Of a stretch of 38,210 nt of DNA, positions 1 through 38,210 are shown in pieces (the stretch's first letter is position 1; the number at the start of each line of letters is the position of its first letter). The DNA is from Methanothrix sp. (lineage in GTDB: Archaea; Halobacteriota; Methanosarcinia; Methanotrichales; Methanotrichaceae). A model generated the notes under the pieces. That model ran no database searches, had not been told where the DNA came from, and saw only the letters and a program-made list of their open reading frames with translations. The position numbers and the translations under genes are program-made. The DNA lies in NCBI GenBank assembly GCA_026394555.1, contig JAPKXZ010000068.1, positions 1 to 38,210 on the forward strand, given 5' to 3'.

Positions 1-132
1 CTCCAAACAGAGTACACCTCTCATTTGGACATGCTACATCCATGAATCGTGGTTTTGGACCTCTTTTTCCCATTTGCTACACCCCATGTATCATATGCAG
101 TGTAGTTCTATTTATAACAACCTATAGTTAAA

Positions 133-1668
133 TCACGACCCAAGTTTTGCCGAATTAAGATTGGCACCTTTAAGATTGGCATTAGTAAGGTCTGTATAAG
201 ATAAGTCCGCACGCCTCAGGTCTGCACCAGTTAGATTCGCTCTCATCATATAAGCCCTGGTCAGATCGGCATAGCTTAAATCAGCATCAATCAAGTTAGT
301 TCCACAAAACTCCACCCTTGAAAGCTGACTTGACGACAAGCGGCTGTCGCTCAGATCAGCCCAGCTCATCTTTGCGCTCATGGCATTAGCATGGCGCATG
401 TTCAGTCCTTTCATATTAGAGTTTACCAGATTGGTTTCAACGAGCCTCGTTCCATTCAGATCCGCACCCCTTAGATCCGAGTCTCTCATGTTAGCACCAG
501 TAGTATCTGCCCCCTGGAGCTTGGCATCCTTGAGTATCGCTCCGGTCAGCGTTACATCCGATAGACGAGCATCTGTGAGGTCAGCTCCAGTTAGGTCCGT
601 TTCGGCCATGGCGGCTGAAGAGGCATTAATTCTGTTCAGTTTAGCATCCTTGAGTATCGCTCCGGTCAGCTTTGCTTTTGCCAGATTTGCATCAGAAAGA
701 TCGGCTCTGGTGAGGTTTCCCTCTTCAAAGCAAGCGCATGATGCAGTCACTCGATTAAGTTTTGCATCCACAAGCCTCGCTCCGGTAAGCATGGCGTCCT
801 CCAGGAATGCATCTGTGAGGTTGGCACGGGATAGATCCGATTTCAGAAAGGCAGCCCCGGAACCGTTCAAGAAGGAAAGGTCCGAGTCGCTCAGATTGCT
901 GCGAGTCAAGTTCGCAAAAACCACACTTGACCGAGACATATTGGACCCGATAAATTTGGCTCCAGAAAGTCGTGCCTCGGAGAGATCTGAGCCACTGAGG
1001 TCTGCATTGCATATGGTGGCATCAATCAGGTTCGCGCCAACCAGGCTTGCTCCGGTCAGATTAGCACCATCCAATTGGGAATTACGGAAGGTAGAACGAT
1101 CCATGAACGCTCCTATGAAGCAGGCTTCGCTCAGGTTTGCATCGCTAATTTTCACGCCCCCTAAGCTGGCTCTATTCAGGTTAGTACGAACCAGAGTTGA
1201 ACGATCCGCAAAAGATTGATCGATAAAGGAACTGGATAGGTCTGCACCATTCAGATTTGCGCCTGTTAAGTAGCAGCCCGCCAGGAATGCACCTGATAGA
1301 TTCGCTTGGGTCAGATTTGAGCCTAACAGATTGCAGACAGGCATATTGGCACCCCGAAGATCGGCCTGGGAGAGATCGGAGTCATGAAGGTCTGCTTGTA
1401 CCATAGTTACTCTGCGAAGATTTGCTCCTGCAAGCTTGCCATCGAAGAGACTGGATTGGTTCAAATGGGATCGGCTAAGGTTCGTCCTGCGAAGATCTGA
1501 TTCGTGCAGCTCAGAATGATTCAAGTTGCTCCCAGACAAGTTCATGCCACTCAAGTTCATGCCCATGAGCAGGGCATGATCTTTGAACGTCTGGGGATTT
1601 CCTTCGATTGCAGATGAAGTAGTAGATAGCAGAACGAAGAGCAAACACACCCCTAAAGCCAATCGCAT
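133..1668 (-). CDS. Secreted pentapeptide-repeat protein
   Basis: About 511 residues. A hydrophobic N-terminal segment (roughly residues 4-20, ending near SSA) looks like a signal peptide. From about residue 38 almost to the end the protein is made of A(D/N)Lxx-type pentapeptides such as ADLSG, ANLTG and SNLSD, with no other domain. Proteins of this family form a right-handed quadrilateral beta-helix; here it is probably exported and held at or outside the membrane. No enzymatic residue is recognisable and the molecular role is unknown. Two start codons are possible: ATG at 1668, chosen here, or GTG at 1671; an AGGGTG ribosome-binding site at 1677-1682 fits either. Its own promoter lies in the gap after the hybrid kinase, so it is probably monocistronic. 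The low-complexity coding sequence produces long antisense open frames that are not genes. Confidence 0.88.
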   Translation of the reverse strand: MRLALGVCLLFVLLSTTSSAIEGNPQTFKDHALLMGMNLSGMNLSGSNLNHSELHESDLRRTNLSRSHLNQSSLFDGKLAGANLRRVTMVQADLHDSDLSQADLRGANMPVCNLLGSNLTQANLSGAFLAGCYLTGANLNGADLSSSFIDQSFADRSTLVRTNLNRASLGGVKISDANLSEACFIGAFMDRSTFRNSQLDGANLTGASLVGANLIDATICNADLSGSDLSEARLSGAKFIGSNMSRSSVVFANLTRSNLSDSDLSFLNGSGAAFLKSDLSRANLTDAFLEDAMLTGARLVDAKLNRVTASCACFEEGNLTRADLSDANLAKAKLTGAILKDAKLNRINASSAAMAETDLTGADLTDARLSDVTLTGAILKDAKLQGADTTGANMRDSDLRGADLNGTRLVETNLVNSNMKGLNMRHANAMSAKMSWADLSDSRLSSSQLSRVEFCGTNLIDADLSYADLTRAYMMRANLTGADLRRADLSYTDLTNANLKGANLNSAKLGS

Positions 1669-1703
1669 CACAGAAACACCCTAATAGGACTATACGTACT
1701 GCT

Positions 1704-1713
1704 ACTATAAATT
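1704..1713 (-). promoter_or_regulatory. TATA box of the pentapeptide-repeat gene
   Basis: Read on the minus strand, AATTTATAGT sits about 36-45 nt upstream of the ATG. Archaeal transcription would start about 25 nt downstream, leaving a short leader with the AGGGTG ribosome-binding site. This is a pattern match only. Confidence 0.5.
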
Positions 1714-1735
1714 TTTTGACATATTTGGATTGGGG

Positions 1736-4621
1736 TTAATCGGGTCCAGGACGTTCTTGGAGTTCGATGCCGAGTTTTACGGGAATCTGCAGGTTGTCAT
1801 TCGTCATTATTGCCAACCACTTGGCAAGCATTTCCATCAGTTCTCTTTTCAGGATCGGTTTGGCAATGAAATCACTCATCCCCGCCTGAATACACTTCTC
1901 CCGGTCACCTTTCATGGTAGCGGCGGTCATGGCGATGATAGGAATTCGTGGGTTGAGCGCCTTCGAACCTTCCTGGCGGATGCAGCGAGTGGCTTCGAAA
2001 CCGTCCATCTCGGGCATTTGGCAGTCCATCAATACCAGGTCGTAAGGAATCATCTGGAGCGCATTCATAGCTTCCTGACCATCGGCCACCACATCAGCCC
2101 GGAGTCCCATCTTTCTCAGCATTGCCTGTGCAACTTTCTGGTTTACGGGATTGTCCTCCACCACCAGGATGCATATCTTGCGCTTGCCGTTTTCAGAAAT
2201 GGCGGGCCTGGCGGCGGAGCGCTCCATAGGTACCTCGCCCTCAATTTCAGTGAATCTCTCCTCTTTCCATCCAGACCCGGCTGGCTGCTTCTCAAACATC
2301 GCTGTGAACCAGAAGGTTGAGCCAATGCCCTCTTTGCTTTCCAGGCCGATCTTGCCGCCCATCAGCTCGGCGAGCTGCCGGGAGATAGCCAGACCCAGGC
2401 CGGTTCCGCCATATTGGCGTGTTGTCGAGCTATCTACCTGAGTAAAAGGTGAAAAGAGCATATCCTGCCGGTTTGCCGGGATGCCGATGCCCGTGTCACG
2501 AACAGAGAAACGAATTGTGGCATTTTGTTCGTCTTCGCTCTCTAGGTTGACATGGATCACTATCTCGCCCTTCTTTGTAAACTTCACGGCATTGGTTCCC
2601 AGGTTGACTAGAATCTGGCGCAGCCTTCCCGGATCACCACGAAGGAACGAAGGAACGTTTGGCTCCACCAGACAGACCAGATCCAGCTCTTTTTCATGAG
2701 CACCGATGGCCAGGAGATCTGTCGTATCTTCCAGCGTGGAGCGCAGATCAAAGTCCAGCTTTTCCAGCTCCAGTTTGTGGGCTTCAATCTTGGAGAAGTC
2801 CAGGATGTCGTTGATGAGAGATAGTAGTATCTCGCCGCTGATCTGGGCAATTTGGGCATATTCATGTTGTTCAGCATTCAAATCCATATCCAGAAGCAGT
2901 CCGATCATACCGATGACGCCGTTCAATGGGGTGCGAATCTCGTGACTCATATTGGCCAGGAATTCACTCTTGGAGGCGTTGGCTTTCCTGGCTTGCTTGG
3001 CCAATTCATTGGACCGTTCAATGGCAATTTCCAGATCCTGATTGGTCTGTTGCAGCTCTTTCTCGGCACGCTTGCGCTCGGTGATGTCAATCTGCGTCCC
3101 GAAGAAGCGAAGTGGCTTGCCTTGCGCGTCCCGCATTACCTCGCCCTCGCAGTGGATCCAGCCTATTTCTCCGTTGGGCCGCACAAATCGGAAATCAACA
3201 TCGTAGTGTTTGTCGTTATTCAGTGCAGCATCCACCTGTTCTTGGACGAAACCGAAGTCATCCGGGTGGATTATACTCCGGAACTTTTCATATGTCGGCA
3301 CGAACTCCTGCGGCCTGAATCCATAGATGCGATAGCACTCATCTGACCACTTTAAGTCGCCAGTCACAACGTTGAGGTCCCAAGAGCCAAGGTGGCCCAC
3401 CCGTTGTGCCTCTTTCAGGTGCGCCTCGCTCTCTCGCAGCGCTTCTTCGACCCGCTTGCGCTCGGTGATGTCAGTGGTGTATCCGCCGAGAATGGTTGGG
3501 CGATCCGGTATGGAAATCGGAAATTTCACGCTAAAATAATACCGTCCTTCAAAAGTCTCTTCCCGCTCAATCGTGCGACCTTCTTTCATAACTGTTTCGT
3601 CATCCGCCCGCATTTCGGCAGCAAATTCCGGAGACCAGAGTTCCTCACAGGTTTTGCCAAGCAATTGAGACAAAGGCTTTCCTAAAATCTTTTCAAAATG
3701 ATGACTCAATACGACTGCACGGGTATCTTCATCTTTAATGTAAACAAGATAGGGGCTATAGCGCATAAACAAAGACAGTTTCGCCTCGCTCTCCCGCAGT
3801 GCTTCCTCCGCCTTCTTGCGCTCGGACATATCCAAAAAGCATTCCAGCAGTTTCTCCTGACCATTCAATTGAATCCGCTTCACCGTTTTCAAAATGGGCA
3901 GTCGTCTGCCATCCATCCGCAACATCTCCCGGTCTGAGTTATCCACGATTTGGCCCAAATCGCACACCGGACAAGCTCCCTCGTCTGCGGGACACAAGAA
4001 CGAGTGACACCGCTGGCCCACCAGTTGATCCACCGGAGCGCCAAACATGGTGGCCACATGATCATTCACCTGCTCGATGACACGGGTTACCGGGTCCACG
4101 ATGACGACTCCTGCCGGAAGATTGGTTAGCAGCAGGTTTTTTAGGGTATTGCTCTCCAGCAGCGCCTCATCCGCACGCTTGTGCTCAGTGATATCGCTTG
4201 TAGTGCCAAAGATGCTAACACCGCCGTCCGGCTGGCAATAAGCCGAACCCTTGGAAAGAACCCAAAGCTTGGTGCCGTCGGCCTTTCGCATGCGGTATTC
4301 TACAGTTTTGTCCTTCCCAAACGTTCGTATCCATTCGGCGAGTATCTTTTGCACGACCGGCAAGTCATCGGGATGGACATAGGAAAAGTATCTGTCGAAT
4401 CTGTCTCCGATGGTGCCTTCCGGCAAGTCCAGCATCCTGTCCGCAACCGGCGAAATGTAGGAGCCGACATGCTCTCCTTTGATATTAGCATCATAGCGCC
4501 AGACGATATCAGATATCATCGAGACTGCCTGCTCGTACTGGGCGATACGAGCTTGGGCGGCTTGCAAGGCTTTGCGCAACTCTTCCTCAGTCTGCGTGAC
4601 GTCGATGATGTCATTGCCCAT
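1736..4621 (-). CDS. Hybrid sensor histidine kinase with four PAS domains and a receiver
   Basis: 961 residues with no membrane segment, so probably a cytosolic sensor. Domains in order: PAS1 about 30-148, PAS2 about 160-268, PAS3 about 280-388, PAS4 about 400-516, a HisKA dimerisation helix with the SHEIRTPLNG motif (phospho-acceptor His560), a HATPase domain with DTGIGIP and GGTGLGLAIS boxes (about 660-780), and a C-terminal receiver (about 808-935) with phospho-acceptor Asp866 and conserved Lys921. Each PAS ends in a TxDITERK-type PAC motif. PAS2 holds a cysteine cluster (C205, H206, C210, C217, C220) that could bind metal or sense redox state. It is a bacterial-type phosphorelay kinase, common in Methanosarcinales. 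The ligand and downstream partner cannot be read from the sequence. No clear ribosome-binding site precedes the ATG. Confidence 0.93.
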   Translation of the reverse strand: MGNDIIDVTQTEEELRKALQAAQARIAQYEQAVSMISDIVWRYDANIKGEHVGSYISPVADRMLDLPEGTIGDRFDRYFSYVHPDDLPVVQKILAEWIRTFGKDKTVEYRMRKADGTKLWVLSKGSAYCQPDGGVSIFGTTSDITEHKRADEALLESNTLKNLLLTNLPAGVVIVDPVTRVIEQVNDHVATMFGAPVDQLVGQRCHSFLCPADEGACPVCDLGQIVDNSDREMLRMDGRRLPILKTVKRIQLNGQEKLLECFLDMSERKKAEEALRESEAKLSLFMRYSPYLVYIKDEDTRAVVLSHHFEKILGKPLSQLLGKTCEELWSPEFAAEMRADDETVMKEGRTIEREETFEGRYYFSVKFPISIPDRPTILGGYTTDITERKRVEEALRESEAHLKEAQRVGHLGSWDLNVVTGDLKWSDECYRIYGFRPQEFVPTYEKFRSIIHPDDFGFVQEQVDAALNNDKHYDVDFRFVRPNGEIGWIHCEGEVMRDAQGKPLRFFGTQIDITERKRAEKELQQTNQDLEIAIERSNELAKQARKANASKSEFLANMSHEIRTPLNGVIGMIGLLLDMDLNAEQHEYAQIAQISGEILLSLINDILDFSKIEAHKLELEKLDFDLRSTLEDTTDLLAIGAHEKELDLVCLVEPNVPSFLRGDPGRLRQILVNLGTNAVKFTKKGEIVIHVNLESEDEQNATIRFSVRDTGIGIPANRQDMLFSPFTQVDSSTTRQYGGTGLGLAISRQLAELMGGKIGLESKEGIGSTFWFTAMFEKQPAGSGWKEERFTEIEGEVPMERSAARPAISENGKRKICILVVEDNPVNQKVAQAMLRKMGLRADVVADGQEAMNALQMIPYDLVLMDCQMPEMDGFEATRCIRQEGSKALNPRIPIIAMTAATMKGDREKCIQAGMSDFIAKPILKRELMEMLAKWLAIMTNDNLQIPVKLGIELQERPGPD

Positions 4622-4626
4622 GAATA

Positions 4627-4815
4627 TTAATAATGAATAGTTCTGATAGATACATTTGCCGGAAGATTTGTCAGGAGCTTTTGCCTGGCCTGGTGATTAA
4701 GGACCTCCGCCTGTGCCAGGGTCGTCTCCCGCGCTTGCAGCCTCTCTGCCTCCCGTCGAGACGCTGGCAGAACCTTGGCATCCAGGCTCGCGAATGCTTT
4801 TGCCGGCATCAACAT
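4627..4815 (-). CDS. Possible 62-aa ORF between tldD and the hybrid kinase
   Basis: A 62-residue frame fills most of the 224-nt gap between tldD and the kinase. It is a highly charged, helical sequence whose end (LLTNLPANVSI) resembles the start of PAS2 in the following kinase (LLLTNLPAGVVIV). It lies two bases out of frame with that kinase. It may be a degenerate remnant of an upstream kinase segment rather than a gene. A weak AGGTT precedes the start. No function can be assigned and the translation is uncertain. Confidence 0.25.
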   Translation of the reverse strand: MLMPAKAFASLDAKVLPASRREAERLQARETTLAQAEVLNHQARQKLLTNLPANVSIRTIHY

Positions 4816-4845
4816 TGTAACCTAAAAATCGAGATCTCTAAATTT

Positions 4846-6165
4846 CTATCCCGCTCCGCCCACCGTGGCCTCGGCCACCAGGAGGTGCGGCGATCCGTCG
4901 CTCACGGGTACGAGCTGTCCTGCTTTCCCGCAGCGTCCGCTGTTGAACTTGAGGTCGTTGCCTACCGCCCGAACATGCATCAAAGTCTCGAGAATCTTGC
5001 CGGACAGGGACACGTCCCGCAAAAGCTTGGTCTTCTCGCCCTTTTCCACCAGATAGCCTCTCTTGGCATTGAACTGGAAGACGCCTTCACCAGTGCTCAC
5101 CTGACCGCCGCGGCTACCTGCCAGGTAGACTCCATCTCCCATCTCCGCAAGGATCTCTTCCAATTTCCAATCTCCGTTGGCGATGTAGGTATTGCTCATG
5201 CGCACCACCGGCCGGTCCAGGCCTTCGGCGCGGGCATTACGCGGCACACCGCCCAGCCGGGCTGCCGTCTCGCGAGAATTGAGATAGGACTTGAGGATGC
5301 CCTTCTCCACTAATACCGTCTCCTGGGCTAGGCTTCCTTCATCGTCAAAGGGATAGTAGCCGTTTTGCATCAAACTGGGATCGTCCTTGACCGTCACCAG
5401 ATCTGAGCCGATCTTCTGGCCCAGCATTCCTTCCAGACAGGAGTCGCCCTCTAAAATGATGTCTCCCTCAGTGGCATGGCCTACCGCCTCATGAACGAAG
5501 ACCCCGGCCAGCTCCTGATCGAGAATCACGGGATAGGTCCCACCCTTGGGCGCTTGTGCGTCGAGAAGTGCTACCGCCGTCTCACCTACAACTCTGGCCA
5601 GGGCAATGGGGTCTTCCCGGTCAAAAAGCTCCAGGCCTCCTACGCCCGACCGGCCCTCTCCGTCCGTCTGGTAGAGCCCGTTTCTGTGGGCCACAGCGCT
5701 GATGACAAAGCCCATGCGCGTCGTCTTTGCCTCCAGATCCAGGCCCTCCGAGCTCTCGTAATGCGTGGTAAAATCCATCTCTGCGTAGACGGCCTGGGTA
5801 GAAGAGACGCCCTTAACTTTAGCTGCGTCTTCAATCTCTCGCAGCAGGGCCACCTTCTCCTCCAGGGAAAGGTTCTTGGGATCTTTTTTAACTGGAACCA
5901 CAACGCTTCTGCCGGCCGGAGCCTCTGCCAGCACGAGATCCTCGCGCCGGTCGATCTTGCGGGCGATGCGTTTGGCCAGATCGATCTCTTCCCCAAGGTT
6001 TGCGATATTGTCCGTGGTCACAAAACCCCAGGCTCCCCCGTAAAGAGCTCGCACCGCCGCACCCTGGAAAGGAGCCTCTGCTATCTCTTCCAGCTTGCCG
6101 TTGTCCAGGACAATCCTGGTCCTACTGCCACGAAGGATGCGAATGTCGTAGAACTCCGGCGCCAT
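4846..6165 (-). CDS. tldD: TldD/PmbA-family metalloprotease
   Basis: 439 residues, full length for TldD. The diagnostic motif HEAVGHATEGD (HExxxH zinc site) lies near the middle, followed by the conserved GSRGGQVSTGEG-type segment and a C-terminal GRCGKAGQLVPVSDG stretch. TldD works with TldE/PmbA as a zinc-dependent protease that degrades unfolded or modified peptides in the cytosol. No tldE/pmbA gene is visible in the window. The start lies 6 nt after the lonB stop, and an AGGAG inside the end of lonB can serve as ribosome-binding site. It is therefore the last gene of the regulator-cdc48-lonB-tldD operon, which groups three proteolysis or unfolding factors. Confidence 0.93.
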   Translation of the reverse strand: MAPEFYDIRILRGSRTRIVLDNGKLEEIAEAPFQGAAVRALYGGAWGFVTTDNIANLGEEIDLAKRIARKIDRREDLVLAEAPAGRSVVVPVKKDPKNLSLEEKVALLREIEDAAKVKGVSSTQAVYAEMDFTTHYESSEGLDLEAKTTRMGFVISAVAHRNGLYQTDGEGRSGVGGLELFDREDPIALARVVGETAVALLDAQAPKGGTYPVILDQELAGVFVHEAVGHATEGDIILEGDSCLEGMLGQKIGSDLVTVKDDPSLMQNGYYPFDDEGSLAQETVLVEKGILKSYLNSRETAARLGGVPRNARAEGLDRPVVRMSNTYIANGDWKLEEILAEMGDGVYLAGSRGGQVSTGEGVFQFNAKRGYLVEKGEKTKLLRDVSLSGKILETLMHVRAVGNDLKFNSGRCGKAGQLVPVSDGSPHLLVAEATVGGAG

Positions 6166-6171
6166 TTGGTT

Positions 6172-8145
6172 TCAGATGCTCCTGCTGGGGATGGTGATGG
6201 TCTCCGGCAGGATGATGCCGATCTTCTTTTCGGTGGCAAACCTCTTCAGCTTCTCGATCAGCCGATTCCTCTGCCCGCCCATGGCATACTCGAAGACCTC
6301 GCTCATATTGGAGACGGGAATGATCTCGATCATGCCCTTGGTGGCTTCGTCGATCAGTACATCTCCCATATTGGATTTGGGTATGAGCACCGTCTTGATG
6401 CCGGCTTTCGCCGCGGCCTCGATCTTCTGTGTCACTCCTCCCACAGGCATGACATCTCCCCGCACGGACAGAGAACCGGTCATGGCCACCGACTGCTTGA
6501 CCGGCACGCCTTCCAGAGCGGATATGACTGCGGTAGCAATGGATATAGATGCGCTGTCGCCCTCTACACCCTCGTAGGTGCCGATGAACTGAATGTGCAC
6601 ATCCTTATTGGTTATGTCCTCACCCAGGAACTTTTTGATGAGCACGGAGACGTTGGTGACAGCTTCTCTGGCAATCTCCTGCAATTTACCTGTGGCTATG
6701 ATCTTGCCCTCATCCTTGGACTGCGCCGGCGTGATCTCGGCCATAATAGGCAGCACGATTCCTGAGTCGCCCATAACGGCCAGACCATTGACTCTTCCCA
6801 CCTCGTCCCCGGAGGAGTGGAACATGCTGTAATCCTTGCGCCTCTCCATGTAGCGGTCGGCAAGCTGCTGCTCCACGGACCTGGCCATCTTCTTGGCCTC
6901 TATGACATGATCCACTTCAGTCAGATTCGCTCCATTGGCACGAGCTACGTCCCCGGATACTCTGATCAGGCCGCCCAGGTCTCGCAGCATTAGTGTTAGA
7001 TGGCCTTTCCTGCCCGACCTCCTCTTGGCTTCTCGCATGATCTCCGAGACCGCATCCCTGCTGAAGTGCGGTATCTTGCCGTCTCTTACAATCTCCTGGG
7101 CCACGAATCGGATGAGCTTGTTTCTGTTCTCCAGGGTGTCGTCCATGCTGTCTCTCATGTAGACTTCATATCCGTAGCCCTTGATGCGTGACCTCAAGGC
7201 GGGATGCATTCCCTGCACGGCATCCAAATTTCCCGCCAAGATCATGATGAAGCTGCAGGGCACGGGCTCCGTTCTGACCAGTGCTCCAGAGCTTCTCTCG
7301 CTCTGGCCGGTAATGGGATACTCACCCTCTTGCAAAGCCGTAAGCAGGCTTTGCTGTGACTCCGGGCGCAGGGTGTTTACCTCGTCTATGAAGAGAACTC
7401 CCTTGTGGGCCTTGTGAATGGCTCCGCATTCCACCCGCTCATGGGATGGCGTCTCCAGCCCTCCGGACTGGAAGGGATCATGGCGGACGTCTCCGAGAAG
7501 GGCGCCGGCGTGTGCCCCGGTGGCATCGACATAAGGTGCCTTCTTCTTGTTGTTGTTGTCCACCAGGAGCTTGGGAACCATGGCGTCCTCTTTGGGCAGC
7601 ATATAACGCAGTGAAAGGAATATGAGCGCTGCTGCAATTATTCCGAAAAGGAGCTGTCCTGTGTAATAGGCATATACTATTAAGGCCATTACTATGAGCA
7701 TTAAGAACATATTGCGCGTCTGGACCTTCTTTCTGGCCTCCATCTTCTGGGCATCGACTATCTGCTTGCCTCTGCCGGCAGGCACGATGCGAACGCGCGG
7801 AGTGTTGTTATCCTCTGGATTGGCATAGACCAGAACATCCTGTAGCTCTTCCACGGGGAGTAGCTCGCTCATGGCCTTTCCGAGCATGGATTTTCCTGTT
7901 CCCGGCGATCCGATGAGCATGACATGGCGTCTCTGGCGTGCCGCCTTTTTGATCACTTCCACGGCTTCATCCTGGCCGATCACATGATCTATGAGGCTCT
8001 CAGGCACGGTTATGCTGCTGGTATCGTTGAAATCAATATCCCCAAGCAGCTCTTTCGACTCGTCTTCAGAAGTCAATTTTTCGGCCCTCATATCGTCTTT
8101 TAATCCTTCTTGACTATATATCTGGTGCTTTGTATCCATACTCAT
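6172..8145 (-). CDS. lonB: Archaeal membrane-anchored Lon protease LonB
   Basis: 657 residues. The AAA+ domain starts with Walker A GSPGTGKS (about 79-86). As in archaeal LonB, two adjacent transmembrane helices (about 146-162 and 164-180) are inserted in the ATPase domain before Walker B (LFIDEVNTL). The C-terminal peptidase domain carries Ser531 in EGDSAS and Lys574 in TQKIEAA; the 43-residue spacing fits the Ser-Lys dyad of Lon. The protein would be an ATP-dependent protease on the cytosolic face of the membrane. The chosen ATG has AAAGGA five nt upstream, overlapping the end of cdc48 only 9 nt away. It is translated from the same operon as the Cdc48 unfoldase upstream and TldD downstream. 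Confidence 0.97.
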   Translation of the reverse strand: MSMDTKHQIYSQEGLKDDMRAEKLTSEDESKELLGDIDFNDTSSITVPESLIDHVIGQDEAVEVIKKAARQRRHVMLIGSPGTGKSMLGKAMSELLPVEELQDVLVYANPEDNNTPRVRIVPAGRGKQIVDAQKMEARKKVQTRNMFLMLIVMALIVYAYYTGQLLFGIIAAALIFLSLRYMLPKEDAMVPKLLVDNNNKKKAPYVDATGAHAGALLGDVRHDPFQSGGLETPSHERVECGAIHKAHKGVLFIDEVNTLRPESQQSLLTALQEGEYPITGQSERSSGALVRTEPVPCSFIMILAGNLDAVQGMHPALRSRIKGYGYEVYMRDSMDDTLENRNKLIRFVAQEIVRDGKIPHFSRDAVSEIMREAKRRSGRKGHLTLMLRDLGGLIRVSGDVARANGANLTEVDHVIEAKKMARSVEQQLADRYMERRKDYSMFHSSGDEVGRVNGLAVMGDSGIVLPIMAEITPAQSKDEGKIIATGKLQEIAREAVTNVSVLIKKFLGEDITNKDVHIQFIGTYEGVEGDSASISIATAVISALEGVPVKQSVAMTGSLSVRGDVMPVGGVTQKIEAAAKAGIKTVLIPKSNMGDVLIDEATKGMIEIIPVSNMSEVFEYAMGGQRNRLIEKLKRFATEKKIGIILPETITIPSRSI

Positions 8146-8154
8146 TTTGGTCCT

Positions 8155-10347
8155 TTAAGCTTTGAAATCTTGGATCATTTTAAGGTATTCTTCCCGCATG
8201 CCTTTGGACAGATGGGGCTTAATAAGCTCTTGCGCTCTTTGGAAATGCTCTCGTGTTACCAGTATCCTATCAATGATCAATTCTTCTCTTTTCATGCCAT
8301 TCGTTATATGCTCTTTTAAAGCAAGCATACCGGCTTCCCGGCAGAGCATCTCTAAATCTGCACCGGAAAAGTCCTCTGTCATCTCAGCCAGCCACTGGGC
8401 AATGGCCCCGGAGGCGGCCATGCGGGAGAGATAAATCTCCAGTATTCTCTTTCGTGCCTGCATGTCCGGCATGGGAATATAAATCAAACGATCGAATCTG
8501 CCGGGACGGAGCATGGAACTGTCCAAGAGGTCCGGCCGGTTGGTTGCCGCTACTATTACTACATCTTTAAGCTCTACCAGCCCATCCAACTCGGTTAGGA
8601 ATTGGCTGACCACTCTCTCGGTAACGTTCGAATCGGATCCGCTACCCCGGCTCGGAACTATGGAGTCGATCTCATCGAAGAATACTAAGGCTGGAGCTGC
8701 CTGGCGGGCTTTGCGAAATATCTCTCTAACGGCACGCTCCGATTCGCCCACCCATTTGCTGAGCAGTTCCGGGCCTTTGACGCTGATGAAGTTCAAATTA
8801 CTCTGTGTAGCCAGCGCTCTTACCAAGAGGGTCTTGCCTGTTCCCGGCAGGCCGTAAAGAAGGATGCCACGCGGGGGGCGAACGCCTACAGCCGCAAAGG
8901 CTTCCGGATACTTGAGCGGCCACTCCACGGCCTCGATGAGGGACTGCTTGACTTCCTCAAGGCCACCCACCTCATCCCAGTGTACCTCCGCCACCTCTAC
9001 GAATACCTCTCTCATGGCGGAGGGCTCAATCTTCTTTAAAGCCTCTTTGAAGTCCTCTTTGGTAACCCGAAGGCTCTCCACGATCTCGGCTGGTATATCC
9101 TCGCTCACATCCAGGTCGGGAAGTGCCCTCTCCAATGTTCGCATGGCCGCCTCTTTGCACAGAGCATAAAGGTCCGCACCTACAAAGCCGTGCGTGGCAT
9201 CTGCGATCTCTTTCAAGTCCAGGGACACGTCGAGAGGCATGCCCCTGGTATGAACATACAGAACCTCCAGCCGACCGGTTTTACTGGGAATGCCTATCTC
9301 AATCTCCCTATCGAAGCGTCCGCCCCGGCGGATGGCAGGATCAAGGGCATTGGGCCTATTGGTGGCTGCAATTACTATTACCTCTCCCCGGGAGGAAAGG
9401 CCGTCCATAAGGGCCAGGAGCTGAGCCACCACACGCCTCTCCAGGTCGCCGGACACCTCCTCTCGTTTGGGAGCGATGGAGTCGATCTCATCGATGAAGA
9501 TGATGGAGGGAGCGGCTTTGGCGGCCTCCTCGAAGATCTGGCGCAGCCGCTGCTCGCTTTCTCCATAGAACTTGGAGACGATCTCGGGACCGGAGATGGA
9601 TATGAAGTTGGCGTCGGTCTCGCTGGCCACGGCCCTGGCGATGAGCGTCTTTCCCGTTCCGGGCGGTCCGTAGAGCAGCACTCCGCGAGGTGGATTGATG
9701 CCCAGGCGAGAGAAAAGCTCCGGGTGACGCAGTGGAACTTCAATCATCTCCCTGATCTCTCTGATCTCGCGGGAAAGGCCGCCGATATCCTCGTAGGAGA
9801 TATCCCGCACTTGCAGTGCCAGCTCTTCTAAAGTCTCTCTGGTGATGCTGATGATCGTCTCGGAAGTTACGATTACCGCACCGTCAGGCATTGTGCTGAC
9901 CACGGCCAGGTTGAGGCTGCTATTGATCATCTCCACGCGCAGCATTTCACCCTTGACAACCGCCCTTCCTTGCAGCATACGAAGCAAGTACTGCGGCCCG
10001 CCCATGAGCCGGATCTGGCGCGTAGGAGCGACCACGATCTTTCGGGCCGGTCTTGCCTCGGCCCGAGTGATAACAACTTTGCTGTCTATCCCTGCACCCA
10101 GGTTGGCGCGGGTATTCCCGTCAATTCTGATGAGATCCTCTGGATCATCAGGGTTTCCGGGCCAGGTGATGGCGTAGAGCTTATCTTTTCCTTTGATCTC
10201 CACCACTCCGCCGTTTTCCAGGGAGAGGGAGGCCATGGCGACTGCTCCAATCCTGGCCACGCCCTTTCCTGCATCTTTGTGATAGGCTTCAGCAACCCGA
10301 AGCTGCAGAGAGACAACTCTTTTTGGCCCTTCCAAGACCCTATTCAT
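8155..10347 (-). CDS. cdc48: CDC48/VAT-type AAA+ ATPase
   Basis: 730 residues with the full N-D1-D2 layout. The N-domain (about 1-180) is a double-psi barrel type. D1 has Walker A GPPGTGKT (227-234) and Walker B IIFIDE (282-287). D2 has Walker A GLPGTGKT (499-506), with Leu replacing the usual first Pro, and Walker B LVFFDE (554-559). Both have the ATNRP sensor motif. Cdc48/VAT is a hexameric unfoldase that feeds substrates to proteases. The C-terminus (MIQDFKA) lacks an obvious HbYX motif for docking to the proteasome. The ATG overlaps the regulator stop codon in TAATG, implying translational coupling, and lonB follows 9 nt later. This arrangement suggests hand-over of unfolded substrates to LonB, which is an inference. 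Confidence 0.96.
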
Positions 10348-10976
10348 TATCTAATGCTCCATTCCTGATCTAACAAATGCACAGCGCCACGCTCTTCCAG
10401 CCTCTTTAGTCGATCTGTTACCACAATCTCGGGAGCTTCCAGCCTCATGGCCAGATGCGTTGCATCAGCATCGCCGGAGAGGAGTGCCGTCAGGATCTCT
10501 GCCTCCAGCTGGTTTTCTGCATAGCTTCTAGCCGCGCTGCAAGCTATATGTTTGATCTCCATCTCTCGAGATTCGATCCGGTCCAAGAGAGCGCGCAGTT
10601 CAAGCCTCTTTTCCTCCAGGGTGGAGAGCTCGTCGCGCAAAAGCTTCATGTCCGGGACTAATTCGTTATCTTCTACCGCTGGTACATCCTCAGAGAGAAA
10701 GGCTCTTACGCCGTAAGAATGAGGCGAGACCGCCACCTCCAGGACCGTCTTTCGTACTATGCGAAAATACTTTCTTCTTCCCTGATCCTGATAGCATTCC
10801 ACCAGGCCGGCTCTCTCCAGCATCACCAGATGATCGATGACTGCTTTGGGCCCGACATCCAGTCGCTTGGCCATCTCATTGAAGTAAAAAGGGCGAAAAG
10901 AGAGGAGTTGAAGTATGCGCCTCCTATTTTCGTTCCCCAGGATATCTAAAAGCTCAACAGGATCCAATATCATCAC
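10347..10976 (-). CDS. Two-wHTH (ArsR-like) transcriptional regulator of the cdc48-lonB operon
   Basis: 209 residues. Residues about 5-75 form an ArsR-type winged helix ([14 protein letters not shown], then a recognition helix in [16 protein letters not shown]). A central helical, coiled-coil-like part (about 105-150) is followed by a second winged-helix-like segment (about 158-206, [15 protein letters not shown]). It is the first gene of the operon and its stop overlaps the cdc48 start (TAATG), so it probably senses some stress and autoregulates the protein quality-control genes. That role is inferred from position only. No metal-binding cysteine pattern of the classical ArsR sensors is visible. 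A TATA-like CTTATC lies about 45 nt upstream of the start. Confidence 0.82.
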
Positions 10977-11042
10977 TCGATTATTACTTGTTGAACTTTA
11001 GGTTAGTAACGCTAGGTAAGATAAGCTTTGCGGTGCAAGCTT

Positions 11043-11411
11043 TTAGCGGATGCTTAGGACAAACCAGAATGATAGAATGCCGATTACTATGAGCAGCAAA
11101 TTGACCGTCTGTCCGTGGCCCACCCTCCAGCGCGCTAAAGTGAATCTGATGCTGATCAGCACATGCACCAGGAAGAAGAAGACCAGAAATAGGTCCAGCT
11201 TGGTATGCATATACGTGGCCTGCTGCAAAGGCAGCAATGCTCTGTTCCACCAGGCATATCCCGAGATGAGGAAGATGGTCATGAAGATGAGCAGCATCCA
11301 GGCGCTGATTCGGTTGATCTTGACGAGAAGTCGGCCACTATTCAAGGCAAATTCACCTGATGGTCTATTGAAATACGTAGTTATTAACTGATGGTACAGG
11401 GATATGTGCAT
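11043..11411 (-). CDS. Small three-helix membrane protein, cytochrome b-like
   Basis: 122 residues with three predicted transmembrane helices (about 36-55, 71-93 and 103-121). His69 and His83 lie near the ends of helix 2 and could coordinate haem, as in small cytochrome b-type or DUF4405-like proteins. That is a suggestion from layout, not a family assignment. The gene is monocistronic, transcribed away from the secreted protein at 11509, and shares with it a near-palindromic TATA region. An internal start near residue 29 would remove the poorly hydrophobic head. Confidence 0.65.
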   Translation of the reverse strand: MHISLYHQLITTYFNRPSGEFALNSGRLLVKINRISAWMLLIFMTIFLISGYAWWNRALLPLQQATYMHTKLDLFLVFFFLVHVLISIRFTLARWRVGHGQTVNLLLIVIGILSFWFVLSIR

Positions 11412-11418
11412 ATGATAA

Positions 11419-11428
11419 GCTTATAAAG
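11419..11428. promoter_or_regulatory. Shared TATA-like element between divergent genes
   Basis: GCTTATAAAG reads as a TATA box on both strands. To the right it would give a start near 11452 for the secreted protein at 11509. To the left it lies very close to the ATG at 11411, so the membrane protein would be leaderless or begin at a later start. Confidence 0.45.
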
Positions 11429-11508
11429 TAGAAGGTTAGATTAGGGGTGTTGTAGGCAAATGACGAAAAGCCTATCGCTGAAAGGTGGAAATAAATCGGA
11501 GGCATATT

Positions 11509-12183
11509 ATGAATAAAAGAAGCATGATTCTTTCTCTACTGCTTGTATCCCTCTTCACCGGCCTGTCTCTGGGGCAGACCGATAACAATACGAGTATTAC
11601 GAAGAGCATTTCGATAAATGAAAGTATACCGCTGAACGAGACTGCTGCTGCCACGCAGTCGGGTTCTGGACCCAATCTCAATTACATCTGGTCTTTTACA
11701 GGCATTGAGGTCGGCCCCATTACCATGGTCCTCAATCAGGAAGGAAGCGATCTGTACGGCCAGGCCAAGTATGAGCCCGAGGGTGGAAAAGCCTGGAATG
11801 CGGAGGTCGTGGGTTTAGTCACAGAAAACAAGGTGGATCTGACATTGACCGCTCAGAAGGACAAAGAACTCGTCACCACCAAGATGACCGGCATCTATGC
11901 CAATGATACCATCAACGGCAGCTTCACCCAGAGCAGCGGTGGAAAGAAGGTTGGTAGCGGCACCTTCAATGCCATGTGGATCAGCCCGGATATCTCCAGC
12001 TACACGCCTGTGATCATCGAGGAGCCCAAAGTAGAGACACCAGCGCCTGCCGTTGTTGACAGCACTGCTGCCTCGAACGCATCTACAGAGACGGCAAAGC
12101 CGGCTTCAAGGTTCGTTGACATTCACCAGTACGCGGATAAGATCCAGACCGGGGTTGGAGATATCAGCGGGATACCCATATGA
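11509..12183 (+). CDS. Secreted beta-rich protein of unknown function
   Basis: 224 residues from the ATG preceded by GGAGG at 11498-11502 (6-nt spacing); an in-frame start 8 codons upstream lacks such a site. Residues about 4-22 form a signal peptide. The middle (about 47-155) has alternating polar/hydrophobic strands with a motif GPITMVLNQEGSDLYGQAKYE, suggesting a small extracellular beta-barrel or sandwich. Several Asn-X-Ser/Thr sites (NNTS, NES, NET, NDT, NGS, NAS) are typical of glycosylated archaeal surface proteins. The tail is proline/alanine-rich. No enzyme motif is seen, and it may be envelope-associated. Confidence 0.8.
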   Translation: MNKRSMILSLLLVSLFTGLSLGQTDNNTSITKSISINESIPLNETAAATQSGSGPNLNYIWSFTGIEVGPITMVLNQEGSDLYGQAKYEPEGGKAWNAEVVGLVTENKVDLTLTAQKDKELVTTKMTGIYANDTINGSFTQSSGGKKVGSGTFNAMWISPDISSYTPVIIEEPKVETPAPAVVDSTAASNASTETAKPASRFVDIHQYADKIQTGVGDISGIPI

Positions 12184-12253
12184 ATGGGCGGTGGCCTGTC
12201 TTAGAATGGATCTCTGCTGTGCCGTAAGGGTAAATTCCCAGGGTCTTTTCGGA

Positions 12254-12304
12254 TTTGTGCTCTTTGTGAAGCTTTTTAAAAAAAGCTCACAAAGCAAGCA
12301 CAAA
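12254..12304. terminator. Long hairpin between convergent genes
   Basis: TTTGTGC...CTTTGTGA plus AGCTTTTT is followed by AAAAAGCT, TCACAAAG and GCACAAA, forming a long near-perfect stem with one bulge, centred on the A/T run at 12273-12283. It lies between the secreted-protein stop (12183) and the TPR-gene stop (12319), as expected of a bidirectional transcription end. Confidence 0.6.
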
Positions 12305-12318
12305 GACAATCAAGAAGT

Positions 12319-12786
12319 CTACACCAAAATGAGCGGATCCTGACAGGCGCAGGAGAGTGAACGGGACATTACCATATCCGTATCGACATTTCTTCTTACC
12401 AGGGCCTTTTGATAGGCTGGATTGATCTGGGTGGCTTTCTTGTATGCCTGGACGGCTGTTTGGTAGTATCCTTTAAAGTCGTAAATGACTCCCATGTTGT
12501 ACCAGGCCTCGGCATAAGACTCATTGATGGCCACTGCATTTCCAAAAGACTGGAGTGCTGCGTCGTACCTTCCTAAAAAACCCTCGTCAATTCCTTTATT
12601 GTTCCAGGCCTCGAAATCATTGGGGTCCAGCTCGAGAGCCCTATTGTAGGCCTGCAGGGAATCATTGAATTTTTGCTGTTGGTAAAGATCAAGACCCCTC
12701 ATAAACCAATCGATAGATGTTTCATTTGCTCCAGCACAGGCTGGCACCGTGAAAGCCAAAATCAGCGCGAAGGTTACCAGCGCCAA
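12319..12786 (-). CDS. Secreted tetratricopeptide-repeat protein
   Basis: 155 residues from the TTG at 12786. A signal-peptide-like hydrophobic head (about 2-19, ending at CAGA) is followed by three TPR units (about 25-130) with the consensus A.YNRALELDPNDFEAWNNKG. The C-terminus has a short cysteine pair (CAC). The start is uncertain: the TTG has no ribosome-binding site, whereas a CAGGAGG at 12818-12824 lies 10 nt upstream of an in-frame ATT at 12807, which would add a charged head (SSRHIS) ideal for a signal peptide. TPRs mediate protein-protein contacts; the partner is unknown. The gene is monocistronic and converges on the secreted protein at 11509. Confidence 0.8.
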   Translation of the reverse strand: MALVTFALILAFTVPACAGANETSIDWFMRGLDLYQQQKFNDSLQAYNRALELDPNDFEAWNNKGIDEGFLGRYDAALQSFGNAVAINESYAEAWYNMGVIYDFKGYYQTAVQAYKKATQINPAYQKALVRRNVDTDMVMSRSLSCACQDPLILV

Positions 12787-12881
12787 GGAGATATGTCGCG
12801 AACTAATCGTTTTTCTTCCTCCTGATAAGCTTATTTAGTCTATTGTAATGATAAAGCTTCTCCACATTTTTCTCGCGCCTA

Positions 12882-14033
<1,152 letters not shown>

Positions 14034-14085
14034 TCACCTCTGTCTTTCTAGAAGTATAATCCTTTGCCAGCTTCAAGCAAAACGT

Positions 14086-14095
14086 CATATATTTT
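14086..14095 (+). promoter_or_regulatory. TATA box giving a probable leaderless transcript
   Basis: TCATATATTT is centred about 24 nt before the ATG at 14114, and there is no ribosome-binding site between them. Transcription should therefore start at or very near the start codon. Confidence 0.55.
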
Positions 14096-14113
14096 CCAGT
14101 CGTTTTCCGGTCA

Positions 14114-15052
14114 ATGGCTTTAGTCATAGGTCACCGGGGGGCTCTGGCCCTAGCCGCTGAAAACACCCTTGAAGGCATCAGGGCTGCCGCTTTGTGCAAA
14201 GCCGACTATGTGGAGCTGGATGTAAGGCTCTCTCGCGACGGCGAACTGGTCTTGATGCATGATGAAAGGGTGGACAGAACCACCAACGGCAAAGGCCTGG
14301 TGGAAGATCTCAGCCTGGAGGAGCATAGAGCCCTGCTGGTGAGAGGCCTTGATGGACAGTTCTCAGATAGCCGAAGAATTGCAACGCTAAAAGAGGCCGT
14401 ATTTCTGGCCGGTGAGCTTGACCTGGGCCTGGTAGTGGAGATGAAGGGAGAGGGCCTGGAAGGACTGGTGGCCGAAGCTCTCTGTGGCAAAAAATGCATT
14501 GTGACCTCCTTTTACCATAGCAGCCTAAGCGAATTAGCGGACATTTCGGATCTGTTGACGGGCATCATCATCCAATCGTTGCCCATAAATCCGGTCCAGT
14601 TGGCCATTTGGGCAAAAGCCTCGGCCATTTTTCCCAAGCGAGTCAATGCCAGGCTCTTCAAGGAGGCGCATCAGCGGGGAATGAGGGTCTTTCCCTGGAC
14701 CGTCAATAGCAAAGAAGAGGCGAGCTGGCTTCTCCGCTTGGGGGCCGATGGACTGGTAACTGATGACCCGTGCCTGATCCGGGAGGTAGCCGACCAGCCG
14801 GTGCAGGCCACAGGCAAAGAAAATTGCCAGTATTATCCCTGCCACCACTTTCCTGATCAGGACTGCACGCACTGCTTTTGCCCCTTATATCCATGCAAGG
14901 ATGAGGAGCTTGGCAAGTATGTGAGGACCAAAAAAGGAAAGAGGTTTTGGACCTGCATCAACTGCCGGCTGGTGCACCGCCCCCAAGTGGCCGCATATCT
15001 ATCGGAGCGGCCACAATCGACCACAAGCGAGCTAAAAGCTCTACAAGACTGA
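14114..15052 (+). CDS. Glycerophosphodiester phosphodiesterase fused to a cysteine-rich small domain
   Basis: 312 residues in two parts. Residues 1-225 are a GDPD TIM barrel: HRG (His7, Arg8), AENT (Glu16, Asn17), ELD (Glu34, Asp36), His49 in LMHDE, and Glu109 in VEMKGEG. It would hydrolyse glycerophosphodiesters to an alcohol and glycerol phosphate, here perhaps from archaeal lipid head groups. Residues 236-295 are a separate domain with eight cysteines (238, 243, 251, 254, 256, 261, 281, 284), matching the cysteine-rich small domain otherwise seen alone or with cobamide-salvage proteins in methanogens. It probably binds metal. The fusion is unusual in my knowledge of GDPDs. The gene is divergent from pscS and apparently leaderless. 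Confidence 0.9.
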   Translation: MALVIGHRGALALAAENTLEGIRAAALCKADYVELDVRLSRDGELVLMHDERVDRTTNGKGLVEDLSLEEHRALLVRGLDGQFSDSRRIATLKEAVFLAGELDLGLVVEMKGEGLEGLVAEALCGKKCIVTSFYHSSLSELADISDLLTGIIIQSLPINPVQLAIWAKASAIFPKRVNARLFKEAHQRGMRVFPWTVNSKEEASWLLRLGADGLVTDDPCLIREVADQPVQATGKENCQYYPCHHFPDQDCTHCFCPLYPCKDEELGKYVRTKKGKRFWTCINCRLVHRPQVAAYLSERPQSTTSELKALQD

Positions 15053-15149
15053 AAAACGATATTATTATCCATTGGGATTTATCCGTTGCCCTTAAATGGC
15101 CTTTACCGACGGAAAGCTTTATGGATACCTGAGGGATAATGCAAACCGC

Positions 15150-15635
15150 ATGAAACATATTATACTTGTGCTAATTGCTCTGGTAGCTCTGGGTGGACTA
15201 TTGCCCGCTACAATGGCTGCACCAGCACCACTAAAGGGTTTATCCTCTAACCCAGCCGCTATGCCTGAACCGGCTCAATCCGAACTGATAACCACACCAT
15301 CTATGGCGGCCTTCCTCAATGACAGCTGGACGCCGAGCACTTTTGCAGCTCCTCTGGCAAGCCAGGCCTCAGGGGTGCAGAGGAACATGACCCACAACAA
15401 CACTACCATGAATAACTCTAACTATGCCATTTATGATTTCTTGAAAGATAATTACACATCACCTGCCCCTGCATCTCCCATCATTTCGGCCACTTCAACT
15501 CCAAAGGGTGGAAAGGGTGACACCGTAGCCTGGACAGGCGAGAGCATCTATCAGTTCTTGAATGATGCATGGGCTCCTACCACACCAGTCGAGACATACC
15601 AGCAGTCTCCCTATAAGCTGCATCAGATGAATTAA
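15150..15635 (+). CDS. Secreted repeat protein with FLND motifs
   Basis: 161 residues from the ATG that begins a clear signal peptide (MKHIILVLIALVAL, cleavage after about MAA). An upstream in-frame ATG at 15096 would place 18 non-signal residues ahead and is less likely. The mature protein is Pro/Ala/Ser/Thr-rich with several N-glycosylation sites, and has three copies of a short motif: MAAFLNDSWTPST (about 52), IYDFLKDNYTSPA (about 92) and IYQFLNDAWAPTT (about 136). The repeat suggests three equivalent binding or self-association elements on an extracellular chain. I recognise no family. Confidence 0.7.
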   Translation: MKHIILVLIALVALGGLLPATMAAPAPLKGLSSNPAAMPEPAQSELITTPSMAAFLNDSWTPSTFAAPLASQASGVQRNMTHNNTTMNNSNYAIYDFLKDNYTSPAPASPIISATSTPKGGKGDTVAWTGESIYQFLNDAWAPTTPVETYQQSPYKLHQMN

Positions 15636-15650
15636 AACTACTCTATTGGA

Positions 15651-15679
15651 TGGCAGGCACTCGTCTGGACCGCCTGCCA
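15651..15679. terminator. Hairpin between convergent genes
   Basis: TGGCAGGC (15651-15658) and GCCTGCCA (15672-15679) form a perfect 8-bp stem with a 13-nt loop, just after the stop of the secreted protein and before the stop of the converging HD gene. A T-run follows on the plus strand. Confidence 0.55.
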
Positions 15680-15687
15680 GACAAATC

Positions 15688-17436
15688 TTATGCTTTTTTG
15701 CCTGTATATCTCTTGAGATAAAGGCTCACTACATCGTAAGGAATGGTATGCTTCTCCAGCCGGAGATGATTTGCTAGAGCCTCCGCTTCTTTGCTGTAAG
15801 AGCCGGCCACTTTTTCAGCGTATTTTATGCCGTCAGCAGTGAGCATGTATTCGTATCGCTGCCGCCACTGGTTATTCTGTTCGTAGTGCCGCACGTCCTG
15901 ATAGATCATACCGTTGGCAACCAAGATCTGAATGTCTTCGAAGAGCCTCTCGCTGTAGGGAAAGCCATAGTCGGAGTGAAAAGAGTAGTCGAAAAGGCTA
16001 GAGAGGCCGGTTGGCCCCAGATCCCTAATCCTGACCACTGTGCGGTAGATCCAGGTTATGTTTCTGATCCTGGGAACGAGGATCTTCTGGCCGTAAGTCT
16101 CGGAGAGCATCTGGTGCAGGGTATAAAATAGCAGCAGTAGCCCGTCAATGGGAAGGTAGCTCTCGTCGCGAATAAAGTTGAGGAGACGCTCTGCCTGGCT
16201 CTTGACCTCCTCTAATGATATCTTTGGCCTATCGTCCGAGAAGAAGGAGATAGCAATCTGGCGGGTCAACGATTTGACCAGGCCCGCCGCTAAGGCCGAC
16301 TCGTCATAGAAAAATCCATTCGCCTCAGTTCTCATGGAACGAGGCACTCCGCTGCCCACAGTGACATCCACCAATGCGCCATATTTTTTGCCGAGGGCGT
16401 CCTCGAAGAGCTTTCTCATGCGTCCATGACGAGAAACCGTGGAGAGAGACATTCTGATATCAGGCGACAGAGACCTGTGGTCAAACCTGGCTGCCAGGGG
16501 AAATTCCTGGCCATATTTTATGCGCGTCAAGAGATCTCGGGAGGTGTTGTCTCCCCTCTGCCGGATGAAATCCAGAAGATCGGGGTCCGTATACTCTTGA
16601 AAGAATAGAACAATGCTGCTTCTGGCCTCATCTGCATCCATCCGGCTCAAGGCGCGCTCCAATGCGGCCAGCAGCATGGCCCGGATGGACTGAACGGCTG
16701 GATGATAGATGAGTGCATTATAGTGATGGGCCCTGGCAATGAGCATCGACTCGGCCGCGGTCTGGGCCATCTCGGCCCGATAGTCGCCGTTCCCCGCCAG
16801 CACAATGCGACCATTGCTGATGGTCAGAGCCTGCAGTATCTGGTCGGTATCCACGAGCCCCAGGGAGACGCCCGAGTGGTGCGAATCGCGCAAAAGAAAG
16901 TCAATTCTGTCTGCATCCAGATCGCCCACGATGATCTGGCCAAGAGGGGACCTTTTTCCTGATGCTATGTCGGCGACCTCTAGAAATAACTCGTCGACGT
17001 TGCAAAAATCCCTCTCTGCGACCTGTAAGGCCTCCTTTCCGAAGGGATGGGCCGCTATGATCTGGCGGGTGAACTCTTCATGTCTTGAAACTCGCCTGCC
17101 TGCCAGAGTGGGCTGTATGTCCGGGTTTCGGCTAAGAACGCCCTCCACGGCATGGGAGAGGGCCGAGTGTCCCAGATCATGCAAAAGCCCGGCCAGGCGC
17201 ACTTTTCGCACCTCATCCCGGCAGAGGCCCAGGTGCTCGGCCATCCGCCCGGCCATGTACATGGTTCCCAGAGAATGCTCGAACCGGCTATGGCTCGCTC
17301 CGGGATAGACCGTCTCCACCAGACCCAGCTGCTTAATCCCCCTCAGTCGCTGCACCGGTCGGGACAAGATGAGGTGCCGCTCCAGCTCATCTATCTGGAT
17401 AGCCCCATGAACGGGATCGCGAATAGTGCCTGGCAT
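15688..17436 (-). CDS. SAMHD1/dGTPase-like HD-domain phosphohydrolase with C-terminal winged-helix-like region
   Basis: 582 residues. The N-terminal HD domain has RFEHSLGT (His54), LLHDLGHSALSH (His86, Asp87) and GDLDADRIDFLLRDS, the set of metal ligands found in SAMHD1/dNTPase-like enzymes. It may hydrolyse dNTPs or another phosphoester. From about residue 420 to the end a further region contains a winged-helix-like segment (SERLFEDIQILVANGMI followed by YEYMLTADGIKYAE), loosely like the SocA/Panacea fold. That part may bind nucleic acid or a protein partner. The gene follows nac by 15 nt and is probably cotranscribed with it. HD identity is firm; the substrate is not known. Confidence 0.88.
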   Translation of the reverse strand: MPGTIRDPVHGAIQIDELERHLILSRPVQRLRGIKQLGLVETVYPGASHSRFEHSLGTMYMAGRMAEHLGLCRDEVRKVRLAGLLHDLGHSALSHAVEGVLSRNPDIQPTLAGRRVSRHEEFTRQIIAAHPFGKEALQVAERDFCNVDELFLEVADIASGKRSPLGQIIVGDLDADRIDFLLRDSHHSGVSLGLVDTDQILQALTISNGRIVLAGNGDYRAEMAQTAAESMLIARAHHYNALIYHPAVQSIRAMLLAALERALSRMDADEARSSIVLFFQEYTDPDLLDFIRQRGDNTSRDLLTRIKYGQEFPLAARFDHRSLSPDIRMSLSTVSRHGRMRKLFEDALGKKYGALVDVTVGSGVPRSMRTEANGFFYDESALAAGLVKSLTRQIAISFFSDDRPKISLEEVKSQAERLLNFIRDESYLPIDGLLLLFYTLHQMLSETYGQKILVPRIRNITWIYRTVVRIRDLGPTGLSSLFDYSFHSDYGFPYSERLFEDIQILVANGMIYQDVRHYEQNNQWRQRYEYMLTADGIKYAEKVAGSYSKEAEALANHLRLEKHTIPYDVVSLYLKRYTGKKA

Positions 17437-17451
17437 GCAATTTTGGCAGGC

Positions 17452-17850
17452 CTATTTTGATGCCAGCTTTATTATGGCAGCAGCCAGGTCTCCTTTAGCC
17501 TCCTGCAGGGCAGCTTTTGCCTCCGGCAAATTCGCGCCAGTTTGAACTGCTACCAGTTGCACATCCGAGTCCGGGATCTCAATGGGGGGCTCTTCTGCCG
17601 TCTCCTGGACTGCGCCGGATGCGGCGCGCTCAGCTACGTCGCCAGATATCTGAAAGCTTCGTGTGCCGTGGGAATCCATGATCGCGACAGAGGGATTGGT
17701 TATTACAATCTCCTTGTCGGGCATGCGAATGATAACCTCGGAGACGTTCTCAAGCTCATCGATATCAATGCCCATGTTCTTCAACATGCCTTTCATCTTC
17801 TTGGGGCTCAAGCCGCCCCTTCCGCCTAATCCTCCAAGTCCTGGAAACAT
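17452..17850 (-). CDS. nac: Archaeal nascent polypeptide-associated complex protein (NAC)
   Basis: 132 residues from the ATG at 17850, which has AGGTGAT five nt upstream; a longer frame starting at 17913 has no such site. A Gly-rich basic head (FPGLGGLGGRGG) and LSPKKMKGMLKNMGI motif precede the NAC beta-domain (about 30-75), then an acidic linker and a C-terminal UBA domain (about 95-132, VQTGANLPEAKAALQEAKGDLAAAI). Archaeal NAC is a homodimer that binds ribosomes and nascent chains near the exit tunnel. It is the leading gene of a pair with the HD hydrolase. Confidence 0.95.
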   Translation of the reverse strand: MFPGLGGLGGRGGLSPKKMKGMLKNMGIDIDELENVSEVIIRMPDKEIVITNPSVAIMDSHGTRSFQISGDVAERAASGAVQETAEEPPIEIPDSDVQLVAVQTGANLPEAKAALQEAKGDLAAAIIKLASK

Positions 17851-17983
17851 ATAATCACCTTTTTCCAATAGGAGATTAAATGTAGGTAAAGTTATCTGTC
17901 GGATAGCTATCATTATCGTTGCTGTTCAAAGGAGCGAGAAGCCGACGATCGATACTTTTTTAGCTATTGATCAGAAATGAGCA

Positions 17984-18727
17984 ATGGAAATGAAGCTGAG
18001 CTGGGAAGCGCGCCTTGGTATTTTCTTGATCCTGCTATCTTTGATCATCTACGGCATGAAATACCTGATTACTGGTGATGCTGAAAATATCTTCAACTAT
18101 CTCTTCAATTCGCTTGGCTATCTGCCCTTAAATGTACTGCTGGTAACTCTGATTCTCAATTCACTGCTTGCCAATAGATCCAAGCAGAATAAACAAGAGA
18201 AGATGAACATAGTAGTAGGTGTTTTTTTTAGCGAGATTGGCACCTGGCTTTTGACCTATCTTTCCGATAATGATCCTAACCTCTGCCGGCTTAGCGGGGA
18301 CCTGGTGAAAATAGACCAGTGGTCCGACGAGGAATTTATTAGGGTGCAGGACAAATTCAAGAATCACCGTTACAGCATCGATATCAAGAAGATCGATATC
18401 AAGGTACTCTCTACCTATTTGAGCTCCAAACGGAGTTTTTCCCTAAGACTGCTGGAAAACCCCCTATTGCTGGAGAATGAAAGCTTTACCAATCTGCTTC
18501 GGGCTGTATTCCACCTGACAGAGGAACTGGAGCACCGCCGAGACTTTCAGGAGCTGCCGGATTCCGATTACCTGCATCTTACCGGCGATATTGAAAGGGC
18601 GTATTTCCTGCTGGTCATGGAGTGGATGACATACATGAGATATCTCCATTCCAACTACCCCTATCTATTCTCCCTGGCTATGAGAACGAATCCTTTCGAT
18701 GAGAATGCCTGCGTGGTGGTGAAGTAG
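17984..18727 (+). CDS. Membrane protein of unknown function with cytosolic C-terminal domain
   Basis: 247 residues. Two transmembrane helices near the N-terminus (about 10-29 and 44-63) are followed by a soluble, mostly helical domain of about 180 residues with no recognised catalytic motif. The mature domain contains a conserved-looking TYLSDNDPNLCRL and many charged residues. No clear ribosome-binding site is seen; starts at residue 1 or 3 are both possible. It is divergent from nac and converges on alba. I cannot assign a family or function. Confidence 0.7.
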   Translation: MEMKLSWEARLGIFLILLSLIIYGMKYLITGDAENIFNYLFNSLGYLPLNVLLVTLILNSLLANRSKQNKQEKMNIVVGVFFSEIGTWLLTYLSDNDPNLCRLSGDLVKIDQWSDEEFIRVQDKFKNHRYSIDIKKIDIKVLSTYLSSKRSFSLRLLENPLLLENESFTNLLRAVFHLTEELEHRRDFQELPDSDYLHLTGDIERAYFLLVMEWMTYMRYLHSNYPYLFSLAMRTNPFDENACVVVK

Positions 18728-18752
18728 CCCACCACTGGCACCAAAATAGTAT

Positions 18753-19028
18753 TCAAGTTTTAGCCAGCAAAATCTCCATCGAAGACACATTCACCGTCTT
18801 GCCGTCCTCACTCTGGATGGCTTCTGTGCCGATGGTTATGTTTTTGACAATGATATCAAGCATAAATCGATTCCTGGTGATTTCAGCCGCATCCACTGCC
18901 CGGGAGATGGCACGTCCCCTGGCCTTCAGCGTTACTGTGGAGACCGGCTTGTTGAACTGGGTCATTACGGCTAGAACATAGTTCATGACTGGTTTGTCAC
19001 CGACGAAAATTACGGCATTGTCTTCCAT
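18753..19028 (-). CDS. albA: DNA/RNA-binding protein Alba
   Basis: 91 residues, the usual size of Alba (Sac10b). The N-terminal [15 protein letters not shown] and the [15 protein letters not shown] segment, with its run of basic and small residues, form the dimer/nucleic-acid surface. Alba dimers coat chromosomal DNA and also bind structured RNA. It lies 42 nt behind rlmE and is probably cotranscribed with it. Confidence 0.96.
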
Positions 19029-19070
19029 AGCATCGCCCTTTCCTTCCCTCCTCTTTTCTTGGGCAGGTTA

Positions 19071-19841
19071 TTAACCCTTTCTCTCCAGTATATCGGCGAA
19101 GGCAAAATTGGGCTTGACCGCATCGATCTTTATCCGCAGCTTCTCGCCCTGCTGCGCTTTGCGCACAATGATCGCGAAGCCTTCTACCATTGCAACACCG
19201 TCCCCTGATTTGCCCAAATACTCGATTTGGACATTCAGCACATCGCCTCTCCTCACCGGGCTGGTGAGCAGCTTTTTGGCAACGACGTAGGTCTCTGCGC
19301 TCTCTTTTCTGGATGCTGGCGGTGAATGAGCGTGAACGGATGAGAACTCCCTTCGCACCTCGTTTAAATAGCCCTGGAACAAGTCACCCTGGAAGACCTT
19401 GACCACGAAATTTCCCTGGGGCCGGAGCAGCTTCTTGGCCATTTTAAGTGCCGAGCTGGACAAGTCGACGGAAACGGCATGGTCCCTGTGCCAGACACCG
19501 GTAAGGTTTGGCGCGGCGTCGCATATCACCACATCCGCATCCCCACCTAAGGCCTCCTTCACCAGATCTACGGTGCTCTCACTGGTTATGTCCGCCTGGA
19601 ACGTCTTCACACCGGGGATGGGCGCTATGCCCTCCAGGTCCACGCCTACGATCTTGCCCCCAGAAAGCTTGGCCGCCACCTGCAGCCAGCCGCCGGGCGC
19701 GGCCCCCAGGTCAACCACATTGTCCCCTCGCTTGATGATGTTAAACTTCTCATTTACCTGCAGCAACTTATAGGCGGAGCGGGCTCTATAGCCCTCTTCT
19801 TTTGCCAGCCGGTAGTAGTAATCTTTCTGATCTCGGGCCAT
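19071..19841 (-). CDS. rlmE: 23S rRNA 2'-O-methyltransferase RlmE/FtsJ with TRAM domain
   Basis: 256 residues. The Rossmann methyltransferase core has the SAM motif DLGAAPGGW (44-52) and the K-D-K-E tetrad of 2'-O-ribose methyltransferases: Lys25, Asp108, Lys148 and Glu183. Residues about 192-254 form a C-terminal TRAM RNA-binding domain, an addition typical of euryarchaeal RlmE. It methylates a uridine in the A-loop of 23S rRNA. No ribosome-binding site precedes the ATG; a TATA-like CTTTAT about 27 nt upstream suggests a leaderless message. It is divergent from the RNase P RNA gene and precedes albA. Confidence 0.95.
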   Translation of the reverse strand: MARDQKDYYYRLAKEEGYRARSAYKLLQVNEKFNIIKRGDNVVDLGAAPGGWLQVAAKLSGGKIVGVDLEGIAPIPGVKTFQADITSESTVDLVKEALGGDADVVICDAAPNLTGVWHRDHAVSVDLSSSALKMAKKLLRPQGNFVVKVFQGDLFQGYLNEVRREFSSVHAHSPPASRKESAETYVVAKKLLTSPVRRGDVLNVQIEYLGKSGDGVAMVEGFAIIVRKAQQGEKLRIKIDAVKPNFAFADILERKG

Positions 19842-19910
19842 ATGAGGATAGAAAGATCGGTCCAGGGATAAAGATTTGCCCGAAAGGCCAAGAGGTTGAG
19901 AGCGAAGGCG

Positions 19911-19917
19911 TTATAAA
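19911..19917 (+). promoter_or_regulatory. TATA box of the RNase P RNA gene
   Basis: TTATAAA lies 25 nt before the predicted 5' end of the RNA helix P1 at 19942, exactly the spacing expected for archaeal TBP/TFB-dependent initiation. Confidence 0.7.
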
Positions 19918-19941
19918 CCGCGCCATGGACACATGTTCTTC

Positions 19942-20249
19942 GCGAGAGAGGAAGGGCGGCTGCCGCTGGCCAACTCCGGCCGGTGTGGAAAGTCCCCCCA
20001 CCACTGGACACACAGACATCCCGCAAAGGATGTGGGGCGAGAGCTCCGGCTCTGGCACAGAAACGAGACCGCTCCGCGTTAAAGCGATGATGCCGCGAGG
20101 CTGAGGTCGCGCGGGAAGCGGATGAAACGGCGAAACCCTGTGGGTGCAAGCCAAAATAGAGCTGAAATCACGGACGTCCAGCCAAGCTCGGGTATGGCGC
20201 TAAGCCGAATGCCGTCACGAACAGAAGGGGGCTTACTCTCCTCACTCGC
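19942..20249 (+). ncRNA. rnpB: RNase P RNA
   Basis: A non-coding stretch of about 308 nt with the universal RNase P RNA signatures in order: GGAAAGTCC (19987-19995, CR-I), ACAGAAA (20057-20063), GATGAAACGGCGAAACCC, TGGGTGCAAGCCAAAATAG, and ACAGAAGGGGGCTTA (20221-20235, CR-V). The ends pair to form P1: GCGAGAGAGGA at the 5' side with TCCTCACTCGC at the 3' side, with one mismatch. It is the catalytic RNA that cleaves 5' leaders from pre-tRNA. A T-rich run at 20255-20268 follows and may terminate transcription. The ends are set from P1 and are good to a few bases. Confidence 0.95.
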
Positions 20250-20271
20250 ATAATTCTCATTTTATTTAATA

Positions 20272-20733
20272 TTAATACCTAGCTTGCTGCTTAAAAGAGG
20301 ATAAATGACTATCTTGGGACCAGATGTATATCTCTCGTCGTGGGCTTTGCCGACATAGCCTCTTGAAATCGTGAATTATGGATAAGTCTCCCAAACTGTT
20401 TCCTCTCATAGCAGAATCTGGAAATTCGCAGAGCCATTCCTGCAAATGTTCTTTTTCAAGAAAGCTGACAGGTTTGAACGGTGATTTTCCATTCAACGCA
20501 TCCTGCACCTGAGATACGAAATTAAGAGCGCATGATCTACGTTGTTTTCCATCTCCGTTTTGTGCGATATGATTTCCCGTTTCCAGGATAGTTGCCATGG
20601 GGAGAAACAGAGTCTCTACATTTTCTATTTTTCGTTGAAGCTCTAAGATCACATCTTCATGCCTGGAGGTCTTCCTCGGAACATCAAGAATCTCAACAAA
20701 AATTGAGGTGTCAATCAGACAAATGGCACTCAT
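20272..20733 (-). CDS. PIN-domain nuclease-like protein paired with an ATPase
   Basis: 153 residues forming one PIN domain. The four acidic positions expected of an active PIN nuclease are present: Asp8 (LIDTS), Glu51 (ILETGNH), Asp116 (GDLSII) and Asp141 (SQDSHL). PIN proteins are Mg-dependent ribonucleases, often toxins. The reading frame starts 23 nt inside the end of the upstream ATPase gene, so the two are translationally coupled. There is no small antitoxin upstream; the ATPase takes that position. A nuclease effector controlled by its ATPase partner is the natural reading, but this is an inference. Confidence 0.82.
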   Translation of the reverse strand: MSAICLIDTSIFVEILDVPRKTSRHEDVILELQRKIENVETLFLPMATILETGNHIAQNGDGKQRRSCALNFVSQVQDALNGKSPFKPVSFLEKEHLQEWLCEFPDSAMRGNSLGDLSIIHDFKRLCRQSPRREIYIWSQDSHLSSFKQQARY

Positions 20734-22051
20734 CCTTCACCCCGTTCTTGAGTTCCATAAGCCAGGACAATGCCGCTTGCTTTCTTTCCTCTGGAGTTGT
20801 CTTATCCTTCAAGAATCTATCCAAGACCTGCCGGGTCACCAATTCACCTAATGTTCCTTGTGCCATCAGCTCAGGAAAACGATCGAGATCATCAAGCCTC
20901 ACAATGCGGCTGTCTCCCAATTCTGGATCTCTGTAGCAGCAGAGCACGTCGCCCAGAGACTCATCCGGAATGGCATCGAGAAGAGCAGGATTATGGGAGG
21001 TTAGAAGAACTCGAAGACCGCGAGCTTCTGCAATTCCTTTAATCTGCAAAATAAGGCTCTCTGCTCGGCTGGGATGGATTCCATTGTCTATCTCCTCGAT
21101 GACAACTAGTGATCCCTGGGGAGCCGAGAGCAGCGTCGCTCCGACCGCCAAGACCCGCAGTGTGCCATCGGAGAGGACCGGTGCATCAAAAACACTCTCC
21201 TTGCCGCCGAAGGACTCAACCAGCCGGACCATGACATCATTCCTTTCCGTCTTGATAAATCGAATCTCGATTATATCCTGTTCCGGTAAGGAGCGAACGA
21301 ATTTAAGCATTTGATCCTTTTTATAACGATCATCACCATTACAAATCTTATACAGGACACTGGAGAGATTATTGCCGTCCTCCATCATCACATCATCTTT
21401 TAGATAGGAGTAACCTCGCATCTTCTCTGGATGGGGCTCCAAAAACACCACATTTCGAAGATTCGTTCGGATGCTCTTGGCTACACTTGGGATAACAAAC
21501 TGAGATTCCGGATCTTCTTCTCTGAAACGTCCGGGAGTCTCCAATTGGAAAAAGATTGCCTGCCGATCGGAGCAAGGAATTTGCGGCATTTCTCCTTCGC
21601 TAAAATTATAATATCTAACTTGGATGACCTCATCAGAAATGGCATTCTTCGCCGGTCCGTCCACACGATACAGGAAAAGAGGACCGAGATTCGTCTTCTT
21701 AGAGACAGACTCGTCTTTGATGACCAGATGATCCGAGATCAGGCCTACTTGGATACAAAGCCTATTCCAATCCCATAAAATGCCATCCATCCGGCAGCCA
21801 ATCTCAAGAGCCTTCCCTGAATCTCGAAACAAATTGTCAGACTCACCTCGAAGATAGCCATCCAGTCCATGAATTCCCTTTTCAATGTCATCCAGACGAG
21901 TTCCTTTGGAGAGCAAAGACAAGAAACGAATCGCCTCCAAGGCATTGCTCTTGCCGGAGGCGTTCGGGCCGATAAAAAAAGTAAGCGTGGCTAAAGGCAT
22001 CTCTGCCTCCTTATAGCTCTTGAAGTTCTTAAGGGAAAAAGACGTGATCAT
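20711..22051 (-). CDS. ABC/RecF-like AAA ATPase (AAA_21 type) paired with a PIN nuclease
   Basis: 446 residues. An N-terminal KNFKSYKEA strand leads into Walker A GPNASGKSN (28-36). The second half has the signature LSDGTLRVLAVG, Walker B VVIEEIDNGIHPS and the switch-histidine motif LLTSHNPALL. The layout is that of SMC/RecF/ABC-type ATPases with a helical middle region, as found in OLD-like and many defence-related ATPases; no TOPRIM domain follows. The end overlaps the PIN gene by 23 nt. GGAGATG lies about 7 nt before the start. A chromosomal sensor-ATPase plus nuclease module, possibly for phage or plasmid exclusion, is plausible but unproven. Confidence 0.88.
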   Translation of the reverse strand: MITSFSLKNFKSYKEAEMPLATLTFFIGPNASGKSNALEAIRFLSLLSKGTRLDDIEKGIHGLDGYLRGESDNLFRDSGKALEIGCRMDGILWDWNRLCIQVGLISDHLVIKDESVSKKTNLGPLFLYRVDGPAKNAISDEVIQVRYYNFSEGEMPQIPCSDRQAIFFQLETPGRFREEDPESQFVIPSVAKSIRTNLRNVVFLEPHPEKMRGYSYLKDDVMMEDGNNLSSVLYKICNGDDRYKKDQMLKFVRSLPEQDIIEIRFIKTERNDVMVRLVESFGGKESVFDAPVLSDGTLRVLAVGATLLSAPQGSLVVIEEIDNGIHPSRAESLILQIKGIAEARGLRVLLTSHNPALLDAIPDESLGDVLCCYRDPELGDSRIVRLDDLDRFPELMAQGTLGELVTRQVLDRFLKDKTTPEERKQAALSWLMELKNGVKDECHLSD

Positions 22052-22159
22052 GCCCGCATCTCCATCGAATCAATGATCTTTATTTCTTTGGATCTGATAT
22101 TAATTCCTTCGCACAACGTCAAGCTCAGTTCTAGATCCTTTCATTTTGTTTTGTCTCTC

Positions 22160-22612
22160 GCCCCACCTTCATCTCCTTCTCCAGCCTGCGCACCGTATCC
22201 CATAGTTGTATCGCCCTCTTAAACCCCAATCGCTCCGCCGCCTCCCTCCTCTCCGCCTCCAGCTCGATGATCACTCGAGTACAGCCGGGCCTAATTAGAG
22301 CCATGATTGTGAGAGAATAATGTGCCTTTGTGAACGGCTGATCGTTCCTTGCGACAATCAAGGCTTCGCGTGAGATTCATCCAGGTCCGGTTTCACGCGA
22401 AGGCGCGAAGCCGCGAAGTCAAATACTAGGGATATCGGACCTCGGGATATGCCTGGTGTCGGTAATCTCCACCACCTTCTCCCGAATGGGCTTCTTGATG
22501 GTCTTCGGAACTAGGCAAAGCTCCTGGTTGTAGGCCATCTGCAGCGCCCGGCACTGCTCTGTCTTCTCATGGGCGGCGCGAACGGATCCCGTCATCCCGT
22601 TTGCTTAAAGAC
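22160..22612 (-). pseudogene. uvrB: Decayed 3' fragment of uvrB, interrupted
   Basis: The minus strand at 22431-22612 encodes MTGSVRAAHEKTEQ...LQMAYNQE...KTIKKPIREKVVEITDTRHIPRSDIP, and at 22160-22275 VIIELEA...AIQLWDTVRRLEKEMKV. Together these match roughly the last 95 codons of the intact uvrB at 26460-28451. The two parts are separated by about 155 bp of unrelated DNA carrying a palindrome, the point of interruption being after DIP. No helicase domains remain, so it cannot be functional. It has the same orientation as the intact gene, so the two copies are direct repeats bracketing the signalling genes at 22736-26204. Confidence 0.88.
22364..22402. repeat. Perfect 10-bp inverted repeat inside the uvrB fragment
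   Basis: CTTCGCGTGA (22364-22373) and TCACGCGAAG (22393-22402) form a hairpin with a 19-nt loop, followed by GCGCGAAGCCGCGAAG. It lies in the segment that interrupts the uvrB fragment and resembles the short palindromic repeats dispersed between genes in many genomes. It may be the inserted unit or part of it. Confidence 0.6.
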
Positions 22613-22735
22613 CGATCCGAGGTTGAATTAATTTTGTCTCTATGTTTGAGACTTCCAAAAAATTAAATAAGCAGATTGCGAATTCGTTAAGAAGATTGTG
22701 GACCTTCACCCCACTCAGGTAAGAGGACTTATGCC

Positions 22736-23173
22736 ATGAAAGACCGCCCTGCAGTGATACTGCTCATCGAGGACGACGAGACTCACGCCATGCTCTTCAC
22801 TCGCGCCTTCGAGGATGTAAAGATCAGTCATGAGATCTACTGGATGAGTTGCGGAGATGAGGCTCTGGACTACCTCTTTCGCAAGGGCAAGTATGCAAAA
22901 CCTGAAGACAGCCCCAGGCCGGATCTGATACTCTTGGACCTTCGGCTTCCGGTGGTTGACGGGCATGAGATTTTGAGGGCCATAAAAGGATCTCTGGATC
23001 TAAGAGCGCTTCCTGTAGTGATATTGACTACTTCCGAGAACAGAGCAGACATCGCCAAGGCGTACTCTAATTACGCCAACAGCTATCTGGTAAAGCCAAT
23101 GGGCTCGGATATGTTCCGAGAGATGACGGATGTCTTGGGAAATTACTGGCTCAAATGGAATGTTAATGTCTGA
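22736..23173 (+). CDS. Rcp1-like single-domain response regulator
   Basis: 145 residues, all receiver domain. The acidic pocket is IEDDE (Asp13, Asp14), the phospho-acceptor Asp68 (LLDLRLP), the Thr pair at 98-99 and Lys120 (LVKP). The long insert after the second helix (FRKGKYAKPEDSPRPD) is typical of Rcp1-type regulators that partner phytochrome-like kinases. The preceding AGAGGA serves as ribosome-binding site, and an AT-rich TATA-like stretch at 22658-22670 may be the promoter. The gene overlaps the next kinase by 8 nt, so the two are almost certainly partners. Confidence 0.92.
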   Translation: MKDRPAVILLIEDDETHAMLFTRAFEDVKISHEIYWMSCGDEALDYLFRKGKYAKPEDSPRPDLILLDLRLPVVDGHEILRAIKGSLDLRALPVVILTTSENRADIAKAYSNYANSYLVKPMGSDMFREMTDVLGNYWLKWNVNV

Positions 23174-25046
23174 TACCATTAAAATTCTTCTAATAGAGGA
23201 TAATGAGGTAGATGCATGGATGATCCAAAAGTATCTACTGGATGTCTCCCGTAAGGAGGATGGCGTTTCCGGCGCGTTCTTCGATCTTGTCTGGAAAAAT
23301 TGTCTTTCTTCGGGGCTGCAATTCCTGACCCAGGAAGATGTGGACGCTGTGCTCCTGGATTTGAATCTCTCCGATAGCCTTGGTTTTGAGACGTTCTCTG
23401 AAATTCATAAGAAGAAAGGAAAAATTCCCATCCTAATATTGACCAGCCTATGCGATAGAGAGCTGGCGACGAGAGCCGTTCGTGAAGGTGCACAGGATTA
23501 TTTGATAAAGGGGGAATTGGATGGCAGATTGCTGGATCGTTCCATCAGATATTCCATCGAGCGCAATCGTGCGCAGGAGGCGCTGTTAGAAAGCGAGAAA
23601 AAGTACCGCCTGCTGATAAACAACGCTAACGAGTCAATCATCGTTGCCCAAGACGGCCGGCTCAAGTTTGTCAATCCCATGACGCTTGAACTGCTGGAAG
23701 GGTATTCTGAGCAGGAGCTCATTGATAGACCATTTCCTGAATTCATCCACCCGGATGATCGGAGCATGGTGGTCGAAAATTACAGACGACGGATCGCAAA
23801 CGAAGTCGCACTGCCCCGCTATGCCTTCCGAGTGGTTACCCGTGCCGGCATTGTCAAGTGGGTGGAAATCCATGCCGACTTGATCGAATGGCAAGGCAAG
23901 CCAGCCTCTCTGAATTTCCTCACAGACATCACCGAAAGCAAGCGCGCCGAGGAGGCGCTGGCATTCACCTATATCATACTTCGCACACAACAGGAGTTAT
24001 CCATCGATGGAATACTTGTGGTCGATGAAAATGGCAAAATATTATCCTACAATCAGCGTTTTGTCGATCTGTGGGGTATTCCTCCCGACATAATAGAATC
24101 ACAATCAGATGAGCGTGCGCTACAGTCGGTGATGGATAAGCTGGCCAGTCCCGAGGAATTCATGCAGAGGGTGTTGCACCTCTACAGAGTTCAGGATGAA
24201 ATAAGTAGTGATGAGGTCATTCTGAAAGACGGCAGGTCGTTCGATCGTTACTCGGCTCCGATGCTTGGGGCAAGCGGAAAATATTATGGCAGGGTGTGGT
24301 ATTTCCGGGATATAACCGATCGCAAGCAGGCCGAGGAGGCTAGAGAACAGTTGGTAACAGAGCTTGAATCTAAAAACACAGAGATGGAGAGGTTCATTTA
24401 CACGGTCTCCCATGACCTGCGCTCTCCCCTGGTCACGATAAACGGTTTCGTGGGCTTCCTACAGTCTGACCTGGCCAAGGGCATCTCTGAGCGCGTCGAG
24501 GTAGATCTCAAGATGATCAGCTCTGCCATTTCCAGGATGGAAAATCTTCTTACGGATACACTGGAGCTTTCCCGCATAGGCAGGGTCGCCAATACTCCAG
24601 AGTTAGTTGCTTTCACAGAGATTGTCCAGGAGGCGTTGGATCAGATCAGTGAGAAGATAATGATCCACAGTGTCCAGGTGACGATAGAGCCCGATCTGCC
24701 ATCGGTCAATGTGGACCGTATGAGGATAGTCGAGGTTCTGACAAACCTGATGGAGAACAGCATAAAATATATAGGAGATCAGCCGCATCCAAATATAGAA
24801 GTGGGATGCAGACACGATGGTGAAGAAACGGTATTTTTCGTAAAAGATAACGGGATGGGAATAGATCCCAGCCAGCATGACAAGATCTTTGGACTCTTCT
24901 ATAAGGTGGATAAGAAGAGTGAGGGATCTGGCGCTGGTCTTGCCATAATTAAGAGGATTATCGAGGTGCATGGAGGACGCATTTGGATAGAGTCAAAGCT
25001 AGGAAAGGGTTGCACTGTCTGTTTTACTTTGGCAGAGTCCAAATGA
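23166..25046 (+). CDS. Histidine kinase with N-terminal receiver and two PAS domains
   Basis: 626 residues from ATG 23166, overlapping the previous gene by 8 nt; starts 2 or 12 codons earlier are possible. Domains: receiver 1-125 (Asp65, Lys115), PAS about 143-262 ending in TDITESKRAEEAL, a second PAS about 268-390 ending in RDITDRKQAEEA, HisKA with His416 in VSHDLRSPL, and HATPase about 510-625 with DNGMGID and GSGAGLAI boxes. There is no membrane segment. The receiver at the front suggests it is itself a phosphorelay target, most simply of another kinase feeding this cassette. The signal is unknown. Confidence 0.92.
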   Translation: MSDTIKILLIEDNEVDAWMIQKYLLDVSRKEDGVSGAFFDLVWKNCLSSGLQFLTQEDVDAVLLDLNLSDSLGFETFSEIHKKKGKIPILILTSLCDRELATRAVREGAQDYLIKGELDGRLLDRSIRYSIERNRAQEALLESEKKYRLLINNANESIIVAQDGRLKFVNPMTLELLEGYSEQELIDRPFPEFIHPDDRSMVVENYRRRIANEVALPRYAFRVVTRAGIVKWVEIHADLIEWQGKPASLNFLTDITESKRAEEALAFTYIILRTQQELSIDGILVVDENGKILSYNQRFVDLWGIPPDIIESQSDERALQSVMDKLASPEEFMQRVLHLYRVQDEISSDEVILKDGRSFDRYSAPMLGASGKYYGRVWYFRDITDRKQAEEAREQLVTELESKNTEMERFIYTVSHDLRSPLVTINGFVGFLQSDLAKGISERVEVDLKMISSAISRMENLLTDTLELSRIGRVANTPELVAFTEIVQEALDQISEKIMIHSVQVTIEPDLPSVNVDRMRIVEVLTNLMENSIKYIGDQPHPNIEVGCRHDGEETVFFVKDNGMGIDPSQHDKIFGLFYKVDKKSEGSGAGLAIIKRIIEVHGGRIWIESKLGKGCTVCFTLAESK

Positions 25047-25088
25047 AGATATATTGGTCAATTAAATTTAACAGAAAGGAGTAAAGTT

Positions 25089-26204
25089 ATGCAATCATCT
25101 GTTGGCAAAAAAGATATCAAACAGATTCTGCTGGTAGAGGATGAAGAGGCTCACGCTCTGCTGGTTCGAAGGATATTTGAAGAGAAAGATGATGACTGGA
25201 AAATTGATCGTGCTGAAACGATAGGGGAGGCTAAGAGGTGGATAAGTGAGCACATTGGCCAGGAGTTTCTGGTGATCTCAGATTATCGCCTCCCTGACGG
25301 CACCGGGCTAGACCTGACCGGTGGAGCAGGGCGCTCTATGGATATGAAATTTCCATTCATAATCATAACCGGAGTAGGATCTGAGAAGCTGGCAGTCCAG
25401 TCTCTAAAATCAGGGGCTATGGATTATGTGGTGAAAGGAGAAGATCTGCACCAGCTTCCAGAGGTTGCAAAAAGTGTCTTACTGGAATGGGACAAGATCA
25501 ATGAACGCAGGAACGCCGAGAGAGACCTATGCGAGTATATCAATGACCTGGAAAAATCCAGTGCCAATCCAGATGAGTTCATGGATAAGATAGCCCAATA
25601 TCTAGAGACTTCTCTCACCTATGATCGAGATTCCAACAAGCAGCTTATTGAGAACTTCAGGAAAAAAGCGCAAAGTGGTGGGCATGATGGTGCTACAATT
25701 GCCGGAGGCATGCGTCCCGGCATGGGCAATGCCCTGGATCTGCTTTCCAAAGAGGGCCTAGGTGGCGCCATGATGATTGTAGATCTGGAACTAGGCAAGA
25801 ACTCCAACAGCTGGGAGGCCTTGTCCGCCAAGGCCGACATTTTCTATCTCCAGGAGAGATATTTTGAATCGCTTGATGCCTGCAATAAAGCCTTGCAGAT
25901 CAATTTGCAAAACGCCCTGGTCTGGAATACCAAAGGCAATGTGCTTTACAGGCTCGACAGATACGACCAGGCCATAGAATGCTATAACAAAGCCATTGAG
26001 ATCTCGCCTCTATTTCCCAGATCATGGTATAACAAGAAGCTTGCCCTGGAGTTGCAGCTCAAGAAGTCAATGAAAAGGATGTCTGTAAGAGCACCCTTAA
26101 AGGATAGCTTATCCCGAGGTGATAAGGGCCCCAAAGAGGGCGACCATTCCGGCGATGATAAAGGTGACGGATCACTTCGAGCGACCATAGGCCGCATAAA
26201 GTGA
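25089..26204 (+). CDS. Receiver-TPR protein
   Basis: 371 residues. Receiver domain about 10-130 (Asp18/Glu19 pocket, phospho-acceptor Asp65 in SDYRLPDG, Lys116 in VVKG), a helical linker with a Gly/Met-rich loop (about 198-215), TPR repeats about 240-315 (ADIFYLQERYFESLDACNKAL and WNTKGNVLYRLDRYDQAIECYNKAI), then a charged, probably disordered tail. AAAGGAG precedes the ATG. It lies 42 nt behind the kinase and probably ends the operon. The output is likely protein-protein, not DNA binding, since no DNA-binding domain is seen. Confidence 0.88.
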   Translation: MQSSVGKKDIKQILLVEDEEAHALLVRRIFEEKDDDWKIDRAETIGEAKRWISEHIGQEFLVISDYRLPDGTGLDLTGGAGRSMDMKFPFIIITGVGSEKLAVQSLKSGAMDYVVKGEDLHQLPEVAKSVLLEWDKINERRNAERDLCEYINDLEKSSANPDEFMDKIAQYLETSLTYDRDSNKQLIENFRKKAQSGGHDGATIAGGMRPGMGNALDLLSKEGLGGAMMIVDLELGKNSNSWEALSAKADIFYLQERYFESLDACNKALQINLQNALVWNTKGNVLYRLDRYDQAIECYNKAIEISPLFPRSWYNKKLALELQLKKSMKRMSVRAPLKDSLSRGDKGPKEGDHSGDDKGDGSLRATIGRIK

Positions 26205-26212
26205 TGTCAACT

Positions 26213-26446
26213 ACCACCCCCTGAAGGAGGTGGCTTGCCGTTCCAGTTTTCGTTAGGAGGGTGGTCCCTCTTAAGACGGTTGGGTTCAGACCAACAACGG
26301 ACGACAATAGGCCGGTTGACGCAGATTTGCAAGATACGTCGAGCCATTTCAGAAAAGAACGTAATCATGGGATGGTTTTGTGAGCATAAATACTTCACCG
26401 GACCGCCCAATTCCTCCCCACCCTAAAGGATGGGGAGGAATTGGGC
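26213..26446. mobile_element. Remnant or non-autonomous IS200/IS605-like palindromic element
   Basis: Two hairpins frame a non-coding stretch between convergent genes. The left is CCACCCCC-TGAA-GGAGGTGG (26214-26233, one mismatch), in the TCAACTACCACCCCCTGAAG context I associate with ends of TnpB-type elements. The right is a perfect 16-bp stem, GCCCAATTCCTCCCCA (26405-26420) with its complement (26431-26446). No transposase or TnpB frame lies between, so it would be a MITE/PATE-like relic. Alternatively the right hairpin is simply the bidirectional terminator of the two convergent genes. The family call is from memory of such ends. Confidence 0.42.
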
Positions 26447-26459
26447 AACGAGTTGAATT

Positions 26460-28451
26460 TCACGCCACCTTCATCTCCTTCTCCAGCCTGCGTGCCGTGT
26501 CGCGGAGCGAAATCGCCCTCTCGAACTCCAACAGCTCCGCTGCAGCGCGCATCTGTGCCTCCAGCTCGATGATAACATTGGGAATATCGGATTTGGGAAT
26601 ATGCCTGGTGTCGGTAATCTCCACCACCTTTTCTCGGATGGGCTTTTTGATGGTGCGCGGCACTATGCCATGCTCCTGGTTGTAGGCCATCTGCATCGCC
26701 CGGCGCTGCTCTGTCTTCTCCACAGCCGCCCGGATGGATCCGGTCATTCTATCCGCATAAAGAACCACGCGGGAGTTGGCATTCCGGGAGGCCCGGCCAA
26801 TGGTCTGGATGAGGCTCTTCTCGTCCCTCAGGAAGCCCTCTTTGTCCGCGTCAAGAATGCCGATGAAGCCCACCTCAGGGATGTCCAGCCCCTCTCGGAG
26901 CAGGTTGATGCCCACCAGCACATCAAATTTGCCTAGCCGCAGCTCGCGGATGATCTCCGTCCTCTCCAAAGTGTCGATGTCGGAGTGCAGGTAGCGAGCG
27001 TGGATCTCGTTTTGGGCCAAAAAGTCCGTGAGCTCCTCGGCCAGGCGCTTGGTAAGGGTGGTAACCAGCGCCCGGTCGCCCTTCTCCACCACGAGGTGAA
27101 TCTCTGTCATCACATCTCGCACCTGACCCTCGATAGGCCGGATTTCCACCAGCGGGTCCAAGAGGCCCGTGGGCCGGATGATCTGCTCCACCACCTGGGC
27201 GGAACGCTCCAGCTCGTAAGCCCCGGGCGTCGCAGACACGAAGATCACATTTCTCATGTGCTGCTCGAACTCCTCAAAGCGCAGGGGCCGGTTGTCGTAG
27301 CTGCTAGGCAGCCGGAAGCCGTAATCTACCAGGCTCTTCTTTCGGGAGCGATCGCCCTTGTACATGGCCCTTAGTTGGGGCAGGGTCTGGTGGCTCTCAT
27401 CGATGACCAGCAGGAAATCATCTGGAAAATAGTCGATCAGGCAGTAGGGCGCTTCCCCCGCACGGCGACGGTCGAAATGACGGGAATAGTTCTCGATGCC
27501 CTTGCAACTGCCCGTCTCCGAGATCATCTCCATATCGTGCAGCGTGCGCTGCCGGAGTCGATGAGCCTCGATCATGCCGAGCGTGGGCAGTTGCCCCTCC
27601 AGCTCAGCCATAATGGTCTCTATGGCTGCCTTCTGCTCATCTTCCGGGATCACATAATGCCGGGCCGGATAGATGAAGAAGTAGTTCATATCCTCTTTGA
27701 TTTGGCCGGTCTGCCGGTCAACCTCGGAGATCTTCTCCACCTCATCCCCAAATAGCTCAATTCGAATGATGTTGTTGAAATAGCCGGGGACCAGATCGAT
27801 GGTGTCACCCTTCGACCGGAAGCGACCGGGGGAAAGGTCCAGGTCGTTTCTCTCAAAGAGAATGTCTACCAGACGTCCCAGAATCTCCCTTCTGGATATT
27901 CGCGCTCCCACCTTGACCTCAAAGCCCATCTTCTGAAAGTTCTCGGGGTTGCCCAGACCATAGATGCAGGAGACGGATGCCACGACAATGACGTCGCTTC
28001 GCGAGAGCAGGGAAGCGGTAGCCGCCAATCTCATCTGCTCGATCTTGGGGTTGATATGAGAGTCCTTCTCGATGTACTGGTCCTTGGCAGGGATGTAGGA
28101 CTCCGGCTGATAGTAGTCATAATAGGAGACGAAGTACTCCACCCGGTTTTCCGGGAAGAACTCCTTGAACTCGTTATAAAGCTGTGCAGCTAAAGTCTTG
28201 TTGTGGGCAATGACCAACGTGGGCCGCTGCAGCTTTTCGATGACATTAGCCACGGTGTAGGTCTTGCCCGAGCCCGTGACTCCCAGGAGGGTCTGGAAAT
28301 TACCGCCTTCGCCAGCCGGCCCGCCCGCTCGTTCGCTCGCCCGCTCTTCCGATTGCAGGCCGGATATGAGCTGTTCGATGGCCTCTGGCTGGGAGCCTGT
28401 GGGCATAAAGGCAGAGACCAGATGAAACTTCTGAGATGGGTGTGTCGTCAT
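26460..28451 (-). CDS. uvrB: Excinuclease ABC subunit B
   Basis: 663 residues, the normal UvrB length. Walker A GVTGSGKT lies in the first domain, the beta-hairpin motif YYDYYQPESYIP follows, then LLVIDESHQTLPQ (DExH), the second helicase half with LREGLDIPEVGFIGILDADKEG and QTIGRASRN, and the C-terminal UVR domain (about 628-663) that contacts UvrC. It verifies DNA damage handed over by UvrA. Archaeal uvrABC genes were acquired from bacteria. uvrA and uvrC are not in the window. An additional truncated copy of its 3' end lies 4 kb away at 22160-22612. Confidence 0.97.
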   Translation of the reverse strand: MTTHPSQKFHLVSAFMPTGSQPEAIEQLISGLQSEERASERAGGPAGEGGNFQTLLGVTGSGKTYTVANVIEKLQRPTLVIAHNKTLAAQLYNEFKEFFPENRVEYFVSYYDYYQPESYIPAKDQYIEKDSHINPKIEQMRLAATASLLSRSDVIVVASVSCIYGLGNPENFQKMGFEVKVGARISRREILGRLVDILFERNDLDLSPGRFRSKGDTIDLVPGYFNNIIRIELFGDEVEKISEVDRQTGQIKEDMNYFFIYPARHYVIPEDEQKAAIETIMAELEGQLPTLGMIEAHRLRQRTLHDMEMISETGSCKGIENYSRHFDRRRAGEAPYCLIDYFPDDFLLVIDESHQTLPQLRAMYKGDRSRKKSLVDYGFRLPSSYDNRPLRFEEFEQHMRNVIFVSATPGAYELERSAQVVEQIIRPTGLLDPLVEIRPIEGQVRDVMTEIHLVVEKGDRALVTTLTKRLAEELTDFLAQNEIHARYLHSDIDTLERTEIIRELRLGKFDVLVGINLLREGLDIPEVGFIGILDADKEGFLRDEKSLIQTIGRASRNANSRVVLYADRMTGSIRAAVEKTEQRRAMQMAYNQEHGIVPRTIKKPIREKVVEITDTRHIPKSDIPNVIIELEAQMRAAAELLEFERAISLRDTARRLEKEMKVA

Positions 28452-28538
28452 GTGAGGTGATAGCAGCAGGGCGTCATGAAGCTAAGAGCCTTTTGCTTAT
28501 CACAAAGCCCTAATATTCCTTGATCCCAAGAAAGGCTG

Positions 28539-29198
28539 ATGGACCAACCGGCAGAGATTTTTCCCCTCACCGTTGAGGAGCTGATGCAGCAATACAATCC
28601 CGTAAAGCCGCAAATCGAGGCCAGACTCATGGATTTCCGGCACATCTGGGAGACGGCCTCCGATGAAGAGCTTTTCTTGGAGCTTATCTTCTGCCTGCTC
28701 ACGCCCCAGTCCAAGGCCAAGACCTGCTGGAAGGCGGTAGAGCGACTGGAGCAAAAGTGCATGATAGCAAAGGCCGCGCCTGCGCAAATTTCCCTGGAAC
28801 TAGGGGGTGTCAGGTTCCACCAGCGAAAGGGGGAGTATATCTGCCTGGCAAGGAATATGTTCAGCACCAGATCTCTAAGAGCCACGCTGGCCGAATTTGC
28901 CGACGCGGCGGCGGCCCGGGAATGGCTGGTGGAAAATGTCAAGGGTTTCGGATATAAAGAAGCCAGCCATTTCCTCCGAAACATTGGCCTTGGCGAGAAT
29001 CTAGCCATCTTGGACCGGCATATTCTCAAGAATCTTGCCCTACTCGGCGTGATAAAAGAAGTTCCCACTTCTCTCACGAAAAGGATTTACCTGGAGATCG
29101 AGAGGAAGATGATTGCCTTTTCCAAAGAAGCGAATATTCCCATGGGCCACCTTGACCTTCTTCTCTGGTATAAGGAGGCAGGAGAGGTTTTCAAATAA
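28539..29198 (+). CDS. ogg: 8-oxoguanine DNA glycosylase/AP lyase, Ogg2 type
   Basis: 219 residues, close to known archaeal Ogg2 enzymes. The helix-hairpin-helix segment VKGFGYKEASHFLRNIG contains catalytic Lys140, and Asp159 in AILDRHILK is the activating aspartate, 19 residues later as in Ogg2. There is no iron-sulfur cysteine cluster, which separates it from endonuclease III. It excises 8-oxoG and nicks the abasic site in base-excision repair. It is divergent from uvrB, placing two DNA-repair genes back to back over an 87-nt gap. Confidence 0.93.
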   Translation: MDQPAEIFPLTVEELMQQYNPVKPQIEARLMDFRHIWETASDEELFLELIFCLLTPQSKAKTCWKAVERLEQKCMIAKAAPAQISLELGGVRFHQRKGEYICLARNMFSTRSLRATLAEFADAAAAREWLVENVKGFGYKEASHFLRNIGLGENLAILDRHILKNLALLGVIKEVPTSLTKRIYLEIERKMIAFSKEANIPMGHLDLLLWYKEAGEVFK

Positions 29199-29210
29199 CG
29201 CTAGAAATAT

Positions 29211-29912
29211 TTAATAGATAGGGCCGAGAATGTTAATTCCATTATCATTGACGGTAAGCTGATGCTTTTCCATGGCGTGTTTGGTGGCTCTCATCTTCAA
29301 GATCTGAATGTATCTCTTCACGCCGCCTTTCCCTTCAATCATGCCAAGCTCAATTGTTCCGTCCGCCAGGAAGTGCTCTATTTGATGGAATTGGGAGAAT
29401 TGTCCTGAGATTCTCGATTGGGCAGACTCCATAATCAAAAAAGAGGTAAGATCTTCATCACGAAGATGCGAAAAGAAATTATAAATTTTATTCCTCATAT
29501 TGCCATTTTCAGAGATGGAATAGAGGGCATTGAGAGAATCAAGCGCAAATAGCGTCAGGTTGTCATACTTTTCTTTGTAAGAATCTATAACTTCCTCTGT
29601 AGTCTTGATGAGATCCAGGTCACTGTCCATCCACTCCAGCCGCATATCCCGGTAATCGAAAATATGCAAACCACCCTCTTCTTTAATCCCCAGACTATTC
29701 ATATTTCTTAGGTGGCTTTCCACATTTTGCTCTAAAGTTACATAGAGGCCATGCTCATCATTGGCCGCTATATAATTTGTCATCATGCTGAATACCAGGC
29801 CCGATTTCAGAGTACCTTCCGCACCGGTCACAAGGATTACTGAACCCTTCGGGATTTCATCAAACAGAATTTTATCCAGGCCGTTGATGGTGTTCTTCAG
29901 CATCAAGCTCAT
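29211..29912 (-). CDS. KaiC-like P-loop ATPase
   Basis: 233 residues, a single RecA/KaiC-type domain. Walker A is atypical, GAEGTLKS (GxxGxGKS with Leu in place of Gly), Walker B is LTLFALDS, and the YVTLEQ strand follows the pattern of KaiC paralogues. It overlaps the PadR-like gene by 4 nt (ATGA), so the two are made together. Single-domain KaiC-like proteins in archaea act in signalling, not a clock. In haloarchaea the gas vesicle repressor GvpD is also a P-loop protein; this one may play a similar role given its position, but I cannot show homology. Confidence 0.82.
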   Translation of the reverse strand: MSLMLKNTINGLDKILFDEIPKGSVILVTGAEGTLKSGLVFSMMTNYIAANDEHGLYVTLEQNVESHLRNMNSLGIKEEGGLHIFDYRDMRLEWMDSDLDLIKTTEEVIDSYKEKYDNLTLFALDSLNALYSISENGNMRNKIYNFFSHLRDEDLTSFLIMESAQSRISGQFSQFHQIEHFLADGTIELGMIEGKGGVKRYIQILKMRATKHAMEKHQLTVNDNGINILGPIY

Positions 29913-30280
29913 CTCTTGAGTAATAATGATACCTGCTCCAGGGCTTTGGCAAAATCCTCAACATCCTTTTCAGCGACTTTTCTGCCACTGAGTGTAAGGC
30001 TATATTTTTTGCTTCTCATATCACCCTTGCTGTATTCGGCATGGAGCAAACCCTCACCCTCAAGAGTATATAAAACAGGATAAACCGCTCCCTGGCTGAG
30101 AAAAACATCGCACCTTGAGAATATTTCCTTTATAAGGTCATAACCGCACATTTGTTTGTCTAGGAGGGAAGACATCATAAAAACTTCTCGATTCGTCTTG
30201 ATGATTCTATCAATAAACTTTTTGCAATTATCCTCAGAGGATTCACAGAGGTCAGCGACATTCTCGACCGATGTCTTCAT
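29909..30280 (-). CDS. PadR-like transcriptional regulator
   Basis: 123 residues. The winged-helix core (about 32-105) has the PadR pattern: LLDKQMCGYDLIKEI, then LSQGAVYPVLYTLEGEGLL and the wing SKKYSLTLSGRKV. The C-terminal helix, used for dimerisation in PadR proteins, is short. An N-terminal extension of about 30 residues with two cysteines (C12, C19) is added. It is coupled by ATGA to the KaiC-like gene. A TATA-like TTCTTATAG about 40 nt upstream suggests a promoter separate from the DUF835 gene before it. Confidence 0.85.
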   Translation of the reverse strand: MKTSVENVADLCESSEDNCKKFIDRIIKTNREVFMMSSLLDKQMCGYDLIKEIFSRCDVFLSQGAVYPVLYTLEGEGLLHAEYSKGDMRSKKYSLTLSGRKVAEKDVEDFAKALEQVSLLLKR

Positions 30281-30348
30281 GACTAAAGATTACTCCAATG
30301 GCATATACCTGTGCAAACTATAAGAATATTTTCGTCCACTTACAATCT

Positions 30349-31005
30349 CTAGCTTTCGTCCTCATCCGGGTATTGCCGTAGCTCGAACATGTTTCGTTCC
30401 ATCAATGCCAGTTCTTTCTTCTCGACTCCCGCGGGGTCTACCGGCAAGATTAGAATGGCCCGTTGCAATATTATCCATTCTTGTATATCTCTCAGAAGCC
30501 TCAATACGGGTGCTGAGCCATTTTCGAATATCAGATGCTCTATTCCGTCAAGAAGAATTACCGGGTTTTTGCTTTGCTTTAAGAATTTGATGGTTATGTC
30601 AGCTATTACCTCCAGAGCTATGGGGTTGATGCTCTGGGGTCCATGATTGCTTATCCAGAAGATGGGGGTGGTCTGCAAAGCGTACCTCAGGCGGATATCC
30701 TGGGGCGAATGCATAGTAAAGCATAATCCTTGGGCCCTGGAATGCTTGCATACTTTACAGGTGCAGGGCAACTCGCATCTTTCACAACCGATGCTCTCGC
30801 AGGGGAAAGAATCGAGATAATCACAATCGTTGCATCTTCCCTTTACCAAAGAAACAAAGAGCTCAAAGCTAAACTCTGCCTTCGGTTCTTTGACCAGGTA
30901 GCTGGAGCCTTTCGTCAAATTACGGCTTACATGGCTATTTAAGGGTTCAGTCGCCGGCACAACTGCAGGCGCTATCTTTAGCTTGGCGAGAATATTTTTA
31001 ATCAT
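30349..31005 (-). CDS. DUF835 protein with a nine-cysteine insert
   Basis: 218 residues. From residue 33 it follows the DUF835 pattern: GSSYLVKEP, FELFVSLVKG, LCFTMHSPQDIRLRY, TPIFWIS, VILLDGIEHLIFENG and a final MERNMFE. DUF835 proteins are archaeal signalling-associated proteins of unknown biochemical role. Here a segment of about 38 residues (58-95) carries nine cysteines (58, 61, 69, 74, 77, 81, 83, 86, 95), suggesting a zinc or iron-sulfur site. The start overlaps the kinase stop by 4 nt (ATGA), so it is probably an output or adaptor of that two-component system. Confidence 0.85.
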   Translation of the reverse strand: MIKNILAKLKIAPAVVPATEPLNSHVSRNLTKGSSYLVKEPKAEFSFELFVSLVKGRCNDCDYLDSFPCESIGCERCELPCTCKVCKHSRAQGLCFTMHSPQDIRLRYALQTTPIFWISNHGPQSINPIALEVIADITIKFLKQSKNPVILLDGIEHLIFENGSAPVLRLLRDIQEWIILQRAILILPVDPAGVEKKELALMERNMFELRQYPDEDES

Positions 31006-32135
31006 AATTTTTTGGGCAATGTGAAAATGAATGTGCTTCCCTTGCCAATCTCGCTCGCCACCCAGATGCGACCTTCATGGGCCTCAATTATTCCCTTGGC
31101 TATGGCCAGGCCAAGGCCCATACGACCTGATTCCCTGGTTAGCGAGCTGCCGCTGCCCGTATAGAATTTTTCAAAGATTCTATGTTGGTCCTTCTTGGCA
31201 ACTCCAATACCATTATCAATTATCGATACACAGACATCCTCCGGCTCATCGGTGATTATTACTTCTATTTTTCCTTTTTCAGGAGTATATTTGATGGCAT
31301 TGGTGAGAAGGTTATTGAAGACCTGCTTGATCCTCCGGCCGTCCCCCTCCACATCAGAGTGTGAGCCCTCTATGGTCAAAGACATGGACTGCTCTTTTAG
31401 ACCGGCCAGCCGGCTTAAATCATCGATAGCCTTTCTGGCAATATCATCGATCCAGATAGGATATTTATTAATCTTGAGAGCCTTTGACTCCAATCGGGAT
31501 ACATCGAGCATATCTTCGACCAGTCGAATCATATGCTCTATCTGCGAACTTATGATCTCTATCTTTTCCCGCTGAACGCTGCTAAGTTCGCCCAGCATTC
31601 CCCCCTCGAACATCTCAATGTAGCTGTTAATCACCGTTATCGGAGTTCTTAGCTCATGAGAGGCGGTGGAGATGAACTCCGATTTAATTGCGTCATTCTC
31701 TTTCAGCTCGGCAAAAGCATTCTCCAGCTTGACATAAGACTCGCGAAGCTCCTCTTCCAGACGGGTAAGCTCGGTGATGTTCTCCATGAAGATTACAACC
31801 TTGCTTATGCTCTCCTCATCCTCCTTTAATGGATATATTTTATAGAAATAGAACATGCCTCCCGGATATCTGATCTGATCTCCATCAAAGGGAACACCTG
31901 TGAGGAACACCTCTCTAATTTTATCGATAATTCCCGTTTTTTCTATGAGCATGGGCGGAATTACTCGGGACAGTCTCTCTCCTAAGACATCCCTCTCTCG
32001 CTTCGCGACGGATTTAGCATAATAATTCTTATTGGCGTAGAGCACCTCCAGGCTCCTATTTACGACTATAATGGTGCTCGGGATAGCCTCAATTATTTCT
32101 TCCTGATATCCCCTTACCGATTCAATTCCTTTCAT
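31002..32135 (-). CDS. PAS histidine kinase
   Basis: 377 residues with no membrane segment. One PAS domain (about 10-125), a coiled linker, HisKA with His160 in ASHELRTPITVI, and a HATPase domain (about 265-375) with N-box NNLLTNAIKY, DNGIGV and GLGLAI boxes. It overlaps the response regulator upstream and the DUF835 gene downstream by 4 nt each. The three genes form a compact unit divergent from the gas vesicle operon. The signal sensed by the PAS domain is not evident. Confidence 0.94.
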   Translation of the reverse strand: MKGIESVRGYQEEIIEAIPSTIIVVNRSLEVLYANKNYYAKSVAKRERDVLGERLSRVIPPMLIEKTGIIDKIREVFLTGVPFDGDQIRYPGGMFYFYKIYPLKEDEESISKVVIFMENITELTRLEEELRESYVKLENAFAELKENDAIKSEFISTASHELRTPITVINSYIEMFEGGMLGELSSVQREKIEIISSQIEHMIRLVEDMLDVSRLESKALKINKYPIWIDDIARKAIDDLSRLAGLKEQSMSLTIEGSHSDVEGDGRRIKQVFNNLLTNAIKYTPEKGKIEVIITDEPEDVCVSIIDNGIGVAKKDQHRIFEKFYTGSGSSLTRESGRMGLGLAIAKGIIEAHEGRIWVASEIGKGSTFIFTLPKKL

Positions 32136-32488
32136 TCTGCCACCAGTGAGTTGATAGAGCTTAATAGCTCTTTTATCTTGAATGGCTTTATAATAAATTT
32201 CTTAGCACCGGCTAGAAGGCATTCGTTATCCAGGCCGCTCTTTCCCACCGCAGAGATGACAATTATCTTCGCAAGGGGATCTAATTCCAGTATTTTCTTA
32301 GTGGCACTGATGCCGTCAAGCTTCGGCATCAATATATCCATCAGAACGACATCCGGCATAACCTCTGCGTATCTGGCCAGGCCTTCTTCGCCGTTTTCCG
32401 CCACGTACACCTCGTGTCCATAGGCCTCCAGCATGTCCCTGAACGCCCTAAGCATTTCCGGAGCATCATCAATGATAAGTAGTTTCAT
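32132..32488 (-). CDS. CheY-like response regulator
   Basis: 118 residues, receiver only. Asp7/Asp8, phospho-acceptor Asp51 (LMDILMP), Ser79 and Lys101 (IKPF) are all present. It has no DNA-binding domain, so any effect on transcription must pass through another protein such as the DUF835, PadR-like or KaiC-like neighbours. AGAGGA lies five nt upstream of the ATG. It is the first gene of the minus-strand unit facing gvpA across a 460-nt shared regulatory region. Confidence 0.94.
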   Translation of the reverse strand: MKLLIIDDAPEMLRAFRDMLEAYGHEVYVAENGEEGLARYAEVMPDVVLMDILMPKLDGISATKKILELDPLAKIIVISAVGKSGLDNECLLAGAKKFIIKPFKIKELLSSINSLVAE

Positions 32489-32948
32489 ATTTTCCTCTGG
32501 ATCTTGACTTCTTTGTTAGCATTTTAAGTTACTGGTACGGGTAGTTATTATCTACTTTTTAAAAGCTTATAGTGTGTTATCTTTCAATTTTCGAAACAAA
32601 TTTAGAACAACATTATACAATAAAGTTGAAAGATGAAAGGCTATTTAACCCAAACAGCATACTATGGAGTAGTACGAAATGGATCTGAGATAAAATTCGT
32701 ACAAATCAGCTCAGCCAAAGGAGAGTGTCAGACACAGAGGACGGGGTAGTGTGATAGAGCAGGCCTCCTCTAATTCCCCCCTTTTCCTTTGCATACCAAT
32801 CCAAGCCAAAATTGAATTATTAAATCAGAATTAGACGACATGAACATAAAAAATGTTCGAAAAATATTAGACAGTTAATAAGATTAGGAAGATAACAAAT
32901 AATAATCCTCGAGATTGCTCAGGATAAATCAGATAGGAGGAGAGAAAA
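32489..32948. promoter_or_regulatory. Divergent control region between the two-component genes and the gas vesicle operon
   Basis: 460 AT-rich nt without a gene. It holds several palindromes: ATCTTTCAA (32579-32587) with TTGAAAGAT (32626-32634); GTACGAA (32672-32678) with TTCGTAC (32696-32702); GTGTCAGACAC (about 32726-32736); and GAACAT-AAAAA-ATGTTC (32842-32858). A TATA-like AAAAATATTA (32860-32869) directly follows the last one and could start the gvpA message; CTATAAGC-like and TTTTAAAA elements (32556-32575) face the regulator. A strong AGGAGG at 32935-32940 belongs to gvpA. Which palindromes are operators is unknown. Confidence 0.55.
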
Positions 32949-33179
32949 ATGGTAACCGCTACACCGGACGCATCAAGTCTTGCCGAGGTTCTGGATAGGA
33001 TTCTTGACAAGGGTATCGTAGTAGATGTTTGGGCCAGGATCAGCCTGGTTGGCATCGAGATTCTGACCGTCGAGGCCCGCGTTGTCGTGGCATCGGTGGA
33101 CACCTTCCTGCACTACACTGAAGAGATGGCTAAGATCGAACAGGCTGCCATCGGCGCCAGCCCCAAAGTTCCCGCTTAA
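32949..33179 (+). CDS. gvpA: Gas vesicle structural protein GvpA
   Basis: 76 residues, the full length of the major gas vesicle shell protein. The core [45 protein letters not shown] is the conserved helix-strand-strand-helix of GvpA, which assembles into the ribbed hydrophobic wall of the gas-filled vesicle. AGGAGG lies 8 nt upstream of the ATG, consistent with high expression. It heads a plus-strand gas vesicle operon that continues beyond the window. Confidence 0.97.
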
Positions 33180-33192
33180 GGAGTGAAGAAAA

Positions 33193-33503
33193 ATGGTAAC
33201 CGCTACACCGGACGCATCAAGTCTTGCCGAGGTTCTGGATAGAATCCTTGACAAGGGTATCGTTGTCGATGTTTGGGCCAGGGTCAGCCTGGTGGGCATA
33301 GAGATTCTGACCGTCGAGGCCCGCGTTGTCGTGGCATCGGTGGACACCTACCTGGGGCCAGGATCAGCCTGGTGGGCATCGAGATTCTGACCGTCGAGGC
33401 ACGCGTTGTCGTAGCATCGGTGGACACCTACCTGCACTACACTGAAGAGATGGCCAAGATCGAACAGGCTGCCATCGGCGCAACCCCCGGCGTTCCTGCT
33501 TAG
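33193..33503 (+). pseudogene. gvpA: Second gvpA copy, frameshifted by an internal 80-nt duplication
   Basis: The first 54 codons repeat gvpA almost exactly, then an 80-nt segment is duplicated (33275-33354 and 33355-33434). Because 80 is not a multiple of three, the frame breaks after VDTYL and ends at 33390 as a 65-residue product with a foreign tail ([11 protein letters not shown]). The proper GvpA ending [22 protein letters not shown] lies in another frame and stops at 33503. Removing one 80-nt unit restores a complete 76-residue GvpA. The two units differ at four bases, so it looks like a fusion of two gvpA copies. An assembly join error in tandem gvpA genes is also possible. Confidence 0.88.
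33275..33434 (+). repeat. Two tandem 80-nt units within the second gvpA
   Basis: Both units begin GGGCCAGG and end GACACCTACCTG. They differ at four of 80 positions. The unit covers the two central beta-strands and start of the second helix of GvpA. Confidence 0.92.
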
Positions 33504-33510
33504 GATAGAT

Positions 33511-33535
33511 TTCTCCTAATTTATTTTTGGAGGAA
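33511..33535 (+). promoter_or_regulatory. Possible hairpin covering the ribosome-binding site of the GvpC-position gene
   Basis: TTCTCC (33511-33516) can pair with GGAGGAA (33529-33535) around a T-rich loop. The right arm is the ribosome-binding site of the gene starting at 33541. The T-run could also cause partial termination after the gvpA genes. The stem is short, so this is a weak call. Confidence 0.3.
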
Positions 33536-33540
33536 GAGCC

Positions 33541-34230
33541 ATGGAAGATTACGCAAACACCAAAATAGAGACCTTCGACGAGCTTATGACCAAGCACACT
33601 CGGCGAGAACTGGAAGAACTGGCTCTGAAGTATGGCATAGAGAATTTGGGCGGAACAAAGTCCCAGTTGGCTGAATACATTCTGGAGACTATTAAGAAGC
33701 AAAAAGAGCCACCCAAGTCCACGCCACAGGTGAGTTCCATACCACAGGTGAGTTCCATACCACAGGTGAGTCCCAAGGAGGCTCCAATGATCGAGAAATC
33801 TAATTCTACGACGAAAGTCGCTATGGTGGGCAAAAAAGGTGTGATGGCCAAGGTCACTGCTATCAACAGCAAAACAGCTGAGATGAAGCAAGGCATAGCA
33901 GTATTTCAGAAATCTGTGGCTGTCCAGAGTAAAGAGAACCGTGAGGCTGCGGCAAAATTCAACTCCGGAGTAAAGACGCTTCAAAAAGAGAACCATGAGG
34001 CTGCGGCAAAGATCTACTCCGGGGCAAAGGCAATTCGGTCCGGGATTGACGCCCAGATAAAGGAAAACCATGAGGCTGCGGCAAAATTCAACTCCGGAGT
34101 AAAGACGCTTCAAAAAGAGAACCATGAGGCTGCGGCAAAGATCTACTCCGGGGCAAGGGCAATTCAGTCCCAGATTGACGCCCAGATAACGGAGATGAAG
34201 AACTACACGAGCGATTTCTACTATGGGTAA
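33541..34230 (+). CDS. Repeat protein in the gvpC position, with SAP-like head
   Basis: 229 residues. Residues about 18-52 (TRRELEELALKYGI...GTKSQLAEYIL) resemble a SAP or Rho-N helix-extended-helix motif. A linker holds three PQVSSI-type hexapeptides (62-77). Residues 131-216 are two 43-residue repeats, each made of an 18-residue KENHEAAAKFNSGVKTLQ and a 25-residue KENHEAAAKIYSGAKAIRSGIDAQI unit; earlier degenerate copies probably cover 100-130. The repeats should form long amphipathic helices. In haloarchaea and cyanobacteria GvpC, also built of helical repeats, lies between gvpA and gvpN and stiffens the vesicle. Position and build suggest a GvpC analogue; direct homology is not visible. 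GGAGGA precedes the ATG. Confidence 0.85.
   Translation: MEDYANTKIETFDELMTKHTRRELEELALKYGIENLGGTKSQLAEYILETIKKQKEPPKSTPQVSSIPQVSSIPQVSPKEAPMIEKSNSTTKVAMVGKKGVMAKVTAINSKTAEMKQGIAVFQKSVAVQSKENREAAAKFNSGVKTLQKENHEAAAKIYSGAKAIRSGIDAQIKENHEAAAKFNSGVKTLQKENHEAAAKIYSGARAIQSQIDAQITEMKNYTSDFYYG
33931..34188 (+). repeat. Two tandem 129-nt coding repeats
   Basis: A 129-nt (43-codon) unit occurs twice in tandem, nearly identical at the DNA level. Inside each, GAGGCTGCGGCAAA recurs after 54 nt and again after 75 nt, so the unit itself arose from two unequal sub-repeats. The high identity points to recent duplication or ongoing homogenisation. Confidence 0.92.
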
Positions 34231-34286
34231 GCCCCTAGTAGAATATTTTTATTATTATCATTCATATTAACAGAGGGTGCCAGACA

Positions 34287-35372
34287 ATGCGTTATATTGA
34301 AGCACATCCACGGAGGGTGAGGGGAGAAGCGATTCACATGACTGCGGCAGAGAAAAGAGCCAGCGAGATATCTTCGATTGGCGCGGCAGACATGGAACCC
34401 GACATCCAGGTCAGAATCAGGACGCCCGCAAATCGGGACGGCAACTACGAAATGATCTCGATGGAGGCCAAACGCCAGGCCATTGAGGAAGCCTATCTAA
34501 CTCCGGAGGTGAAGCATTTCATAAAGACGCCTGAAGTTATTGAGATAGAGACCAGGATGAAGCTGTGGCTCCAGGCAGGCTACCCCGTTCACCTCATCGG
34601 CCCCACAGGCTGCGGAAAGACCAGCCTGGCCGCTCATGTTGCCCATGAGATGGGCAGACCCGTGGTCTGGATAAACGGAGATGAGGCCGTTACCACCAAC
34701 GATCTGATCGGAGGCTATTCTCAGATGCAAAGCGAGAGTGTGCGAGATAATTACATCCACAACGTCTTCAAGAGCAAAGATGTGACGAAGATGGAATGGG
34801 TGGACAATCCCCTCACTTTGGCCTGCAAATACGGCTACACCCTGATCTACAACGAGTTCTCCCGGACCAAGCCCGCTGCCAATAATATTCTCCTCTCCGT
34901 CTTTGAGGAAGGTATACTGGAGCTGCCCACCAAGTTCGGAGAGGATAGGTATGTCAAAGTGCACCCGGACTTCAACGCCATATTCACCAGCAACTCCGTG
35001 GAATATGCCGGGATTCACAGGCCGCAAGATGCGCTTCTGGATAGAATGGTGGGAATCTACACCGATTACTACGGCTGCGAGACCGAGGCGCGCATCGTAG
35101 AGGAGCACTCCGGGATCTCCCAGGAGAAAGCAGAGCGGATTGTCAGCGTGGTGAGGGCCATAAGGGAGAAGCTTCCTGATGCCCAGAAGCCGGGCACCAG
35201 GGCCTGCATTATGATCGCCACGGGCATGAGAGCTCTAAACGGCCACGGCAATATCAACTTCGAGCAGCTCTGCACAGATGTGATTGCCAACAAGACCAGC
35301 TCGCCTGCGGATATGGTAGCCAAGAAGAAGCTGATCCAGGACTGCATGACCCAGCTGGCCCAGTTAGCTTGA
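34287..35372 (+). CDS. gvpN: Gas vesicle AAA+ ATPase GvpN
   Basis: 361 residues. The MoxR-like AAA+ domain begins near residue 75 (TPEVIEIETRMKLWLQAGYPVHLIGPTGCGKTSLAAHVA, Walker A GPTGCGKT), continues with GDEAVTTNDLIGGY, Walker B-like LIYNEFSRTKPAANNILLSVFEEG and sensor IFTSNSVEYAG. This is the GvpN pattern; GvpN is required for vesicle enlargement. An N-terminal extension of about 65 residues is longer than in most GvpN proteins. An in-frame ATG at residue 18 is an alternative start, but GAGGGTG upstream of the first ATG supports it. The 56-nt gap before it is T-rich and may hold a weak terminator or internal promoter. Confidence 0.95.
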   Translation: MRYIEAHPRRVRGEAIHMTAAEKRASEISSIGAADMEPDIQVRIRTPANRDGNYEMISMEAKRQAIEEAYLTPEVKHFIKTPEVIEIETRMKLWLQAGYPVHLIGPTGCGKTSLAAHVAHEMGRPVVWINGDEAVTTNDLIGGYSQMQSESVRDNYIHNVFKSKDVTKMEWVDNPLTLACKYGYTLIYNEFSRTKPAANNILLSVFEEGILELPTKFGEDRYVKVHPDFNAIFTSNSVEYAGIHRPQDALLDRMVGIYTDYYGCETEARIVEEHSGISQEKAERIVSVVRAIREKLPDAQKPGTRACIMIATGMRALNGHGNINFEQLCTDVIANKTSSPADMVAKKKLIQDCMTQLAQLA

Positions 35373-35393
35373 AGACCGCGATGGAGTGAATTT

Positions 35394-35762
35394 ATGCAGA
35401 GAATTGATGCCGTTATCAGGGATGCAGAGGTAAACAAGATTTACGACCTCTTTTCCCGTAAGCCCGCCGGCCTGGGGTTCAACGAGACTGAGGCTCTGGT
35501 GGTCATAGGCATGACCGAGGACGGAAGATTAGTCCAGGATACCTTCTATCTCGGCCTCAAGGCGGATGGAACCTTTGACCCGCATCCAATGGGAAGAGAC
35601 GCGGTCAAATACAGGAGGCACAGGCTGGCATCATTTTTAGAATACTACAAAATGACCGACGATGTCAGCAACTATAAATTAAGAGAGGGATTAAAGGACT
35701 GGATAGGAAAGCACGTAGAAGTGGTTCAAGAAGATGAGAACCTGGCCATCTACGTTCCTTAG
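35394..35762 (+). CDS. Unrecognised 122-aa protein between gvpN and gvpO
   Basis: 122 residues, soluble, mixed alpha/beta, no cysteines. GGAGTG precedes the ATG; it begins 21 nt after gvpN and ends 10 nt before gvpO, so it belongs to the operon. Visible features include ETEALVVIGMTEDGRLVQDTFYLG, which reads like a beta-hairpin, and a basic KYRRHRLASFLEYY helix. I do not recognise it as any of the usual gas vesicle proteins. It may be a lineage-specific assembly or chaperone factor, inferred from position only. Confidence 0.8.
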   Translation: MQRIDAVIRDAEVNKIYDLFSRKPAGLGFNETEALVVIGMTEDGRLVQDTFYLGLKADGTFDPHPMGRDAVKYRRHRLASFLEYYKMTDDVSNYKLREGLKDWIGKHVEVVQEDENLAIYVP

Positions 35763-35772
35763 GTGATTTCAG

Positions 35773-36054
35773 ATGACAGATAAACTCAGTATCCAGGAGA
35801 TCGGCGAGAAGGCCGGCCAGGCGGCAGAGGTGCTGTTGAAGAAACCCATGGACAGCATAATCAGCCTCAACAAAGAGCAGGAAGGATGGTTGGCCGAAGT
35901 AGAAGTGGTGGAGAGAAAATCCGTACCTGACACTCAGGATATCCTGGGTAGGTACGAGATGAAGTTCGATGAGATGGGAGAGCTCCAGGGTTATCGGAGA
36001 ATAAAGCTGCGCCGCAGATTGGACCGGGAGGAAATTACAGACGAAGAGGTGTAG
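35773..36054 (+). CDS. gvpO: Gas vesicle protein GvpO
   Basis: 93 residues. The C-terminal two thirds carry the GvpO signature: GWLAEVEVVERKSVPDTQDILGRYEMKFDEMGELQGYRRIKLRRR. GvpO is a small accessory protein needed for vesicle formation in haloarchaea and also found in actinobacterial clusters. In the haloarchaeal operon gvpO directly follows gvpN; here one unknown gene lies between. Confidence 0.9.
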   Translation: MTDKLSIQEIGEKAGQAAEVLLKKPMDSIISLNKEQEGWLAEVEVVERKSVPDTQDILGRYEMKFDEMGELQGYRRIKLRRRLDREEITDEEV

Positions 36055-36058
36055 CTCC

Positions 36059-36745
36059 TTGGCAAGGCGGATTCTGAGCGCGGAGAGACAGGCTCCAGAG
36101 GGCAAGGGGAAGTATGCCTATTGCGTCATACGATGTCCTCCTGAAAGAGAGAGCTTCGGAGACCTCGGTTTTGAGGGCGAGGAGGTTTATTCCCTGGATT
36201 ACAGGGATCTGGCGCCGGTAGTCAGTGATGTAGCCTTCCGGGAATACGCTGTGAACGAAGCCGAAGTTGAGACCCACAAGAAGGTGGTAGAGCAGGTCAT
36301 GAAGAAGTACAGCGTACTCCCCGTGGCCTACGGCATGGTTTTCAAGAACAGAAAGCTCCTGCAAGTCGCCATGGGCGCCGGCTACCAGGCCATGCAAAAG
36401 GCCCTGCAAGTGGTGGACGGCAGGGTCGAGCTGGGAATCAAAGTCTTTCTGCCCAAGGAACTCGAAGACTGGACTGCCGGCGAAAAGGAAGAATGCAGGT
36501 CGGACTTTCTCACCAGCCTTCGCAACAAAGCCGAAGATTCGAAGGAACTCAAGCTCTTCAGCGATCGCTTGATACTTAACGCGGCATTTCTGGTAGATGG
36601 TGCGAGAATCGAGGAGTTTTCCGAGCAGGTGGACAGGCTGGCGATGAAATTCGAAAAGCCGAAGCTGCAATATTCCGGTCCGTGGCCGGCTTACAACTTC
36701 GTGGACATCCACATCCTGGGCAGTAAACGCAAGGGGTTCAGATAA
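36059..36745 (+). CDS. gvpF: Gas vesicle protein GvpF/GvpL
   Basis: 228 residues, full length for the GvpF/L family. The N-terminal KYAYCVIRC strand, VYSLDYRDLAPVVSDV, HKKVVEQVMKKYSVLPVAYGMVFKN and C-terminal YSGPWPAYNFVDI are all conserved family positions. GvpF binds GvpA and probably seeds assembly. Translation starts at TTG 36059, supported by GAGGTG about 7 nt upstream and only 4 nt after the gvpO stop. Whether it is F or L in function cannot be separated by sequence alone; the position before gvpG favours F. Confidence 0.94.
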   Translation: MARRILSAERQAPEGKGKYAYCVIRCPPERESFGDLGFEGEEVYSLDYRDLAPVVSDVAFREYAVNEAEVETHKKVVEQVMKKYSVLPVAYGMVFKNRKLLQVAMGAGYQAMQKALQVVDGRVELGIKVFLPKELEDWTAGEKEECRSDFLTSLRNKAEDSKELKLFSDRLILNAAFLVDGARIEEFSEQVDRLAMKFEKPKLQYSGPWPAYNFVDIHILGSKRKGFR

Positions 36746-37027
36746 ATGTTTATTGTGGACGATCTCCTCCTCCGGACGCTGGGATTATCCCTGCCGGGTT
36801 TCGACATGATCTGGATGCTCGAGCAGGTCCAGAAGTTTGCCTACAAAGAGCTATACAACCCGGAGACGATCAAGAATCAGATAAAAGAGACCCGGTTGCT
36901 CTACGAGTTCGGGGAGATGGCCCGCGAGGAGTATGAGCGGAAGAACTCTGAGCTGATGGACAAGCTCAGGCTGGCATTAAAGGCCGAGGAGATGAATTTG
37001 AGCTCTCGGACAGAAATTTTGGGATAA
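36746..37027 (+). CDS. gvpG: Gas vesicle protein GvpG
   Basis: 93 residues starting immediately after the gvpF stop. The N-terminal LGLSLPGFDMIWMLEQVQKFAYKELYNPETIKNQI followed by YEFGEMAREEYERKNSELMDKL is the GvpG pattern of a short helical protein. GvpG is an accessory protein thought to interact with GvpF and GvpA during nucleation. Confidence 0.92.
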   Translation: MFIVDDLLLRTLGLSLPGFDMIWMLEQVQKFAYKELYNPETIKNQIKETRLLYEFGEMAREEYERKNSELMDKLRLALKAEEMNLSSRTEILG

Positions 37028-37029
37028 AT

Positions 37030-37209
37030 ATGAAGAAGCCTTCCAAAAAAAATTCTGCCAATCAACGGGGATTTTTGCAGATCCTTCGGGATATGGATGA
37101 GAACAAGGAGAATGAGAAAGAGGTCCATGGATCAATCGAATGTCCTTTCTTCTCCAGGGCAGTTTACCAGTTGAGAGTTCGGATCGGCTTGGAAGACGAA
37201 ACTCGCTAG
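37030..37209 (+). CDS. 59-aa ORF in the gvpH position
   Basis: 59 residues, starting 2 nt after the gvpG stop: a basic head (MKKPSKKNSANQRG), an acidic middle and a tail IECPFFSRAVYQLRVRIGLEDETR. The tail vaguely recalls the YGYSVRVGL strand of GvpH-type Hsp20 proteins, so it might be a truncated GvpH-like remnant. A GvpH-like gene also starts at 37900. The tight spacing supports translation, but no function can be given. Confidence 0.5.
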   Translation: MKKPSKKNSANQRGFLQILRDMDENKENEKEVHGSIECPFFSRAVYQLRVRIGLEDETR

Positions 37210-37233
37210 CTCGTCTGAAGATGGGGGATGCAA

Positions 37234-37497
37234 ATGAATAATTTATTAAAGCAAAAGGTTTTGGAGAACAAGAGGCGCCAGCATGCCTTTGTGACCGCAC
37301 ATAAAAAAAAGCTCCGGGATGAAGACAAACCCCGGCTCAGGGAAGCAAGGAGAGCTCAGATGGAGAATGTCAAGGACGTTCAACGAGATCAAAAGCCCAC
37401 ACAAATAGGCAAGTTCTCGGCCCATAAACGAAAACCGGTACCGGGGGCTCATAAACGGAGACCAAGATTGCTGAGTGTAACGATCCGGAAAAGATAA
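37234..37497 (+). CDS. Small basic GvpI-like protein
   Basis: 87 residues from ATG 37234; an ATG two codons earlier directly abuts the GGGGG ribosome-binding site and is less likely. The protein is strongly basic throughout, with repeated KRR, KKK and HKRK clusters (FSAHKRKPVPGAHKRRPR). Haloarchaeal GvpI is likewise a small very basic protein encoded between gvpH and gvpJ and interacts with GvpH. Position and charge suggest a GvpI equivalent, but sequence homology is not clear. It could alternatively bind RNA or the acidic partner next door. Confidence 0.6.
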   Translation: MNNLLKQKVLENKRRQHAFVTAHKKKLRDEDKPRLREARRAQMENVKDVQRDQKPTQIGKFSAHKRKPVPGAHKRRPRLLSVTIRKR

Positions 37498-37512
37498 AGG
37501 GGGTATGATGAG

Positions 37513-37881
37513 ATGAACGGACTGGAGCCTAGCCGGACCCAGAACAGCTTGGCCGATGTAGTGGGAATGATTCTGGATAAAGGCCTGGTGATCAACGCGG
37601 ATATTGCAGTATCTGTGGCAGGCACAGAACTTCTAGGCATTAAGATTCGGGCAACTCTGGCATCCTTTGAGACCGCGGCCAAATACGGTCTGGAGATGCC
37701 CGCGGGCACCAATCTGAATGCACCAGGGTGGAAAGATGCTCTCAAACCCAAGGCCAACTGCCCAGAATGCGGAAACAGAAGAGATGAAGATCTGCTGATT
37801 CGAGAGGGCTGTCACATCTGCGGTTGGTCAAGCCCTGTACCCCTGCCCATCATCCGGGGGAGCCTTGGAAATTACGATTGA
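37513..37881 (+). CDS. gvpJ: GvpA-family protein GvpJ with a C-terminal zinc ribbon
   Basis: 122 residues. Residues about 12-60 (SLADVVGMILDKGLVINADIAVSVAGTELLGIKIRATLASFETAAKYGL) are a GvpA/J/M core, closer to GvpJ than to GvpA because of the INADIAVSVAGTELLGI segment. After a short linker, C83-x2-C86 and C100-x2-C103 (CPECG and CHICGW) form a zinc-ribbon knuckle. GvpJ is a minor wall-like protein in nucleation. The zinc ribbon is an addition I do not know from standard GvpJ proteins. Confidence 0.88.
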   Translation: MNGLEPSRTQNSLADVVGMILDKGLVINADIAVSVAGTELLGIKIRATLASFETAAKYGLEMPAGTNLNAPGWKDALKPKANCPECGNRRDEDLLIREGCHICGWSSPVPLPIIRGSLGNYD

Positions 37882-37899
37882 TCTTGGGAGGGATACCAA

Positions 37900-38210
37900 A
37901 TGGTTGAGGATTCAAAAGATAAAGATGTAGAGAAGATAGCGCGCCTGGAAAAGAGGATCGAAGAACTGGAAAAGGGGTCCCATAAGCAAAGTGAGGATAT
38001 CCAGGTGGAAGGCATAGTGCAAAACGTGGTGAGCCAGTTCATCCCCGGTCTGGGGGGCATAATCAAGTCCCTGGAACAGTCCTCACCCGAATTTCGGCAG
38101 AGGATTGCCGACACGGACGCGGAGATAAAACACAGGATCGATGTAGGCTGGTCCAGCAAGCCTGTCGTCGATTATCACGTTTCTACCAGGCCGCTAGGCC
38201 ATGGGCCGGG
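37900..38210 (+). CDS. gvpH: GvpH-like (Hsp20-type) gas vesicle protein, truncated by window end
   Basis: 103 residues visible, open at the window edge. A coiled-coil head (VEKIARLEKRIEELEKG), then GIVQNVVSQFIPGLGGIIKSLEQSSPEF and the beginning of a beta region (RIDVGWSSKPVVDYHVSTRPLG), as in GvpH proteins with an alpha-crystallin-like C-terminal part. GvpH is thought to act as a chaperone for aggregation-prone Gvp proteins. GGAGGG lies 7-12 nt upstream of the ATG. Its place after gvpJ differs from the haloarchaeal F-G-H-I-J order. Confidence 0.65.
   Translation, partial: MVEDSKDKDVEKIARLEKRIEELEKGSHKQSEDIQVEGIVQNVVSQFIPGLGGIIKSLEQSSPEFRQRIADTDAEIKHRIDVGWSSKPVVDYHVSTRPLGHGP

Follow-up and report, generated by a model that had tools for sequence, protein, structure and literature searches.

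A candidate GvpC-type shell protein with a SAP/Rho_N-like head in the gas-vesicle gene cluster of Methanothrix

The gene between gvpA and gvpN

The window, that is, the whole 38,210-nucleotide stretch of Methanothrix sp. DNA that was analysed, carries a gas-vesicle gene cluster whose features are given in Table 1. An intact open reading frame of 229 codons, with an ATG start just preceded by GGAGG, encodes a protein of 229 residues in the interval between gvpA and gvpN. This position had been proposed in a sequence-only reading of the same DNA, and both neighbours are now identified by family models (NF046092 and TIGR02640). Downstream of gvpN lie gvpO, gvpF/L and gvpG, followed by a gvpJ-like gene.

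The frame of the second gvpA is broken by a tandem duplication whose two units are identical at 76 of 80 positions. Since relatives carry two to four intact gvpA copies, the break probably results from two copies having been assembled into a chimera. The assembly consists of 75 contigs, and the suggested mis-assembly of tandem gvpA copies also bears on the number of repeats in the gvpC-like gene. A very basic protein of 89 residues is encoded at 37228-37497, in the gvpG/gvpJ interval; its blastp match to Halobacterium GvpI is weak (E 0.028), and it is possibly a GvpI analogue. GvpI has been described as specific to haloarchaea.

Table 1. Coordinates of the gas-vesicle genes in the window and of the parts of the gvpC-like gene
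Feature	Coordinates	Strand	Details
gvpA, major rib protein	32949..33179	+	NF046092 E 1.7e-39, above curated cut-off
second gvpA, frame-broken	33193..33503	+	80-bp tandem duplication at 33275-33434
gvpC-like gene	33541..34230	+	head, disordered linker, 128-residue amphipathic helix, two 43-residue repeats, YTSDFYYG end
SAP/Rho_N-like head	33574..33705	+	residues 12-55; helices 12-18, 21-30, 40-55 (AlphaFold2)
disordered linker	33709..33831	+	residues 57-97, pLDDT <50 (AlphaFold2); PQVSSI repeat (TRF)
single predicted helix, amphipathic	33841..34224	+	residues 101-228 (AlphaFold2)
43-residue repeat, copy 1 (18+25)	33931..34059	+	residues 131-173
43-residue repeat, copy 2 (18+25)	34060..34188	+	residues 174-216
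C-terminal motif YTSDFYYG	34204..34227	+	residues 222-229
gvpN	34287..35372	+	TIGR02640 E 1.6e-106, above curated cut-off
gvpO	35773..36054	+	PF05800 E 4.5e-23
gvpF/L	36059..36745	+	PF06386 E 2.5e-45
gvpG	36746..37027	+	PF05120 E 2e-14
gvpJ-like	37513..37881	+	PF00741 E 3.4e-14; NF046090 E 6.7e-32, under NF046090 cut-off

Predicted head, linker and rod

Structure prediction of the protein alone, with an AlphaFold2 model built on an alignment of 18 sequences, divides it into a small head made of helices, a linker predicted to be disordered and a single helix of 128 residues, with block-mean pLDDT of about 91-97 over most of its length. When the head is modelled by itself, the same helices are obtained as in the full protein. 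Foldseek relates it to the FAN1 SAP domain (prob 0.90-0.97) and to the Rho N-terminal domain (rmsd 1.5-1.7 Å, 28-30% identity), with E >0.1 throughout, as expected for a query of 45 residues. Among the 18 heads of the family, Pfam Rho_N matches 15 (best E 3.8e-4; the window protein falls under the curated cut-off) and SAP_new25 matches 12. The SAP-like motif that had been noticed at the N-terminus from the letters thus reappears as a predicted fold. All 18 heads carry a net charge of -1 to -4, and this mild acidity disfavours nucleic-acid binding, a role that is not supported for the head by the sequences compared here.

The other elements of the earlier description were also recovered. The hexapeptide repeat of the linker is PQVSSI and runs from 33724. 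The two 43-residue repeats, found by TRF as well, are identical at 39 of 43 residues and 122 of 129 bases, and their 18+25 split is apparent from the 11-12 of 18 residues that the 18-residue part shares with the other half of each repeat. Given the identity at the level of bases, the 43-residue duplication is probably recent. The 43-residue unit is real in the window protein and specific to it, whereas most relatives have a period of 58 residues, so that it stands as a local form and not as a trait of the family.

The rod has a hydrophobic period of 100 degrees in the window protein (z 4.0 over shuffled sequences). The rods of all 18 members peak at 99-100 degrees per residue (z 4.0-9.8 against shuffles), which corresponds to 3.60-3.64 residues per turn, and this constant period implies that one face is apolar along 126-269 residues. 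At 1.5 Å per residue, the 128-residue helix would measure 192 Å, or about 15 GvpA subunits at 12.7 Å, these being calculated and not measured values. The corresponding rib-spacing arithmetic for the repeats (43 residues, 64.5 Å, about five GvpA at 12.7 Å; 33 residues, about four) is suggestive, and was left out of the evidence because haloarchaeal repeats do not fit integers. A match to the type III needle model NF011854 (E 0.0019, score 18.9 against a cut-off of 96) was dismissed as an effect of helix composition, and the other Pfam, NCBIfam and PDB sequence matches are weak and of coiled-coil or apolipoprotein-like character only.

Homologs, gene order and the end motif

The window gene belongs to a real family and is not an orphan. 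Homologs are found in 18 of 50 genomes of an archaeal family, apparently Methanotrichaceae, and all 18 sit between gvpA and gvpN. A full-length gvpN is present in 19 of the 50 genomes, and 17 of these carry the homolog; in the other two (G030 and G035) gvpN lies at the very start of a contig, where the slot is unreadable, so wherever gvpN is complete and the slot can be read, the homolog is there (17 of 17). The 18th homolog comes from a genome (G015) in which the contig ends within gvpN. No homolog was found in those of the 50 genomes that have no gvp genes. In the alignment of the 18 members (229-363 residues, varying by repeat number) the head is conserved and the linker variable; a GV(M/L/R)AK-like segment follows, then the helical repeats and, at the end of every member, FYYG. 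In another family the A1 profile picks up L036 and L038-L041 (E 5e-5 to 6e-4); these are chemoreceptor-like sensory proteins of considerable length and not gvp genes.

A published study indicated that Mthe_0055-0063 of Methanothrix thermoacetophila are regulated as one gas-vesicle cluster, and its gas-vesicle expression table skips Mthe_0057 and Mthe_0059 (PMC10470525). In one genome of the family (G046) the order is gvpO-x-gvpN-x-gvpA-gvpA-gvpA-gvpA. This order fits Mthe_0056-0063 and places the unlisted Mthe_0059 in the position of the window gene, from which we infer that Mthe_0059 is its homolog; an overlooked gene would thus lie beside the listed gas-vesicle genes of Methanothrix. A separate gene of the window, at 35394-35762 in the gvpN/gvpO interval, encodes 122 residues and is conserved in the window family and in Methanocellales (46% identity). 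Its product matches no Pfam family and no credible NCBIfam family; it is a candidate new gvp gene and fits Mthe_0057.

Every member of the family ends in [YF]x[RKNS][DE]FYYG, with FYYG invariant in 18 of 18. The broader pattern [YF]x[RKENS][DETARN]D?F[YW]{1,2}G is present in all 18 family members, in 11 of 11 haloarchaeal GvpCs and in 7 of 7 other archaeal slot proteins, counts that are only descriptive because the pattern was written after the groups had been inspected. Its specificity against background frames carries more weight. The probability of the motif in shuffled sequences is at most about 3e-4 per protein, and it occurs in 35 of the 2,205 distinct open segments of the whole DNA fetched; 34 of these are gvpC-slot proteins, and all 35 look gvpC-type. 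The 35th (L044, G100:C20:5574-5789) is a Methanocellales segment of 68 residues that ends in FKKEFWG and lies away from the main cluster; it had already been picked out by the family profile, contains an in-frame TGA in the matched stretch and is a second copy, perhaps a decayed one. In haloarchaeal GvpC the motif stands at the end of the helical repeats, ahead of an acidic stretch and a zinc finger.

The seven other slot proteins, previously unannotated, come from Methanosarcina (79 and 103 residues), Methanocellales (131 residues) and Methanophagales-like archaea (56-64 residues). All lie in the gvpA/gvpN interval, gvpA being beyond the contig in one case (L025). The window family is 43% identical to a Methanosarcina slot protein over 60 residues, and hhalign against the Methanosarcina/Methanophagales-type proteins gives P 2e-11, which together point firmly to a common origin. 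Because the Methanosarcina and Methanocellales forms are headless, the head is, by this comparison, an addition to the core rod. The gene is not part of every methanogen cluster, since in one genome (G392) gvpA is directly followed by gvpN.

Other slot proteins were seen along the way. Those of further archaea and of a Chloroflexi MAG (L094:1356-2273, L095:1254-2201, L098:1552-2760, L024:5270-5947) have a helical rod and no FYG motif; the winged-helix-looking domains seen by eye at their C-termini were not confirmed. In two haloarchaeal slot proteins (L100:1055-2077, L109:652-1902) a conserved stretch of about 45 residues (KLKxAANxxGYDGNLNAAxKDELV) replaces the terminal zinc finger. These tails look convincingly SAP-like by eye and were set aside, as Pfam found nothing and the hhalign alignment was bad. 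In an archaeal MAG, gvpA is preceded at a short distance by a tandem ArsA-like ATPase gene (L026:2831-4876), and a ParA gene follows gvpO in Halobacterium (L056:4448-5212); the two are possible partition-type partners.

Hmmscan and the genome search with PF05465, PF01304 and the NCBIfam GvpC models gave no match to the window protein, which is therefore not a member of the Pfam GvpC families; for PF05465 (Halo_GVPC) the threshold is 22.4 bits and Halobacterium GvpC (382 residues) scores 244.8 bits. The statement of the sequence-only reading that no direct GvpC homology is visible agrees with this search. In the comparison of profiles, hhalign against haloarchaeal GvpC gives P 2.9e-5 (probability 74%), falling to P 0.012 when only the columns of the first row, the window protein, are used (reversed controls, 0.2), and the link rests mostly on the end motif. 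Homology to haloarchaeal GvpC is likely, with the profile comparison suggesting it rather than proving it.

A GvpC-type reading and its alternatives

Our results argue with good confidence that the gene encodes a GvpC-type protein that would bind and reinforce the outer shell of gas vesicles in Methanotrichaceae. The amphipathic helix of 128 residues would lie along the GvpA ribs with its apolar face to the shell, span roughly 15 GvpA subunits and so stiffen the vesicle wall. The conserved (R/K)(D/E)FYYG sequence would be where the rod terminates and probably serves for docking, either against the shell or with a partner; the head, on its flexible linker, would project outward. By analogy with the zinc-finger end of haloarchaeal GvpC, the head is most likely a hub for protein-protein contacts, with GvpN, GvpO or a neighbouring GvpC as partners, rather than a DNA binder. 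The earlier suggestion of a strongly diverged or independent rib-reinforcing protein is supported by the slot, the co-occurrence with gvp genes, the long amphipathic helix and the shared end motif. Between its two halves we favour strong divergence. Nevertheless, GvpC-like working is held with more confidence than homology, because the haloarchaeal link leans on the end motif and weakens with the window columns. A convergent analogue, GvpC-like in its working and independent in origin of both haloarchaeal and cyanobacterial GvpC, would account for the missing PF05465 and PF01304 matches, for repeats of 58 and 43 residues instead of 33 or 32-40 and for the weak profile score; the slot and gene order, which are those of haloarchaea, and the same rod end make such an origin doubtful, though it merits serious consideration.

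An amphipathic helix alone would also fit a soluble assembly factor or chaperone, which would work alongside GvpN and GvpO, coating GvpA while the ribs grow, without becoming a stable shell component. The gene adjoins gvpN and gvpO, and there are assembly Gvps that occur just as minor components (PMC9501494). A long repeated rod of constant phase, with its length set by the number of repeats, speaks instead for a periodic surface such as a rib, and the end motif in common with haloarchaeal GvpC points the same way, so that this role seems unlikely. Less probable still is a nucleic-acid-binding regulator or tether, whose head would bind DNA or RNA, either to regulate expression of the gvp genes or to fasten vesicles to the nucleoid. 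The fold of the head agrees with it, and the terminal end of Halobacterium GvpC likewise matches a DNA-binding family (ROS/MucR, E 1.9e-6). However, the charge of the head is unusual for a DNA-binding SAP domain, the Methanocellales and Methanosarcina members keep rod and motif without it, and in haloarchaeal GvpC the binding partners of the globular zinc-finger end are GvpF, H, I, L, N, O and GvpC itself (PMC9372576, PMC9501494). GvpC thus offers a precedent for a domain of nucleic-acid-binding ancestry in protein contacts. We also consider a broader scheme, improbable when taken whole, in which an ancient archaeal GvpC-type rod of 56 to 360 residues with a common aromatic docking end was fused, lineage by lineage, to domains of nucleic-acid-binding type (SAP/Rho_N in Methanotrichaceae, ROS/MucR in haloarchaea), the Methanotrichaceae head still binding nucleic acid and linking vesicles with the nucleoid or with the expression of gvp genes.

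The GvpC-type reading contradicts a 2022 review, in which methanogen gvp clusters are described as being without gvpC (PMC9501494); a 2015 review gives no gvpC for Methanosarcina barkeri (PMC4586473). Among open-licence papers, none was found that treats gas vesicles and a SAP domain together. If the protein is a shell rod, reinforcement of the GvpC type may be general in archaeal vesicles, the rod-end motif would provide one docking site that can be tested in archaea at large, and vesicle engineering would gain minimal rods in the very short forms. The natural repeats of 43 and 58 residues offer a means to probe repeat length against rib spacing.

In Anabaena, GvpC is an amphipathic helix that follows the ribs around the vesicle circumference, bound to helix 2 of GvpA, and each 33-residue repeat covers about four GvpA (PMC10185304, PMC9994262). 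The window protein has in common with cyanobacterial GvpC (PF01304, Anabaena flos-aquae) an amphipathic helical tandem-repeat rod encoded beside gvpA, and differs in that it lacks the 33-residue consensus, carries a head domain in addition and ends in FYYG. The head shares with the FAN1 SAP and Rho N-terminal domains a predicted three-helix fold and the G-x-K-x-x-L signature (GGTKSQLAEYI), but it is acidic, scores below the Pfam thresholds and is joined to a vesicle rod. The slot proteins of Methanosarcina, Methanocellales and Methanophagales-like archaea resemble the window protein in slot, end motif and homologous rod, and differ in their much shorter rods and in having no SAP-like head. In haloarchaeal GvpC (PF05465, Halobacterium salinarum), the repeats are of 32-40 residues instead of 43 or 58, and the small globular domain is a C-terminal ROS/MucR zinc finger instead of an N-terminal SAP/Rho_N-like head; the window protein has no cysteine, no C-terminal zinc finger and no acidic tail, its sequence stopping at FYYG, so that the motif is the very C-terminus. 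Common to both are the gvpA-C-N-O slot, a long rod of helical repeats, a small globular end domain and a rod end, [FY]x[RE][DET]FYG in haloarchaea, in which F-Y-G is invariant in both alignments.
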